From positions 4,566,001 through 4,630,000 of the forward strand of contig NZ_CP095074.1 of the NCBI RefSeq assembly GCF_022919835.1: a stretch of DNA of 64,000 nucleotides, read 5' to 3'. The notes under the pieces are model-generated. The model was not told where the DNA came from and did no database searches. It saw nothing but the letters and a program-made list of their open reading frames with translations. Position 1 is the stretch's first letter. Every line of letters starts with the position of its first letter. Shown one piece after another: positions 1 through 64,000 of this stretch. Origin of the DNA: Halobacillus shinanisalinarum. GTDB taxonomy: Bacteria; Bacillota; Bacilli; Bacillales; Halobacillaceae. Both the position numbers and the translations under genes were made by a program.

Positions 1-735
1 ACGTAAGGAAGTGACCGGGTAGATCACCATACCGAAACCAAATGACTCGAATTCTTCGGCAGTAAAATAGGGTGTTTTTCCGAATTCGGTCATGTTGGCT
101 AATAAAGGTGCATCAATCGCTTGCGAAGCCCTGTGAAAGTCTTCCTCACTCGTCAGCGCTTCTGGGAAAATGGCGTCGGCTCCTGCCTTGACATATAAAT
201 TAGCACGTTCAATGGCCTTGTCGATGCCTTCCACTGACTTCGCATCTGTTCTTGCGACGATAACTAGGGTAGGGGACACTTCTTTAATCGTCTTGATTTT
301 TTGTACCATCTCATCAGGGTCGATGAGTTTTTTACCGTTTAAATGCCCGCATTTTTTAGGGAGATGCTGATCCTCAATCTGAACGGCAGCTACTCCTGCT
401 TCTACCATCTCTCTCGCGGTTCGTGCCACATTTAATACACCACCGTAACCCGTATCAATATCGACTAAAAGAGGAAGGTCAGTAGCACGCACCAGTTCGG
501 TTGCTTTGTCTGCTACCTCATTGGAGTAAATCATCCCTAAGTCGGGCAGAGCTCGACTGGCTGTGTAAGCAGCACCTGAAAGATATAATGTCTGAAAACC
601 GACGTCTTTTGCAATTTTAGCGGACATTCCGTCATGGGCACCGGGGATTCTTAGTATTTCATTTTTCTTAATAAGGCGTTTGAATTGTTCAGCGCGCTCG
701 TTCTGTGTTGATTTTGGTTCCACGATCCAAGTCAT
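1..735 (-). CDS. prpB: 2-methylisocitrate lyase PrpB, 3' end cut by the window edge
   Basis: Cleaves 2-methylisocitrate to pyruvate and succinate, the last step of the cytoplasmic methylcitrate cycle for propionyl-CoA. The 245 visible residues start at an ATG complementary to 733-735 and run open to the window edge; the family is about 300 residues, so some 50 are missing. The isocitrate lyase/PEP mutase signature KKCGH is at residues 127-131 with catalytic Cys129, and the Mg-binding stretch VDIDTGYGG lies at 91-99. It sits 30 bp downstream of prpD on the same strand, completing a prpC-prpD-prpB operon like mmgDEF of B. subtilis. A carboxyphosphonoenolpyruvate mutase paralogue is the only alternative, and the neighbours argue against it. 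Confidence 0.93.
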   Translation of the reverse strand, partial: MTWIVEPKSTQNERAEQFKRLIKKNEILRIPGAHDGMSAKIAKDVGFQTLYLSGAAYTASRALPDLGMIYSNEVADKATELVRATDLPLLVDIDTGYGGVLNVARTAREMVEAGVAAVQIEDQHLPKKCGHLNGKKLIDPDEMVQKIKTIKEVSPTLVIVARTDAKSVEGIDKAIERANLYVKAGADAIFPEALTSEEDFHRASQAIDAPLLANMTEFGKTPYFTAEEFESFGFGMVIYPVTSLR

Positions 736-765
736 TACAATGCCTCCTTGGCTAAATATACATAA

Positions 766-2208
766 TTAAATTCTAAACAGATTCATAAATTCATGAACAG
801 GTTTGAGTGAAAGTTCCTTTTGATTCTCACACAGCGTATAAATATCGTTGACTTGACGGGCAGGGAAATGCGTCTTCAAGTTGTCGTGGAACTTGTTCAA
901 TAGAAGCGGAATTCCTTCTTCACGACGGCGACGGTGTCCGATTGGGTATTCAATCGCCACTTGCTCCGTTTTTGTTCCATCATTGAAGAAAACTTGTACG
1001 GCATTAGCGATTGACCGTCTGCCAGCATCAAGATAGTCCTTGCTGTATTGTTCGTTTTCTACTGTTTCCATCATATCTCTTAATCGATCAATTTGAGGGT
1101 TGCGGGCGATTTCATCTTCATAATGGTCCGCTGTCAACGAACCATAAATTAAGCCTATCGCTGTAATATACTGCAAGCAATGGTCGCGGTCTGCCGGATT
1201 ATGAAGAGGGCCTTTTTTATCAATGATTCGTATGGCCGATTCATGGGTCGTTATTTCTATTTTTTCAATCTCATCCAATCGATCAGCCACCTGATCACGC
1301 AATTGAATCGCTGCCTCGGCTGCCGTTTGTGCATGGAACTCGGCTGGATAAGAAATCTTAAATAAGATGTTTTCCATAACGTAAGAGTCAAATGGGCGGG
1401 CAATCGTCAATTCCTTCCCATCAAACAGTACATCCTGGAAGCCCCAGCCTGGTGCAGATAACGGGGTTTTGTATCCCATTTCCCCCTTCATCGTCATGAG
1501 GGCTAGGCGAACTCCGCGGCTTGTCGCATCTCCAGCAGCCCAAGATTTTCTTGAACCTGTGTTTGGTGCGTGGCGATACGTTCGAAGGCTGGAATTATCA
1601 ATCCACGCTTGGGAAACCGCGTTGACAACGTCTTCTTTGCTTCCCCCTAACATCGCCGTAACAACAGCGGTTGTCGCTACTTTTACATACAGAACATGAT
1701 CTAAGCCCTGGCGGTTCAAACTGTTTTCCAAAGCAAGAATGCCTTGTATTTCGTGCGCTTTTACGATGTACTCCAAAACAGTGTCCATCGTAAGAGGCAC
1801 CTTGGCTTCGGCGATACGCTCACGGCTTAGGTAGTCGGCCACAGCTAAAATACCTCCGAGGTTATCAGAAGGGTGACCCCATTCGGCTGCAAGCCACGTA
1901 TCATTGTAATCCAGCCAGCGAATCATACATCCAATATTGAACGCCGCATGGACGGGATCTAGTTTATACTGTGTCCCAGGAACTTGAACGCCGTTTGGAA
2001 CGATCGTTCCGGGTACAATAGGGCCAAGGTGTTTGGTGCATTCTGGGTAACGAAGCGCCAGTAAGCCACACCCCAAGGTATCCATTAATACATAACGTGC
2101 TGTTTCCAGCGCTTCCTTACTCGAAATCGTTCCATTGACCGCATAATCGGCAATTTGTTCTACTACTTGATCTGTTGATTGAACTGTGTTCATTTTCACT
2201 TCTGTCAT
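766..2208 (-). CDS. prpD: 2-methylcitrate dehydratase PrpD (MmgE family)
   Basis: Dehydrates 2-methylcitrate to 2-methyl-cis-aconitate, the second step of the methylcitrate cycle; cofactor-free and cytoplasmic. The 480-residue product has the full length and character of the MmgE/PrpD family, including an N-terminal helical domain with LDTLGCG near residue 40. The frame is open 90 bp further upstream, but I chose the ATG at 2206-2208 because a strong ribosome binding site (GAGGTGG) precedes it and nothing comparable precedes the longer start. It lies between prpC and prpB in one operon; the gap from prpC is about 100 bp. Confident assignment. Confidence 0.94.
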
Positions 2209-2309
2209 AACATGTTCCACCTCTTTTTTAAGAATATGTAAAGACTCCTCGGTCGGTCTTAGCCGACCGGAGAGAAAGAAAAACTCATGTAAGCTCACTA
2301 TCGCTTTTT

Positions 2310-3425
2310 TTAAGGATGAAGCCCACGTGGTCCTGTGTAATGTACGCGAGGCCTGAACAATTTATTATTGGAATGTTGTTCAAAGATGTGAGCACATAAA
2401 CCTAACGTACGCGATGCGTAGAAAATGGGCGTATACAGTTCGATTGGAATACCAAGCAAATAATAAACAGGGGCTGCGTAATAATCAAGATTTGGATATA
2501 ATCCTTTTTCTTCACGTATGAGGGTTTCTCCTGCTTCACACATCTCGAATAAATCCATGCGACCTTTTTCCTCGGCAAGCTCACGTAAAGCCTCTTTCAT
2601 TAATGCAGCCCTTGGATCCATTTTCTTCATGTAAACTCGGTGCCCGAAACCCATGACTTTTTCTTTGTTTTTCAGCTTCTTATAGAGCAGGTAACGGAAA
2701 CCTTCGATCGTTTCTCCTTCCAGTAGCATATACATGACAGCCTCATTGGCACCCCCATGTAAGTTTCCTTTCAGCGATGCCACGGCTCCAGTTAGAGCCC
2801 CGTAAATATCAGCATTTGTGGAGGCGATGACTCGTGCAGCAAAGGTGGAGTTCGGCATTTCATGTTCACTGTAGACCATCAATGACTGATCAAAAATAGC
2901 TGCTTCACGTGCAGTCGGTTTTTTTCCAGTAATCATATATAAAAAGTTATCACTATAAGGTAAGTCTTGCTTAGGCTTCACTGGCTTTTGACCATGGAGA
3001 ATATGGTAACTGTTTGCAACGATATTTGGGATTTTTGCTAAAAGAAGCATCGCTTTCTTTAAATTTTCTTCTTCATTACGCTCGTTTAACCTCTCATCAT
3101 ATCCTGAAAGCGCTGAAATTCCCGTACGTAATGCATCCATGGGGTGCGTTTTTTTCGGAAGTTGCTCAAACAGCCTAAAGAATTTGGGAGGGAGACTATA
3201 TTCTTGCTTTAATTCTTTCTGAAGCGATGCTCGGTCGCTATCTTTAGGTAATGAACCTTGTAACAAAAGATGGACCAAATCCAAGTATTGCTTTTTCTCC
3301 GCCAGCTCGATTAATTCATACCCTCTGATCACAATTTCTTCTGCTTCTACATCCAAATAAGAAATACCTGTTTCTGCAGCAATAACTCCGTCTAAACCAG
3401 GTTTATACACAGTTTGTTCTGCCAT
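2310..3425 (-). CDS. prpC: 2-methylcitrate synthase / citrate synthase PrpC
   Basis: Condenses propionyl-CoA with oxaloacetate to 2-methylcitrate (usually with some acetyl-CoA activity), opening the methylcitrate cycle. The 371-residue size fits type II Gram-positive citrate synthases. The active-site His region LHGGANEA and the second His in GFGHRVYMK are both present, and the C-terminal [10 protein letters not shown] matches the family. The ATG at 3423-3425 is preceded by TAGGAGGG; an upstream in-frame ATG lacks a site. Placement with prpD and prpB makes methylcitrate synthase (MmgD-like) far likelier than the TCA enzyme. A cre-like catabolite repression site lies about 30 bp upstream, and a B12 riboswitch transcript could enter from further upstream. 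Confidence 0.93.
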
Positions 3426-3455
3426 CAATGACCCTCCTAATAATGTCAACATTAA

Positions 3456-3470
3456 GGAAACCGCTTACAA
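3456..3470 (-). promoter_or_regulatory. Probable CcpA cre site upstream of prpC
   Basis: Read on the minus strand the site is TTGTAAGCGGTTTCC, matching the degenerate cre consensus WTGNAANCGNWNNCW at all but the last position. It lies 31 bp before the prpC start codon. The homologous mmg operon of B. subtilis is known to be under carbon catabolite control, which supports the reading. I could not assign a convincing promoter next to it. Confidence 0.5.
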
Positions 3471-3505
3471 AATACAGGGAACTTTTCCCTTTCTATGAGT
3501 CGTTC

Positions 3506-3727
3506 TTATTTTTGCAGGGCTCCAAAAATCTCTGCATATATTTTTTCATAGGCCTTTTCGAGATTTTGTAAGTGTACTTCTTTTTTCTCATATTTATATT
3601 CTCGTTTCATAACGTCAGCTCTTAATTGTGAATATTTAGTACGCAATGAACAGCTGTGATCTGCAATGAAATTGTTCATAATACCAGCTTTAAATAATTG
3701 GCAATAATACTCGACTGAACCAAACAA
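3506..3727 (-). CDS. Small protein of unknown function behind the B12 riboswitch
   Basis: Unrecognised 73-residue protein. It starts at a TTG (3725-3727) placed 6-7 nt after a perfect GAGGAGG; an internal ATG at residue 17 is the alternative start. The product has two Cys (CQLF near residue 10, HSCSL near residue 25) and a charged, probably helical C-terminal half rich in Lys, Glu and Tyr. No signal peptide or membrane segment is visible. It is the first reading frame after the cobalamin riboswitch and terminator and lies about 80 bp before prpC on the same strand. It could be a real B12-regulated protein, a leader, or a gene remnant; the good ribosome binding site favours translation. Confidence 0.5.
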   Translation of the reverse strand: MFGSVEYYCQLFKAGIMNNFIADHSCSLRTKYSQLRADVMKREYKYEKKEVHLQNLEKAYEKIYAEIFGALQK

Positions 3728-3770
3728 AGGGTACCTCCTCAAGCATGTTTATCACTAGAATTTTTAACCA

Positions 3771-3799
3771 TAAAAAAACAACTTCCAAAAGAAGTTGTT
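3771..3799 (-). terminator. Intrinsic terminator of the cobalamin riboswitch
   Basis: Minus-strand hairpin with a perfect 8-bp stem (ACAACTTC / GAAGTTGT), a five-base loop, and a run of seven T. It lies between the aptamer and the first downstream start codon, as expected for a riboswitch that terminates transcription when adenosylcobalamin is bound. Confidence 0.85.
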
Positions 3800-3894
3800 A
3801 AGCTGCGTATCCATCAAATAATACATGGTAATGAAAACAAACCATGTAGCATTCCTGCTATTCTCGCCCTTAACACCTCCTATCCGCGTAGGTT

Positions 3895-4090
3895 TTAGTG
3901 TTCGCTAAAAACAGGCAGGTCTCCTGGCTTATGATCATCGCTCCTCGAACCTTCCCATTTCCATGTTCCATGAAAACAGTGGTTTATTCGAATTGCTCCT
4001 AAATACAGTTGCGGGACAGCGTCGGGTTCTAACCGAACTTCCCTTTTAAGCAGATAAATGAATACATTTACCTGCACCTATTTCTACACC
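3895..4090 (-). promoter_or_regulatory. Cobalamin (B12) riboswitch
   Basis: On the minus strand the leader opens with TAGGTGCAGG and carries the conserved core in order: GGGAAG..., the region around CCCGCAACTG, GGGAAGG, and the nearly invariant B12 box AAGCCAGGAGACCTGCC at about 3910-3926. The whole element is close to 195 nt, normal for the class. It is followed by an intrinsic terminator, so binding of B12 should stop transcription into the small gene and possibly the methylcitrate operon behind it. Such switches usually govern B12 synthesis or uptake, or B12-independent isozymes. Confidence 0.93.
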
Positions 4091-4108
4091 TATACAATTG
4101 TCTTCTTA

Positions 4109-4137
4109 AATATATCAAGTATTTGGAAAATTAACAA
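4109..4137 (-). promoter_or_regulatory. SigA-type promoter for the B12 riboswitch transcript
   Basis: Minus-strand -35 TTGTTA (4132-4137) and -10 TATATT (4109-4114) with an exact 17-bp spacer. The expected start is about 10-15 nt before the first conserved riboswitch base, which fits well. Confidence 0.65.
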
Positions 4138-4311
4138 TAGCTGAAAGTGTCTTCCAATTATTTTTTGGAACGTCATTCAAAACATAGGCATCATCTAAAA
4201 CCTCATATTCTCAGTATGTGGATTGATTTTGGATGGAATGTTGATGCTGAAAAGATTTCTTTTATTTTAGAGAATGGATGAGTCAGGTAAGATATATTTT
4301 CAATTTAAGGT

Positions 4312-4339
4312 TTGTTTTTCCTCAAGAATCATATATACT
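4312..4339 (+). promoter_or_regulatory. Probable SigA promoter for the TPP riboswitch-thiC transcript
   Basis: -35-like TTGTTT (4312-4317) and -10 TATACT (4334-4339) separated by 16 bp, ending 24 bp before the TPP aptamer. The -35 match is imperfect, so this is a moderate call supported mainly by position. Confidence 0.5.
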
Positions 4340-4362
4340 GTAATCAAATTGAATAGAAATAA

Positions 4363-4459
4363 CTAGGGGAGTCCAATAGTTTGGACTGAGAGAGAAGCGC
4401 GTTGAAGCTTCTTGACTCTTGGGACCTGATCTGGATCATACCAGCGTGGGGAAGTTAAC
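4363..4459 (+). promoter_or_regulatory. TPP riboswitch (THI element)
   Basis: Carries the conserved THI-box segments in order: AGGGGAGTCC, CTGAGAGAG, then CTCTTGGGACCTGATCTGG and ATCATACCAGCGTGGGGAAG. It is followed by a terminator hairpin and then thiC. Thiamine pyrophosphate binding is expected to end transcription before thiC, giving feedback control of pyrimidine-moiety synthesis. Confidence 0.95.
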
Positions 4460-4495
4460 CAATCATCAATGCAATCCTACTTCTGCATACATATT

Positions 4496-6390
<1,895 letters not shown>

Positions 6391-6411
6391 TATTCCAAGG
6401 AGGGATTACGG

Positions 6412-6579
6412 GTGAAGGTCCAGAAAATTGAAGAGGAGATTAATCAAACGGAAAACCACCTTGCTTCTTTGAAAAATAGTTTAAAAGAGATCCAACAAAA
6501 TTGTGATCATCATTTTAAAGGGAATAACAAGTATAATAAGTGTTTGAAATGTAATAAGGTAATCGCGTTATACTATTAA
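6412..6579 (+). CDS. Small putative zinc-ribbon-like protein after thiC
   Basis: A 55-residue reading frame from GTG (6412) with a strong site AAGGAGGG upstream. Residues 5-30 are a short amphipathic, probably coiled-coil helix (EEEINQTENHLASLKNSLKE). The C-terminal half holds CDHHF (Cys31, His33, His34) and CLKC (Cys44, Cys47), which could bind one zinc. I do not recognise a named family. It lies 21 bp after thiC and is followed by a strong terminator, so it is probably co-transcribed with thiC under TPP control. Confidence 0.6.
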   Translation: MKVQKIEEEINQTENHLASLKNSLKEIQQNCDHHFKGNNKYNKCLKCNKVIALYY

Positions 6580-6607
6580 CTGCTAAGTTGAACGAGTTTG
6601 AACAGCT

Positions 6608-6643
6608 AAGGTGACTTCGGTTTGGAGCCGAGGTCACCTTTTT
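6608..6643 (+). terminator. Intrinsic terminator after the thiC unit
   Basis: Long hairpin AAGGTGACTTCGG / CCGAGGTCACCTT followed by T's. A near copy of this hairpin occurs at 7567-7606, so the two flank the dioxygenase gene between them. Confidence 0.85.
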
Positions 6644-6840
6644 ACGTAGTAAGGTGCTAGTCGGTAAAATATCTTGATCATCAAGTAATTCGTCGTACAA
6701 AACCTATTAAGTGTTTTAAGAGGTCATATTCAAGAAGGAACGGGAAAACCATTATGTGTTAATGTTTAATAGAGACACTTTATCATTTAAAAACCGAAGT
6801 ATAATTCTAAGGCTGCCAGCAGAAGGAGGAAATTTTCAAA

Positions 6841-7404
6841 ATGGGAAAGATACAGCAACAATATGAACTTTCTGACTTTATAAGTGAGATGACTAAAGTA
6901 GTGGAGGAGACAACTGAGAGTGCCGAACGCGTGAGGGAAGCCGAACGACTTCTCTGCAAATTGATACGTACAAAATCATGGCTTTCACAGGAGAAATTAC
7001 AAACGGAAAATAGTCAATACGCCCGCCATTCCCTTTATCGTGATCCTAAGAATCAATTCGAAGTACTCGCATTAATATGGGAACCTGGACAGTGCACTCC
7101 TTTGCATGATCACGACGGGACTTGGGGAGTGGAAGGAGTGGTTTCCGGTCGTATGAGAGTGAAAAACTATGTTCAACTCGAATCTTTTTCTGATCATACT
7201 GCTAAGCTTTGCTATGCCGGTGCCATGACAGTGAACGAACAAAGCACAGGGGAACTTCTACCCCCAGCCGATTGCCATATTCTAGAGCCGCATGGGGACG
7301 AAACGACTGTCACAATTCATGTTTACGGAAAACAACTCCGCAAGTTTCGGGTGTTTGAAGCGCCTGACGAGAAGGGCTTTATACGACTCGGGAACAATAT
7401 GTAG
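6841..7404 (+). CDS. Cysteine dioxygenase type I family protein
   Basis: Cupin-fold, iron-dependent thiol dioxygenase, probably oxidising cysteine to cysteine sulfinate in the cytosol. The 187-residue sequence has CTPLHDHDGTWG at 85-96 (Fe ligands His89 and His91), a third candidate ligand at His146 (CHILEPHG), and the Ser/Thr-His-Tyr relay as T158, H160, Y162 in TIHVYG. This matches the CDO_I family, including B. subtilis YubC. AGAAGGAGG precedes the ATG. It stands alone between two similar terminators. 3-mercaptopropionate dioxygenase activity cannot be excluded from sequence. Confidence 0.87.
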   Translation: MGKIQQQYELSDFISEMTKVVEETTESAERVREAERLLCKLIRTKSWLSQEKLQTENSQYARHSLYRDPKNQFEVLALIWEPGQCTPLHDHDGTWGVEGVVSGRMRVKNYVQLESFSDHTAKLCYAGAMTVNEQSTGELLPPADCHILEPHGDETTVTIHVYGKQLRKFRVFEAPDEKGFIRLGNNM

Positions 7405-7566
7405 GTTATACAACGGGAGATTAACCGTGGGAGTACATTTGAAAAAAGACTAAGGAGGGAAGCATTGAATGCCAATCATACAGCCATAGAGCTACCATAC
7501 CCTTAGTCGTTTCGTAGATCCAAAACATCAGTTATGGCGGATTAAATTAAATGCACTTAAGCAGCT

Positions 7567-7606
7567 AAAAGGTGACCTCGGGATTGAGCCGGGGTCACCT
7601 TTTTTA
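7567..7606 (+). terminator. Intrinsic terminator after the cysteine dioxygenase gene
   Basis: Hairpin AAAAGGTGACCTCGG / CCGGGGTCACCTTTTTT. It resembles the terminator at 6608-6643 in stem and loop. Between it and the dioxygenase stop codon (7405-7566) I see only a short TAA/TAG-rich stretch without a credible gene. Confidence 0.85.
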
Positions 7607-7860
7607 GTGACCTTCGAGTTCCTCTAGCTTTTTTACGAAGGGCAATTCAGCTTCTAGATACTTGAAACTCAGCTTTCTTCAGCTTTTCCTCCGCAGATAA
7701 ATCTTTCGTGGATGGGCGATCTGTAGAGACTTTAACTCTCCGTTCAATGTAGAACCGTTTTTCTCCACATCGATTATACACATCACGCTTACGTTATAAT
7801 TTGGAATCGATCTATTCGTTCTCAGCAAAGATTTGACAGGGGCCCTTTCCGAGCATTTTT
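7600..7860 (-). pseudogene. Decayed fragment resembling an IS3-type OrfA transposase C-terminus
   Basis: Minus-strand translation gives RCGEKRFYIERRVKVST, then DLSAEEKLKKAEF and, after a one-base frame change, KYLEAELPFVKKLEELEGH and a stop. The closing helix, rich in Leu/Lys/Glu, resembles the C-terminal leucine-zipper end of IS3/IS150 OrfA proteins. Upstream in-frame stops and the frame break show it is inactive. No terminal repeats or OrfB were seen. The family call is tentative. Confidence 0.4.
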
Positions 7861-7975
7861 TTATAAGTGTCGATTTTTCGAATTAAAGCTCAATCAAGAG
7901 TAGCTTTAATTTTCTTAAGTGCTTTTCATTCAAAGTTAGTGTTTAATTATATTCAGAAAATTTCCTATTTTGGCA

Positions 7976-8004
7976 TTGCAATTAAATAATTTTTTAATTA
8001 TAAT
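7976..8004 (+). promoter_or_regulatory. SigA promoter of the catabolic cluster
   Basis: -35 TTGCAA (7976-7981), exact 17-bp A/T-rich spacer and consensus -10 TATAAT (7999-8004). It lies about 160 bp upstream of the CoA-transferase A gene. The stretch from 7861 to 7975 is A/T-rich without a gene. Confidence 0.75.
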
Positions 8005-8031
8005 AAAACTCGAGACAAAAACAGAATGATT

Positions 8032-8048
8032 ATTCCACTATACGGAAT
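8032..8048 (+). promoter_or_regulatory. Inverted repeat, candidate IclR-family operator
   Basis: ATTCCACTATACGGAAT, five-base arms with a seven-base centre, placed roughly 20-37 nt after the predicted transcription start. Many IclR-type regulators bind TTCC...GGAA palindromes of this size, and an IclR-type gene closes the cluster at 18140. The pairing is inference. Confidence 0.4.
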
Positions 8049-8161
8049 GAAATGAAAACGCTTTACCAAATGGACGTTTTAAGAAAACTGTTTTTAATTT
8101 GAACATTTCTCTTAGTGATTCCACAAGGTAGTTTAATTTAATTTTTCGGGGAGGGAGAATA

Positions 8162-8857
8162 ATGAAAAAATTAATTGAAGGAACTGAATTCCTAAACCAT
8201 ATCAACAATGGCGATACATTGCTTGTTGGGGGATTTGGTTTGTCAGGAACTCCACTTACTTTACTTGATGAACTAGCTGCATCTGACAAAAGAGACTTGA
8301 CGGTCGTCAGTAACAATTTAGGCGAAGTAGGGAAAGGACTTGGCAAGCTATTGATGGCTGGATGTTTGAAGAAAGCAAAAGGGTCGTATTTCACAACGAA
8401 TCGTGATGCAGTTCAGGCATGGAGTGAAGGGGAACTAGAAATTGAGCTCATTCCACAAGGCACCCTTGCTGAAGCTATCCGATGCGGCGGAGCAGGGATT
8501 GGTGGTTTTTACACCAAAACGGCTGTTGGTACAAATCTTGCTGATGGTAAGGAAGAAAGAGTATTAGATGGGGACAGGTACATTCTCGAAAAGGCGATCA
8601 AAGGTGATGTTTCTATAATCAAAGCTTTGAAAGCGGATACACTAGGAAATCTATTCTACGACCATACGGCCCGGAATTTCAACGCGGCGATGGCAACAGC
8701 TAGCAAAGTGGTCATTGCGGAAGTTGATGAGATTGTTGAAGCGGGTGAATTAACACCTTTAGAAATTGTAACACCGCATTTGTACGTTGATTTTATCGTG
8801 TTAAATAAATACGAAAAGAAGGAAGGTGCCTACGTTGAGTCAGTCCGAGCGCGTTAA
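8162..8857 (+). CDS. 3-oxoacid CoA-transferase subunit A
   Basis: Alpha subunit of a two-subunit family I CoA-transferase (ScoA/AtoD/PcaI type) that moves CoA from a donor such as succinyl-CoA to a free carboxylic or 3-oxo acid. The 231-residue product has GGFGLSGTP near residue 20 and the typical GCGGAGIGGFYT-like segment RCGGAGIGGFYTKTAVGT near 113. GGGAGGGAG precedes the ATG. Its 3' end overlaps subunit B. Position at the head of a transporter plus beta-oxidation cluster suggests it activates the imported substrate or cleaves the last 3-oxo intermediate. Confidence 0.9.
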   Translation: MKKLIEGTEFLNHINNGDTLLVGGFGLSGTPLTLLDELAASDKRDLTVVSNNLGEVGKGLGKLLMAGCLKKAKGSYFTTNRDAVQAWSEGELEIELIPQGTLAEAIRCGGAGIGGFYTKTAVGTNLADGKEERVLDGDRYILEKAIKGDVSIIKALKADTLGNLFYDHTARNFNAAMATASKVVIAEVDEIVEAGELTPLEIVTPHLYVDFIVLNKYEKKEGAYVESVRAR

Positions 8858-9485
8858 AATTGCAAAGAGAGTAGCCCAAGAAATGTCAGTTGGGGAAGTT
8901 GTTAACCTTGGTGTCGGGATTCCGACTTTGATTCCTGACCATCTCGGTGATAAAAAAGTATATTTGCAATCAGAGAACGGATTGCTTGGAATGGGACCGA
9001 CACCAGATAAGGAAGCGATGAATATGGACTTGATCAGTGCCAGCAAGCAACCCATTACGATGGAGGCTGGGGCTTCCTTGTTTGATAGTTCAGATTCTTT
9101 CGTCATGATCCGTGGGGGTCATGTGGATATGGCTGTGTTAGGTGCACTTCAGGTGGACCAATTCGGGGAGATTGCAAACTGGGCAGTCCCAGGTAAGACT
9201 ATTTTAGGTGTCGGGGGAGCAATGGATCTGGTCGCTGGGGCAAAAAGAATTGTTCTAGCATCTACGCATCTAGCAAAAGATGGATCTCCGAAACTAGTAA
9301 AGGAACTCACATTTCCTAGTAGTGGAGCCAGAAAAGCAGATATGTTGGTCACTGAACATGCTGTCTTCAAATTTAAGGAAAGTGGTACGGAGCTAATAGA
9401 GATATTATCTGACATTCATGTAGACGCATTGAGAGAAATCACAGGTGCTGAATTTAGTTATAGTGACCAAAAAATAAGTTCATAA
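8835..9485 (+). CDS. 3-oxoacid CoA-transferase subunit B
   Basis: Beta subunit of the CoA-transferase. The catalytic Glu sits in SENGLLGMGP (Glu47 from the chosen start). I place the start at the TTG at 8835, 8 nt after GGAAGG; a GTG three codons upstream is possible. The frame overlaps the end of subunit A by 23 bp, so the two are translationally coupled. Its 216 residues fit the family. The true substrate (acetoacetate, 3-oxoadipate or another acid) cannot be read from the sequence. Confidence 0.9.
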   Translation: MSQSERVKIAKRVAQEMSVGEVVNLGVGIPTLIPDHLGDKKVYLQSENGLLGMGPTPDKEAMNMDLISASKQPITMEAGASLFDSSDSFVMIRGGHVDMAVLGALQVDQFGEIANWAVPGKTILGVGGAMDLVAGAKRIVLASTHLAKDGSPKLVKELTFPSSGARKADMLVTEHAVFKFKESGTELIEILSDIHVDALREITGAEFSYSDQKISS

Positions 9486-9504
9486 AAAAGGGAGGAAAAA
9501 GTAA

Positions 9505-10496
9505 ATGAAAAAGATTTTTGCATTATTCTTAATGGTTGTTGCATTGATGATTCTCGCAGTTGGTTGTTCCTCTGATGCCGGTAGTGAAGAAAAGGCTGGG
9601 AGTGCTACAGAAACACCTGCCGAGATCACATTTGGATCGGCCACAGTAGGTGGTTTTTGGTATACATTATCTGGGGCGATGTCCGATAAAATGGCGGATG
9701 TATTTCCTAACTCCTCAACGACTATCGTTGAGGGGGTTCTGTTTCCAACTTATTAGGGCTTGGTCAGGGTACATTCCATATAGGATTCAGTAACGGCCAG
9801 ACTGTTCCAGAGGCAATGAATGGTACTGGTGCATTCGAAGAGGAAATTAATAATGTCAGTACAATTGCAACGCTTTATCCAAATGTGTTCCACATTGCAG
9901 TACGTGCAGATTCTGATATTTATTCTGTAGAAGATTTGAAAGGGAAAACAGTAAGCCCTGGAATTAAAGGGTACAGCGGGGAACTTGCATTTAAGGATAT
10001 TTTGAAACTATCAGGTATGTCTTATGACGACCTTGGGGGCATCGAATATATCGGGACCGCTGATGGGGCTAGCTTATTGCGTGATGGTCATATCGACGCC
10101 ATAACGGGAATGCTTGCCGCGCCTGTTTCAACTTTCCAGGAGCTTGATACAACGCTAGGAATTCGCTTAATTCCACTTGAAGGGGAAATTGTTGAAAAAC
10201 TTCACGAAAAGAATGAAGGTTACTTACCATACACCATAGAGGGTGGTACCTACCCCAATATTAAAGAAGATGTGAGTACAGTAGCTGGATATACAGTTTT
10301 ACTAGCGAATAATGATTTGATGACTGAAGATGACGTTTACAAGTTAACAAAAATGATGGTGGAAAATAAAGATGAGTGGACAAATATTTCCAATGTTATG
10401 GAAGATTTTGATGCGGAATATTCCGTTGAGAATAACGTAGGCAAAATGCATCCAGGTGCAAAAAGGTACTACAAAGAAGTTGGAGCAATGGAGTAA
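9505..10496 (+). CDS. TRAP transporter TAXI-family solute-binding lipoprotein (apparent -1 frameshift)
   Basis: Extracytoplasmic receptor of a TRAP-TAXI uptake system. It opens with a lipoprotein signal (KKIFALFLMVVALMILAVGC, lipid Cys21), then the TAXI start EITFGSATVGGFWY. The frame breaks inside GGGGG at 9732-9736. Adding one G restores VEGGSVSNLLGLGQG and continues without a stop to LYPNVFHIAVRADSDIYSVEDLKG and the normal C-terminus, about 330 residues in all. Both halves are clearly one gene. The same -1 pattern occurs in five other genes here, so a sequencing undercall is likelier than a real mutation. The permease follows 38 bp downstream. Confidence 0.85.
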
Positions 10497-10534
10497 GTTG
10501 GACTTCTTCCGGTCTATACGAGGAGAGTGAAATT

Positions 10535-12516
10535 ATGAAAAAGAAAGAACATGTTGATCCAGATGAAATCGAACAACATGCGGAAGGATTTGACGATGAT
10601 GGTGTACCAAATAATAAACTGCGCCCCATAATGGGTGCAGTTGCCACATTTATTTCAATTATGGCAATTTTAATGTCACTTTTCCATTTATATACAGCAC
10701 TGTTTGGTGTTTTCGAATCAATTTTGCAAAGATCGGCCCATTTAGGCTTTGCGTTAGTTCTTGTTTTTGCTATTCACCAGCCTAGTAAAAAGGCTTCTAA
10801 ATCTAAAAAGATTCCTTGGTATGATTGGTTATTGATTCTGCTTTCTGTGGGTTCTTACTCTTATTTCGTTTTCAATGCCCGGGAAATTTCCTCAAGAATG
10901 AGCTACATTGAACAATTGACAGGGTTTGAAATAGCAATCGGCATAGTGGCAGGAATTGTGTTAATTGAGGCTACTCGAAGAGTGATTGGCAACACGCTTG
11001 TCATTATCATTGTGGCATTCCTTATTTATGGGATATGGGGACATTTATTCACAGGTGTGTTAGCCCATCGGGAATTTTCAACGATGTGGATTATTGATCA
11101 TTTGTTCTATACAGCTACGGGAGTATTCAGTACTCCACTAGGGGTGTCAGCAACTTTTATCTTCCTTTTTATCCTGTTCGGGAAATTTTTGGAGGTTTCT
11201 GGTGCTGGTCAATTCTTTATTGACTTATCTGTAGCTGGAATGGGGAAATATCGTGGCGGTCCAGCCAAAACTGCAATTGTTGCTAGTTCCATTCTTGGAA
11301 CGATTTCTGGCAGCGCTGTAGCCAATACAGTAACCACTGGCGCATTCACGATTCCACTAATGAAGAAAACAGGTTATAAAAAACATTTTGCAGGTGCTGT
11401 TGAATCCGTAGCCTCAACGGGTGGACAAATTATGCCGCCGATTATGGGGCATCCGCATTTATTATTTCTACGTATCTAGGTATTCCTTATATGGAAGTTG
11501 CTATTGCGGCGATTATACCTGCAGTACTTTACTACTTATGTTTGTTCATCCAGGTAGACTTGAGGGCCAAACGAATTGGGCTTGTCGGTTTAGATAAAAA
11601 AGACGTACCGAATTTTTGGGAGGTCTTGAAAAAAGGATTTTTGTTTTTTGTTCCACTCATTGTAATCGTAGTCATGCTTGTGGGCGGTAGTTCTCCGATG
11701 AAAGCAGGGCTTTATGCCATCGTTGCCACAATTATTATCGCAGCATTAACGAAAGTGACGCGTCTTTCTTTTGGCACCATCATAAAAGCGCTGGACCTTG
11801 GGGCGAAGGCTTCACTAGAAACGGCCATTGCTTGCGCTGCTGCAGGCATGATTATCGGAATTATTGGACTGACAGGAATCGGATTGAAGTTCAGCAGTAT
11901 CATTATTGATCTATCTGGTGGAATCCTGCTTATTACGCTCATTTTCACCATGATCACTAGTATCGTACTTGGAATGGGCCTTCCTACTGTTGCTGCTTAT
12001 ATTGTACAAGTACCTTTAACCATACCTGCTTTAATAGAACTAGGTGTTGCCCCTATTGCTGCTCACATGTTTGTTTTTTACTTTGCAGCATTATCAGCGA
12101 TCACCCCTCCAGTAGCACTTGCAGCCTTTGCTGCAGCTGGAATAGCGGGGTCCGAACCGATGAAAACAGGTCTAACAGCTGTTCGCTTGGGTCTTGCTGC
12201 TTACATTGTTCCTTACTTATTTGTATATGGAGAGACTCTTTTACTGATAGGGGGCGCATTACAAATTATTACCTCTGTCATTTCAGCTATCATTGGAATT
12301 ATTGGAATCGCTTGTGCAGCAGAAGGTTGGTTGCTACGTCATGCGTTCTGGTATGAGCGAGTGATCCTGTTTGGTGGTTCAATTTTAATGATCGTACCTG
12401 GCTTTTATACCGATATAGCCGGGATCGTTATTTTAGTCTTGGTTTTCCTTTTTCAAAGGAAACTCAGAAAAAATTTACTTACAAATGAAATGGAAGAAAT
12501 TAAGGAGATGTATTGA
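10535..12516 (+). CDS. TRAP transporter fused 4TM/12TM permease (apparent -1 frameshift)
   Basis: Fused DctQ-DctM type membrane component of the TRAP-TAXI system, driven by an ion gradient. It has an acidic soluble start, then many hydrophobic segments, with SGSAVANTVTTGAFTIPLMK near residue 265 typical of TAXI permeases and GLPTVAAYI and SAITPPVALAAFAAAGIA in the second half. The frame breaks in GGGG at 11446-11449; one extra G gives PPIMGASAFIISTYLGIPYME in the following frame and a protein of about 660 residues, the usual size. Its stop overlaps the next start by one base. Read with the binding protein as a single uptake system. Confidence 0.85.
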
Positions 12517-13385
12517 TGAGACAAGTGGCAATAGTTGGTTCGGGAGTCATGGGGAAGGGGATTGCCTACGCCTGTGCTATATCAGGTTACAAAGTTATTC
12601 TGAATGATTTGAATGAAGAAATCCTCAATAAAGCAAAAGATGATATTAACCAATTAATTGACGGAAGTTTTGAAAAAGGGTTTTTGAAAGAAGAAATGTA
12701 CTTTATTGCCAAAGAAAACTTACACTTTGAAACGGATCTTGAAATAGCAGCAAGGGATTCGCAGCTGGTCATTGAAGCGGTACTTGAGAAGATGGGTCTT
12801 AAAATCGGAATCTTTAAGAAGCTAGATCAAATATGCGGAGAAGATACGATATTAGCGACAAATACATCAACCATGAGTCCAACTGAAATTGCTGCACAAA
12901 CCTCTCGTCCTGATAAAGTCGTTGCCATGCATTTTTTCAATCCCGTCCACAAAATGAAGCTAATCGAAGTCATTCGTGGATTGGAAACTTCTGATGAAAC
13001 AGTTGGAATTGTAAAGGAAGTTGCAACTCAGATGAAAAAACAAGCAGTTGAAGTAAATGAATTTCCTGGTTTTGTTACATCCCGGATGAACTGTTTGATT
13101 GGCAATGAAGCTATGAACATGCTTATGGAAGGGGTATCGAGCGCAGAGGATATAGATCAGGCAATGAAACTCGGTTTAAACCATCCAATGGGACCCCTTG
13201 AACTTGCTGATCTCGTAGGGTTGGATACACGGCTTCGAAATATGGAATATTTGTATAAAACCTTAGGCGAAAAATACCGACCTTGTCCTTTGTTAGTTAA
13301 ATATGTAAAAGCAGGACGCCTCGGTAAGAAAAGTGGCAGTGGTTTCTATGAATATAATCAGGAGGCCATCAATGAAACAGTATGA
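12516..13385 (+). CDS. 3-hydroxyacyl-CoA dehydrogenase (3-hydroxybutyryl-CoA dehydrogenase type)
   Basis: Oxidises (S)-3-hydroxyacyl-CoA to 3-oxoacyl-CoA with NAD+, third step of beta-oxidation. The Rossmann motif is VAIVGSGVMGKGIAYA at 5-20, the catalytic His lies in HFFNPVHKMKLIEV near 141, and the C-terminal domain has NHPMGPLELADLVGLD. Its 289 residues fit the short PaaH/Hbd/MmgB class. The ATG at 12516 overlaps the permease stop and follows AAGGAG. The 3' end overlaps the hydratase gene by 14 bp. Confidence 0.92.
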   Translation: MRQVAIVGSGVMGKGIAYACAISGYKVILNDLNEEILNKAKDDINQLIDGSFEKGFLKEEMYFIAKENLHFETDLEIAARDSQLVIEAVLEKMGLKIGIFKKLDQICGEDTILATNTSTMSPTEIAAQTSRPDKVVAMHFFNPVHKMKLIEVIRGLETSDETVGIVKEVATQMKKQAVEVNEFPGFVTSRMNCLIGNEAMNMLMEGVSSAEDIDQAMKLGLNHPMGPLELADLVGLDTRLRNMEYLYKTLGEKYRPCPLLVKYVKAGRLGKKSGSGFYEYNQEAINETV

Positions 13386-14151
13386 AGCTCTAAGTGTGGA
13401 GATTAAAGACGGAATCTTCTGGATAACCTTAAATCGTCCAGAAGCCCGGAATGCTCTTGATTCAACAATGCTTCAGGAAATAGATACAGCCTTTGCTGAA
13501 GCCGAAGAGAATGATGATGTAAAGGTTGTCATTGTTCAAGGGGCTGGTAGCAAATCATTCGCTGCGGGTGCAGACATTAAACAATTAAAATCCAGGAAGC
13601 CTCTTGAAGCTTTAATTCCGGGAATGCAAAGCCTTTATACCAAAATTGAGAACTCTAAGAAGGTTACGATCGCAGCTGTCAGTGGATACGCACTCGGCGG
13701 TGGTTGTGAACTTGCATTAGCATGTGATATTCGTATTGCAACAAAAAATGCCAAGTTCGGGTTACCGGAATTGAACCTAGGCATCATTCCGGGTGCCGGT
13801 GGAACGCAACGGCTTTCTCGTATTATCGGAAAAGGTCGAGCACTTGACATGATTTTAACTGGAAAAATTATTGCTGGGGAGGAAGCGGAACGTATTGGAC
13901 TGGTCACCTATTTCGTTTCAGAAGATGAGCTTATACAGAAAGCTGAATCGGTGGCAAGTGATATTTTGAAAAAAGGACCTGTTGCTATTCAATTGGCTAA
14001 ATTTGCAGTACATAAAGGATATGATATCGATGAAGGTACCGCAATGTGGATTGAAAAACTATCACAAGCCGTAGTCTTTGGCACCGAAGATAAAGAGGAA
14101 GGCACGAGCGCTTTCATTGAAAAAAGGAAGGCCGAATTTCAAAGCAAATAA
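13372..14151 (+). CDS. Enoyl-CoA hydratase/isomerase
   Basis: Hydrates 2-enoyl-CoA in beta-oxidation (crotonase fold). Oxyanion-hole and catalytic segments are present: [11 protein letters not shown] near 60, [15 protein letters not shown] near 110 with the first Glu, and [19 protein letters not shown] near 130 with the second Glu. I start at the ATG at 13372, 6 nt after AGGAGG and inside the end of the preceding gene; the frame is open a little further upstream without a better site. 259 residues, normal for the family. Confidence 0.92.
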
Positions 14152-14165
14152 AAGGAGATGACGAA

Positions 14166-15323
14166 ATGGATTTTAATTTTTCCGAGGATATTGAATTTCT
14201 ACGTTCAAATGTACGAAAGTTTGTGAGGGACGAAGTGGAACCAGTTGCAATGGAAATCGAGGAGAATGACCAAATTCCTGAAAAAATTCTCGAACAATCC
14301 AAGGAAATGGGGTTGTTCAGTTTGAGTATCCCCGAAAAATATGGCGGCTTAGACCTTGATATGGTTGGGAAATGTGCGATTTATGAAGAACTTGGTAAGA
14401 CACACAATGGCTACACAACATTGATTGGAGCACATACAGGAATTGGGACAGTTGGAATTGTTGAGCTCGGAAATGAAGAACAAAAGCAGAAGTACTTACC
14501 GAAAATGGCGACTGGTGAATGGATTGGAGCTTTCGCGTTGACTGAGCCGAGTGCAGGGTCTAATGCGGCGAACTTAAAGACCACTGCTGTTAAAAAAGGT
14601 GACAAATATATACTAAATGGATCAAAACACTACATTACGAATGCAGTTGATGGGAATATTTTTACTGTAATGGCCGTGACAGACAGTTCTAAAGGCGCGA
14701 AAGGAATCACCTCATTCATTGTTGAAAAGGATTTTCCTGGGTTCAAGCTTGGTAATGTTGAACCGAAGATGGGCTTAAGAGGTTCACATTCTGCAGAGTT
14801 GTTTTTTGAGGATATGGAAGTCCCGGCCGAAAATGTTTTGGGTGAAGAGGGAAGAGGATATATAAATGCACTGAAGATACTAGCAAACGGGCGTGCCGGT
14901 CTTGCAGCACGTAACCTTGGGTCTTGTGAAAAGTTACTAGAACACTCCTTATCCTACGCCAGTGAACGCGAACAATTCGGAAATCCGATTATTGAAATAC
15001 AAGCGATCCAGCATATGTTAGCAGATGTTAGCATGCAAATCGAGGCATTACGTTCGTTAACGTTCCGGGTAGCTTGGATGTCTGATCAGAATAAGAGAGT
15101 TGTTAAGGAAGCCGCGATCGCAAAATTATTCGGGTCTGAAGTTTACAATAAAGTAGCTGATCTTGCGGTTCAAATCCATGGTGGAATTGGATATATGAAA
15201 GATTATCCTATCGAACGCTATTTTCGTGATGCAAGAATCACAAAAATTTATGAAGGAACATCAGAAATACAACGAAATATTATTGCAGGAGAATTAACTC
15301 GCGAACTAGCGAAAAAGGGGTGA
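14166..15323 (+). CDS. Acyl-CoA dehydrogenase
   Basis: FAD-dependent alpha,beta-dehydrogenation of acyl-CoA, first step of beta-oxidation. The 385 residues show the standard blocks: [20 protein letters not shown] near 120, the mid-domain [14 protein letters not shown] [13 protein letters not shown], and the C-terminal [20 protein letters not shown] followed by [15 protein letters not shown], which carries the catalytic Glu of the short-chain class. AAAGGAGATG precedes the start, 14 bp after the hydratase. Glutaryl-CoA dehydrogenase is a possible alternative but the sequence looks like the butyryl/short-chain group. Confidence 0.92.
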
Positions 15324-15328
15324 GGAAT

Positions 15329-16516
15329 ATGGAAGAGTCATATATCGTTGGATCAGTTAGAACGGCTATCGGAAAAATGGGGGGCGCTTTGAAAGATGTC
15401 CCTGTGGATCATCTGGCAGAGAAAGTAATACGAGAGGTATTGGAACGGTCGAATACAGACACTAAAGTAGATGAGGTTATTTTGGGACAGGCGAAGCAAA
15501 GTGCAGATACCTCCAACTTGGCAAGACTCGCTGCATTACGGGCAGATCTGCCTGTAGACGTTACGGGATATACCGTTCATAGGCAATGTGGTTCAGGTTT
15601 ACAAACGATCAACAATGCAGATATGCAAATTAAATTAGGATTGTCTGACGTTGTTGTTGCTGGTGGAGCGGAGAGTATGAGCACTGCGCCGTATTATATT
15701 CGAAATGCACGTTATGGACTCCAAGCTGGCAACGGACTTTTGCTTGACCCGAATACAGAAAGTCAACCTTGCTCACAGCCGGTTGAAACATATGGAAACT
15801 TAACAATGGGGTACACAGCTGAAAATTTAGCGGAAAAATATAATATATCACGTGAGGAACAGGATGAATTTGCTCGTCGAAGTCAGGAGCTCGCAGATCA
15901 GGCTATAAAAGAAGGTCGATTTAAAGATGAAATTGTTACGTTCGATGTAAAAGAGCGGAAAAAGATCATTCCATTTAATACTGATGAACATCCGCGTCTT
16001 TCTACAATCGAACAGTTGAGCAAGTTACCGGCCGTCTTCAAAAAAGAAGGTACGGTTACTCCGGGAAATGCAAGTGGCAGGAATGATGGAGCCGCTGCCG
16101 TACTCATGATGAATGAAGAGAAAGCGAATCAGTACGGATTAAAGCCGAAAGCGAAAATCATAGCACAAGCTGTGAGTGGTGTGTCGCCTGATATTATGGG
16201 CATCGGTCCAGTTGGCTCTACATTTAAAGCGTTAAAACAATGTGGATTATCAATTGATGATATTGGTTTGATCGAGTTGAATGAAGCTTTTGCTGCTCAA
16301 GCGTTATCAGTTATTAGAGAAGCAAACATGGATATAAATCGAGTGAATGTGAACGGAGGAGCGATCGCACTAGGTCATCCTATCGGTGCTACAGGTGCTG
16401 TGCTCATGACGAAACTGCTGCATGAAATGGAACGAAGAGGAGAGAAATATGGACTTGTGACTCTATGCATTGGTGGGGGACAAGGTATTTCTACCATCAT
16501 AGAATACCTCCAATAA
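15329..16516 (+). CDS. Thiolase (acetyl-CoA acyltransferase)
   Basis: Thiolytic cleavage of 3-oxoacyl-CoA, last step of beta-oxidation. Catalytic Cys in HRQCGSGLQ near residue 88, His in NGGAIALGHPIGATGA near 345 and the second Cys in LCIGGGQG near the C-terminus are all intact. I chose the ATG at 15329, preceded by GGGGTGAGG; a GTG three codons earlier overlaps the dehydrogenase stop. 395 residues. The specific acyl substrate, including 3-oxoadipyl-CoA, cannot be read from sequence. A hairpin follows 8 bp downstream. Confidence 0.92.
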   Translation: MEESYIVGSVRTAIGKMGGALKDVPVDHLAEKVIREVLERSNTDTKVDEVILGQAKQSADTSNLARLAALRADLPVDVTGYTVHRQCGSGLQTINNADMQIKLGLSDVVVAGGAESMSTAPYYIRNARYGLQAGNGLLLDPNTESQPCSQPVETYGNLTMGYTAENLAEKYNISREEQDEFARRSQELADQAIKEGRFKDEIVTFDVKERKKIIPFNTDEHPRLSTIEQLSKLPAVFKKEGTVTPGNASGRNDGAAAVLMMNEEKANQYGLKPKAKIIAQAVSGVSPDIMGIGPVGSTFKALKQCGLSIDDIGLIELNEAFAAQALSVIREANMDINRVNVNGGAIALGHPIGATGAVLMTKLLHEMERRGEKYGLVTLCIGGGQGISTIIEYLQ

Positions 16517-16524
16517 AGACGATT

Positions 16525-16553
16525 GCCGGTAAATTACAAATTACCGGCTTTTT
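16525..16553 (+). terminator. Probable (perhaps partial) terminator inside the catabolic cluster
   Basis: Stem GCCGGTAA / TTACCGGC with a short A/T loop, then TTTTT. It separates the beta-oxidation genes from the 2-hydroxyacid dehydrogenase, which has its own ribosome binding site 15-20 nt later. Confidence 0.7.
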
Positions 16554-16582
16554 CTAAATCATTTTAACAGGAGGGGTCTCAA

Positions 16583-17629
16583 TTGAGAGGTCTACATATA
16601 TTACAAATTCTCCCTATGTATCATACAGATGGAGAGGAATTATTGAATGATCTAGCACATGTTACGAAATTTAATGAGTTCAATGAACAGGAAATTATTG
16701 AGTTTTTAAAGAACAATGCTGTAGATGGCATCATTCTGCGTGCACCGGCAAAAATCACCTCAGCAATTCTAGATGCATGTCAGGATTCTATTGTTATTTC
16801 TGGAGCAGGAGTTGGTCTCGATAATATCGATGTTGCTTATGCTACAAAAAAAGGGATACGTGTTCTTCATGCACCGAAAATCAATAGTCAGGCGACAGCA
16901 GAACACGCAGCCAGTTTGATTCTTGCGACCATGAAGAACATTCCTATGTTTCATAAAGAGACAAAACAAGGAAACTTTGGTTACCGTGATGGAAAATATA
17001 CAAGGGAGCTTTATAACAAAAAAATGGGTCTAATCGGTTTTGGATCGATTGCTCAGAAGGTAGCTAAAATCATGAGGTACGGGTTTGATATGGAGGTCAT
17101 AGTCTATGTCCGGAATATATATGAAGAGAGGAAAAAGCTTGCCGATTCAATTGATGTCAAACTGACGACATCAATGAAAGAAGTTTTCCGCGAAAGTGAT
17201 GTGATCAGTTTACATATCCCATTAAATGACCATACGAAAGAATTAATTGATCGAACTTATTTTGATGTTATGAAATACTCTGCTGTGTTAATTAATACGG
17301 CACGTGGAGGGATTATTAATGAGAATGATTTAGTTGAGGCATTGAGAAACAGGAAAATTCTTCGCGCCGGAATTGATGTTTTTAGTAATGAACCTCCACC
17401 AGTTGGTCATCCATTTTTTGACTTAGAAGAAATAATCCTAACTCCGCACATAGGTGGTATCAGTTTGGAAGCGGCCAAAGCGACATCTGTAACTATAGTA
17501 GAAAACCTAGTGAAGGCCATTAATGGTGAGGAGTTGGAAACGATAGTGAACGGAGATCAGATCAATGCTAAAGAAAGGGAGGAGCGTTTAAATGAACGTA
17601 GAACTCAAAAAGGTCACTCATGCTTTTAA
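16583..17629 (+). CDS. D-isomer-specific 2-hydroxyacid dehydrogenase (PGDH-like)
   Basis: NAD(H)-dependent oxidoreductase for a 2-hydroxy or 2-keto acid. The 348 residues show SGAGVGLDNIDVAYATKKGI, the nucleotide motif KMGLIGFGSIAQKVAK near 150, NTARGGIINENDL with the active-site Arg, and the catalytic His in LTPHIGGIS near 292. The start is a TTG 9 nt after AGGAGGGG; there is no alternative ATG nearby. The substrate is unknown; its place after a beta-oxidation set suggests a related hydroxy/keto acid. The last 38 bp overlap a short frame that may be a remnant of a further gene. Confidence 0.85.
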   Translation: MRGLHILQILPMYHTDGEELLNDLAHVTKFNEFNEQEIIEFLKNNAVDGIILRAPAKITSAILDACQDSIVISGAGVGLDNIDVAYATKKGIRVLHAPKINSQATAEHAASLILATMKNIPMFHKETKQGNFGYRDGKYTRELYNKKMGLIGFGSIAQKVAKIMRYGFDMEVIVYVRNIYEERKKLADSIDVKLTTSMKEVFRESDVISLHIPLNDHTKELIDRTYFDVMKYSAVLINTARGGIINENDLVEALRNRKILRAGIDVFSNEPPPVGHPFFDLEEIILTPHIGGISLEAAKATSVTIVENLVKAINGEELETIVNGDQINAKEREERLNERRTQKGHSCF

Positions 17630-17684
17630 AGAAAGTGTATCTTGGAAGTATCCAGGACCTGAATGGCTGGGATTAAAGAACTAA
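17592..17684 (+). CDS. Short open frame, possible gene remnant
   Basis: 30-residue frame from ATG 17592 with a good site AAAGGGAGGAG, overlapping the dehydrogenase end. The product begins NVELKKVTHAFKESVSW and contains YPGPEWLG. Adding a base at GGG (17669-17671) would extend it only to 40 residues, ending KIPVITGGS. I do not recognise it. The well-placed ribosome binding site suggests a formerly longer last gene of the operon, now cut by repeat DNA at 17.8 kb. Confidence 0.3.
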   Translation: MNVELKKVTHAFKESVSWKYPGPEWLGLKN

Positions 17685-17810
17685 AGATTCCCGTCATAAC
17701 AGGAGGCAGCTGAAAAAGTGCTTGTTCATGTCTATAAGGAATTTATTTGGGATTTTTGTTATGTGTGAAATGGCCGTATGATTTCTGTGCTCTCTTGGTG
17801 GGTGTTCGTT

Positions 17811-17969
17811 ATAAAAAAGAGAAAGGTGGCTAGGAAACGACTCGCTTACCGTGGGCGAGAGCCGAGACTTGGTCGTTTCTTCCTCGGGGTCGCGCCTCGA
17901 ACTTCTTGCGACGCACAGGACGTGCTCGTGTCGACGTTCTCATTCGTCAACTTTCTGAAAACACACTTA
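17811..17969. repeat. Composite of two dispersed repeats
   Basis: 17811-17868 is an inverted, diverged copy of the end of the repeat at 51106-51268 (shared GAGAAAGGTGG, ACGACTCG, CCGTGGGCGA). 17891-17969 matches 39712-39824, ending in GTCGACGTTCTCATTCGTCA followed by ACTTTCTGAAAACACACTTA. No gene is credible between 17685 and 18139 apart from these elements. Confidence 0.7.
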
Positions 17970-18139
17970 TACATGAAAGAATTTGAACAAAGGATTTCTG
18001 TCACAGCAAAAACCAGAAAGAGGTACCTATGGAAAAGTCGATAAAGAATTTTGATTATTATAAAGGAAAGAATGTAGTATATTATTATAGAGAAAAGCAT
18101 AGGAAGCTTATTCGAGTTCGTTGATGAGGGGTTGTTACT

Positions 18140-18901
18140 ATGAGTCAAAGTGTATTGAAAGCAATAAAGTTATTAGATTGTTTTACCACTAAATCTGAAT
18201 TAACTTTAATAGAATTAAGTGATTTATCAAAAATGCCCAAAACTACAGTTTTCCGCCTTGTATCTTCGTTAGAAGAAGGTGGACTTTTAGTTAAAGTAAG
18301 GAATACTAGTCATGATGTTAAATATCGTTTGGGACTGAAGTTATTAGAAATAGGGAATCGCGTTCAGGAACAATTAGAGTATAGAAAGGTAGCATTTCCG
18401 CATATAAAAAAATTAAATGAGGAATTAAATGAATTAGTACACATGGTTGTATTGGAAGGTGACGAAGCTGTTTATGTAGAAAAAATAGATAGTACGAAAC
18501 CTGTTCGTCTAGTTGTAAAAGTAGGCAGAAGATCTCCGCTTTATGCTGGTTCTGCACCAAAGTTATTACTGGCAAGTATGGATGACCCTTCTTTAGAAGA
18601 GTATTTGAGCAACCTGGAAATCAAGAAAATTACTAATAATACAATTGATAACATCGATGATTTAAAAGAGGAAATCCAAAATATAAGAAATAGAGGTTAC
18701 TCTTTTAGCCGGGCTGAACATTTTAAAGACACTATAGGATTTTCTTACCCAATTTATGATTATACTGGCAAAACAGTCGCTGCTTTAGGAGTAAGTATTC
18801 CTATTAATGATTACTCAAAAGAACGGGAAATAATTATTTTAGAAAAAACAAAGGAAGCGGCACAAAATATTTGGAGAGATTTGGGTTATCATGGATTTTA
18901 A
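18140..18901 (+). CDS. IclR-family transcriptional regulator
   Basis: DNA-binding effector-responsive regulator. Residues 1-60 form the winged helix (SVLKAIKLLDCFTTKSELTL, then MPKTTVFRLVSSLEEGGLL as the recognition helix), and residues 75-250 the IclR ligand domain with VYVEKIDSTKPVRLV, GSAPKLLLA and FSYPIYDYTGKTVAALGVS. 253 residues, standard. The ATG follows GAGGGGTTGTT. It lies beside the catabolic cluster and most likely controls it; the palindrome at 8032 is a candidate target. The gene is more A/T-rich than its neighbours. Confidence 0.9.
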   Translation: MSQSVLKAIKLLDCFTTKSELTLIELSDLSKMPKTTVFRLVSSLEEGGLLVKVRNTSHDVKYRLGLKLLEIGNRVQEQLEYRKVAFPHIKKLNEELNELVHMVVLEGDEAVYVEKIDSTKPVRLVVKVGRRSPLYAGSAPKLLLASMDDPSLEEYLSNLEIKKITNNTIDNIDDLKEEIQNIRNRGYSFSRAEHFKDTIGFSYPIYDYTGKTVAALGVSIPINDYSKEREIIILEKTKEAAQNIWRDLGYHGF

Positions 18902-19322
18902 CTTAATTTGATATAGTTTTACGACGGCATATTTGCAAACTCGATTTAGCGATGAAATAGAGTTATTTAGCAAGCACTACCCTTGTCCCCTAAGTTAAAA
19001 GCAACAACTTAGTACATTAGACTCGCCGCATACCCTACTTTAGCTTGGTTTTCGCAACTTCGGAATGTGTGTGGCGATAGAACGCTAAAGATTTTACGTG
19101 ACATACGAGTTTCTGTCACAACCTCACATCCTCAGTTTTCAAAGAGCATCTGTACAGGAATATCATACCACTCAAACAAGTAAAAACAGCGATTCATCCC
19201 CCACCTGCTTATTGGGCTATACTCTTCACATCACCGAGGTGGGAGTCTTGTCACCTAAGAGCGTTAAAGTGTGTTATGTACAGAATTTAGCTCAATAATT
19301 TTCAATAAATGGAGCTAAAAAA
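18902..19322. other. Non-coding stretch with an IS200/IS605-end-like hairpin
   Basis: No credible gene. At 19200-19243 CCCACCT and AGGTGGG form a stem around about 30 nt, next to a second short stem (TCACC...). On the minus strand the hairpin is followed by GGATGAATC. This arrangement recalls the structured ends of IS200/IS605 elements, but no tnpA or tnpB sequence is visible, so the identification is weak. Confidence 0.3.
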
Positions 19323-20138
19323 TTAAGCATCTTCATTTAACCAATCATAATAAAGGTTTGAAGGGTCGGCCATGACCTCTTCTCGAACTATTTGGGTGAA
19401 GGTTTCCTTTAGGCTTCCATAAAAATAGCCAAGGAAGGTTTTCCTGATAAGGCGATGGTGCTTTGCGAATACAGCTTGTTTGAAGGTTTTATTAATCCGT
19501 TCTATGTACATATCAACTGGTTGTTTTAAATTCACTTTAGAATAAGCTCGCTGTACGCTTTGCCAGGCAGATAAAACTTCCTTCGGTGATGAAAATGGAC
19601 GAGCGACTTCAATAAAGGTTTCAGGTATGTAAGAAGGTAAATATTCAGTGTTCATTACGGGTGCATTTTTCTCTGAATGAGTTTCGCTTTGCTTCTCCTC
19701 TGCTTTCCTCAAAGGATTATCCGCAGGGGAACTTGAAACATCTTTATGAGCAGGGGCCTGAGGGGCTGCGGCGGCTTCACCTTTGATTTCATTCTCTGGT
19801 AAACGCTCTTCCGCATCTGCCCGAAATACAAGGATGTTGACTCCACGTTTCCCGTTTGGACGGACGGTGGGCACGCGTGTGAGCAGCTGTTTGTTTACTA
19901 AGCAATTGATCGCCCGGATTACGGTGCTCCGGCTTTTATTCGTTTTGTTCTGAATGGTTTCTACTTTTGCGAAGGAAACTCCTGGATATTTTACAGAATG
20001 TCGCCAAATGTAACGTAAGACGGCAAGGGTACCTTCTGAAAGTTTTGGTTTGTGGTGGAATAAGAATCCGCGCACGCGTAGGTTCAGTTCTTTCGTATTT
20101 GGAAACGATTGAAGGTTTCGAACAGCTTCTATATTCAT
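19323..20138 (-). CDS. Winged-helix protein of unknown role (replication/plasmid-type HTH)
   Basis: 271 residues. Residues 30-110 form a winged helix: LSEGTLAVLRYIWRHS, then FAKVETIQNKTNKSRSTVIR as a MarR/GntR-like recognition helix. Residues 115-165 are a low-complexity Ala/Pro/Glu/Lys linker. Residues 165-271 are a helical domain (YIPETFIEVARPFSSPKEVL, then RTKFLGYFYGSL-like KTFLGYFYGSLKETF). The organisation resembles helix-turn-helix proteins of Bacillaceae plasmids and prophages, but I do not recognise a named family. It stands alone, with repeat-like DNA on the left and a non-coding stretch on the right. Confidence 0.7.
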   Translation of the reverse strand: MNIEAVRNLQSFPNTKELNLRVRGFLFHHKPKLSEGTLAVLRYIWRHSVKYPGVSFAKVETIQNKTNKSRSTVIRAINCLVNKQLLTRVPTVRPNGKRGVNILVFRADAEERLPENEIKGEAAAAPQAPAHKDVSSSPADNPLRKAEEKQSETHSEKNAPVMNTEYLPSYIPETFIEVARPFSSPKEVLSAWQSVQRAYSKVNLKQPVDMYIERINKTFKQAVFAKHHRLIRKTFLGYFYGSLKETFTQIVREEVMADPSNLYYDWLNEDA

Positions 20139-20420
20139 CTTTCATTCATCCTCATTTCGGTTGGTCTACTTTTATAATCGAAATAAGGGAGCAGGTTGGT
20201 GTCGTTTCTGGTCTAAAAAAGCGACCTTTATTTGGTGCCGATGTTGGATTTCTGTGTCTGTATTTTTTCAATTCTTTTTATAAACGTTTTTTCTCCTTTG
20301 CTTCCGCCTGCATTTCCATTTGTTGAACCGCTTCAGGCCGGGGTTTTTCGAGGATCCATACCGTGTCATGTACCGTGTCAGGTGGGGTGTCATCATGCAC
20401 ATCTTGTAGCGAAAAATAGA
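20139..20420. other. Intergenic stretch with only a weak 40-residue frame
   Basis: A minus-strand GTG frame (20278-20400) encodes 40 residues including DTPPDTVHDTVWILEKPRPE, but no ribosome binding site precedes it. It could be the tail of a gene that once preceded the winged-helix gene. Otherwise nothing is visible. Confidence 0.25.
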
Positions 20421-20449
20421 AAGCCGCTTCTTTGACTCAGAAGCGGCTT
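20421..20449. terminator. Bidirectional terminator downstream of rqcH
   Basis: Perfect stem AAGCCGCTTCT / AGAAGCGGCTT with a seven-base loop; T-rich on the plus side and A-rich before it, so it can work from either strand. It lies 8 bp beyond the rqcH stop codon. Confidence 0.85.
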
Positions 20450-20456
20450 TTTGATA

Positions 20457-22163
20457 TTACTTTTTCATTTTCCGGACGATGTCAACATCGGGAGTTACAT
20501 ATAATGTTTGCTGATTGTCGTAGGTGACATACCCGGGCTTTGCACCCGAAGGTTTTTTTACATGTCTGATGAGCGTATAATCAACCGGGACAGATGAGGA
20601 TTGACTGAACTTGCTAAAATAGGCTGCAAGCTGAGCCGCTTCAAACAATACATCTTCTGTCGGTGCTTCATCCTGAATAACGACATGGGAGCCAGGTATG
20701 TCTTTGGCGTGCAGCCATGTATCTTTTTTATTGGCTATACGATTGGTTAAATACTCATTTTGCTTATTGTTTCTGCCAACGTAAATGGATGTTCCGTTGC
20801 TTGCTGTATAGTGTTCTGGTTTGGGTTTTTCTGGTTTATTTTTCTGCTTCTTAGCAGATTTTCTTTTCTTCATATAGCCTTGTTCTCTTAATTCTTCTCT
20901 AATCTCTTCAATGTCTTCTTCTCTTGCTGATTCCACTTGCTGAATAAGACGGTCAAAGTAGTCAATTTCGTCTTCAGCTTTTACAATTTCCTTTTGCACA
21001 ACTTGTTTCGATTTCTTCAACTTCTGATAGGTTTGAAAATAGCTTTGGGCATTCTCGCTGGGTGTTTTGTTCGGATTGAGCTCAATGGTTCGCTCACCTT
21101 GATCTGGATCATAATAATCAACGACTGTGACGGTTTCATCTCCCTGCTTCACCATGTGCATATGGGCGGTGAGCAGCTCACCCGTTCGTTGATAATCGCC
21201 AGCTGATTCTGATTTCTTAAGTGTCGATTCGTGCTTTTTAATTTTGCGTTTATTTTTTTCCCGTTCACTTTTTAAAAATTTATAAAGGTCGCCCGCTCGT
21301 TGTTTAACACGGTCACGTTCGGCTTTTCCGGAATAATAACGATCGAGCATGTCACTTACCGTTTGGAATGCTTTCCCTTCTTCCTGTAGATAAGTAAGCG
21401 GCAGAACATAGAACTGTTCGCGATCACCTTGATAAATGACTGGCTGATAGTTGTTTGCAACGATTTGCTCTCGTATGCCAGAGTAGGCCTCCTTATAGGT
21501 TTCCGTTCCTCCTAAATGGGCACGGTGAACAATTTCTTTTGTAATAACAGGTGAAAATCCCATGACCGTGTTAAGGATTTGTTTATCCATTTTCCCTGAA
21601 TTGAAATCAAGTTTTTTAACCAATTGATCAGCGTCAAGTTCAACAGGGTTGGTTTTCCCTTGCTCCGGCGGCAGCTTATAAGGCTGTCCTGGCATGACTG
21701 TACGATAACGGTTTTGAGAAGGGGGCAGGTGTTTAATACTGTCTAAAATATGCCCTTCATCTGTATCGACAAGTAAGATGTTTGAGTGCTTTCCCATCAC
21801 TTCAATAATTAATGTCTTCATGGTTTCATCGCCAATTTCGTTTCTGGACCTGACATGGAACTTGACGATTCGCTCCATGCTTACTTGCTCAACTTCCTCA
21901 AGAAATCCGCCGACAAGATGCTTTCTGAGCAGCATACACAACATCGGTGGTTCTTTAGGGTTGTGGTATTGATCGTTTGTTAAATGAAAACGCGCGTAGC
22001 TCGGATGAGCGGATAACAAAAGCGTATGATTGGTTCGGTTCTTTCTAATTGTAAATACCAGTTCTGTGTCTGTTGGTTGATAAATTTTTACGATTCTGCC
22101 GGTTTTCACTTCTTCATTTATTTCGTGAGTGATCGCCCGGGTTACAATGCCGTCAAATGACAT
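20457..22163 (-). CDS. rqcH: Ribosome quality control factor RqcH (NFACT/YloA)
   Basis: Binds stalled 50S subunits carrying peptidyl-tRNA and recruits Ala-tRNA to add C-terminal alanine tails. The 568-residue product has the NFACT-N domain (MSFDGIVTRAITHEI, LCMLLRKHLVGG near 80), a long charged coiled coil at about 285-430, and the NFACT-R domain from about 445 (YVGRNNKQNEYLTNRIAN, DTWLHAKDIPGSHVVI). Formerly annotated fibronectin-binding protein A. GAGAGGTGATG precedes the ATG. In B. subtilis yloB lies between rqcH and yloC; here it is absent and rqcH points away from yloC. Confidence 0.95.
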   Translation of the reverse strand: MSFDGIVTRAITHEINEEVKTGRIVKIYQPTDTELVFTIRKNRTNHTLLLSAHPSYARFHLTNDQYHNPKEPPMLCMLLRKHLVGGFLEEVEQVSMERIVKFHVRSRNEIGDETMKTLIIEVMGKHSNILLVDTDEGHILDSIKHLPPSQNRYRTVMPGQPYKLPPEQGKTNPVELDADQLVKKLDFNSGKMDKQILNTVMGFSPVITKEIVHRAHLGGTETYKEAYSGIREQIVANNYQPVIYQGDREQFYVLPLTYLQEEGKAFQTVSDMLDRYYSGKAERDRVKQRAGDLYKFLKSEREKNKRKIKKHESTLKKSESAGDYQRTGELLTAHMHMVKQGDETVTVVDYYDPDQGERTIELNPNKTPSENAQSYFQTYQKLKKSKQVVQKEIVKAEDEIDYFDRLIQQVESAREEDIEEIREELREQGYMKKRKSAKKQKNKPEKPKPEHYTASNGTSIYVGRNNKQNEYLTNRIANKKDTWLHAKDIPGSHVVIQDEAPTEDVLFEAAQLAAYFSKFSQSSSVPVDYTLIRHVKKPSGAKPGYVTYDNQQTLYVTPDVDIVRKMKK

Positions 22164-22216
22164 CGCACATCACCTCTCTATTTGTCCAAGTATAGCATGT
22201 TTCGATATATAATCTC

Positions 22217-22256
22217 TAAGTGTGTGTTCAAAAAGTTGACGAATGAGAACGTCGAT
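22217..22256 (-). repeat. Single arm of the dispersed palindromic repeat
   Basis: Forty bases whose complement matches the ends at 17930-17969 and 39785-39824 (shared TTCAAAAAGTTGACGAATGA core). The rest of the 210-bp rqcH-yloC gap holds no other recognisable element. Confidence 0.65.
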
Positions 22257-22373
22257 AAAGATCGTCACCTTCTGTAAGAACTCATCTGTTAGAGCTGTAA
22301 AATTCGCTTCAGGATAGGAAGTTTTGATAAACTAAAAGGGCTAGTAAAAAATGCAACGTGGATGTGATAATGA

Positions 22374-23255
22374 GTGGTAAAAAGTATGACAGGTTATGGA
22401 CAACGGACCGTAGAAGCAGATCATGCAAGACTGACAATTGAACTAAGGGGTGTCAATCATCGGTTCTTAGATATTTCTCCTAAGATCCCACGCAGTTTCT
22501 TATTTCTTGAAGAAGCGATCAAGCGTCAAATAAAAGATAAGCTTCACCGCGGACGGATTGACGTATATCTTACAGTCGAAGGTGAGAACCTGGTTGATAA
22601 ACGTCTTGAAGCGGATGATTTACTTTTAGACCAATACATAAACAAGTTGAATAGCATCAAAGAGCAATATAGGTTGACTGGAGAAATTTCAATTGATATG
22701 GTAACAAGGTTAGACGGTATTTTTACCGTAGAGGAACGGGATCATACGAGTGATGATATGAAGGAAGCTATTCTTGAGGCCTTGAATCACTCTATAGATG
22801 ACTTGGTTGAGATGAGAAGCCAGGAAGGGTTACGACTTGGTGAGGATCTAATAAACAGACTTGCTGTCGTTAAAGGTATTGTGGCTGATATCGAGGAGCG
22901 CAGACCTGTTGTGATGAATGAATATAAAGATAAGATCTTCACTAGAATAGAGACCTTTGTGCGGGAGGAGATTGACCCAGAAGAGACAAGAGTCCTTCAA
23001 GAAGTCGCTATGCTTGCTGAAAAAGGCGATATAACCGAAGAGGTTACACGATTGTATTCCCACATAGATCAGTTTGACAAAACACTGCAAAAATCAGGCT
23101 CAATCGGTCGTACACTGGATTTCATCGTGCAGGAAATGCACCGGGAGATTAATACCATTGGGTCAAAATCAAATGACAGTCAGCTATCAAACGGGGTCGT
23201 TGCTTTGAAGAGTGAAGTAGAGAAGATGAAAGAACAGTTACAAAATATTGAATAA
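22374..23255 (+). CDS. yloC: YicC/YloC family endoribonuclease
   Basis: Conserved bacterial RNase of the YicC family. The N-terminus VKSMTGYGQ with GVNHRFLDISPKIPRSF near 30, and the C-terminal DFIVQEMHREINTIGSKSND motif with its acidic and His residues are diagnostic. 293 residues, standard. The start is a GTG with only a weak upstream GTGGATG; the SMTGYG motif fixes the N-terminus. It opens the yloC-remA-gmk-rpoZ series on the plus strand. Confidence 0.93.
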   Translation: MVKSMTGYGQRTVEADHARLTIELRGVNHRFLDISPKIPRSFLFLEEAIKRQIKDKLHRGRIDVYLTVEGENLVDKRLEADDLLLDQYINKLNSIKEQYRLTGEISIDMVTRLDGIFTVEERDHTSDDMKEAILEALNHSIDDLVEMRSQEGLRLGEDLINRLAVVKGIVADIEERRPVVMNEYKDKIFTRIETFVREEIDPEETRVLQEVAMLAEKGDITEEVTRLYSHIDQFDKTLQKSGSIGRTLDFIVQEMHREINTIGSKSNDSQLSNGVVALKSEVEKMKEQLQNIE

Positions 23256-23321
23256 AGATTGAGATTTGCTATCATTTTTTCATATAATAGATATAGATCT
23301 GTTTCTTAGAAGGAGGAACCG

Positions 23322-23588
23322 TTGTTGAGCTTAAAGTTAATTAATATCGGATTTGGTAATGTTGTATCCGCCAACCGTATCATATCAATCGTTTCACCTG
23401 AATCTGCACCGATTAAACGTATTATTACGGTGGCAAGAGATAATAATAAATTAGTAGATGCTACATACGGCAGAAGAACGCGGGCCGTGATTATTACGGA
23501 TAGTGATCATGTGGTACTTTCAGCTGTGCAGCCGGAAACAGTCGGACAGCGTGTGCTTAGTAATGATGAGATGTCAGAGGATAATTAG
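23322..23588 (+). CDS. remA: Extracellular matrix regulator RemA
   Basis: DNA-binding DUF370 protein that activates biofilm matrix and osmoprotection genes in B. subtilis. The 88 residues contain [31 protein letters not shown], and [18 protein letters not shown], all conserved. AGAAGGAGG precedes two tandem TTG codons (23322 and 23325); either may be the start, and the second gives slightly better spacing. It ends 12 bp before gmk. Confidence 0.95.
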
Positions 23589-24445
<857 letters not shown>

Positions 24446-24455
24446 ATTCTAACGA

Positions 24456-24492
24456 AGCCGCGCTGACCAGGTGAAATGAGCGCGGCTTTTTC
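24456..24492 (+). terminator. Intrinsic terminator after rpoZ
   Basis: Perfect stem AGCCGCGCT / AGCGCGGCT with a 14-nt loop and TTTTT, directly before the coaBC ribosome binding site. Confidence 0.85.
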
Positions 24493-24512
24493 CTTATTTT
24501 TGATGAAAGGGA

Positions 24513-25727
24513 ATGGTGAACATGCTGCAAGGGAAAAAGATTGTACTGGGTGTTTCTGGTGGGATTGCTGCTTATAAGGCAGTAGGCTTAACAAGCAAGC
24601 TTGTACAGGCTGGAGCTGAGGTTAAAGTGATTATGACGGAGAGTGCTTTGAATTTCGTTGGTTCCACCACATTTCAAGCCCTATCACGTCAACCTGTGTA
24701 CAGAGATACATTCAAAGAACATGATTCAACTCAAATTCAACATATTGATGTAGCAGATTGGGCGGATCTATTTTTGTTAGCACCGGCAACGGCCAACACA
24801 ATTGGCAAGCTGGCAAATGGAATAGCTGATGATATGTTGTCGACTACCTTACTAGCTACAGAAGCACCGGTTTATATTGCGCCAGCTATGAATGTACATA
24901 TGTACAGTCATCCTGCGGTCATGAACAATTTAAAGCAACTCGATCAATGGGGATTTCGTTTCATTGAGCCAGGTGAGGGTTATTTAGCTTGTGGGTATGT
25001 TGGAAAGGGCAGACTTGAGGAACCTGAGACTATCGTTTCTCTCCTTGAGCAGCAGTATGCTCAAAAAACTTTATTGAAAGGAAAGAAAGTACTGATCACT
25101 GCAGGTCCTACCCGAGAGAAGATTGATCCCGTCAGATACTTTACAAACCCCTCTTCAGGCAAAATGGGCTTTGCTCTAGCTCGCCAGGCTAAAGTTCTTG
25201 GAGCTGAAGTTACTTTAATCGCTGGTCCCGTTTCATTACCTACACCACAGGGCGTGGATAGGGTGGATGTAACGACAGCAGAAGAAATGTATGAACAGGT
25301 GCTTGCTCGTTATAAGGATAGTGATATTGTCATTAAATCTGCTGCTGTAGCAGACTACCGGCCAAAACAGGTGTTTGATAAAAAAATGAAAAAGTCACCT
25401 GGTGATTATACGGTTGAGATGGAGCGGACGCGTGATATTTTACAAGAGCTTGGCGATAGAAAAGAGCATCAATACTTAATTGGCTTTGCCGCTGAAACAA
25501 ATGATTTAGAGCATTATGGTGAGCAGAAGCTGACTAAGAAAAACTTGGATGCCATTGTAATGAACAACATTGCTGAACAAGGAGCCGGCTTTAATTATGA
25601 TACAAATGCCTCGATTTATTTAACAAAACATGGCAAACGCATTCATTGGCCTTTAATGTCTAAGGACGATTTGGCAGCAAACATTTTACAACTGACGAGT
25701 ACGGAACTTGTCGGTGAAGATTCTTGA
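24513..25727 (+). CDS. coaBC: Bifunctional phosphopantothenoylcysteine decarboxylase/synthetase
   Basis: Joins cysteine to 4'-phosphopantothenate and decarboxylates the product, in coenzyme A synthesis. The N-terminal FMN decarboxylase (CoaC) half has GVSGGIAAYKA, APAMNVHMYSHPAVMNN and the Cys in LACGYVGKGRLEEPE near residue 157. The C-terminal CoaB half has TAGPTREKIDPVRYFTNPSS near 198 and VIKSAAVADYRP. 404 residues. Start codons ATG 24513 and ATG 24522 are both possible; the first is spaced closely after AAAGGG. Confidence 0.95.
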   Translation: MVNMLQGKKIVLGVSGGIAAYKAVGLTSKLVQAGAEVKVIMTESALNFVGSTTFQALSRQPVYRDTFKEHDSTQIQHIDVADWADLFLLAPATANTIGKLANGIADDMLSTTLLATEAPVYIAPAMNVHMYSHPAVMNNLKQLDQWGFRFIEPGEGYLACGYVGKGRLEEPETIVSLLEQQYAQKTLLKGKKVLITAGPTREKIDPVRYFTNPSSGKMGFALARQAKVLGAEVTLIAGPVSLPTPQGVDRVDVTTAEEMYEQVLARYKDSDIVIKSAAVADYRPKQVFDKKMKKSPGDYTVEMERTRDILQELGDRKEHQYLIGFAAETNDLEHYGEQKLTKKNLDAIVMNNIAEQGAGFNYDTNASIYLTKHGKRIHWPLMSKDDLAANILQLTSTELVGEDS

Positions 25728-28135
25728 CAATCGCAAGAGTAATAGTGGATGTTCCCTCTCAAAATACCAATCGTCCGTTTGATTATGGGATCCCACCACA
25801 ATTTTCAGGGATTGTACAGCCTGGAGTGAGGGTGATCATTCCATTTGGACCGAGGAAAATTATGGGCTATGTTGTCTCCCTAACAGATAAAAGTGATTTT
25901 GACAAAATTAAGAATATCGTTGATGTACTTGATATTACACCGATTTTGACGACTGAACTGCTTCAAATCGGAAAATGGTTATCAAACCAAACGTTAAGTT
26001 TTTACATTTCGTGCTTGCAAGTCATGCTTCCACAAGTATTAAAAGCCAAATATCGAAAAGAGCTGTGGAAGACGACAGAGGAAGCGCTGCCCGAGGAACT
26101 GGCGCTTGTTTTTGCAGGTAGAGATGTGATTGATTACGAAGAGTTTGAACGGTCTGAGGTCACCTATCAGAAATTACGGAAGTTTATTGATGAGGGCTGG
26201 ATTGATGTTCATTATGAAGTGAAAAGCAGGGAAACACGACGAACCACTAGTATGATTGAATCCAACAAAGATATTATCGAGCTTGAGGAGGCCCTGGTGG
26301 ATTTGCCCAAGCAAGCGAATAAACAGCGGGTGATTGTCGAACATTTCCTTGAGTACGAACAGTCTATTCCGAAAAAACAGCTGCTCACAACGTTGAACAC
26401 AACTGCGGCTGCACTGAAACCATTGATTGAGAAGGGGATTTTACGAGAATATAAGCAGGAGGTTCTCAGAGATCCTTATGGTCATCGCAGTTTTGAACGA
26501 ACTCAACCGTTTCCACTCACTGCTGAACAGCAAACAGCTATAGAACCCGTCTTGGATACGATAGAACGAAAAGAACATGATGTGTTCCTGCTGCATGGTG
26601 TGACAGGGAGTGGAAAGACGGAAGTTTATTTACAATCGATTCAACGGGTGATTGATGACGGACGAGAGGCAATTATGCTCGTGCCGGAAATAGCTTTGAC
26701 ACCCCAAATGGTCGAACGATTTAAGGGACGTTTTGGTTCTAATGTCGCTGTCTTACACAGTGCCTTATCAGCTGGTGAAAAATATGATGAGTGGCGTAAA
26801 ATTCAGCGTAAGGAAGTTCAGGTTGTAGTTGGTGCGCGATCTGCAATCTTCGCTCCTTTTACAAATATCGGAATCATTATCATTGATGAAGAACATGAAT
26901 CAAGCTACAAGCAGGAAGATCGAACGAGGTACCATGCAAGAGATGTGGCCGTGGAACGGGGGAAAATTCATTCCTGTCCGATTATGCTTGGGAGTGCAAC
27001 ACCGGCTCTTGAGACGTATGCTCGTGCAGTCAAAGGGAATTACCATCTGCTCACACTTTCTAAACGGATGAATGAGGCGGCGATGCCAAAGGCTGAGTTG
27101 ATTGATATGAGGGATGAACTTCATGATGGCAATCGGTCGATGTTTTCACGGTTGTTAAAAGAAAAAATAGAAGATAGGATTGCAAAAGGCGAACAAGTCG
27201 TGCTGTTCTTGAATCGTCGTGGTTATGCCACTTTTGTGATGTGCCGTGATTGTGGTCATGTTAAGGAATGCCCACATTGTGATATTGCTCTAACTTATCA
27301 TAGAAGGCAAGAACGACTGAAATGTCATTACTGCTCACATGAGGAGTCCATGCCACATCAATGTCCCGAGTGTGAAAGCAAGACGATCCGTTATTTCGGT
27401 ACAGGGACCCAGAAAGTCGAGGAAGCACTGCAGCAATTGATTCCTGAAGCACGCGTGATTCGAATGGATGTCGATACAACGAGGCGGAAAGGCGCTCACG
27501 AACGGCTTCTAAATCAATTCGGTGAGAAACAGGCAGATGTTTTACTAGGCACACAGATGATCGCCAAGGGATTGGATTTTGGCAATGTGACCCTTGTCGG
27601 TGTGTTAGCAGCTGATTCATTGCTCAATTTGCCTGATTTTCGTGCATCAGAAAAAACATTTCAATTATTAACCCAAGTAAGCGGGCGGGCAGGGCGCCAC
27701 GATCTGCCGGGAGAAGTGATTGTCCAAACCTATACACCAGAGCATTATAGTATTCAACTATCGAGCGAGTATAATTATGAGGCTTTCTTTGCAGAGGAGA
27801 TGAAGTTGAGAAAAGCTTTTCGTTATCCGCCTTACTATTTCCTAACGTTATTTACGATTTCTCATCCCAATCAATTAAAGGTGCAGGAAGTAACACAAAA
27901 AATCGTTCAATTTATGAGGCAAAAGTTAACCGATGAAGCTGATGTTTTAGGACCAACCCCTTCTGCGCTGACCCGTATCAATGATAGATATCGTTACCAA
28001 TGCATGGTAAAATACAAGAAGGAACCAGAGCAACGGAAATTAGTCCAACGCATCCTTCATTATTATGAAGATGAAATGAAACAAGAGAATGGGTTGCAGA
28101 TAACGGTAGATTTCCAACCGTATCAGCTCATGTAG
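25724..28135 (+). CDS. priA: Primosomal protein N' (replication restart helicase PriA)
   Basis: 3'-5' helicase that reloads the replicative helicase at collapsed forks. The 803 residues hold the N-terminal DNA-binding domain ([16 protein letters not shown]), Walker [14 protein letters not shown] near 296, DEEH in [15 protein letters not shown] near 389, zinc-binding Cys pairs ([21 protein letters not shown]) near 505-545, and helicase motif QVSGRAGR. The start is TTG, overlapping the coaBC stop. In B. subtilis def lies next; here fmt follows directly. Confidence 0.96.
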
Positions 28136-28154
28136 GAAAGGAGCCATACACAAG

Positions 28155-29101
28155 ATGACAAGAATTGTCTTTATGGGGACGCCAGACTTTGCTGTCCCTG
28201 TGCTAGATCAGCTAGTGGAACACAATTATGAAGTCGTTCTAGCTGTTACACAACCAGACCGCCCGAAAGGCCGCAAACGTACACTCACCCCTCCTCCTGT
28301 AAAAGAAGCAGCGAACAAATGGGGCATTCCCGTTTTTCAACCTGAAAAAATTAAAAACGAGTATGAGGAAGTATTAACGTACGAGCCGGACCTTATCGTC
28401 ACAGCAGCTTTTGGTCAAATCTTGCCAGAGGCATTACTGACGGCGCCTGAGCATGGGTGTATCAATGTACACGCTTCCCTCCTCCCAGAACTTAGAGGCG
28501 GGGCACCGATCCATTACTCGATCATCCAGGGCAAAAAAGAAACAGGTGTAACCATCATGTACATGGTAAAGCAGCTTGATGCGGGCGATATTCTTACCCA
28601 AGTGCGTGTGGCGATCGATGATGAAGACCACGTTGGCACGTTGCATGATAAACTTTCAGACGCTGGTGCGAGGCTGTTGCTTGAAACGCTGCCTCCCCTT
28701 TTAGGTGGAGAGATTACACCTCAAAAGCAGGTGGATGAACAAGCCACCTTTGCTGCAAATGTTAAGAGAGAACAAGAATTAATTGACTGGAGTCAAGATC
28801 AGCAATCTATATATGACCATATTCGTGGTTTACATCCGTGGCCTGTAGCTTTTACATATTGGAAAGGCAAGCCTATGAAAGTATGGTGGGCGAATAAGGT
28901 AACTGGTCGATACAATCAATCCCCGGGACAGTTTTATCATTAGAAGAAGATGGTTTTATCGTCCAGACAGGGGAACAAAAGGCTGTAAAAATTACTGATG
29001 TACAGCCTGCAGGCAAAAAGCGAATGGACGGACAAGCTTTCTTGAATGGTGCCGGACAATCGCTTCAGGCTGGAGAGGTGTTGGGGGAACAAAATGACTA
29101 A
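28155..29101 (+). CDS. fmt: Methionyl-tRNA formyltransferase (apparent -1 frameshift)
   Basis: Formylates initiator Met-tRNA using 10-formyl-THF. Motifs are [16 protein letters not shown], the catalytic [20 protein letters not shown] with Asn/His near 106, and [14 protein letters not shown]. The frame breaks at CCCCGGG (28921-28927). With one base restored the C-terminal domain continues as [20 protein letters not shown] and ends [11 protein letters not shown] at 29101, giving about 315 residues, full length. The rsmB start overlaps the restored stop, as in relatives, which supports the repaired frame. Probably a sequence error. Confidence 0.9.
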
Positions 29102-30452
29102 ATTTGTACTCAGAGAGTCCGCTTTAAACTTACTTGAAAGAATTGGTGAGCAAGGCGGTTACAGCCATGTATTGTTAGACCAGGAAATGAATAAGCGCCG
29201 ATTGCCGGCTAAGGACGGGGCATTATTAACCGAAATCGTTTACGGAACGTTGCAAAACAAGCGGAAAATTGAGTTTCAAATCGAGCCTTATGTTGCAAAA
29301 CAGAAAAAAATAAAGCCTTGGGTCAAATGGCTTCTGTATATGTCCGTCTATCAAATGGTGTATTTAGAAAGAGTTCCTGATCATGCGGTGATCCATGAAG
29401 CGGTTGAAATTTCGAAAAAGAGAGGGCATAAAGGGATTTCCTCTTTCATGAATGGTGTGCTTCGTAATGTCCAGCGTAAAGGTGTCCAGGACCCGTCGAC
29501 AATTGAAGATAAGGCTGAACGCATTTCCGTTGAAACCAGTCATCCTGAATGGCTTGTAAGCCGCTGGATCGAGCAATACGGCTGGGAGGTAACGGAGGCG
29601 ATGTGTCACCAGAACTTAAAAAGACTTCCTATCTCTGTTCGAGTGCAGCCCTTAAGAATGTCCCGTGATGAGGTAATCACGGACTTGAAGGAGCGTCATA
29701 TCACAGCAATAAAAAGCAGCGTATCTGAACAAGGGCTCTTGATTGAAGAAGGACGAATCATTGATGACCGCCTGTTTACGGATGGTTTTCTTACAATCCA
29801 AGACCAAAGTTCTATGCTTGTCGGGGAAATGATGGATCTTAAGCCCGGTCTTAAGGTACTTGACGCCTGTAGTGCTCCAGGCGGTAAAACGACACACATT
29901 GCGGAGAAGCTTGAGGACCAGGGCTCTGTGATTGCTTACGATTTACATGAAAAGAAAGCAAAACTTGTGAACGACAAAGCAACTCTTCTTCAATTACAAT
30001 CGATTGAAGCACGGCAAGCAGATTCTAGACAACTGCACGATCTTCATGATAAGAAAACATTTGATCGAATTCTACTTGACGCCCCATGTTCAGGACTTGG
30101 GGTGTTACGAGGGAAACCGGATATTAAATATCATAAGAGTGAATCTGATATTTTCGCACTTAGAAAAATACAAGATGAATTGCTGCACAGTGTTGCCCCG
30201 TTATTAAAAGTAGAGGGGAAGCTCATATACAGCACTTGCACCGTTGATCGCCATGAAAATGAAGAAGCAGTAAAACAATTTTTAAATAACCATCATGAAT
30301 TTGAAGTAGATCCCACGTTTGCAGAAGATCTTCCAGAGAAGATGCAAGGCTCTGTAGGGCATACACCATACGGAATTCAATTGTTCCCACATCAATGGGA
30401 TACGGATGGATTCTTTTTAACAAGACTAGTAAAGAAAAAAAGAAGTGAATGA
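29094..30452 (+). CDS. rsmB: 16S rRNA m5C967 methyltransferase RsmB
   Basis: Methylates cytosine 967 of 16S rRNA with SAM. The N-terminal NusB-like domain is followed by the Rossmann methyltransferase: DACSAPGGKTTHIAE near 258, the Pro-Cys motif LDAPCSGLGVLRGKPDI near 322, and the catalytic Cys in YSTCTVDRHENEE near 378. I start at the ATG at 29094, six bases after GGGGGA, overlapping fmt; a longer frame upstream is just fmt coding DNA. 452 residues. Confidence 0.95.
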   Translation: MTKFVLRESALNLLERIGEQGGYSHVLLDQEMNKRRLPAKDGALLTEIVYGTLQNKRKIEFQIEPYVAKQKKIKPWVKWLLYMSVYQMVYLERVPDHAVIHEAVEISKKRGHKGISSFMNGVLRNVQRKGVQDPSTIEDKAERISVETSHPEWLVSRWIEQYGWEVTEAMCHQNLKRLPISVRVQPLRMSRDEVITDLKERHITAIKSSVSEQGLLIEEGRIIDDRLFTDGFLTIQDQSSMLVGEMMDLKPGLKVLDACSAPGGKTTHIAEKLEDQGSVIAYDLHEKKAKLVNDKATLLQLQSIEARQADSRQLHDLHDKKTFDRILLDAPCSGLGVLRGKPDIKYHKSESDIFALRKIQDELLHSVAPLLKVEGKLIYSTCTVDRHENEEAVKQFLNNHHEFEVDPTFAEDLPEKMQGSVGHTPYGIQLFPHQWDTDGFFLTRLVKKKRSE

Positions 30453-30779
30453 TGGACAGAAGCTTAATGGGCAGCTATTCAAATGGAATGATGGAAATTC
30501 ATTTGAAACGGTACTAATGAAGCGCGATTATGGTTACTCTGTGTGTATAATGGACAAATATATCTTGCGCTTCGTCACAAGCGACCAAGAAAATAAAGTG
30601 TCATGTCAACTTCATTCCTGTAAACTATGATCTAGGGAGACGTTGGCAGTACTTCGAAAATCAAATTTTTTGAACAGAAGTTAAAGACGAAGAATCAATG
30701 GAACCACTTGTCGAGCACAAGGTCACGACATTGATGTGCATGTGGCCATTTTCGCGTCAAGCGGACGTAGCGAAGAAAT
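30453..30779 (+). pseudogene. rlmN: Decayed rlmN (23S rRNA A2503 / tRNA A37 methyltransferase)
   Basis: At the place where rlmN lies in B. subtilis only fragments remain. 30459-30560 translates to GQLFKWNDGNSFETVLMKRD and YGYSVC, matching the region just before the radical-SAM CxxxCxxC. A different frame from about 30590 gives KKIKCHVNFIPVNYDL, then ENQIF, and after another break TTCRAQGHDID, matching the RlmN C-terminus. The N-terminal third and the whole radical-SAM core are deleted and several frames are used, so this is true decay, unlike the single-base breaks elsewhere. Confidence 0.75.
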
Positions 30780-30791
30780 GAGGTGAAGATC

Positions 30792-31550
30792 ATGTTTGAA
30801 TGCTTTATGACAGATCAAGGAAAAGTCAGAAATCATAATGAAGATGCTGGCGGTATTTTCACCAGTGAGTTTGGACAAAGTCTTGCTATCGTTGCAGATG
30901 GGATGGGTGGCCACCGTGCAGGAGATGTAGCTAGTCAATTGGCAGTGTCTGTTTTACATAATAAGTGGAAAGAAGCCGCCGATTTTAACAAGCCAGATGA
31001 CGCGGAGGAATGGCTAAAGCATTCTGTTATTGAAGTGAATGGTCAAATTCAAGAGCATGCAAAACAGAATGAAGAATGTCATGGGATGGGCACAACGCTT
31101 GTTGCTGCTATATGTACAGATGGATTTGCAACGATTGCCCATATCGGTGACAGCCGATGCTATTTGGCGAACAGTTTTGGTTTCAAACAGATCACCGAGG
31201 ACCATTCATTGGTTAACGAATTAGTCCGATCCGGGCAAATTACCTCAGAGCAAGCAGAACATCATCCACGAAAAAATGTCCTCACGAAGGCACTAGGAAC
31301 CGATGAGGAGATCATCCCTGATATCCTGACGATTACTTTTGACCAGGATGATCGATTACTGTTATGCTCTGACGGGTTAAGCAATAAAGTCCACGATGAA
31401 GAAATTGAAAAAATGGCTGAATTCAACGGGGAATGGCAGGAGTTCTGCCAATCTTTAGTTGACATTGCCAACGAAAGAGGCGGCGAAGATAACATCACAC
31501 TTGCCGTGATTCACAATAGTCACTCAGAGCTGAAAGAAGGTGCTGACTAA
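30792..31550 (+). CDS. stp: PP2C-type serine/threonine phosphatase (Stp / PrpC of B. subtilis)
   Basis: Mn/Mg-dependent phosphatase that reverses PrkC phosphorylation. The motifs RNHNEDAGGIF, VADGMGGHRAGDVAS, HIGDSRCYL, and GEDNITLAVI give the metal-binding Asp set. 252 residues from the ATG at 30792, which follows GAGGTGA; a GTG three codons earlier is possible. The stop overlaps the prkC ATG. Called prpC in B. subtilis; stp is used here to avoid confusion with the methylcitrate synthase. Confidence 0.94.
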   Translation: MFECFMTDQGKVRNHNEDAGGIFTSEFGQSLAIVADGMGGHRAGDVASQLAVSVLHNKWKEAADFNKPDDAEEWLKHSVIEVNGQIQEHAKQNEECHGMGTTLVAAICTDGFATIAHIGDSRCYLANSFGFKQITEDHSLVNELVRSGQITSEQAEHHPRKNVLTKALGTDEEIIPDILTITFDQDDRLLLCSDGLSNKVHDEEIEKMAEFNGEWQEFCQSLVDIANERGGEDNITLAVIHNSHSELKEGAD

Positions 31551-33562
31551 TGTTGAATAATCGTCTCCTTAACGAACGCTATAAAATAATGGAGATGATA
31601 GGCGGAGGAGGCATGGCCAACGTCTACTTGGCTTATGACACGATTTTAGATCGTGATGTTGCTATTAAAGTACTGCGTCTTGAACACGGAGACGATGAAG
31701 AATTTATTGCGCGTTTTCATCGCGAAGCCCAATCTGCCTCAAGCTTGTCCCACCCTAACATTGTAAATATCTACGATGTAGGGGAGGAAGAGGATTTATA
31801 TTTTATGGCGATGGAATATGTAGATGGGATGACCCTTAAGCAATACATTCAAAAGAACAGCCCGATTGATGTAGCAGATGCGATTGATATCATTCGTCAA
31901 GTCACATCAGCCATGGCACATGCCCATGATAATGGGATTGTTCACCGTGATATAAAGCCTCAAAATATTTTAATTGATCACTATGGTCAAGTAAAAGTGA
32001 CAGATTTCGGCATCGCGATGGCTCTAAGTGCCACTGCCCTAACTCAGACAAATTCTGTACTCGGCTCCGTCCATTATTTATCCCCTGAGCAAGCAAGGGG
32101 AGGAATGGCAACAAAGAAATCGGACATCTATTCTTTAGGGATTGTGCTGTTTGAATTATTAACCGGCCGGCTTCCTTTCTCAGGAGAATCCCCTGTAGCC
32201 ATCGCCCTCAAACATTTGCAGCATGATACACCTTCATTAAAGCGGTGGATTGCTGATTTACCTCAGAGTGTAGAGAATATTGTTTTAAAAGCAACAGCTA
32301 AAGACCCTTTTCATCGTTATGATTCCGTTATGGATATGGAATATGATTTAGAAACAGCCCTTGAGCCCAATCGATTGGACGAGCCAATTTTTGCTATACC
32401 GAATGAAGAGGATGAAGAAAAAACAAAAGCCATTCCTGTCATTACAGAAGAAAATTATGGGTATGAAACAGAAGAGAATACGATTGTTCTTGATACAACA
32501 AAGGTAAATAGCGAAAAGAATCTTTCAAAAAAAGAAAAAAAGAAGGCTAAAAAGCTTAATAAAAAGTCCAAAAAGAAAAAAAAGAAGAAAAAGAAGAAAA
32601 GACCATTATTATGGTTGTTTATTATCTTCCTCATCCTTTGTGCTTCGGGAGTAGCAGCATTGTTTATTGTGCCAACTTTATTGCAGCCGGATGATATTGA
32701 AATGATTGATGTGGAAGGAATGGAATATGAGGAAGCTTTCAGTGATTTAACTAAATTAGGTTTTGAAGTGAAACGTGAACCGATTACTTCTGACACAGTT
32801 ACAGAAGGACTTGTGGTTAGAACGGAACCGGAGTCAGGGATGACCGTGAAGGAAAAGACTGAGGTGACCGTTTACACAAGTAGGGGAAAGAAACGGGTCG
32901 CTTTCGATGATTATGTCGGCGAAGATTACGAAAGAACGAAGCAGGAACTAGAAGATCAAGGATATGGCAGTGTGTTAGCTATCGAGGAAAATTCTGATCG
33001 GCCTGAAGGGGAAATCATTGAACATGTTCAGCCGAAGCCTGATGAAGAAGTTGTGCCTGAGGAAATGAGTGTCATCTTTAAAGTCAGCCTGGGACCACCA
33101 ACGGTTACGATAAGGTCACTAGAAGGTCAGTCACGGGAGTCGGCAGAGAACTATTTAAATGAGAACAATTTGGAATCATCTGTCACAGAGGAATATTCTG
33201 AAGAGATTCCCAAGGGCAGTATCATTAGACAGGAACCACAGGCATTAAGTGAAGTAGATGTAGGGTCTACGGTCAACCTTGTCGTTTCGTTAGGCCCAGA
33301 GGATCAGCCACCGCAAGAAAAAACGGTGCAGGTTGAAGTTCCTTATGATGAAGAAGCAGAACAAAAAGAACAACAGGTACTGATTTATGTCAATGACTCG
33401 AACAATCAAATCTCAGAAGTATTACGTGAAGAAACCATCACAGAGGATACAACGGTCGAGTTTACAGTCACGATCCCTCCAGACGGTGAAGCCTCCTATA
33501 AGGTGCAGCTAGGCGAAGAAGTCATTGAAGAAGAAACGGTTCCTTATGAAGAAGGTGAATAA
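31550..33562 (+). CDS. prkC: PASTA-domain serine/threonine protein kinase PrkC
   Basis: Membrane kinase sensing muropeptides; controls germination and cell-wall metabolism. The kinase domain spans about 10-270: IGGGGMANVYLAYD, HRDIKPQNIL, VTDFGIAMA. Residues about 326-351 are a very Lys-rich juxtamembrane stretch with ten consecutive Lys. One membrane span follows at about 352-373 (LLWLFIIFLILCASGVAALF), then three extracellular PASTA repeats (each with a Glu/Pro-rich EPESGMTV-like motif) and an acidic C-terminal tail. 670 residues. The start overlaps the phosphatase stop. Confidence 0.95.
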   Translation: MLNNRLLNERYKIMEMIGGGGMANVYLAYDTILDRDVAIKVLRLEHGDDEEFIARFHREAQSASSLSHPNIVNIYDVGEEEDLYFMAMEYVDGMTLKQYIQKNSPIDVADAIDIIRQVTSAMAHAHDNGIVHRDIKPQNILIDHYGQVKVTDFGIAMALSATALTQTNSVLGSVHYLSPEQARGGMATKKSDIYSLGIVLFELLTGRLPFSGESPVAIALKHLQHDTPSLKRWIADLPQSVENIVLKATAKDPFHRYDSVMDMEYDLETALEPNRLDEPIFAIPNEEDEEKTKAIPVITEENYGYETEENTIVLDTTKVNSEKNLSKKEKKKAKKLNKKSKKKKKKKKKKRPLLWLFIIFLILCASGVAALFIVPTLLQPDDIEMIDVEGMEYEEAFSDLTKLGFEVKREPITSDTVTEGLVVRTEPESGMTVKEKTEVTVYTSRGKKRVAFDDYVGEDYERTKQELEDQGYGSVLAIEENSDRPEGEIIEHVQPKPDEEVVPEEMSVIFKVSLGPPTVTIRSLEGQSRESAENYLNENNLESSVTEEYSEEIPKGSIIRQEPQALSEVDVGSTVNLVVSLGPEDQPPQEKTVQVEVPYDEEAEQKEQQVLIYVNDSNNQISEVLREETITEDTTVEFTVTIPPDGEASYKVQLGEEVIEEETVPYEEGE

Positions 33563-34444
33563 ATGGCAACAGGTAAAATAATAAAGGCGTTAAGCGGATT
33601 TTATTATGTGCTCCATGAAGGAACTGTTTATCAATGCCGAGGCAGAGGAATTTTTAGAAAGAGAAAGGTTACTCCACTCGTAGGCGATGTCGTGGAATTT
33701 AAGGCAGAGACGGTCGATGAAGGCTATATTCTTTCTATTGATGAAAGAAACAATGAATTCGTAAGGCCTCCCATTTCTAATGTAGATCAGGCGCTGATTG
33801 TTACATCCGCTGTACATCCCGACTTTAACTCCTTACTATTAGATCGCTTTCTGGTACTTGTTGAAGCAAAGCGTATTGAACCATTAGTCGTTATTTCAAA
33901 AGTGGATCAAGTATCTGATCAAATGTTGCAGGAAATGGAGACGCATAAGAAAATATATGAGGAGATCGGCTACCCTGTCATCCTTTCGTCAGTAAACGAT
34001 TCACAAACCATTGATCATATACAATCCCACTTAGCAAATCGTACGACGGTAATAGCAGGTCAGTCAGGAGTAGGAAAATCCTCGATACTAAACTCCATTG
34101 ACCCTCGCCTTGCCATTGATACAGATGAAATATCAGAGAGCTTGGGACGTGGAAAACATACGACGAGACATGTTGAACTCTATGAAATCGCAGGTGGATT
34201 CGTTGCTGATACACCGGGCTTCAGCTCGTTGGAGTTTGGCGAATTGGAACTGGATCAACTGAGCGAATGCTTTCCTGAATTTGTAGCTGTTCAGGATGAA
34301 TGCAAATTTAGAGGCTGTATTCATAATAAAGAGCCGAAATGCGCGGTTAAATCAAATGTTGCCAGTGGAAAAATAGCGGAACAAAGATACAAACATTACT
34401 TACAATTCGTTGATGAAATTTCCAATAGAAAGCCGAGGTATTAA
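33563..34444 (+). CDS. rsgA: Ribosome small subunit-dependent GTPase RsgA
   Basis: Circularly permuted GTPase that checks late 30S assembly. It has an N-terminal OB fold, the G4 motif VISKVDQV, then GQSGVGKSSILNS near 166, DTPGFSSLEF near 212, and the C-terminal zinc site CKFRGCIHNKEPKC near 250-265. 293 residues. It starts directly after the prkC stop codon with GAAGGTG upstream. Confidence 0.95.
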   Translation: MATGKIIKALSGFYYVLHEGTVYQCRGRGIFRKRKVTPLVGDVVEFKAETVDEGYILSIDERNNEFVRPPISNVDQALIVTSAVHPDFNSLLLDRFLVLVEAKRIEPLVVISKVDQVSDQMLQEMETHKKIYEEIGYPVILSSVNDSQTIDHIQSHLANRTTVIAGQSGVGKSSILNSIDPRLAIDTDEISESLGRGKHTTRHVELYEIAGGFVADTPGFSSLEFGELELDQLSECFPEFVAVQDECKFRGCIHNKEPKCAVKSNVASGKIAEQRYKHYLQFVDEISNRKPRY

Positions 34445-34445
34445 C

Positions 34446-35096
34446 ATGATTAAAATTGCTCCATCAATACTGGCAGCTGATTTTTCAAATTTAGAAGCTG
34501 AAATTAAAGACGTAGAACATGGGGGCGCTGACTATATTCACGTTGACGTTATGGATGGTCACTTTGTGCCTAATATCACAATTGGGCCATTGATCGTTGA
34601 AGCGATTCGCCCGGTTACATCCTTACCTTTGGATGTCCACCTTATGATTGAAAATCCTGATGCTTTTATACCTGAATTTGCTAAGGCGGGTTCAGATATT
34701 ATCACTGTACATCAGGAAACCTGCCCGCACCTTCACCGTACGATACAACTAATTAAAAGCCATGGAGTAAAAGCGGGTGTGGTGATCAACCCAGCAACAC
34801 CAGCCGAAACGATAAAACCGATCTTACAGGATGTTGATCTCGTCCTATTAATGACCGTGAATCCTGGGTTTGGCGGACAATCTTTTATTAATAGTGTCGT
34901 ACCGAAGATCAGTCAAATTGCAGCGTGGCGTAACGAATTAGGCGCTGAATTTGAAATTGAAATTGACGGGGGTGTCAATAAGGATACAGCGAAGCTTTGT
35001 ACAGAAGCTGGAGCCAATGTCCTTGTAGCTGGCAGTGCTGTGTTTAAACATGAAGATCGTGGGCAGGCCATCACTGACATTCGTCAATCTATCTAA
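34446..35096 (+). CDS. rpe: Ribulose-phosphate 3-epimerase
   Basis: Interconverts ribulose-5-phosphate and xylulose-5-phosphate. TIM barrel with IAPSILAADFSNLEAEI at the start, HVDVMDGHFVPNITIGP near 34, DVHLMIENPD, and MTVNPGFGGQSFI near 140, covering the metal-binding His/Asp. The ATG at 34446 follows CCGAGG and lies 1 bp after the rsgA stop codon. 216 residues. Confidence 0.95.
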   Translation: MIKIAPSILAADFSNLEAEIKDVEHGGADYIHVDVMDGHFVPNITIGPLIVEAIRPVTSLPLDVHLMIENPDAFIPEFAKAGSDIITVHQETCPHLHRTIQLIKSHGVKAGVVINPATPAETIKPILQDVDLVLLMTVNPGFGGQSFINSVVPKISQIAAWRNELGAEFEIEIDGGVNKDTAKLCTEAGANVLVAGSAVFKHEDRGQAITDIRQSI

Positions 35097-35111
35097 AATG
35101 TGTAAGAGGCT

Positions 35112-35180
35112 GTTCAAAAAGTCAATGAATGGATGAGCTGCCAATCGCTTCGCAAACTTTTCATTCATCAATTTTTTGAA
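35112..35180. repeat. Short palindromic repeat (MITE-like, deletion form)
   Basis: Inverted ends: GTTCAAAAAGTCAATGAATG at 35112-35131 and CATTCATCAATTTTTTGAA at 35162-35180, with about 30 bp between. The ends belong to the same family as 55057-55200. Confidence 0.65.
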
Positions 35181-35191
35181 TATATGCTTCT

Positions 35192-35233
35192 AGCCAAAAT
35201 ATATGGTTTCTTACCGATATTTTGGCTTTTTTT
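35192..35233 (+). terminator. Intrinsic terminator between rpe and thiN
   Basis: Stem AGCCAAAATAT / ATATTTTGGCT with a 14-nt loop, then a T run. Confidence 0.8.
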
Positions 35234-35256
35234 AATGGAAGAAGGGAAGTGTAATC

Positions 35257-35910
35257 ATCAAAAAGCAAGTTGGGATTGTTGCAGGAGGTCCAAAAGAATT
35301 TATACCTGAGCTTTCTGAATATGATGGTAAGGATATGATATGGATTGGAGCAGACCAAGGAGCGGAAGTGATCATCGAACAAGGCGGAAGGTTAGATATC
35401 GCTGTTGGGGACTTCGATTCCGTCAGCGTCAGTTCCCTGGCTGCCATTAAAGAAGCTGCGGCAAGAACAGATACATATCCTAATGAGAAAAATGAAACTG
35501 ATCTGGAAATCGCGATTCAAGAAGCAATCATGCATGAGCCTGAACAAATCTTGCTTTTTGGAGTAACGGGCGGACGGCTCGACCATTCTTTAATTAATAT
35601 TCAAGTGCTGTATCCCTTATTAAACAAGGGAATTAAAGGCACAATTATTGATCGGCAAAATCAATTGGAATTAGTAGGGGAGGGGATGCATAAACTGAAG
35701 AAGATCGACAAGTATTTATATGTATCCTTTTTACCGATAACGTTAGAAGTGAAGGAGCTGTGCTTAACAGGGTTCTATTATCCATTACAAGGTGCTCAAC
35801 TTTCCTATGGATCGACGCGTTGCATTTCTAATCAATTGATTGAAGAACAAGGTACTTTTTCATTTACTGAAGGCATACTCTTAGTAGTAAGAAGCAATGA
35901 TGTCATCTAA
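35257..35910 (+). CDS. thiN: Thiamine diphosphokinase (no standard start codon visible)
   Basis: Makes thiamine pyrophosphate from thiamine and ATP. Conserved blocks: VGIVAGGPKEF at the N-terminus, IGADQGAEVIIEQG, AVGDFDSVS, NEKNETDLEIAIQEA, FGVTGGRLDHSLINIQVLY, and a C-terminal GSTRCISNQLIEEQGTFSF. The AGGP motif lies upstream of the first in-frame ATG (35335). An in-frame stop at 35233 leaves only ATC codons (35254, 35257) or a sequence error as the start; GAAGGGAAG is correctly spaced before 35257. Length from there is 217 residues, typical. Start uncertain, function secure. Confidence 0.88.
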   Translation: MKKQVGIVAGGPKEFIPELSEYDGKDMIWIGADQGAEVIIEQGGRLDIAVGDFDSVSVSSLAAIKEAAARTDTYPNEKNETDLEIAIQEAIMHEPEQILLFGVTGGRLDHSLINIQVLYPLLNKGIKGTIIDRQNQLELVGEGMHKLKKIDKYLYVSFLPITLEVKELCLTGFYYPLQGAQLSYGSTRCISNQLIEEQGTFSFTEGILLVVRSNDVI

Positions 35911-35956
35911 TAGAAGGGATCTTTCGCGAGCAGCTTTACATTTGAGGAGGGGGCTC

Positions 35957-36036
35957 ATGAAATTTTATACAATTAAACTCCCGCGCTTTCTCGGGGAATT
36001 GTACGGGCTATGATTGGGACATTCAAAAAAGAGTAA
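35957..36036 (+). CDS. spoVM: Stage V sporulation protein M (apparent -1 frameshift)
   Basis: Tiny amphipathic helix that marks the convex forespore membrane and anchors SpoIVA for coat assembly. The frame begins MKFYTIKLPRFLG and breaks at GGGG (35993-35996); adding a G gives GIVRAMIGTFKKE and a stop, the 26-residue SpoVM. GAGGAGGGGG precedes the ATG. Its place after thiN and before rpmB equals B. subtilis. Without the repair a nonsense 18-mer results. Confidence 0.9.
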
Positions 36037-36039
36037 CAA

Positions 36040-36068
36040 AAAAGCACCCAAGTCATGGGTGCTTTTTT
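36040..36068 (+). terminator. Intrinsic terminator after spoVM
   Basis: Stem AAGCACCCA / TGGGTGCTT with five-base loop and a T run; A-rich on the other side, so it may also serve the minus-strand rpmB. Confidence 0.85.
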
Positions 36069-36125
36069 GTCGTCAAGAAAATTATAAAAACATTTAACTG
36101 TGGATAAGCTTACATGAAGTTAGCC

Positions 36126-36196
36126 ACATCCAGCTCCAGCGCCCAAGACACGAAAGACTAGTCTTTCGTGTCTACCGGGCGCCCCGCGCTTTTGTT
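36126..36196. repeat. Palindromic hairpin repeat next to rpmB
   Basis: A perfect 28-nt palindrome (AGACACGAAAGACT and its complement, 36146-36173) is enclosed by outer arms GCGCCC / GGGCGC and ends CGCGCTTTT. The outer sequence (CAGCTCCAGCGCCC ... CGGGCGCC..CGCTTTT) resembles the units at 40054-40422. Confidence 0.65.
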
Positions 36197-36205
36197 CTTA
36201 GGTAA

Positions 36206-36394
36206 TTATACTCGCTCTACTTTACCTGACTTTAAATCACGTGCAGATACATAGACCTTTTTAGGTTTGCCATCCACGAGAATACGTACCTTTTGTACGT
36301 TAGCTTTAAATTGACGTTTATTAGCGTTCATTGCGTGTGAACGATGATTTCCTGAACGTGTGCGACGTCCTGAAACGACACATTTGCGTGACAT
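36206..36394 (-). CDS. rpmB: Ribosomal protein L28
   Basis: 50S subunit protein. The 62 residues begin [20 protein letters not shown] and contain [17 protein letters not shown], standard L28. The first-position Cys pair of zinc-type L28 is reduced to one Cys. CAGGAGGGA precedes the start. Transcribed opposite to its neighbours, as in B. subtilis. Confidence 0.97.
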
Positions 36395-36626
36395 ATAATT
36401 CCCTCCTGTTACGATACAAAAATCTTGAAATACTTAACTAATGTACCATATTGAGCAGCTAAATGCAATATAGCCAGGAGATAATATCAAGAATTTTATC
36501 TTGACAGAAAGAAGGAAATGTTTCAGAGTATGATAGGTGTTTATTGTACTTTTCGCATACATTTTATCTGTCTGTTCTATGTTATAATGGGTTCACGAAG
36601 ATGGTGAGTATAAAGGGGGATTTACT

Positions 36627-36989
36627 GTGTCCGTTGATCTTAGTACTAAATTTGGTCATATTACAATTAGCAATGAAGTCATTTCTACAGTTGCCGGTGG
36701 TGCTGCAGTAGAGTGTTACGGAATTGTAGGCATGGCATCTAAAAATCAGCTTCGTGACGGTATAGCTGAAATGCTTCGTCGAGAGAATTTCTTAAGAGGA
36801 GTCGTCGTAAGACAGGAAGAAGAGAAACTTCATATTGATATGTATATTATTGTAAGCTATGGAACCAAAATATCAGAAGTAGCACATAACGTACAATCAC
36901 AAGTAAAATACACATTGAATAAAACAGTAGGTTTATCTGTAAGTTCGGTAAATATTTTCATACAAGGTGTGCGCGTGATCAGCGAATAA
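36627..36989 (+). CDS. yloU: Asp23/Gls24 family envelope stress protein YloU
   Basis: Alkaline-shock (Asp23) family protein, probably membrane-associated through partners. The 120 residues contain FGHITISNEVISTVAGGAAVE, CYGIVGMASK and HIDMYIIVSYGTKISEVAHN, typical of the DUF322 fold. AAAGGGGG precedes the GTG start. It forms an operon with the DAK2 protein 30 bp downstream; the pair is conserved in Firmicutes. Confidence 0.92.
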   Translation: MSVDLSTKFGHITISNEVISTVAGGAAVECYGIVGMASKNQLRDGIAEMLRRENFLRGVVVRQEEEKLHIDMYIIVSYGTKISEVAHNVQSQVKYTLNKTVGLSVSSVNIFIQGVRVISE

Positions 36990-37020
36990 TGGCAGTTGTT
37001 AGTCAAAGGAGGAAGTAAGC

Positions 37021-38682
37021 GTGACGTTAAGAAAGTTAGATGGTAAAACGTTGGCAGAAATGTTTCTGCAAGGTGCTCATCATTTAAAGAGCAACTCACA
37101 AATGATTGATGCTCTTAACGTATTCCCTGTCCCGGATGGGGATACAGGAACGAACATGAACTTATCCATGTCTTCGGGTGCTGAAGAAGTAAAAAAGGTA
37201 GAAGAGGATCACGCCGGCAAAGTTTCACAGGCTCTTGCGAAAGGTTTGTTAATGGGAGCTCGGGGGAACTCCGGTGTTATCCTGTCTCAGTTATTCCGGG
37301 GTTTTTCTAAAGCACTTGAGGACAAAGAATCCATAACAACAAAGGATTTTGCGACAGCACTTCAAGGTGGAGTTACGACAGCCTATAAAGCCGTTATGAA
37401 GCCTGTCGAAGGAACGATCTTAACAGTGGCAAGGGAAGCGGGAGAGGCTTCTGCAGAGCTGGCAGAGAAAGAAGAAGACTTTCTTCCATTTATAGAAGGA
37501 GTTGTTGATGCAGCGCGTACATCGTTAAAAGGAACACCTGAGCTGCTCCCGGTTTTGAAAGAAGTGGGTGTGGTCGATAGCGGTGGGCAAGGGCTGCTAA
37601 CCATTTATGAAGGCTTACTAGCTAACTTAAAAGGGGAAGAACTTCCTGAACAAAGTTCGACCATCTCGATGGGAGACATGGTCAACGCGGAACATCATAA
37701 GCTGGCACAAGACTTTATGAATACGGAGGATATTGAATTCGGATATTGTACGGAATTTATGGTCAAGTTTGAAGAAGATAAGCTGGCTGAAACTCCCTAT
37801 GATGAAGAAGCTTTTCGCCAAACCCTGAGTGAACACGGTGATTCTCTGCTGGTTGTGTCGGATGAAGATTTGATAAAAGTTCATATTCATGCAGAGTATC
37901 CAGGAAATGCAATGAACTTGGGGCAACAATATGGAAGCTTGATTAATATGAAGATTGAGAATATGCGTGAACAGCATACGTCCATCGTTGGGGAGAAAAA
38001 GAATACGAAGCCGAGAGAGAAGGCGGAGTATGGGATTGTAACGGTGGCGATGGGAGAAGGGATTAAGAAATTATTCGAAAGCCTCGGTGCAAGTGTGGTG
38101 ATCCAAGGTGGACAAACCATGAATCCAAGTACGCAGGATATTTCTGACGCAATTGTTGAAGCACATGCGAACCACGTATTAATTTTGCCCAACAATAAAA
38201 ACATAACTATGGCTGCAGAACAAGCAGCAGAATTGGCTGACGTAAAGGCAGCCGTCATCCCATCAAAAACAATTCCTCAAGGCATGAGCGCGTTGCTTGG
38301 ATTTAACCCTGAAGCGGATATTTCCACGAACAAGGAAGAAATGTCCTCTTTAATGAAACATGTAAAGTCGGGGCAAATCACCTATGCCGTTCGTGATACC
38401 CAAATTGATGGCTTGTCGATTGAAAAAGGTCATTTCATGGGGATTTTTGAAGGAAAGATTTCGTCCGCACAAAAAGATAAGCTGGAAACCTCTAAAGCTC
38501 TTCTAAAGGAAATGATTGATGAAGAGGAAGATGAGATTGTAACAGTGATTACTGGTGAAAAAGTGGACGAGCAAGAAATTGAAGCATTAGAGGCTTACTT
38601 GGAGGAACACTTTGAGGATATTGAAGTGGAAATTCACAACGGCGGCCAACCTATCTATTCATTTATATTTTCAGTTGAATAA
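37021..38682 (+). CDS. yloV: DAK2/DegV domain kinase YloV (FakA-type fatty acid kinase)
   Basis: Related to the kinase FakA, which phosphorylates fatty acids bound to FakB for membrane lipid synthesis. The N-terminal DhaL domain carries the Mg/ADP motif PVPDGDTGTNMNLSMSSGA near residue 37 and LMGARGNSGVILSQLFRG near 75. A DegV-like/FakA C-terminal region follows to residue 553. GTG start after AAAGGAGG. Usually followed by sdaAB; here repeats and a permease intervene. Confidence 0.93.
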   Translation: MTLRKLDGKTLAEMFLQGAHHLKSNSQMIDALNVFPVPDGDTGTNMNLSMSSGAEEVKKVEEDHAGKVSQALAKGLLMGARGNSGVILSQLFRGFSKALEDKESITTKDFATALQGGVTTAYKAVMKPVEGTILTVAREAGEASAELAEKEEDFLPFIEGVVDAARTSLKGTPELLPVLKEVGVVDSGGQGLLTIYEGLLANLKGEELPEQSSTISMGDMVNAEHHKLAQDFMNTEDIEFGYCTEFMVKFEEDKLAETPYDEEAFRQTLSEHGDSLLVVSDEDLIKVHIHAEYPGNAMNLGQQYGSLINMKIENMREQHTSIVGEKKNTKPREKAEYGIVTVAMGEGIKKLFESLGASVVIQGGQTMNPSTQDISDAIVEAHANHVLILPNNKNITMAAEQAAELADVKAAVIPSKTIPQGMSALLGFNPEADISTNKEEMSSLMKHVKSGQITYAVRDTQIDGLSIEKGHFMGIFEGKISSAQKDKLETSKALLKEMIDEEEDEIVTVITGEKVDEQEIEALEAYLEEHFEDIEVEIHNGGQPIYSFIFSVE

Positions 38683-38724
38683 CCATAGGAAACGGAGCCA
38701 ATGCGGCTAACTGGTTCTGCCCCG

Positions 38725-38765
38725 AAGGATCATCAGATTAAATATTAATTTGATGGTCCTTTATT
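38725..38765 (+). terminator. Intrinsic terminator after yloV
   Basis: Stem AAGGATCATCA / TGATGGTCCTT (one wobble) with an A/T-rich loop and a weak T tract. The rest of 38683-38913 holds no gene. Confidence 0.65.
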
Positions 38766-38913
38766 ATTGATGGGGAGAGTTTTAGTGCATTTTATCTTTA
38801 AATTATGTACGATAATTTAGGCAATAACTAGAAGTAAATTTTTAGTTTTATTCCATAATGTGATAGGACTAACAAGTCGTATTATAGCAAGTCTCTTTGT
38901 AAGTGAACTATCT

Positions 38914-38948
38914 AAAAATTCCGCCGATAACATTTGTCATCGGCGGAA
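38914..38948 (-). terminator. Intrinsic terminator of the Cys/Tyr-rich gene
   Basis: Perfect stem TTCCGCCGAT / ATCGGCGGAA, loop of ten, followed on the minus strand by TTTTT. It lies 66 bp after the stop codon of the gene at 39015. Confidence 0.8.
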
Positions 38949-39014
38949 GAGGTTTAAATGGTCATATCTTTTGCGGATCGTTGCCTTATCCCTTTTAGAC
39001 TATAGAGCCTTTCT

Positions 39015-39185
39015 TTAATAATACCAGCAACAACAGCATTTCTTCTTATCTTTCTTTTTACAAGGATCATAATAGTCGCGACGACCATAATAATCATAGG
39101 GATCACAATTATCTTTCTTCTTACAAGGATCATAATAGTCACAAGGATCATAATAATCCTTTTTACAAGGATCGTAATAACACAT
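39015..39185 (-). CDS. Cys/Tyr-rich small repeat protein, possibly spore-coat-like
   Basis: 56 residues with 10 Cys and 13 Tyr, built from YYDPC(K)n repeats: MCYYDPCKKDYYDPCDYYDP at the start, RRDYYDPCKKKD later, and a closing CCCCWYY. No signal peptide. I chose the ATG complementary to 39183-39185 because AAAGGGGGGA lies just before it. The composition recalls small crosslinkable spore coat or crust proteins, or a metal-binding protein; I do not recognise a family. It has its own terminator and stands alone in a repeat-rich island. Confidence 0.6.
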   Translation of the reverse strand: MCYYDPCKKDYYDPCDYYDPCKKKDNCDPYDYYGRRDYYDPCKKKDKKKCCCCWYY

Positions 39186-39711
39186 AAAATCCCCCCTTTC
39201 TATACTTTTATAATGTGATAATAAGAGGGAATAGATTGGATAGGTTACATAGTAAAAAAATACATTTTCTAAAATCATTTGAAAGGGGGAGGAAGAAGTT
39301 TTCCCGATGGGTGTTGGAAGCAGCTAATATGATTGCTCTTAACTTAATGAATGATATTGTAAAAGGGAAGATAAACGGTGAAAAAGCTCGTAATATCTAT
39401 GGATAAAGTAAGTCTTGTGCTTATACAAGAAAACGTAGCCTATAAAATATCGTGTCATCGTCTAGAAGAGGTTGAGAGGAGCTCGTTGAATGAACGGGGA
39501 GCTTTCATTTGAATCAATTTTTAGTATTAGACCAATTCTTATTCAAATTGGTTTCACATGGCCCAGTTAAAAGGTATTGAGAAAGTTCTTTCATCATTCA
39601 TTCCTCTGCAAGCTAACAGCGTAAGTCTAGTGAATAGGTTGTGTCAGTCTTGTTAGAAGGGCCATTAGGAGAAACTCCGATGCTAGGCATACGCTGGGGC
39701 CCTCAAAGATT
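39186..39711. other. Intergenic stretch without a supported gene
   Basis: A plus-strand frame ends at 39406 with WVLEAANMIALNLMNDIVKG but has no well-spaced ribosome binding site. A small stem (GACCAATT / AATTGGTT) lies near 39530. Nothing else is supportable. Confidence 0.3.
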
Positions 39712-39824
39712 TCGCGCCTCGTACTTCTTGCGACGCACAAGGAACGTGCTAGTTTCGACTTTTCCGCAGGATATGGTGTTTTTTGTCGACGTTCTCATTC
39801 GTCAACTTTTTGAAAACGTACTTA
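39712..39824. repeat. Dispersed palindromic repeat copy
   Basis: Matches 17891-17969 in two blocks: TCGCGCCTCG.ACTTCTTGCG followed by ACGCACA, and the terminal GTCGACGTTCTCATTCGTCA. A 30-bp stretch between the blocks is not shared, so one copy has an insertion or the other a deletion. Confidence 0.65.
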
Positions 39825-39828
39825 TAGT

Positions 39829-39862
39829 AAAAAAGCGGAGCCAATGCAGCTCCGCTTTTTAA
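39829..39862. terminator. Strong bidirectional hairpin terminator without an adjacent gene
   Basis: Stem AAAAGCGGAGC / GCTCCGCTTTT, seven-base loop, T run on one side and A run on the other. No obvious gene ends here. Confidence 0.7.
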
Positions 39863-39901
39863 CATTCTTTTGTTTGTTTAAGGAAGGGTGTTGGGTTTTC
39901 A

Positions 39902-40050
39902 GGAACAAGCATTTTCCCCAAAAAAGGCGGGGATTCTGCCTAAAATTATGACGATTCTAACCACCGCAGAATTATTACGCCCCAAATTATAGGTATTCTC
40001 CCGAAAACCGAAGTTATTTTAACCAAAGAAGGTTAGATTCTGCCCAAACA
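39902..40050. repeat. Seven degenerate 21-bp phased repeats
   Basis: An ATT core followed by pyrimidine/CC and AAA recurs at 39911, 39933, 39954, 39974, 39995, 40016 and 40037, so spacing is 22, 21, 20, 21, 21, 21. Approximate core consensus ATTCTRCCCCAAA. No frame is open through it. Confidence 0.7.
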
Positions 40051-40053
40051 CAA

Positions 40054-40422
40054 TCCGCTTTCCTGTTGTCTAGCTGCAGTGCCCAGACACTCGAGACATA
40101 AGCAGTTCGCCTCCGCGGGGAAAGGTCGCCGCTCTGCTTATGCTAGTCGTGTCTACCCGGGCACCTCCGCTTTCCTATTAATGTCTAACTGCTAAGCCCA
40201 GCCCCTATCGACATAAGTCAATCCACTCTGTGACGAAAACCACGTCACGACGTGTCTGGTCTTATGCGTACGGGGCTAAACGGGCTTTTCCGCTTTTCTT
40301 AATGTCTAGCTGCGAGGGGCAGACCTTCGCGACATAAGTAATCCAACTCCGTGAAGAAAGACCGCTTCACTGGGTCGTCTTACTTATGCGTTTCAGGTCT
40401 AAGCGCCCCTCTCCGCTTTTCT
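40054..40422. repeat. Three tandem hairpin repeats of about 112-123 bp
   Basis: Units begin with TCCGCTTTYCT at 40054, 40166 and 40289, with a closing copy at 40412. Each has GTCTARCTGC, an arm containing GACATAAG, and its complement CTTATGC, followed by a G/C-rich closing arm. The loop sequences differ while arms covary. The array ends 2 bp from the stop codon of the permease gene. Confidence 0.8.
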
Positions 40423-40423
40423 G

Positions 40424-41692
40424 CTAATGTCCGAGTGTTCTCATGATAAATTCAAGGAGAAAGATCATGGCGATACATACGACGGGTGCCGTTAGCTCGC
40501 GTTGCTTGCCGATTGCAAATTTAACGATGGGATAGGCTATGAAGCCAAACGCCATTCCGTCAGCGATCGAGTAGGTGAACGGGATCATCACGATGATTAA
40601 GAAAGCTGGCATCGCTTCAGACAAATTGTCCAGTGGAATTTCCTTAATGTTCTGTACCATCAGTGCTCCAACGATAATTAATATCGGACTAATGGCAGTT
40701 GCTGGAACCATTGAAATCCATGGGATAAGCAATAATGTTGCCAGAAACAATCCCGCCATCGTTAGGCTTGCGCGTCCCGATTTTCCTCCCGATGCAATGA
40801 CCGCGGCACTTTCTGCTGATGAAACGGTAGGTGATGTCCCGAAGAATCCACTAGTAATAGCCGAAAATGCTGCTGCCTGATAAGATTTTTTAAACTTATC
40901 TTCTTGCTTTAACATGGATAACTGGCCGTGAAGCAACCCCATATTCTCAAAGATGAGAACAATCGTTAACGGAAAGACAGCCATCCAAAAGCCGAATTCG
41001 GTAATTCCGCTAAAGGAAGGGATCATCATCCATTCTTGATCGGCTAATGCCAGCGATTCACCAGGATCTTCAAGTAAACCTATGAAGTGCGCGATGAGTG
41101 TTCCGACGATCATGGTAATTAGAAAGTTGCCAGGAACGTTTTTGGCAAAAAGGAAAATGGCTATGAATAACGTTAATAAGCTCGTAATAACTAAAGCAGA
41201 GGAGGGATTGCCGAGTGTGATCAATGAATGTTCACCTCGAACGACAAGGCCGCCCTTTTCTAATCCAATTAACGTTAAAAACATTCCAAGTCCAACTGTA
41301 ATCGCATGTTTCAGAGACTCAGGAATCGCTGTTTTCAGCCAGCTACCTAATCGCGTGAAAGCCGTAACGAGAAAAATTAAGCCTGCTATGATAACGACAG
41401 CTAATCCTTCTCGAAATGCCAAGCCGCTTCCTTCGATAATCGAATAAGCGAACAAAGCGTTCACTCCCATGCCGGGAATGAGCACCATAGGCGCATTTGC
41501 GTATAAGGCCATGATCAAACAGCCCACAGCACTTGCAAGAATGGTAGCAACCATCCCTTTTTCCAAAGGGAGGCCGGCAGCTTGTAGAATCTGGCTATTT
41601 ACCGCTACGATGTAGACGGTTGTAAAATAGCCTATGAGTCCTGCCATCACATCCTGTCGCAAGCCGGGCTTATGATTATGCTTGCTAAGCAT
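40424..41692 (-). CDS. NCS2 family purine permease (guanine/hypoxanthine type)
   Basis: Proton-coupled nucleobase importer of the AzgA/PbuG-PbuO branch, about 12-14 membrane spans. The 422 residues start with DVMAGLIGYFTTVYIVAVNS and include the family motif VLIPGMGVNALFAYSI near 72, LGMFLTLIGLEKGGLV, and GTSPTVSSAESAAVIASGGK near 285, which covers the substrate site. AGAGGCG precedes the ATG. No purine riboswitch is visible in the 200 bp upstream; a small GGTTACACGGTAACC palindrome is. The closest symbols would be pbuG or pbuO, but I cannot choose. Confidence 0.9.
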   Translation of the reverse strand: MLSKHNHKPGLRQDVMAGLIGYFTTVYIVAVNSQILQAAGLPLEKGMVATILASAVGCLIMALYANAPMVLIPGMGVNALFAYSIIEGSGLAFREGLAVVIIAGLIFLVTAFTRLGSWLKTAIPESLKHAITVGLGMFLTLIGLEKGGLVVRGEHSLITLGNPSSALVITSLLTLFIAIFLFAKNVPGNFLITMIVGTLIAHFIGLLEDPGESLALADQEWMMIPSFSGITEFGFWMAVFPLTIVLIFENMGLLHGQLSMLKQEDKFKKSYQAAAFSAITSGFFGTSPTVSSAESAAVIASGGKSGRASLTMAGLFLATLLLIPWISMVPATAISPILIIVGALMVQNIKEIPLDNLSEAMPAFLIIVMIPFTYSIADGMAFGFIAYPIVKFAIGKQRELTAPVVCIAMIFLLEFIMRTLGH

Positions 41693-41844
41693 AGGTAATC
41701 GCCTCTATGAAATTATCCCTCTCCCACCCGGTTACCGTGTAACCCACAAACAATCATTCTACTCCCATTGCAAATAAGAATCAAGAATGAAGGTAATATT
41801 TAATACAAATTCACAATGATGTGGTAAAATAAACGGGGCATAAC

Positions 41845-41874
41845 TTGTTAAAGTAAGCGTTTTCTCGTTATTAT
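41845..41874 (+). promoter_or_regulatory. Promoter of sdaAB with an embedded cre-like site
   Basis: -35 TTGTTA (41845-41850), 18-bp spacer, -10 TATTAT (41869-41874). The spacer contains AAGTAAGCGTTTTCT (41851-41865), a cre consensus match with one mismatch, so CcpA could block this promoter directly. Confidence 0.5.
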
Positions 41875-41906
41875 AGAAGAGAGTCATAGATGGGATGGTG
41901 ATAGTC

Positions 41907-42569
41907 GTGAAGTATAGATCAGTTTTTGATATAATCGGTCCAGTAATGATTGGGCCTTCAAGCTCCCACACAGCTGGGGCCGCTCGAATTGGGCGGGCAG
42001 CCAGACATTTATTTGGCCGGGAACCTAACTATGCGAACATCCACTTATATGGGTCATTTGCCCAGACTTATAAAGGTCATGGCACAGATGTTGCGATCAT
42101 TGGTGGATTACTAGATTACGATACGGATGATACAAGAATTGGTACAGCGTTAGAAACCGCTCGAAATCATGGCATGAATGTGCAGTTTTTTGAAGAGGAT
42201 GCTGTGACTGATCATCCTAATACCGCACGTATAAAGATTGGCGATGAGAATGATGAGCTCGAATTAGTTGGTATATCAATTGGCGGGGGTAAAGCAGAGA
42301 TTACGGAGCTCAACGGCTTTGAACTTCGGCTTTCCGGAAGTCATCCCGCTATTCTGTTAATTCATAATGATCGGTATGGGGCGATTGCATCGGCTACGAC
42401 GATCTTAGCAAGTCATGAAATAAATATCGGACGAATGGAAGTGTCAAGAAAAGGTGAAGGGGAACAAGCACTAATGGTCATCGAAGTGGATCAAAATGTG
42501 GATGATTCTCTTTTAAGCGAATTAGAACGTGCCGACCATATTACCCAAGTAGCTAGAATATCGGACTAA
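41907..42569 (+). CDS. sdaAB: L-serine dehydratase, beta subunit
   Basis: With SdaAA forms the iron-sulfur L-serine deaminase (serine to pyruvate and ammonia). The 220 residues start KYRSVFDIIGPVMIGPSSSH with the serine-binding SSSHT motif, and end with an ACT-like domain (ASHEINIGRMEVSRKGEGEQ). I use the GTG at 41907, which matches the relatives' N-terminus; the frame is open four codons further. Confidence 0.94.
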   Translation: MKYRSVFDIIGPVMIGPSSSHTAGAARIGRAARHLFGREPNYANIHLYGSFAQTYKGHGTDVAIIGGLLDYDTDDTRIGTALETARNHGMNVQFFEEDAVTDHPNTARIKIGDENDELELVGISIGGGKAEITELNGFELRLSGSHPAILLIHNDRYGAIASATTILASHEINIGRMEVSRKGEGEQALMVIEVDQNVDDSLLSELERADHITQVARISD

Positions 42570-42590
42570 CTTAGAGAAAGGGGTAGTCAT

Positions 42591-43475
42591 TTGTTTAAAA
42601 ATGTTGCGGAACTAATACAACTGGCGGAAAGTAAAGGCGAACAAATTTCTGAGATTATGATCCAGCAAGAAATGGAGGTTAAGCAAGTTTCACGAGAGCA
42701 AGTCTATGCTCAAATGGAACGTAACCTCGATGTCATGGAGAAATCGGTTGAGGATGGATTAAAGGGAGTCAAATCTCATAGTGGATTAACAGGAGGCGAT
42801 GCCGTCCTGATTCAGGATTATATGAGGGATCAGGAACCTCTCTCGGGTAATCTCTTGATGGATGCGGTAAGTAAAGCGATGGCGACGAATGAGGTCAATG
42901 CGGCAATGGGAACGATTTGTGCCACGCCAACAGCTGGGAGTGCGGGTTGTGTGCCAGGAACCTTATTTGCTGTGAAAAATAAATTAAATCCAACGCGTGA
43001 CCAAATGGTGCGTTATTTGTTCACATCAGGAGCTTTTGGTTTTGTTGTAGCCAATAATGCTTCGATCTCGGGTGCTGCTGGAGGCTGTCAGGCAGAAGTT
43101 GGTTCAGCTGCGGGTATGGCATCTGCGGCCATTGTAGAGATGGCCGGTGGAACACCAGCTCAATCAGCTGAGGCGATGGCAATTACACTTAAAAATATGC
43201 TCGGCCTTATTTGTGACCCCGTAGCCGGTCTTGTAGAAGTTCCGTGTGTGAAAAGAAACGCCATGGGGGCTACAAATGCGATCGTTTCCGCTGACATGGC
43301 TTTAGCTGGTGTTACTAGCCGGATTCCTTGTGACGAAGTGATTGACGCGATGCACAAAGTAGGTCAGCGGATGCCAACAGCTTTTCGTGAAACCGCGCAA
43401 GGTGGTCTGGCAGCTACGCCAACAGGAAAACAACTTGAGGCGAAAGTGTACGGAATTTCACTTGAGAAAGAGTGA
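42591..43475 (+). CDS. sdaAA: L-serine dehydratase, alpha subunit
   Basis: Catalytic subunit holding the 4Fe-4S cluster. Conserved Cys occur in TICATPTAGSAGCVPGT near 105, GLICDPVAGLVEVPC near 205; the SGAAGGCQAEVGSA block is also intact. 294 residues. TTG start after AAAGGGG. The stop overlaps the recG start by four bases. Adjacent to sdaAB in one operon. Confidence 0.95.
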   Translation: MFKNVAELIQLAESKGEQISEIMIQQEMEVKQVSREQVYAQMERNLDVMEKSVEDGLKGVKSHSGLTGGDAVLIQDYMRDQEPLSGNLLMDAVSKAMATNEVNAAMGTICATPTAGSAGCVPGTLFAVKNKLNPTRDQMVRYLFTSGAFGFVVANNASISGAAGGCQAEVGSAAGMASAAIVEMAGGTPAQSAEAMAITLKNMLGLICDPVAGLVEVPCVKRNAMGATNAIVSADMALAGVTSRIPCDEVIDAMHKVGQRMPTAFRETAQGGLAATPTGKQLEAKVYGISLEKE

Positions 43476-45516
43476 GTGACATGTTAAATCAATCCATAAG
43501 TGAAGTAAAAGGGATTGGGGAAAAGCTTCAAGCTCATTTACATGAGCTTGGGCTTTTTACAATTGAAGATTTACTCTTCTATTTCCCTTATCGTTATGAT
43601 ACATATGAAATCAAACCGTTAACCGAGCTTGCCCACAATGAGAAAGCGACGATCGAAGGGGTGCTTACTGCAGAGCCCTCTCTTAACTTTTATAGTAAAA
43701 AGAAGTCACGATTAACTATGACATTGCAAGTCGAGCAATTTGCAGTTAAAGCGGTGATGTTCAATCGTTCTTTTGCGAAAAAGCAATTGAATAAAGGGGA
43801 CACGGTAACGGTTACCGGTAAATGGGACCAGCATCGTTTGCAAATTACGGTCAGTCAATTTAAAAAGGGCGAAGCGAAAAGCCAGGATCCTATTCAACCA
43901 GTTTATACACTTAAAGAAAGTGTAACGCTGCTCACGTTAAGAAAGGTGATTAAGGCGGCATTAGAGGAATATGCGGACAATGTAGAAGAAATTTTACCTG
44001 AAGATACCATGCTTACTTATAAACTGCCTGATCGCAAGCAAGCCTTGCACCAAATGCATTATCCGGAAAGTCCGCTTATGCTTAAACATGCCAAGAGAAG
44101 ATTTATCTATGAAGAATTTCTCCTTTTTCAGTTAAAAATGCAGTTGCTCCGAAAGCTTCATCGAGAGTCTACTAAGGGGAATGCTCAAAATTATGATAAT
44201 GATCAGTTAACTGACTTTGTTCAAGCGCTCCCTTTTGAACTGACGGGTGCACAAAAACGCTCTCTTGCTGAGATTTTAAAAGATATGAAAAGTCCTTATC
44301 GTATGAATCGTCTGCTTCAAGGGGATGTAGGCTCAGGGAAAACTGCTGTGGCGGCCATTGGTCTATATGCTTCAATCACAACAGGGAAGCAGGGGCATTA
44401 ATGGTGCCTACGGAAATTCTTGCTGACCAGCATTATCATTCACTGAAAGAGATGTTTGCGGACCGAGCTAATGTTGTTCTGTTGACAGGATCGGTGAAGG
44501 GAAAAAAACGAAAAGAAATCCTTCGTTCGATCCTTGATCATGAAGTTGATATTATCGTAGGTACGCATGCTCTCATACAAGATGAAGTGGATTTTAGTGA
44601 TTTAGGGTTCGTTATCGTCGATGAACAGCATCGTTTTGGAGTAAAACAACGCCGGACTTTAAGGGATAAAGGGCTTCACCCAGATGTCTTGTTTATGACA
44701 GCTACTCCCATCCCCCGTACCCTTGCGATTACTGCTTTTGGCGACATGGACGTATCTGTGATCGATGAAATGCCAGCAGGCCGGAAACCAATTGACACCT
44801 ATTGGATTAAAGGAGAAATGACTGATCGTGTGTTAGCCTTTATTCAGAAGGCAGTTGAGGGAGGACATCAAGCTTACGTCATCTGTCCTTTAATAGAAGA
44901 ATCTGACCAATTAGATATCCAAAATGCTGTCGATTTATATCACCAAATAGCTAGTGTATATGAACCGAAGATCTCTGTCGGTCTTATGCACGGAAGACTT
45001 CATAATGATGAAAAAGAAGAAGTGATGAAGCGCTTTGCGGAGAATGAGCTGCAAGTCCTTGTTTCGACAACGGTCGTGGAAGTCGGAGTGAACGTTCCGA
45101 ATGCCACAGTGATGGTGATCCATGATGCTGAACGATTTGGACTGTCTCAGCTACACCAGCTGCGTGGTCGGGTCGGGCGAGGCAGTGAGCAAAGCTATTG
45201 TATTTTATTAGCTGATCCTAAAGGCGATGTAGGCAAAGAGCGGATGAGGATTATGACAGAAACAAATGATGGTTTTGAACTGTCAGAGCAAGATTTGAAG
45301 TTAAGAGGTCCTGGAGATTTTTTTGGCAGAAAACAAAGCGGCTTGCCTGAATTTAAAGTCGGTGATATGGTTCATGATTATCGCGCTCTTGAAACGGCAA
45401 GACAGGATGCAGCTGAGATTATCGCGAATCATTCATTAGTAAAAGATGAACGTTTTAAACCGTTAAAAGACATCCTCGAACAAGACGAACATGTAAAGGG
45501 AGAAATTCTTGATTAA
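43472..45516 (+). CDS. recG: ATP-dependent DNA helicase RecG (apparent -1 frameshift)
   Basis: Branch-migrating helicase for fork regression and Holliday junctions. An N-terminal wedge domain is followed by [19 protein letters not shown] (Walker A). The frame breaks at GGGG (44392-44395); adding one G gives [20 protein letters not shown] in unbroken sequence and the remaining motifs: [46 protein letters not shown]. Repaired length is about 681 residues, normal. GTG 43472 and ATG 43481 are both possible starts. Confidence 0.92.
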
Positions 45517-45520
45517 ATGA

Positions 45521-45576
45521 TGAGTAAGGCACTTTGAAGGTTTGTGAGGATGCCTTGCTCATTAGGTGTGTTTTTC
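45521..45576 (+). terminator. Probable terminator after recG
   Basis: Stem TGAGTAAGGCA / TGCCTTGCTCA with a long loop and TTTTT about 12 nt later. The spaced T tract lowers certainty. Confidence 0.5.
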
Positions 45577-45605
45577 TCGTTCGTCCGCCTATCATAGGGA
45601 AAGTG

Positions 45606-45657
45606 TTGCGTAATCGTTTCAGGTATTATATATTACTGTTAGTACCTAGTCATAAGA
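45606..45657 (+). promoter_or_regulatory. fapR-plsX-fabDG promoter with FapR operator
   Basis: -35 TTGCGT (45606-45611), 17-bp spacer, -10 TATATT (45629-45634). Directly after it, at 45637-45657, is TGTTAGTACCTAGTCATAAG, a close match to the known FapR box (TTAGTACCTAGTCTTAA). The operator covers the predicted start site, so FapR should repress its own operon until malonyl-CoA binds. Confidence 0.85.
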
Positions 45658-45687
45658 TTTGTGACAAACGAACGGTGGAGAGCGCAA

Positions 45688-46263
45688 ATGAAACGCACGA
45701 AGCAAGTCAGGCAAAGTGAATTGAAGGAGACGATCGAAGCAACTCCTTTTGTAACAGATGAAGCATTAGCTAACCGGTTCAGTGTGAGTATCCAGACAAT
45801 CCGCCTTGACCGGATGGAGTTAGCCATTCCAGAGTTAAGAGAGCGGATTAGGTCTGTAGCGACACAGGAGTGGAATGAGACGGTTAAAGCACTGCCTATA
45901 GAGGAAGTGATAGGTGAAGTGATTGACTTGGAACTGGACCAGCGCGCAATTTCAATTTTGGATATAAAATCGGAGCATGTTTTTTCAAGAAATGATATAG
46001 CTCGCGGTCATCACCTCTTTGCCCAAGCAAACTCTCTTGCAGTAGCTGTGATCGACGAAGAACTAGCCCTTACTGCTGAGTCAAGCATTCGCTTTATGCG
46101 TCAAGTTAAGCGAGGGGAGCGTGTCGTAGCCAAAGCCTTTGTAAGAGGAGACGACAACAAGGGACGTACCATTGTCGATGTCCATAGTTTTGTAGATAGT
46201 GAAGAAGTGTTCGCGGGGACGTTTGAGATGTTCCGTCAGCAAGATGTCAAAAGGAGTGAATAA
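45688..46263 (+). CDS. fapR: Fatty acid and phospholipid synthesis repressor FapR
   Basis: Malonyl-CoA-responsive repressor of lipid genes. Residues 1-55 are the helix-turn-helix ([34 protein letters not shown]); the rest is a hot-dog thioesterase-like effector domain ([20 protein letters not shown], then [13 protein letters not shown]). 191 residues from the ATG at 45688, preceded by GGTGGAGAG; the frame is open nine codons upstream without a site. Confidence 0.95.
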
Positions 46264-46266
46264 GCA

Positions 46267-47271
46267 ATGAAATTAGCCATAGATGCAATGGGCGGGGACC
46301 ATGCCCCTGATGCTATTGTGAAGGGAGCTGTGGAAGCAGCATCTGCGATCGATGGGTTATCGATTACGTTAATTGGTGATGAGAATCAAATGAACCCATT
46401 ACTAGGCGGTGCTCCTAATATATCAGTAATACATACAGAGGAAATGATTACCTCAGAGGATGAACCAGTTCGAGCTGTGCGAAGAAAAAAGAATGCTTCC
46501 ATGGTTTTAATGGCTAAAGAAGTGAAAGAAGGGAGAGCAGACGGCTGTATTTCTGCTGGAAATACGGGAGCGCTTATGAGTGCAGGGCTGTTTGTTGTCG
46601 GTCGAATGGAAGGGGTAGATCGTCCAGCGTTGAGCCCCACCCTTCCAACAGAAGATGGAACGGGTTTCTTAATGCTTGATGTTGGAGCGAATGTTGATGC
46701 TAAACCGAATCATTTGCTGCAATACGCGATTATGGGCTCGATTTATAGTGAAAAAGTTCGCGGGCTAAATAAACCAAGGGTGGGTTTATTAAATGTCGGT
46801 ACTGAGGAAGGCAAAGGCAGTGATTTAACGAAGCAAGTTTATAAACTGCTTTCAGACGCGCCCATTCATTTTATTGGGAATGTTGAAGCAAGGGATTTAT
46901 TAAGTGGGGCAGCGGATGTTGTCGTCACAGATGGCTTTACGGGAAATGTAACATTAAAAACGATTGAAGGCACCGCTTTAACGATGTTCTCTATGATTAA
47001 ACAAACCTTTATGTCGAGCTTTAAAACCAAACTTGCTGCAGGTCTTGCTAAAAATGATTTGCAGCAATTAAAAACGAAGCTTGATTATTCCGAATATGGA
47101 GGGGCCGGTTTATTCGGTCTCGCTGCACCTGTGATTAAAGCACATGGATCGTCGAACGAGCGTGCGGTTTATAATGCGATTCGCCAGGCTTGTCATATGA
47201 TTGAACAAAATGTATCCTCTACAATCGCGAATTCAATGAAGGAACTGCAAGTAAAGGAGGAGAATGAATGA
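46267..47271 (+). CDS. plsX: Phosphate acyltransferase PlsX
   Basis: Makes acyl-phosphate from acyl-ACP for phospholipid synthesis with PlsY. The 334 residues show [18 protein letters not shown] at the N-terminus, [14 protein letters not shown] near 95 and [20 protein letters not shown] near 218. Three bases after fapR; stop overlaps fabD (ATGA). Confidence 0.96.
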
Positions 47272-48209
47272 AACGTACAGCATTTATTTTTCCAGGACAA
47301 GGATCCCAGGAAGTCGGAATGGGTCACGAAATGTATCAAAGCTATCCAGAAGTGAAAGAGTTATTCGATGCAGCAGATGAAGCTTTAGGCTATTCGTTAA
47401 CTTCGTTAATGTTTGAAGGACCTTCCGATGAATTAACGAAAACAGAAAATGCACAGCCAGCCCTGTTACTAAATAGTGTGGCGATTGCTCAAGTATTAGA
47501 AAAAGAAGGCATCTCTCCAGTGATGACAGCTGGTCACAGTCTGGGTGAATATAGTGCCTTAGTAAGCGCGGGGGCCCTTGATGCGATCGATGCTGTCAAA
47601 CTTGTTCACACACGCGGCAAGCTGATGGAGGAGGCGTATCCGACAGGTTTAGGTGCTATGGCCGCAGTCCTCGGATTAGGTAAAGAAGAGATTGAGCAAG
47701 TGTTATCTGGGCTGGATCCGGAACAACCTGTTGATTTAGCTAACATTAACTGTCCGGGGCAAATCGTTATATCTGGAACAGCTGAAGGTGTAGAAACAGC
47801 CTCTAAACAACTAAAAGAGGCCGGTGCAAAGCGTGTTCTTCCACTTAACGTCAGCGGCCCTTTTCACTCAAGATTAATGAAGCCAGCTAGTGAAAGCTTC
47901 TCCCAGTCTTTAGAGAAAACGAATGTGCGTAATGCTTCGCTTCCTGTCTATGCAAACGTGTCAGCAGAGGCTGTAACCGATGCTGATCAAATAAGAAGTT
48001 TGTTAATAGAGCAGCTATACTCCCCTGTTCGCTTTCAAGAAATATTAGAAGCGTTTGTCGAAGAAGACATTGATGCTATTGTAGAAGTGGGACAAGGCAA
48101 AGTACTTAGTGGACTGGTTAGAAAAGTAAAACGGAGAATGAAGACGTTTGCGATTGAGGATTCTGAATCGGTTGCTTCATTCGTTGAATGGAACAAGGAG
48201 GATCAATAA
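47268..48209 (+). CDS. fabD: Malonyl-CoA-ACP transacylase
   Basis: Transfers malonyl from CoA to [21 protein letters not shown] at the N-terminus, the catalytic Ser in [16 protein letters not shown] near 91 and His in [12 protein letters not shown] near 201 are intact. 313 residues. The stop overlaps fabG by one base. Confidence 0.96.
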
Positions 48210-48949
48210 TGCTGAATGAACAAGTGGCACTTGTAACGGGTGCTTCGCGTGGAATAGGCCAGGCGATTGCGCTCGAACTTGCTAAAAATGGTGCAAAAGT
48301 TGCCGTGAATTATTCGGGCAGTGAAGAAAGAGCAGAAGCTGTTGTTCAGGAAATTAAAGACAACGGTGGTGAAGCGATTAAAATTCAAGCGAACGTTTCA
48401 CAGGCAGATGATGTCAGCCGAATGGTGAAGACAGTTGTAGAAGAATTCGGCCGCTTAGATATTTTAGTCAACAATGCTGGAATAACCAGAGATAACCTGC
48501 TGATGCGCATGAAGGAGCAAGAATTTGACGATGTAATTGATACGAATTTAAAAGGTGTTTTTATGTGTACAAAAGGGGTAACGAGACAAATGATGAAGCA
48601 AAAGTTTGGCCGCATCATAAATATCTCTTCTATCGTGGGTGTCTCAGGCAACCCTGGACAAGCCAACTATGTAGCAGCTAAAGCAGGGGTCATCGGCTTA
48701 ACGAAGTCTAATGCAAAAGAGCTTGCTTCACGAAATATTACGGTGAATGCTGTTGCCCCGGGGTATATCACGACAGATATGACCGATCAGCTGACAGATG
48801 ACCAACGTGAACAGATGCTTGCATTGATCCCATTGAACCGTCTAGGCGAAGGGGAAGATATTGCTCGAGCCGTTCGCTTCCTGGCTTCAGGGGATGCTGC
48901 CTATATTACAGGCCAAACACTTCATGTTGACGGCGGCATGGTGATGTAA
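48209..48949 (+). CDS. fabG: 3-oxoacyl-ACP reductase FabG
   Basis: NADPH-dependent reduction of 3-oxoacyl-ACP. Short-chain dehydrogenase with [18 protein letters not shown] near 8, [14 protein letters not shown] near 87 and the Ser-Tyr-Lys set in [20 protein letters not shown] followed by AKAG near 140-160. 246 residues. I use the ATG at 48209, six to seven bases after AGGAGG; a start further upstream lies within fabD. Confidence 0.96.
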
Positions 48950-49008
48950 ATTAATCTGGTTTCTGTAAGTGAAATCTACTATAATAACTGAAGGGAGGTG
49001 AAGTTCCT

Positions 49009-49242
49009 ATGGCAGATACATTTGATCGTGTAAAACAAATCATTGTCGATCGTCTCGATGCAGACGAATCTAAAGTAACAATGGAAGCTTCCTTCAAAGA
49101 AGATCTAGAAGCAGACTCACTTGATGTTGTAGAATTAGTAATGGAGCTTGAAGATGAGTTTGATATGGAAATTTCTGATGAAGAAGCTGAAAAAATCAAT
49201 TCTGTTGGCGACGCTGTTAACTACATAAACAGTGTATCGTAA
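49009..49242 (+). CDS. acpP: Acyl carrier protein
   Basis: Carries growing acyl chains on 4'-phosphopantetheine. The attachment Ser is in [19 protein letters not shown] near residue 37. 77 residues, strongly acidic. GGGAGGTGA precedes the ATG. Followed by a terminator. Confidence 0.97.
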
Positions 49243-49252
49243 TCATTGAATA

Positions 49253-49278
49253 GCTGCCTGTTCTTCAGGCAGCCTTTC
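49253..49278 (+). terminator. Intrinsic terminator after acpP
   Basis: Stem GCTGCCTG / CAGGCAGC, five-base loop, then a short T tract; rnc begins about 40 bp later. Confidence 0.7.
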
Positions 49279-49316
49279 CTATATTTATCATTCTACAACA
49301 AAGGACAAGGTGATTT

Positions 49317-50006
49317 ATGGAGGATTTTTCCAGTTTCCAAGACAAAATTCATGTGCAATTTCAAAATGTGTCGTTGCTGGAACAAGCTTTTACCCATTCA
49401 TCCTATGTGAATGAGCATCGTAAAACGGACCGAGAAGATAATGAACGTCTTGAATTTTTAGGGGATGCTGTATTAGAACTGGGTGTTTCTCAATATTTAT
49501 ACCGGGAGTTTCCAGAAATGGCTGAAGGTGAATTAACTAAACTGAGGGCATCCATCGTTTGTGAAATTTCTTTAGTTAATTTTGCGAACGACTTAAATTT
49601 TCAAGATTTAATTTTGCTCGGTAAAGGAGAAGAAATGACAGGCGGGCGTAACCGTCCAGCATTATTAGCAGACGTCTTTGAAGCGTTTATCGGGGCTTTG
49701 TATCTAGATAAAGGCTTTGATCAAGTCGTCCTTTTCCTTGAAAAATACGTTTATCCAAAGATCAAAAATGGTGCTTTTTCTCATGCGATGGATTATAAGA
49801 GTCAGCTTCAGGAATTTATTCAGCGAGATCGCAGCAGCAGGATTGAATATGAAATCGTTGAAGAAAGAGGTCCAGCCCATAGCCGAGAATTCATTGCTCA
49901 CGTACGTGTGCAGGGCGAAAATGCGGGCATTGGTATCGGACGTACGAAGAAAGAAGCGGAACAGAAAGCAGCCAGGCAGGCTCTTATGAATCAGGGGGCG
50001 ATGTGA
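49317..50006 (+). CDS. rnc: Ribonuclease III
   Basis: Double-strand RNA endonuclease for rRNA processing. The catalytic motif [20 protein letters not shown] lies near 42, [19 protein letters not shown] near 118, and the C-terminal dsRNA-binding domain runs from about 158 ([12 protein letters not shown]) to [16 protein letters not shown]. 229 residues. In B. subtilis smc follows directly; here 1.5 kb of other DNA intervenes. Confidence 0.96.
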
Positions 50007-50010
50007 AAAA

Positions 50011-50049
50011 AGGCGGCCAGATGAACATTCATCTGTACCGTCTTTTTTG
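50011..50049 (+). terminator. Probable terminator after rnc
   Basis: Nested stems: AGATG / CATCT inside AGGCGG / CCGTCT, followed by TTTTTT. Confidence 0.6.
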
Positions 50050-50114
50050 CTTTCTACCGTGAAATCGTCTTAATGGATAGAGGATTTAGTTAAGCTCCAA
50101 GTATTGAAATAAGC

Positions 50115-50330
50115 ATGAGACACTCTTTAACTCCTCAGGATGAAGAGAAAGCATCCAAGATTTTGGTAGAATATATTGAGTTTGTAAGTGAAATGGTAGA
50201 AGGTGAAAATTTGAGAAGGCATACAAAACAATTGGTGGATATTGGCGTATTCTGCAAAATTCTTTTATTACAACAAAAGATCAAGATGAAAGCACTGATG
50301 AGGTTCTGGTAAGAATTGATGAATAGAATC
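50115..50330 (+). pseudogene. Fragment of an unrecognised gene
   Basis: A frame from ATG 50115 begins MRHSLTPQDEEKASKILVEY. Changing frame near 50225 continues as TIGGYWRILQNSFITTKDQD to a stop at 50328, so about 70 residues may once have formed one protein. No ribosome binding site is evident and I do not recognise the family. The DNA to 50616 shows nothing else. Confidence 0.25.
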
Positions 50331-50616
50331 AGAGAGCGGGGATGTAGATGAATTTGATTTATGATTCATTAATCCTAAAAAAGTGGAAACATTACTTGAA
50401 TCCATCCTAGCACCTTTTACTAGCAATTAAATACTTAACCCTGCCTCTCATCTCGACAACTGAGTCGTACCACTCAAGTACGTTTTGCCCGAACGCAAGA
50501 CTGTTTGTGGGTGCGTATACAAAGAATGATAGGCTTATCTATTTAAATTTCTAAAAGGTACAACTTTCATCTATTAAAGGTGCCGATTATAGCGATTGTA
50601 GGCGCCGTTTAACCAT

Positions 50617-50655
50617 AAAAAAAGACACCCATTCAAAAAAGTGGATGTGTCTTTC
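50617..50655 (-). terminator. Intrinsic terminator of the DUF1128 gene
   Basis: On the minus strand AAAGACACATCCAC pairs with GGGTGTCTTT around a short loop, followed by TTTTT. About 50 bp beyond the gene's stop codon. Confidence 0.75.
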
Positions 50656-50704
50656 TTAATCTAGATACCTATCTATGGGAAAGAACTGAAACGCCCTCTC
50701 CACT

Positions 50705-50926
50705 CTACTTACGGTAGTTACCTAGTTCTGTCACAAAGGCTTGGGTTTCAGAAACACTCAACTGACCTTTCATTTCGATAATATCGTGCAGTGATTTAAT
50801 TTCCTCGTACTTGTTTAGGTCATAGTCCTCTGGATCCATGAGCGAGCGGTTGACAACTTGCAGGCGCTCAGCCATGTCATTAATAATGGTATTTAAATTC
50901 TCTTGAGTGGGTTCTTGTAAACTCAC
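50705..50926 (-). CDS. DUF1128 family protein (YfkK-like)
   Basis: Small conserved Bacilli protein of unknown function. The 73 residues include NLNTIINDMAERLQVVNRSL, the strongly conserved DPEDYDLNKYEEIKSLHDII and KGQLSVSETQAFVTELG. I start at the GTG complementary to 50924-50926, seven bases after AAGGAGG; the upstream in-frame ATG contains that site and so is unlikely. Single gene with its own terminator, inserted between rnc and smc. Confidence 0.85.
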   Translation of the reverse strand: MSLQEPTQENLNTIINDMAERLQVVNRSLMDPEDYDLNKYEEIKSLHDIIEMKGQLSVSETQAFVTELGNYRK

Positions 50927-50947
50927 GATCAAAGCCTCCTTAAGCAT

Positions 50948-51105
50948 CTCTATAATCTATTATATATTATCATAAATTAAATTCTTCCTTTTTAAAACCC
51001 TCTTTCTCATTTCTTCAGAACAAAAGTGCGAGATGCCCCGGTTGTATTTGGCAGCATGTATAGTTTTTTATTATGATGAAGCTTAACCGTTTTTCTTTTG
51101 GACAC
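50948..51105. other. Upstream region of the DUF1128 gene
   Basis: A/T-rich; probably holds the promoter of the minus-strand gene, but I could not fix one. No gene visible. Confidence 0.3.
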
Positions 51106-51268
51106 TGAGTCCCCTTGGGCGGCCGTTCATCTTCATAAGGGGGCGGGGAAAAGGCGAGACTCCTGTGGGAACACCGGACTTGACGAGACCCCGCAGCGTA
51201 GCGAGGAGGCTCGGCGTTCGCCCACGGAAAACGAGTCGTTTTCCTCGCCACCTTTCTCTTTTTTTATA
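51106..51268. repeat. Dispersed GC-rich intergenic repeat
   Basis: Contains GCGAGACTCCTGTGGGAACA and later GACGAGACCCCGCAG, GCTCGGCGTTCGCCCACGG and CGAGTCGTTTTCCTCGCCAC, with several internal inverted pairs (for example CTCCTGTGGG / CCCGCAG...GAGG). An inverted partial copy lies at 17811-17868. This looks like a known class of Bacillaceae intergenic repeats. 51269-51484 leads to smc with no further element. Confidence 0.65.
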
Positions 51269-51484
51269 ACGGAATACGATGCGATTCACTAATCTTGCGT
51301 GTCTTGTGCTGCGTACTGAATGAAACTCTTCTTGTAAGTTTTCACACACGCAAATATTTTTATAATTTCCTATGCCAGAACAAAAACACTGCACACCTCA
51401 AGTATCCTACCGCTCAGTCATAGTTTATGATAAAATAAGTAAGTTGAAATCAAGTATTTTTGTTAATAAAACAGGAGGATGTAT

Positions 51485-54400
51485 ATGTTCCTCAAACGTC
51501 TAGATACGGTAGGATTTAAATCATTTGCAGAACGAGTAACGGTCGACTTTGTTTCCGGAGTGACGTCCGTAGTGGGTCCGAATGGCAGTGGGAAAAGTAA
51601 CATTACCGATGCGATCCGCTGGGTCCTCGGGGAACAGTCTGCCCGGTCACTGCGTGGAGCAAAAATGGAGGATATTATTTTTGCAGGAAGTGATACGAGA
51701 AAAGCGTTAAATATGGCTGAGGTTACGTTAACGTTAAATAATGAGGCTCATACGTTACCTCTTGACTACCAGGAAGTAAGTGTAACGAGAAGGGTGTATC
51801 GCTCAGGGGATAGTGAATTTTATATAAATAATCAAACTTGCCGTTTAAAAGATATTATTGATTTGTTCATGGATTCAGGTTTAGGCCGGGAAGCTTTCTC
51901 GATTATAAGTCAAGGGAAGGTTGAAGAGATTCTAAGCTCAAAGGCGGAAGAGCGACGATCGATTTTTGAAGAGGCTGCAGGTGTACTTAAATATAAACAA
52001 CGTAAGAAAAAAGCCGAACATAAGCTATTCGAAACACAAGAAAATTTAAACCGTGTTGAGGATATTATTCATGAAATTGATGGACAGCTTGAACCACTAA
52101 GGGAGCAGGCGTCTGTTGCTAAAGATTATTTAGAGAAAAAGGCAGAGCTTAAACAAGTGGAGATTTCGTTACTTGTGACTCAAATTGAGAATCTTCATGC
52201 AGACTGGAAAGGTCTTCTAACACAATTAGATGAAGTGAAACAGCAGGAAGAGGAATTAAAGGGAACCATCCGAGAGAACGAGTCATCAATTGCGAAAAAA
52301 CGTAAGGATATGGAAGCACTTGAGGAATCGATTGAAGACTTACAGGAAACGTTGTTAGTCCTGACCCAGGATTTAGAGAATTTAGAAGGTAAAAAAGAGT
52401 TAATGAAGGAACGCCACAAGCATTATTCTGAGAATAAAACCAAATTAGAAACAGAGCATAAGGATTTGACTTCTAAGCTTGATACTTTAAAACAAACAGC
52501 AAAAGAAGAAGCGGATAAACTAAAAGCTGATGTGCAACAACGTAAGCAAACGAAAGATTCACTTAAACGAACGAAAGATGTACTCAACGATGGCGTTCAT
52601 GATATGGAGGCTGAGATCGAGGACTGTAAAAGTGATTATATTGATTTGTTAAACGACCAGGCAGCCAAACGAAATCAGAAGCAAACCTTGGATCAACAGC
52701 TTGTTCAGCTGGATAACAAAAAAGGAGTACAGCAAGGGAAGTTTAAAGAACTGTTGGATGATAGAAGCTCTATGGCTGCTTCATTGCAGGAACGGACGAG
52801 CAAACTTCAAGAACTTACACAAAAGCGTGAAGATAGAGATCAGCAACTTGAAAGGCTTACAAATCAAATAAAACAGGATGATCAATCCTATCAGGAATGG
52901 CAGCAAAAGCTTTACCAGGGTTATCAATACTTAGAAAAGCTCCGTTCGAAAAAAGAAATGCTTGAAGAAATGAAGGAAGATTTCTCAGGCTATTTTCAAG
53001 GTGTACGTGAAGTACTTAAAGCAAGGGAGAATCAGCTTGTTCATGGTGTTGAAGGTGCTATTCTTGAAGTTATTGATATCCCTGCCAAATTTATGACGGC
53101 TATCGAAACAGCCTTGGGTGCTCAAGCACAGCATGTCATCGTCCAAGATGAGAAGGCGGGCCGCCAAGCGATTCATTGGCTTAAGCAAAATAACAAAGGA
53201 AGGGCCACTTTTCTACCTTTAACATCGATTCAACCGCGTTCTGTATATGGAAAGGCGGCAAGTCAGCTGGCTGAGCAAGAAGGTTTTGTTGGGGTAGCGG
53301 CCAAGCTCATTCGATATGACGCACGCTATGAAAAAGCTATTCAACATTTGTTAGGACACATCGTGATTGCAGACAACCTAGAACAGGCGAATAGGCTTGC
53401 AAATGTGGTCAATAGAAAATACCGGATTGTTACGTTAGAAGGGGATGTCGTCAATCCAGGTGGTTCGATGTCAGGGGGAGCGCAAAAGAAATCCAATCAA
53501 TCCCTGTTTACACGTGAAAAAGAACTGCAGGAGTTATCCGAAAAGATTACTTCTTTCGATGCAAAAGCAAAAGATGTAGAACAAAAGGTCAAGCAGCTTA
53601 AAGAAAAGCTCGCTTCCGATACGGAAAAAAGAGAGCAATTAAAAGACGAAGTGTCTTCTTATCGTAATGCTGAGTATGAAGAACAATCGGCTACAAGAGA
53701 GTTACAGGTAAAGGTGGATCATTTAAATGACCAGCTACAGTTGTATGACCAAGATCAATCCCAGTTTAAAGATGATGAAAAGCAAACAAGAGAGCGGTTG
53801 AAATCACTTGAAAAAGAATTGACTTCACTAAGCAAACAGCTGCAAGATTTGCAAGAGCGAATTGACGAGTTAAGTACGGCCAAGGAACAACAACAAGAGA
53901 ATGAAGCGAATCAAAAAGAACACTATCAAAGCTTGCAAATTAAGCTTGCTGAGCAGGATTCAGCCGTTGCTAATCAAAAGGAAAAAGCAGATCGGGCAAA
54001 GGAAGATTTACGTATTGTTCAGGAGCAGTTGACTAAGAATCGTCACTCCTACCAGCAATTAGTTGAAGTGGTGGATTCGAATCAGACCGAAGAGGAATTG
54101 ATGGAAGAAATAGAAAAAACGAAAATTAGAAAAGAAGCAACCTCCGCGCTTATTCAAGAAAGACGGGAAGAGCGAAATCAATTTGCCCTCTCCGTTCAAC
54201 AGGAAGAACAAACACTTAAAGAGATTAAGCGCAGGCATCAAAATTATATTCAAGATATTCAGCAAAAAGAAGTAAAAGCTAACCGCCTCGATGTTGAGCT
54301 TGAAAACATGCTGAACTATTTACAAGAGGAATACGTAATTACATTTGAAAAAGCACGTCATGATTATAGCCGCGTAGAGGATGTGAACCAAACATCAACC

Positions 54401-55051
54401 AAGGTGAAGTTAATTAAGCGAGCGATCGAGGAACTTGGGACGGTAAATCTCGGTGCTATAGAGGAATACGATCGGATCGTTGAGCGCTATGACTTTTTAA
54501 CAGGTCAGCAAACCGATTTGCTAGAAGCCAAAGAAACCCTTTATTCAATTATTTACGAAATGGATAGTGAGATGGAACGTCGTTTTGAAGAAACCTTCAC
54601 CAAGATTCGTGCTGAATTTGGTGAAGTGTTTAAAGAACTTTTTGGTGGGGGGAAAGCAGATCTGCAATTGACAAAGCCTGATGATATGCTTGAAACAGGT
54701 GTCGATATTGTTGCCCAGCCGCCAGGGAAGAAACTTCAGAATTTGAGTCTGTTATCGGGCGGGGAGCGGGCCTTGACTGCTATTGCCCTTTTGTTCTCGA
54801 TTCTGAGAGTGCGTCCGGTTCCTTTTTGTGTCCTGGATGAAGTAGAAGCAGCTTTGGATGAAGCGAATGTGGATCGTTTTGCTAAATTCCTTAAAGAATT
54901 TAGTGAACGTACACAGTTTATCGTCATTACTCATAGAAAAGGAACGATGGAAGAGTCAGACGTGCTATACGGGGTTACGATGCAGGAATCCGGAGTATCT
55001 AAGCTCGTTTCTGTGCGATTAGAGGAAACAGCAGATTTAGTTGATATTTAG
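51485..55051 (+). CDS. smc: Chromosome segregation ATPase SMC
   Basis: Condensin ATPase that organises and separates sister chromosomes with ScpA and ScpB. The N-terminal head has GPNGSGKSNITDAIRWVLGE near 32; coiled coils flank the hinge at about 500-680 (GYFQGVREVLKAREN ... GDVVNPGGSMSGG); the C-terminal head has signature LLSGGERALTAIALLFS near 1090 and Walker B CVLDEVEAALDEANVDRF. I use the ATG at 51485, six bases after AGGAGG, matching relatives; an ATG two codons earlier is too close to the site. 1188 residues. Confidence 0.97.
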   Translation: MFLKRLDTVGFKSFAERVTVDFVSGVTSVVGPNGSGKSNITDAIRWVLGEQSARSLRGAKMEDIIFAGSDTRKALNMAEVTLTLNNEAHTLPLDYQEVSVTRRVYRSGDSEFYINNQTCRLKDIIDLFMDSGLGREAFSIISQGKVEEILSSKAEERRSIFEEAAGVLKYKQRKKKAEHKLFETQENLNRVEDIIHEIDGQLEPLREQASVAKDYLEKKAELKQVEISLLVTQIENLHADWKGLLTQLDEVKQQEEELKGTIRENESSIAKKRKDMEALEESIEDLQETLLVLTQDLENLEGKKELMKERHKHYSENKTKLETEHKDLTSKLDTLKQTAKEEADKLKADVQQRKQTKDSLKRTKDVLNDGVHDMEAEIEDCKSDYIDLLNDQAAKRNQKQTLDQQLVQLDNKKGVQQGKFKELLDDRSSMAASLQERTSKLQELTQKREDRDQQLERLTNQIKQDDQSYQEWQQKLYQGYQYLEKLRSKKEMLEEMKEDFSGYFQGVREVLKARENQLVHGVEGAILEVIDIPAKFMTAIETALGAQAQHVIVQDEKAGRQAIHWLKQNNKGRATFLPLTSIQPRSVYGKAASQLAEQEGFVGVAAKLIRYDARYEKAIQHLLGHIVIADNLEQANRLANVVNRKYRIVTLEGDVVNPGGSMSGGAQKKSNQSLFTREKELQELSEKITSFDAKAKDVEQKVKQLKEKLASDTEKREQLKDEVSSYRNAEYEEQSATRELQVKVDHLNDQLQLYDQDQSQFKDDEKQTRERLKSLEKELTSLSKQLQDLQERIDELSTAKEQQQENEANQKEHYQSLQIKLAEQDSAVANQKEKADRAKEDLRIVQEQLTKNRHSYQQLVEVVDSNQTEEELMEEIEKTKIRKEATSALIQERREERNQFALSVQQEEQTLKEIKRRHQNYIQDIQQKEVKANRLDVELENMLNYLQEEYVITFEKARHDYSRVEDVNQTSTKVKLIKRAIEELGTVNLGAIEEYDRIVERYDFLTGQQTDLLEAKETLYSIIYEMDSEMERRFEETFTKIRAEFGEVFKELFGGGKADLQLTKPDDMLETGVDIVAQPPGKKLQNLSLLSGGERALTAIALLFSILRVRPVPFCVLDEVEAALDEANVDRFAKFLKEFSERTQFIVITHRKGTMEESDVLYGVTMQESGVSKLVSVRLEETADLVDI

Positions 55052-55056
55052 AGGTA

Positions 55057-55200
55057 GTTCAAAAAATCACCAAATGATAAGCGTCGAATCTCTTCGTTGG
55101 CTTGCTTTTTCCGCTACTCACGTATCAATAAGCATACGTTCCGTTGCTCAAAGCTACGCCGCCTCGACCTTCTTGCTTCTCATTTGGCAACCTTTTGAAC
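55057..55200. repeat. 144-bp MITE-like palindromic element between smc and ftsY
   Basis: Left end GTTCAAAAAATCACCAAATG (55057-55076) and right end CATTTGGCAACCTTTTGAAC (55181-55200) are imperfect inverted repeats of about 25 bp. The interior has a palindromic portion with ACGTATCAATAAGCATACGT. No coding capacity. Related ends at 17930, 22217, 35112, 39785, 62601 and 63146. Confidence 0.75.
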
Positions 55201-55225
55201 ACTCATATATAGAAAGGAAGATAGG

Positions 55226-56476
55226 ATGGGCTTTTTTAAAAAGTTAAAAGAAAAATTTGTGGAAGAACCAATGGACAAGGCCGTAGAAGAATCTATACAA
55301 AAGGAGGAAAGCAAAACCATAGAGTCTGATGATGCTGATCGAGATGAAGGATTTACCGAAAACCTTGAAGGAGAAACGGAAACAGAGAATGAGGAAGAAC
55401 TCGAATCCGTGGAAGAAACTGAAGGCATTGATGAACATCTTGAGGAGTTTGACGAAACTGAAGATGATGAGAACCAGGAAGGTCAACCTCATGATCCAGA
55501 AGAAGTCGAAGACAAGGAAGCATCGATCGCTTCCAAGTTTAAAACGGGATTGGCGAAAACTAGAAACTCTTTTACGAGTAAAATAAATGATTTAGTGGCG
55601 CGGTATCGTACGGTAGACGAGGACTTTTTCGAAGAACTAGAGGAAGTGCTTATTTCAGCGGACGTTGGTGTCAATGCTGTTATGGAAATGATTGACGAAC
55701 TGCAGATGGAAGTGAAGCGCAGAAATATTAAAGATACAAGGCAAGTGAAGGAAGTTATATCTGAGAAACTTGTCGAGCTTTACTATGGCGATGAGGATCA
55801 AGGTGAAGTAGAAGAGCTTAAAATGAATCCGGATGGCTTAACGATTTATCTTTTCGTCGGTGTGAATGGTGTAGGAAAGACAACGACGATTGGCAAGCTT
55901 GCTCACCAGTTAAAAGCAGATGGAAAAAAGGTCACATTAGCTGCAGGGGACACATTTAGAGCCGGGGCCATTGATCAATTAGATGTGTGGGGGCAGCGTG
56001 CTGGCGTAAATGTAGTTAAGCATAGTGAAGGCAGTGATCCGGCAGCTGTTATTTATGACGGCATTCAATCGGCAAAGTCAAAAAAAGCCGACGTATTAAT
56101 TTGTGATACAGCGGGCCGTTTGCAAAATAAGGTCAATCTAATGAATGAATTAGCTAAAGTTAAACGTGTTATTGAACGCGAAGTCCCAGGAGCGCCGCAT
56201 GAAGTACTGCTCGTGTTAGATGCGACCACGGGTCAAAACGCGATGAGCCAGGCAAAGACGTTTGCAGAGTCCACAGATGTATCTGGCATTGTGCTAACAA
56301 AACTTGACGGTACGGCTAAAGGTGGCATTGTTCTTGCGATCCGTAACGAATTGGATATTCCCGTTAAGCTGGTAGGTTTAGGGGAGAAAGTGAGTGACTT
56401 AGAGACATTTGATCCACACGCCTTCGTTTATGGCCTGTTTGCTGATATGATAGAAGAGGAAGATGATGAGACGTAA
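55226..56476 (+). CDS. ftsY: Signal recognition particle receptor FtsY
   Basis: Membrane-docking GTPase for SRP-bound ribosomes. Residues 1-95 are an extremely acidic A domain (Glu/Asp nearly half). The NG domain follows: helical N part from about 100, GVNGVGKTTTIGKLAHQLK near 212, AAGDTFRAGAIDQLDVW near 237, DTAGRLQNKVNLMNEL and LTKLDGTAKGG near 355. 416 residues. GAAAGGAAG precedes the ATG. The acidic domain is longer than in B. subtilis, in keeping with a salt-adapted host. Confidence 0.95.
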   Translation: MGFFKKLKEKFVEEPMDKAVEESIQKEESKTIESDDADRDEGFTENLEGETETENEEELESVEETEGIDEHLEEFDETEDDENQEGQPHDPEEVEDKEASIASKFKTGLAKTRNSFTSKINDLVARYRTVDEDFFEELEEVLISADVGVNAVMEMIDELQMEVKRRNIKDTRQVKEVISEKLVELYYGDEDQGEVEELKMNPDGLTIYLFVGVNGVGKTTTIGKLAHQLKADGKKVTLAAGDTFRAGAIDQLDVWGQRAGVNVVKHSEGSDPAAVIYDGIQSAKSKKADVLICDTAGRLQNKVNLMNELAKVKRVIEREVPGAPHEVLLVLDATTGQNAMSQAKTFAESTDVSGIVLTKLDGTAKGGIVLAIRNELDIPVKLVGLGEKVSDLETFDPHAFVYGLFADMIEEEDDET

Positions 56477-56555
56477 CTAAGCCTTGACAGTAAAGGAATG
56501 TGTCCGTTAGTATTCATATGTAAAGGTATTTCACTTAACAAGGAGTGCTTCAGAC

Positions 56556-56885
56556 GTGCTTGAAAAGACAACACGTATCAACTATTTGTTTGATTTTTAC
56601 CAATCCTTGCTAACTCCAAAGCAGCGAAACTATATGGAACTCTATTATTTAGAAGATTATTCGCTTGGTGAAATATCAGAGAACTTCAATGTATCAAGGC
56701 AAGCAGTCTATGATAATATTCGCCGAACAGAAGCGATGCTTGAGGAATACGAGGATAAGTTACATTTGTACGGAAAGTTTGATAAGCGTCAGCAATTAAT
56801 CCAGAACATGTTGGAGGCAGTCCCAGAGTCTGGTGATAAGAATCAGATCCGTGACCGTCTCAAACAACTACAAGAATTAGAATAG
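56556..56885 (+). CDS. ylxM: UPF0122 helix-turn-helix protein YlxM
   Basis: Putative DNA-binding or SRP-associated protein always found before ffh. The 109 residues are sigma-70 region 4-like: [20 protein letters not shown], then [23 protein letters not shown] start after AAGGAG. It ends 13 bp before ffh. Confidence 0.93.
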
Positions 56886-56898
56886 GAGGGTTCCTTCG

Positions 56899-58239
56899 AT
56901 GGCGTTTGAAGGTTTATCCGACCGTTTACAGCAAACCATCCAGAAAATAAAAGGAAAAGGGAAGGTTTCCGAGCAAGATGTAAAGGAAATGAGTCGTGAG
57001 GTACGGCTTGCCCTCCTTGAGGCCGATGTTAATTTCAAAGTTGTAAAAGATTTCGTTAAGCGCATTCGCGAACGAGCTGTCGGTTCAGAAGTAATGGAGA
57101 GCTTAACACCAGGGCAGCAAGTCATAAAGATTGTAAAAGAAGAACTGACCGACTTAATGGGTGGGAATGAGAGTAAAATTGCCGTTGCCAACCGGCCGCC
57201 AACTGTCATCATGATGGTGGGTCTTCAAGGTGCCGGTAAAACGACGACCACTGGAAAGCTCGCGAACCTGCTTCGCAAAAGTTATAACCGAAAACCGTTG
57301 TTAGCAGCGGCAGACGTTTACCGTCCAGCAGCCGTCCAGCAGCTTGAAACGTTAGGCCGTCAGCTTGATATGCCTGTTCATTCACAAGGGACAGAAGCTG
57401 ATCCTGTTGATATAGCAAAGCAGGCAGTAGAACAAGCGAAGGAAGAACACAATGATTATGTCATCATTGATACAGCTGGGCGTCTTCATGTCGACGGTGA
57501 TTTGATGGAGGAACTGGAGCGAATTAAAGAAGCGGTCACTCCAGATGAAGTTTTCTTAGTTGTCGATGCCATGACTGGTCAGGATGCAGTCAATGTGGCC
57601 GAAAGTTTTGATGAACAACTTGACGTAACAGGTGTGTTGTTAACGAAGCTTGATGGCGATACCCGTGGAGGTGCTGCTTTATCTATTAAAGCAGTCACAG
57701 GCAAACCGATTAAATTTGCCGGTATGGGTGAGAAACTGGACGAGCTTGAACCCTTTCACCCTGAGCGTATGGCCTCTCGTATTTTAGGAATGGGCGATAT
57801 GCTCACATTGATTGAGAAGGCACAAACGCAAGTGGATGAGAAGCAAGCTAAAGAGCTTGAATCTAAAATGCGCAATGCTTCCTTTACCTTTGAGGATTTC
57901 CTTGAGCAAATGGAACAGGTGAAAAACATGGGGCCGCTGGATGAACTCATTAATATGATTCCTGGGGCCAATAAGATGAAAGGCTTGAAGAATGCTTCCT
58001 TTGACGACAAACAAATTTCTCACGTTGAAGCCATTATTCAATCGATGACAAAAAATGAGCGTCAAGACCCTTCCCTAATGAACGCCAGCCGTAAGAAGCG
58101 GATTGCAAAAGGTTCAGGAAGGTCCGTTTCAGAAGTTAACAGACTGTTAAAACAATTCGAAGACATGAAAAAAATGATGAAGCAAATGAGTAATACAAAG
58201 GGTAAAAAAGGGAAAGGAATGAATTTTCCCTTTATGTAA
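56899..58239 (+). CDS. ffh: Signal recognition particle protein Ffh
   Basis: Binds signal peptides and 4.5S/scRNA. The GTPase has GLQGAGKTTTTGKLANLLR near 107, DTAGRLHVDGDLMEEL near 190 and LTKLDGDTRGGAALS near 248; the M domain (from about 300) has the RNA-binding SMTKNERQDPSLMNASRKKR followed by GSGRSVSEVNRLLKQF. 446 residues. TAGGAGGG precedes the ATG. Confidence 0.97.
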   Translation: MAFEGLSDRLQQTIQKIKGKGKVSEQDVKEMSREVRLALLEADVNFKVVKDFVKRIRERAVGSEVMESLTPGQQVIKIVKEELTDLMGGNESKIAVANRPPTVIMMVGLQGAGKTTTTGKLANLLRKSYNRKPLLAAADVYRPAAVQQLETLGRQLDMPVHSQGTEADPVDIAKQAVEQAKEEHNDYVIIDTAGRLHVDGDLMEELERIKEAVTPDEVFLVVDAMTGQDAVNVAESFDEQLDVTGVLLTKLDGDTRGGAALSIKAVTGKPIKFAGMGEKLDELEPFHPERMASRILGMGDMLTLIEKAQTQVDEKQAKELESKMRNASFTFEDFLEQMEQVKNMGPLDELINMIPGANKMKGLKNASFDDKQISHVEAIIQSMTKNERQDPSLMNASRKKRIAKGSGRSVSEVNRLLKQFEDMKKMMKQMSNTKGKKGKGMNFPFM

Positions 58240-58250
58240 TGCAAAAAACC

Positions 58251-58279
58251 TTTACACACAATCAATCATCTGCTAAAAT
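58251..58279 (+). promoter_or_regulatory. SigA promoter of rpsP
   Basis: -35 TTTACA (58251-58256), exact 17-bp spacer, -10 TAAAAT (58274-58279), 48 bp before the rpsP start. Confidence 0.7.
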
Positions 58280-58327
58280 CTAAACTTGTGTAAAACATTT
58301 ATTTAAGAATGATGGAGGTGCTTAAAC

Positions 58328-58600
58328 ATGGCAGTAAAAATTCGCCTAAAACGAATGGGATCTAAACGTAACCCATTTTATCGTGTAGTAGTAGCAGATT
58401 CACGTTCACCTCGTGATGGACGTTTTATTGAACAAATCGGGACATATAACCCAGTAGTTAACCCAGTAGCGGTTGACATCGATGCTGACAAAGCGATCGA
58501 CTGGATGTCCAACGGTGCTAAGCCAAGTGATACAGTTCGTAACCTATTCTCAAACGAAGGCATCATGAAGCAATTTCACGACAAGAAAAACCAAAAGTAA
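58328..58600 (+). CDS. rpsP: Ribosomal protein S16
   Basis: 30S assembly protein. The 90 residues start [20 protein letters not shown] and contain [19 protein letters not shown], standard S16. GGAGGTG precedes the ATG. khpA follows 14 bp later. Confidence 0.98.
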
Positions 58601-58614
58601 AGTAGTGTGATATC

Positions 58615-58842
58615 ATGAAAGCCTTGATCGAAACAATCGTAACGCCGCTCGTAGATCATCCTGAAGAGATCGTTGTTGCGGTGAAGGAAGAAGACAGAAA
58701 GATTGTCTATCACTTGACCGTCCATACAGAGGATGTTGGTAAGGTTATTGGGAAGAACGGTCGAATTGCTAAAGCAATTCGTACGGTAGTATATGCGGCA
58801 GGGTCTGATTCAAACAAACGAATCTATTTGGATATCATGTAA
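58615..58842 (+). CDS. khpA: KH-domain RNA-binding protein KhpA (YlqC)
   Basis: Small KH protein that pairs with KhpB in RNA regulation of cell shape and division in Gram-positives. The GxxG loop lies in VGKVIGKNGRIAKAIRTVV near 47. 75 residues. Same operon as rpsP; a terminator follows. Confidence 0.94.
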   Translation: MKALIETIVTPLVDHPEEIVVAVKEEDRKIVYHLTVHTEDVGKVIGKNGRIAKAIRTVVYAAGSDSNKRIYLDIM

Positions 58843-58843
58843 A

Positions 58844-58876
58844 GAGGGAGAGGGGAAAAACCTTTCCCTTTTTTTC
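58844..58876 (+). terminator. Intrinsic terminator after khpA
   Basis: Stem AGGGAGAGG / CCTTTCCCT (one mismatch) with a T run of seven. Confidence 0.8.
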
Positions 58877-58959
58877 CATCTTATTTTAAGGCTCCTTTCA
58901 TAAATTCTGTTGTTCTTTTTAGAAAGCAGCCTATTTTAACAATAAGGCAGGTAAGTGTC

Positions 58960-59346
58960 ATGCAGATCATTCAACGAGTACCTGTAAAGCAAATGTTAAC
59001 GGAAACAAGCAGACAGAAATTGAAGGATCAATTTCAAAGAGAATACGGGCGTCTCAAGCAAGAATGTGAGCAACTTCTATTTGAACAAAAGAAGCTTGAA
59101 AAGAAACGGGAGTTTTCTAAATTCGATGTAGAGAAACGTTTTTCAGCAGAGATCAAAAAGCGTAAAGACAAAATGAAACATTCTGAACAGTTACTGGAAC
59201 AATTGAATGTATTGCCAAATGACAGTGAGCTTGTGATTGATGAAGTCGAGTCTCTTGTCACTATTGAAGTGGGAGATCGATTTGATGAGCAAGTGTTTGA
59301 CCCCCAAATAATCATTAAAGACGGTATCGTCATACGAGCGAGGTAA
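58960..59346 (+). CDS. ylqD: YlqD family protein
   Basis: Conserved Bacilli protein of unknown role at this locus. The 128 residues start with [20 protein letters not shown], followed by a Gln/Glu/Lys-rich coiled coil at about 20-75, and a short C-terminal beta domain ([25 protein letters not shown]). The stop overlaps a possible rimM upstream ATG. Confidence 0.87.
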
Positions 59347-59354
59347 TGTTATTC

Positions 59355-59870
59355 ATGGAAGAACAATTATACAATGTCGGACAAATTATTAATACGCATG
59401 GAATTAAGGGCGAAGTCAAAGTACACCGGATTACTGACTTTGATGAACGATTTCAGCCGGGACAGCTTTTGTATTGGGTACATGATCAAAAAGAGCCGAA
59501 ACAATTAATCGTGAAAAGCCATCGACTCCATAAAGGATTTGATTTATTGACATTTGAAGGCCACCCCTCGATCAATGATGTGGAAGAGTATCGGGAAGGC
59601 TTTCTTAAGGTGCCCGAGAGTGAACATCAGCTATTGGACGAGCATGAATTTTATTTCCACGAAATTATTGGGTCCAAGGTATTTTTGGATTCAGGAGAGG
59701 AAATTGGTGTCATCAAAGAAATCCTTACACCAGGGGCGAATGACGTCTGGGTTGTAAAGCGTCAAAGCAGTAAAGATGTATTGATTCCTTATATTGAAGA
59801 CGTCGTGAAAGAAGTAGATGTTGAAAAGCAACAGGTGATCATTGATCCAATAGAAGGGCTGCTTGATTAA
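59355..59870 (+). CDS. rimM: 16S rRNA processing protein RimM
   Basis: Assists 30S head maturation with S19. N-terminal domain: [23 protein letters not shown] barrel from about 95: [20 protein letters not shown] and [14 protein letters not shown] use the second ATG (59355), which matches relatives and has a better distance from GAGG. 171 residues. The stop overlaps the trmD ATG. Confidence 0.95.
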
Positions 59871-60591
59871 TGCATATTGATATATTAACGCTGTTTCCAG
59901 AAATGTTTCAGGGCGTGTTCAATCAGTCGATTATAAAAAGGGCCGCTGATAAAGGTGCTTTTAGTTATCAAACGGTTAATTTCAGGGATTACACAACAAA
60001 TAAGCATCAGAAAGTTGATGATTATCCATATGGAGGCGGAGCTGGTCTTGTGCTCACACCACAACCGATTTTCGATGCTATCGAAGACATTCGTACTCTT
60101 CAAAACAGTAGGCCGCGTGTTATCCTTATGTGTCCCCAAGGAGAGACTTTTACCCAACAAAAAGCTGAGGAGCTGGCTAAAGAAAAACAACTGATTTTTA
60201 TTTGTGGCCACTACGAGGGCTATGATGAACGAATTCGGCAGGAACTTGTTACGGACGAAATTTCCATCGGCGATTATGTGTTAACAGGTGGTGAGCTTGG
60301 AGCGATGGTTGTAACCGATTCGATTGTCCGTTTGCTTCCTGGGGTGTTGGGGAACAAACAATCTGCCCCGAAGATTCTTTCTCAAGCGGCTTGTTAGAAC
60401 ATCCGCATTATACGAGGCCGGCAGAATTCAGAGGTCATCAGGTCCCTGAGGTTCTCATGTCAGGCAACCATGCTAAAATTGAAGAGTGGAGACATTATGA
60501 ATCCTTAAAAAGAACGTTTCAAAGACGCCCGGACCTGCTTGAACAACGTGAGTTGACCAAGCAGGAAAAAGCATGGATTGATGAATGGTAA
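59870..60591 (+). CDS. trmD: tRNA (guanine37-N1)-methyltransferase TrmD (apparent -1 frameshift)
   Basis: SAM-dependent m1G37 methylation, essential for reading-frame maintenance. Motifs: [36 protein letters not shown] near 60, the SAM trefoil-knot segments [11 protein letters not shown] and [18 protein letters not shown]. The frame breaks at CCCC (60366-60369); one more C restores [20 protein letters not shown] and the normal end at about 240 residues. As trmD is essential in nearly all bacteria, the break is very probably a sequence error. Confidence 0.93.
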
Positions 60592-60606
60592 AATAGCTGA
60601 TACATC

Positions 60607-60635
60607 TTGCGAAATCAAGTAGACTATGGTATATT
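60607..60635 (+). promoter_or_regulatory. SigA promoter of rplS
   Basis: -35 TTGCGA (60607-60612), exact 17-bp spacer, -10 TATATT (60630-60635), leaving a leader of about 85 nt before rplS. Confidence 0.65.
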
Positions 60636-60641
60636 ATCAGT

Positions 60642-60720
60642 TGTGCTTAAACGTACGGTTTAAGTGGAAAACGATGTTCCGCTGTCTCATAGAAGACAAG
60701 AGCATTAGTTAAGAAGGAGT
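60642..60720 (+). promoter_or_regulatory. Possible L19 autoregulatory leader
   Basis: The leader has a hairpin CTTAAAC / GGTTTAAG (60646-60664) followed by GTGGAAAACGATGTTCCGC, another small stem. Bacilli rplS leaders are known to bind L19 and repress the gene; structure and position fit, but I cannot confirm the match. Confidence 0.4.
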
Positions 60721-60728
60721 GAAGGAAA

Positions 60729-61073
60729 ATGCAACAGCTTATTCATGACATTACAAAAGAACAGCTTCGTACAGATCACCCTAACTTCCGTCCAGGTGAC
60801 ACGGTTAAGGTTCACGTGAAAGTAGTTGAGGGCAGCCGTGAACGTATTCAGGTTTTCGAAGGTGTTGTCATTAAGCGTCAGAATGGTGGAATCAGCGAGA
60901 CATTTACAGTACGTAAGATTTCTTACGGTGTAGGCGTTGAACGTACATTCCCACTACATTCTCCACGTCTTGCTAAAATAGAACGAGCTCGCCGCGGTAA
61001 AGTTCGTCGCGCGAAGCTTTACTATCTACGTAATCTACGTGGTAAAGCAGCACGTATTAAAGAAATTATTTAA
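60729..61073 (+). CDS. rplS: Ribosomal protein L19
   Basis: 50S protein at the subunit interface. Of 114 residues, [20 protein letters not shown] and the core [19 protein letters not shown] are typical of L19. GAAGGAGTGAAGG precedes the ATG. Terminator directly after. Confidence 0.98.
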
Positions 61074-61082
61074 TCAAGTAAG

Positions 61083-61116
61083 AGAGGAGCTTGCATCTGC
61101 CAAGCTCCTTTTTTTC
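61083..61116 (+). terminator. Intrinsic terminator after rplS
   Basis: Stem AGAGGAGCTTG / CAAGCTCCT, seven-base loop, then TTTTTTT. Confidence 0.85.
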
Positions 61117-61138
61117 TAACTGTGAAGGGGACACTACC

Positions 61139-61687
61139 ATGAAAAAGCAATGGTTAGAATGGATAAAAGCATTTGCCATCGCAGCTGTCTTAGCCATCGT
61201 TGTAAGAGTATTTCTTTTCGCACCTGTTGTCGTTGAAGGGCCCTCCATGTCACCAACCTTACATAATGGGGATCATCTTATAGTCAGTAAAATTAACTAC
61301 ACTTTCGGTTCCCCTGAGCGTTTCGATATTGTTGTTTTTCATGCAACTCAAAGAAAAGATTATATCAAACGGGTGATCGGCCTGCCTGGAGATGAAGTGG
61401 CTGTACGTGATGATCAGCTATACGTCAATGAGAAGCCTATTGATGAGCCATTCTTGAATGAAGAGATAAACGAGCTTCAAAATGGAGAGAGATTAACTCA
61501 GGATTTTATGATCGATCAGCTTCCAGGAGGTTATGAAGAGGTGCCTGAGGGACACTTTCTTGTCTTAGGGGATAACCGTAACAATTCTACAGACAGCAGA
61601 ACCATCGGCATGGTTCCTAAGGAGCAACTTGTAGGTGAGGCTGTATTTATTTATTGGCCTTTTGATCGAATTGGTTTTGTTAACTAA
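61139..61687 (+). CDS. lepB: Type I signal peptidase
   Basis: Membrane serine protease that removes Sec and Tat signal peptides. One N-terminal span (KAFAIAAVLAIVVRVFLFAP, residues 10-29); catalytic Ser in VEGPSMSPTLHNGDH near 36 and Lys in RKDYIKRVIGLPGDEV near 77; the C-terminal box GDNRNNSTDSRTIGMV. 182 residues. I start at the ATG at 61139 after GAAGGGGA; the upstream frame lies over the rplS terminator. Confidence 0.95.
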   Translation: MKKQWLEWIKAFAIAAVLAIVVRVFLFAPVVVEGPSMSPTLHNGDHLIVSKINYTFGSPERFDIVVFHATQRKDYIKRVIGLPGDEVAVRDDQLYVNEKPIDEPFLNEEINELQNGERLTQDFMIDQLPGGYEEVPEGHFLVLGDNRNNSTDSRTIGMVPKEQLVGEAVFIYWPFDRIGFVN

Positions 61688-61698
61688 GGAGGATGAAG

Positions 61699-62541
61699 AT
61701 GACTATACAATGGTATCCAGGTCACATGGCGAAAGCAAAAAGAGAAGCTGAAGAGAAGCTTAAACTAGTTGACTTTGTGATCGAACTTGTCGATGCAAGA
61801 GCACCGATATCTTCAGAAAACCCAATCCTCCACGGTTTACTGCAAAATAAACCGAAAATGGTTGTGCTCATGAAGAAAGATTTAGCTGATCCAGCCATAA
61901 CAACAGCTTGGCTCGATTTCTATGAGGAGAAGGGCATAAAAGCATTAGCGATCGAAGCAAATGATAAAAAGGATGTTCAACGCGTTGTTCAGATAGGTAA
62001 AGATCTTGCCCGTACCAAGATGGACAAACTCCGCGCCAAGGGGGTACGTCCGCGTGCAGCCAGAGCTATGATTCTAGGTATTCCGAACGTTGGAAAGTCG
62101 ACACTTATTAATCGGCTCGCTAATAAAAAAGCTGCCATTACAGGGGATCGCCCTGGTGTTACTAAAAAGCAACAGTGGATTAAAGTTAAGAAAGATTTTG
62201 AGCTGCTTGATACGCCAGGCATTCTCTGGCCTAAGTTTGAGCAAGAGGAGACTGGATACAGACTTGCAGCTATAGGAACAATCAAGGACCAAATTTTACC
62301 AAAAGAAGACGTTGCTGCCTATGTATTGGATTTTTTAAAAAATAGCTACCCTGATTTATTGAAGGAACGCTACGGCTTTTCAACATACGATGATATTATG
62401 AATGCCTTTGAACAAATTGGTCAAAAAAGGGGCTGCCTGGAGAGTGGTGGTGTCGTAAACTTTGATAAAACATCAGATGTCATTCTTCAAGATTTAAGAA
62501 GCGGCAAACTAGGGTTAATTAGCTTTGATCAACCGGATTAA
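61699..62541 (+). CDS. rbgA: Ribosome biogenesis GTPase RbgA (YlqF)
   Basis: Circularly permuted GTPase needed for late 50S assembly (uL16 insertion). QWYPGHMAKAKREAEEKLKL at the start, G4 VLMKKDLAD, G1 GIPNVGKSTLINRLANKK near 127, G3 LDTPGILWPKFE near 172, and a C-terminal ANTAR-like helical domain. The ATG at 61699 lies six bases after AAGGAGG. 280 residues. Confidence 0.96.
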   Translation: MTIQWYPGHMAKAKREAEEKLKLVDFVIELVDARAPISSENPILHGLLQNKPKMVVLMKKDLADPAITTAWLDFYEEKGIKALAIEANDKKDVQRVVQIGKDLARTKMDKLRAKGVRPRAARAMILGIPNVGKSTLINRLANKKAAITGDRPGVTKKQQWIKVKKDFELLDTPGILWPKFEQEETGYRLAAIGTIKDQILPKEDVAAYVLDFLKNSYPDLLKERYGFSTYDDIMNAFEQIGQKRGCLESGGVVNFDKTSDVILQDLRSGKLGLISFDQPD

Positions 62542-62549
62542 ACACCCAG

Positions 62550-62590
62550 AAACGCAACAGGGATCAATGACTCTAGATTGCGTTTTTTCT
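62550..62590 (+). terminator. Intrinsic terminator after rbgA
   Basis: Stem AACGCAA / TTGCGTT with a 20-nt loop and TTTTTT. Confidence 0.7.
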
Positions 62591-62600
62591 TATAGAGGAT

Positions 62601-63170
62601 GTTCAAAAAGTCACCAAATGATAAAGTGAAACTTCCATCAGTGGGGTTTTCACTGATGGTTCGTTCAGGCCTACACGATGTCTGTGTTCCTTAAAATCGG
62701 ACATTTACGGACAGTAAACCCTCTGCATAGCTTCTTATTTTCACGACGATATCTTTGGGATTTACTGACTGTTCATGAGGGATAAATGGTGAATTCCTTC
62801 GTTCCTCGTTTTTTCCGGTCCTCACGTATGAAAGGCATACGCTGTGGTGTGAACGGAACCGCCATTATGAGATTTGTGATAGGTGACTCCTGTGATAAGA
62901 AATCACTTGTTATAGGTCTTCCATTTCCGAAATCAATGGTGTACATTCTTACGTCTACCCCCTTAACGTTTAGCTACTACACGTCCTTAGCTGTCATACG
63001 CACGACTTATAGTAGTGATGGCTGATAACATGTACTCTCCCTACTAGTTGCGGTTCCTATCAATGATGGGGAAGGAGTATCGCATATTTCCCTGTGCTAC
63101 CTATGAATCCTTCCATTATTATAGGTCAAAAAATCACCCCGAATAGCAACAAACTTTTAGAAAACAGCCT
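62601..63170. repeat. Expanded MITE-like region between rbgA and rnhB
   Basis: Left end GTTCAAAAAGTCACCAAATG at 62601 and right end GCAACAAACTTTTAGAAAAC near 63146 belong to the palindromic repeat family. The interior 62792-62860 (TCCTTCGTTCCTCG, TCCTCACGTATGAAAGGCAT) aligns with the interior of the 55057 copy. Extra DNA between, including hairpin CATCAGTGGGGTTTTCACTG at 62637, looks inserted. GGTCAAAAAATCACC at 63124 is another end-like copy. No gene in the whole 740-bp gap. Confidence 0.5.
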
Positions 63171-63282
63171 AGATTAAAAAATTCATACCGGGGCTAAGGT
63201 TGTTTGTTAATCCTTCTTGCTCTTTTTGAATTTCATATTTAATAGAAGTAGCCGATAATCCAAGTAAAGAGGGAATGACATA

Positions 63283-64000
63283 ATGAAAGAGTCAACGATT
63301 AAGGATATAAAATACAAATTGGATACAGATCAATTTTCGAATGCCGAACTAGAATTGTTAAGAGAAGATAAGCGCAAAGGTGTACATAAGCTTCTCAAGC
63401 AATATGATGTAATGCAGCAAAGGAAGAAAGAGTTAAAGAAACAATATGAACGTATGCTTTCCTTTGAGAAAAAAGCGAAGTCGTCTGGAAAGATATTGAT
63501 CGCGGGGATTGATGAGGCGGGGAGAGGGCCGCTAGCTGGTCCGGTAGTTGCTGCTGCGGTTATCTTGCCTCCGACTTTTTACTTGGAAGGACTTTATGAT
63601 TCGAAACAACTCTCCCTTCAAAAACGGGAACAATTTTTTGAAGCGATTAAACAGCAAGCTGATTATGGGGTCGGCATTGTAACTAATGACGAGATTGATA
63701 AGTGGAATATCTATCAAGCGACGAAGCTTGCGATGAGGCGGGCTGTTAATCAGTTATCGGAAGCTCCAGATCATTTATTAATTGACGCGATGAGGCTTGA
63801 GAATGTTCCCTTTACACAAGAGTCGATTGTCAAAGGAGATCAACGCAGTGTTTCCATTGCCGCAGCAAGTATTATGGCAAAGGTAACCCGAGATCGAATG
63901 ATGAAAGAAATCAGTCAACACTATCCAACCTATGGCTTTGCATCAAATCAAGGCTATGGTACACCTATGCATTTGCAGGCACTAAATACATATGGGCCAA
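63283..64000 (+). CDS. rnhB: Ribonuclease HII, 3' end cut by the window edge
   Basis: Removes ribonucleotides and RNA from RNA-DNA hybrids. A Bacilli-type N-terminal extension (about 70 residues, with a helical LLKQYDVMQQRKKELKKQYE stretch) precedes the catalytic fold: IAGIDEAGRGPLAGPVVAAA near 74 with the first Asp and Glu, LYDSKQLS, LLIDAMRL, and KGDQRSVSIAAASIMAKVTR. 239 residues are visible of about 255. GAGGG lies upstream of the ATG at 63283. Position after rbgA equals B. subtilis. Confidence 0.95.
   Translation, partial: MKESTIKDIKYKLDTDQFSNAELELLREDKRKGVHKLLKQYDVMQQRKKELKKQYERMLSFEKKAKSSGKILIAGIDEAGRGPLAGPVVAAAVILPPTFYLEGLYDSKQLSLQKREQFFEAIKQQADYGVGIVTNDEIDKWNIYQATKLAMRRAVNQLSEAPDHLLIDAMRLENVPFTQESIVKGDQRSVSIAAASIMAKVTRDRMMKEISQHYPTYGFASNQGYGTPMHLQALNTYGP

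Follow-up and report, generated by a model that had tools for sequence, protein, structure and literature searches.

The genes prpC, prpD and prpB lie adjacent on one strand of the window, the 64,000-nt stretch of Halobacillus shinanisalinarum DNA analysed here, and constitute a methylcitrate cycle operon (Table 1). PrpD and PrpB score 863.9 bits (cut-off 575) and 418.8 bits (cut-off 354.4) with their NCBIfam models. The top-scoring NCBIfam model for PrpC is PRK12349 "citrate synthase" (657.3, cut-off 508), and TIGR01800 (2-methylcitrate synthase/citrate synthase II) is narrowly missed (403.6, slightly below the cut-off of 421.3), so the name of this protein leans on the operon context. With PrpC named partly via the operon, the products of the three genes form a route that needs no B12, as an alternative to a B12-dependent step (Pfam, NCBIfam).

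Upstream of the operon and on the same strand, the Rfam model RF00174 covers positions 4096–3897 over its entire length (model positions 1–189 of 189; 112.9 bits, gathering score 31.5, E 1.6e-27), followed by an intrinsic terminator at 3799–3772; the complete B12 riboswitch with a terminator claimed in the preliminary description is thus present. This score, together with the occurrence of the element at 36 loci, rules out a chance match or mis-annotation. The expression platform is comprised of the terminator, an antiterminator and a hairpin competing with the latter, and is presumably coupled to ligand binding. The hairpin sits at what we take to be the P13 position of a cobalamin riboswitch, the L5–L13 kissing contact presumably being a feature of the class. 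The distance to prpC is approximately 370 bp, as described earlier, if counted from the first stem base of the terminator to the prpC ATG (3425), and the gap immediately before prpC, said to lack a strong terminator, holds a weak 6-bp hairpin (3490–3476) and a cre-like box (Table 1). A scan for promoter-like sites yielded six, including the one upstream of the aptamer, compared to 9.1 expected by chance, and therefore on its own is no evidence for that site; the hexamers of the latter, read by eye, are repeated in five leaders of the genus. A TPP riboswitch at 4355–4469 (plus strand), upstream of an ORF read by eye as thiC, is divergent from the cobalamin riboswitch.

Table 1. Features of the prp locus and targets of the other cobalamin riboswitches in the genome; positions refer to the window unless a locus (L) or genome (G) handle is given
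Feature	Position	Strand	Evidence
prpB, methylisocitrate lyase	1..735, continues beyond window end; whole in L008:13816-14736	-	Pfam, NCBIfam
prpD, 2-methylcitrate dehydratase	766..2298	-	Pfam, NCBIfam
prpC, 2-methylcitrate synthase / citrate synthase family	2310..3425	-	Pfam, NCBIfam
cre-like box TGTAAGCGGTTTCC, between small gene and prpC	3456..3469	-	match to consensus
small gene, 73 aa, three-helix YvfG-like protein	3506..3727	-	TTG start, GAGGAGG before start; family profile, fold
intrinsic terminator	3772..3799	-	same type in 36/36 leaders
antiterminator 3' arm (CGCAGCUUAAC), overlaps terminator stem	3797..3807	-	folding, arm pairing
antiterminator 5' arm (GUGUUAAGGGCG)	3865..3876	-	folding, arm pairing
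hairpin adjoining aptamer, holds GGUGUU, competes with antiterminator	3872..3902	-	-5.9 kcal/mol alone
cobalamin riboswitch aptamer	3897..4096	-	RF00174, 112.9 bits
B12 box AGCCAGGAGACCTGCC, within aptamer	3914..3929	-	sequence
promoter-like site TTGTTA-17-TATATT, upstream of aptamer	4109..4137	-	9/12 matches
riboswitch and acyl-CoA dehydrogenase operon, running towards prp operon	L008:7351-13741 = G000:C1:4559350-4565740, just outside window		Rfam
riboswitch targets metE; nrdE; btuF and cobinamide-salvage-like genes			NCBIfam, several names by eye
riboswitch target, transporter component, ECF type by eye			no NCBIfam match
riboswitch target, thioesterase-like gene	L011:8242-8715; riboswitch G000:C1:1103849-1104034	-	YciA model, under cut-off

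The preliminary description had proposed a search for riboswitch–prp synteny in relatives. Our sample, which is close to the query and is no census, consists of 88 prpC loci of Bacilli, with doubly named loci counted once (L018/L066, L144/L064, L145/L065, L147/L069 and L150/L073); its GTDB part is the best 80 of 528 relatives in the prpC scan. At 36 of the 88 loci the switch is found upstream of prpC on the same strand (Rfam and pattern scan), 22 of them confirmed by Rfam and 14 identified by the pattern scan alone. The version of the scan that was checked recovered 34 of 34 Rfam hits, and the version used allowed for slightly more mismatches; it also flagged one imperfect opposite-strand site in L075, with no Rfam confirmation. 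Within the genus, five of 11 genomes have a prpC ortholog, all five with the aptamer upstream, and in the family the switch is present in 12 of the 13 genomes with prpC (out of 44). Among the best 80 prpC loci out of 528 relatives, the nearest named prpC is that of Halobacillus yeomjeoni (88%), and the switch occurs at 28, spanning 15 genus names plus one Bacillaceae. When the 52 loci of the 80-locus set that lack the switch were all searched with Rfam, a sole cobalamin match emerged, the degraded leader of L124 (32.1 bits); the same scan showed L084 to have no switch approximately 1.5 kb upstream of prpC, contrary to what its coordinates had led us to suspect. A pattern derived from the leader matched seven sites in six of 398 Bacilli genomes, with no control matches: two sites are those of this genome (before prpC and before an acyl-CoA dehydrogenase gene), and the remaining five are all upstream of prpC. 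Locus L123 also carries tandem SAM and cobalamin riboswitches before a metE-like gene (3398–3792, minus strand), divergent from the prp switch, and L098, from a record titled Roseburia sp., falls within Virgibacillus in the prpC tree, which points to a possible error in the title or in the binning.

The small gene that had been claimed between the switch and prpC is conserved (3727–3506): it is present at 26 of the 36 switch-bearing loci, which rules out a spurious frame, and adjoins prpC at only one of the 52 switch-less loci at E 0.1 or better (L064, H. yeomjeoni, with a switch remnant). One stray match away from prpC was observed (L104, 9739–9849, E 0.03). A search with the single sequence retrieved the protein itself and one relative; a family profile was then built from the loci, and the search with it yielded 17 proteins, while no usable Pfam match was found for the 24 members searched. 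The predicted structure is a three-helix bundle (mean pLDDT 84.8), close in fold to Bacillus subtilis YvfG (TM-score 0.74–0.75, rmsd 1.6, probability 1.00), but with the Foldseek E-value of 0.25 and 20% identity; YvfG is also the top PDB sequence-profile match (20.5 bits, E 0.0032). The two proteins appear to have the three-helix fold in common, and the gene described here is situated between a riboswitch and prpC. Given this position and the L140 locus, where the small ORF is in frame with prpC, one might guess that the small protein is a partner of PrpC.

With a gene intervening, the switch could govern that gene only, prpC being driven by its own downstream promoter under catabolite control via the cre-like box. 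We regard this as quite improbable. A cre-like box with at most two mismatches precedes prpC at 34 of the 36 loci, and in Bacillus thuringiensis prpD is reported to be transcribed from an internal promoter that has a putative CcpA site (PMC12891235). However, at 10 of the 36 loci the stretch from the terminator to prpC contains no ORF of at least 40 aa, and thus no small gene, and at several of these it is only 67–78 bp long; elsewhere the small ORF extends over the start of prpC (nine loci) or abuts it (one), which argues for read-through, and in L140 it is in frame with prpC. The box at 3469–3456, cre-like by its consensus, is weaker evidence than its frequency suggests and only partly usable as an independent sign of catabolite control, since some genera have it within the coding sequence of the small gene (as read directly in L140). 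Moreover, the association with methylmalonyl-CoA mutase (MCM) described below concerns the prpC loci as a whole. Co-transcription of the small gene with prpC-prpD-prpB from the leader, with no second promoter, is the probable arrangement.

A terminator is present in all 36 leaders, and the antiterminator arms are matched to each other: arms paired with their own partners yield –11.2 kcal/mol on average, compared to –9.2 ± 0.33 for exchanged arms, and none of 2000 shuffles, which ignore kinship, is as low. The result holds in 29 non-redundant leaders. The antiterminator of L083 is weak (–3.0), and in L119 (Anoxybacillus) the terminator sequence and the antiterminator are unlike the others, yet its own arms still pair (–17.9). 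On folding of the leader of this genome, the full-length RNA adopts the hairpin plus terminator (–33.7), and the RNA cut before the second half of the terminator, the antiterminator (–30.0). Since the terminator of the full-length RNA forms with no ligand present, the model requires folding to be co-transcriptional. In the absence of B12, the leader would form, while it is being transcribed, a long antiterminator (GUGUUAAG... with ...CUUAAC), which would block the terminator and allow the methylcitrate cycle enzymes to be made. When B12 is bound, the aptamer would stabilise the adjoining GGUGUU hairpin, removing one antiterminator arm; the terminator would then form and shut the operon, and propionyl-CoA would be left to the B12-dependent route (carboxylase, epimerase and methylmalonyl-CoA mutase). 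We infer an OFF switch, since GGUGUU is common to the hairpin and the antiterminator, and a ligand favouring the hairpin would free the terminator.

The opposite direction of the response, with B12 turning prp on, or a different corrinoid as the main ligand, is very unlikely. Cobalamin riboswitches do differ in their preference for methyl- or adenosylcobalamin, as stated in the title of a cited paper. Against this, GUGUU shared by the hairpin adjoining the aptamer and the antiterminator is the layout of an OFF attenuator, and RNAs of the same family precede metE and nrdE in this genome, both of which are B12-repressed in other bacteria; the switch remnants in MCM-lacking genomes, described below, are sensible only if B12 shuts prp. 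Hence, given the aptamer, terminator, competing hairpins, matched arms and synteny, we consider it very likely that the small gene and prpC-prpD-prpB are under a cobalamin riboswitch that acts by terminating transcription and whose ligand is probably adenosylcobalamin.

This reading agrees with the distribution of MCM, which provides its best test and is defined here by a score of more than 500 bits to the large subunit of this genome (IcmF-size proteins, the isobutyryl-CoA mutases, score below 300 bits). The preliminary description had suggested looking for MCM genes elsewhere in the genome, and indeed the MCM large subunit, a fusion of the MCM B12 domain with methylmalonyl-CoA epimerase, and one carboxylase subunit are encoded side by side, the first two above the cut-off and the third at 821.2 bits (cut-off 998.8). 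MCM is present in all 36 switch-bearing genomes and in 8 of the 50 switch-less genomes searched, L091 and L137 being outside the MCM counts (Fisher p 8.5e-17, a value inflated by kinship, as the quick prpC tree provides only six independent pairs on well supported branches). Out of these six pairs, four to five agree with the association and none oppose it (p 0.0625); the same tree requires 10 changes for the switch and 12 for MCM. The prpC row of L106 was kept in the tree despite a stop codon in the translated stretch. Throughout the family, MCM was found in 43 of 44 genomes, and the exception (G033) is also the sole genome of the family in which prpC occurs with no switch. Genomes without MCM are not devoid of cobalamin riboswitches in general, as 30 of the 42 have at least one at another site (stricter filters), so that it is specifically at prp that the switch is absent. 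The link runs one way: of the 44 genomes with MCM that were compared, 8 have a switch-less prpC. Thus, among the relatives compared, the switch is found only where the B12-dependent route also exists, and it probably turns the B12-independent backup off when B12 is at hand.

To look for remnants of the switch, a profile of the 36 leaders was run on the 52 loci without it and on L144, which duplicates L064; reversed sequences, used as a control, produced no match below E 1. In L124 the entire leader is still recognisable before prpC, though degraded (111 bits), L064/L144 retain the expression platform without the aptamer (25.1 bits, E 8.5e-7), and L115, a part of the expression platform (16.1 bits, E 4e-4). 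All three lack MCM, and decay following the loss of MCM, in that presumed order, is the natural reading. A fourth remnant, comprising only the first 99 leader positions, precedes prpC in L103 (4772–4874, plus strand; 26.9 bits, E 2e-7); this genome has MCM (but no IcmF-size mutase above the cut-off applied), and so it does not fit the simple picture of decay once MCM is lost.

The genome (one contig, 4.89 Mb) contains seven cobalamin riboswitches (Table 1). The thioesterase-like gene is paired with a cobalamin riboswitch also at the genus loci L038, L039, L043 and L050, and could serve to discard acyl-CoA when B12 is short. Another of the seven precedes an operon encoding an acyl-CoA dehydrogenase, a 3-hydroxyisobutyrate-dehydrogenase-like protein, methylmalonate-semialdehyde dehydrogenase, enoyl-CoA hydratase and 3-hydroxyisobutyryl-CoA hydrolase. 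The leader of this operon shares its terminator and antiterminator with that of prp, whereas the remaining five leaders differ; this points to duplication of the switch at the time the genes came apart. In 43 genomes (the 36 with the switch and seven genomes of the family without a switch at prp), a close dehydrogenase ortholog (more than 700 bits) was found in 19, all of them among the 36 switch-bearing ones, and in all 19 it is downstream of a same-strand switch, confirmed by Rfam in 7 of the 7 loci on which it was run. It directly follows its own switch in four cases (L008, L186, L194 and L195) and comes after the prp genes in 15, where reading the whole as one transcript is limited by 1.6–2 kb of unnamed DNA between prpB and the dehydrogenase in L199, L200 and L201, and by prpD and prpB not being found at the locus in L187 and L188. 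In H. shinanisalinarum the methylmalonate-semialdehyde dehydrogenase frame (L008:10352-11488) ends early, at 378 aa covering positions 2–370 of the 477-position model, and the IcmF gene (L153:6497-9657) is split over two overlapping frames; either may be a real loss or a sequencing error.

As valine catabolism, this dehydrogenase set would be odd when B12 is short, since it makes propionyl-CoA, unless IcmF is the B12-dependent alternative. By the same RNA mechanism, the partner pathway could then be valine breakdown via IcmF: with B12, isobutyryl-CoA would be converted to butyryl-CoA, and without it, the dehydrogenase set would lead to propionyl-CoA and on to the methylcitrate cycle. We consider this unlikely. 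The valine-branch enzymes of the co-controlled set speak for it, as does an IcmF-size mutase in all 28 switch-bearing genomes of the 80-locus set. Against it, none of the nine prpC genomes with an IcmF-size mutase but without MCM has an intact switch, which disfavours IcmF in place of MCM as the partner; moreover, 17 of the 36 switch-bearing genomes are without a dehydrogenase ortholog at more than 700 bits, and the IcmF frame of this genome is broken in two.

As a propionate shunt, the dehydrogenase set would remove propionyl-CoA. In nematodes, a propionate shunt is repressed by B12. A beta-oxidation-like route is reported to be used in mice when cobalamin falls (PMC9418907). MmsA and MmsB increased on propionate in Pseudomonas aeruginosa, yet with normal growth of the mmsA mutant on it (PMC9765439). 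We tentatively suggest, as a reading that is more doubtful than probable, that one type of switch controls an entire B12-free module for the disposal of propionyl-CoA. This would comprise the methylcitrate cycle and a beta-oxidation-like shunt now read as valine catabolism, with an acyl-CoA dehydrogenase, an enoyl-CoA hydratase, a 3-hydroxyacyl-CoA hydrolase and dehydrogenases for the hydroxyacid and the semialdehyde; an additional switch would govern an acyl-CoA thioesterase, and the YvfG-like protein would act on PrpC.

Cobalamin riboswitches of metE and class I ribonucleotide reductase belong to the same RNA family and similarly shut off a B12-independent alternative, but they control isozymes, whereas the prp switch would control a whole alternative pathway with different chemistry. 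Isozymes of B12-dependent enzymes are named as one target class in PMC3766115, the main text of which (additional files set aside) contains none of the words "prp", "methylcitrate" and "propion". Three such switches are described in Bacillus methanolicus, before genes of cobalamin transport/synthesis, metE and nrdAB (PMC4342826). In Mycobacterium tuberculosis, according to PMC10924821, B12 lowers the prpD and prpC transcripts, the PrpD and PrpC proteins vanish with B12, metE is repressed by B12, and prpDC is controlled by the protein regulator PrpR; the riboswitches named in PMC4428469 are those on metE and PPE2. Here, in contrast, the switch lies in the prp leader itself. A prpC/prpD/prpB methylcitrate operon similar to that described here exists in the related B. 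thuringiensis, in which its authors found no methylmalonyl-CoA mutase gene and added B12 was of no help to a prpD mutant; the word riboswitch is absent from that paper (PMC12891235). The preliminary description knew of no established riboswitch on prp genes, and we likewise found no report of one in searches of the open-access full text of PubMed Central; an earlier prediction may exist in supplements, subscription papers or RegPrecise. The RNA class and the regulatory logic are known, and the target pathway looks new.

These observations would extend control by B12 riboswitches from single isozymes to the choice between two whole pathways for toxic propionyl-CoA, with the prp switch spread over no fewer than 15 genera of Bacilli. 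The close tie to MCM, together with the remnants where MCM is missing, makes it a readable case of RNA regulation tracking gene content, and predicts which species would shut this propionate detoxification when given B12. As new members of the B12 regulon we propose the YvfG-like gene, the acyl-CoA dehydrogenase gene set and the acyl-CoA thioesterase; should the reading of one B12-free propionyl-CoA module hold, bacteria would have in it an RNA-based equivalent of the propionate shunt that B12 represses in nematodes.
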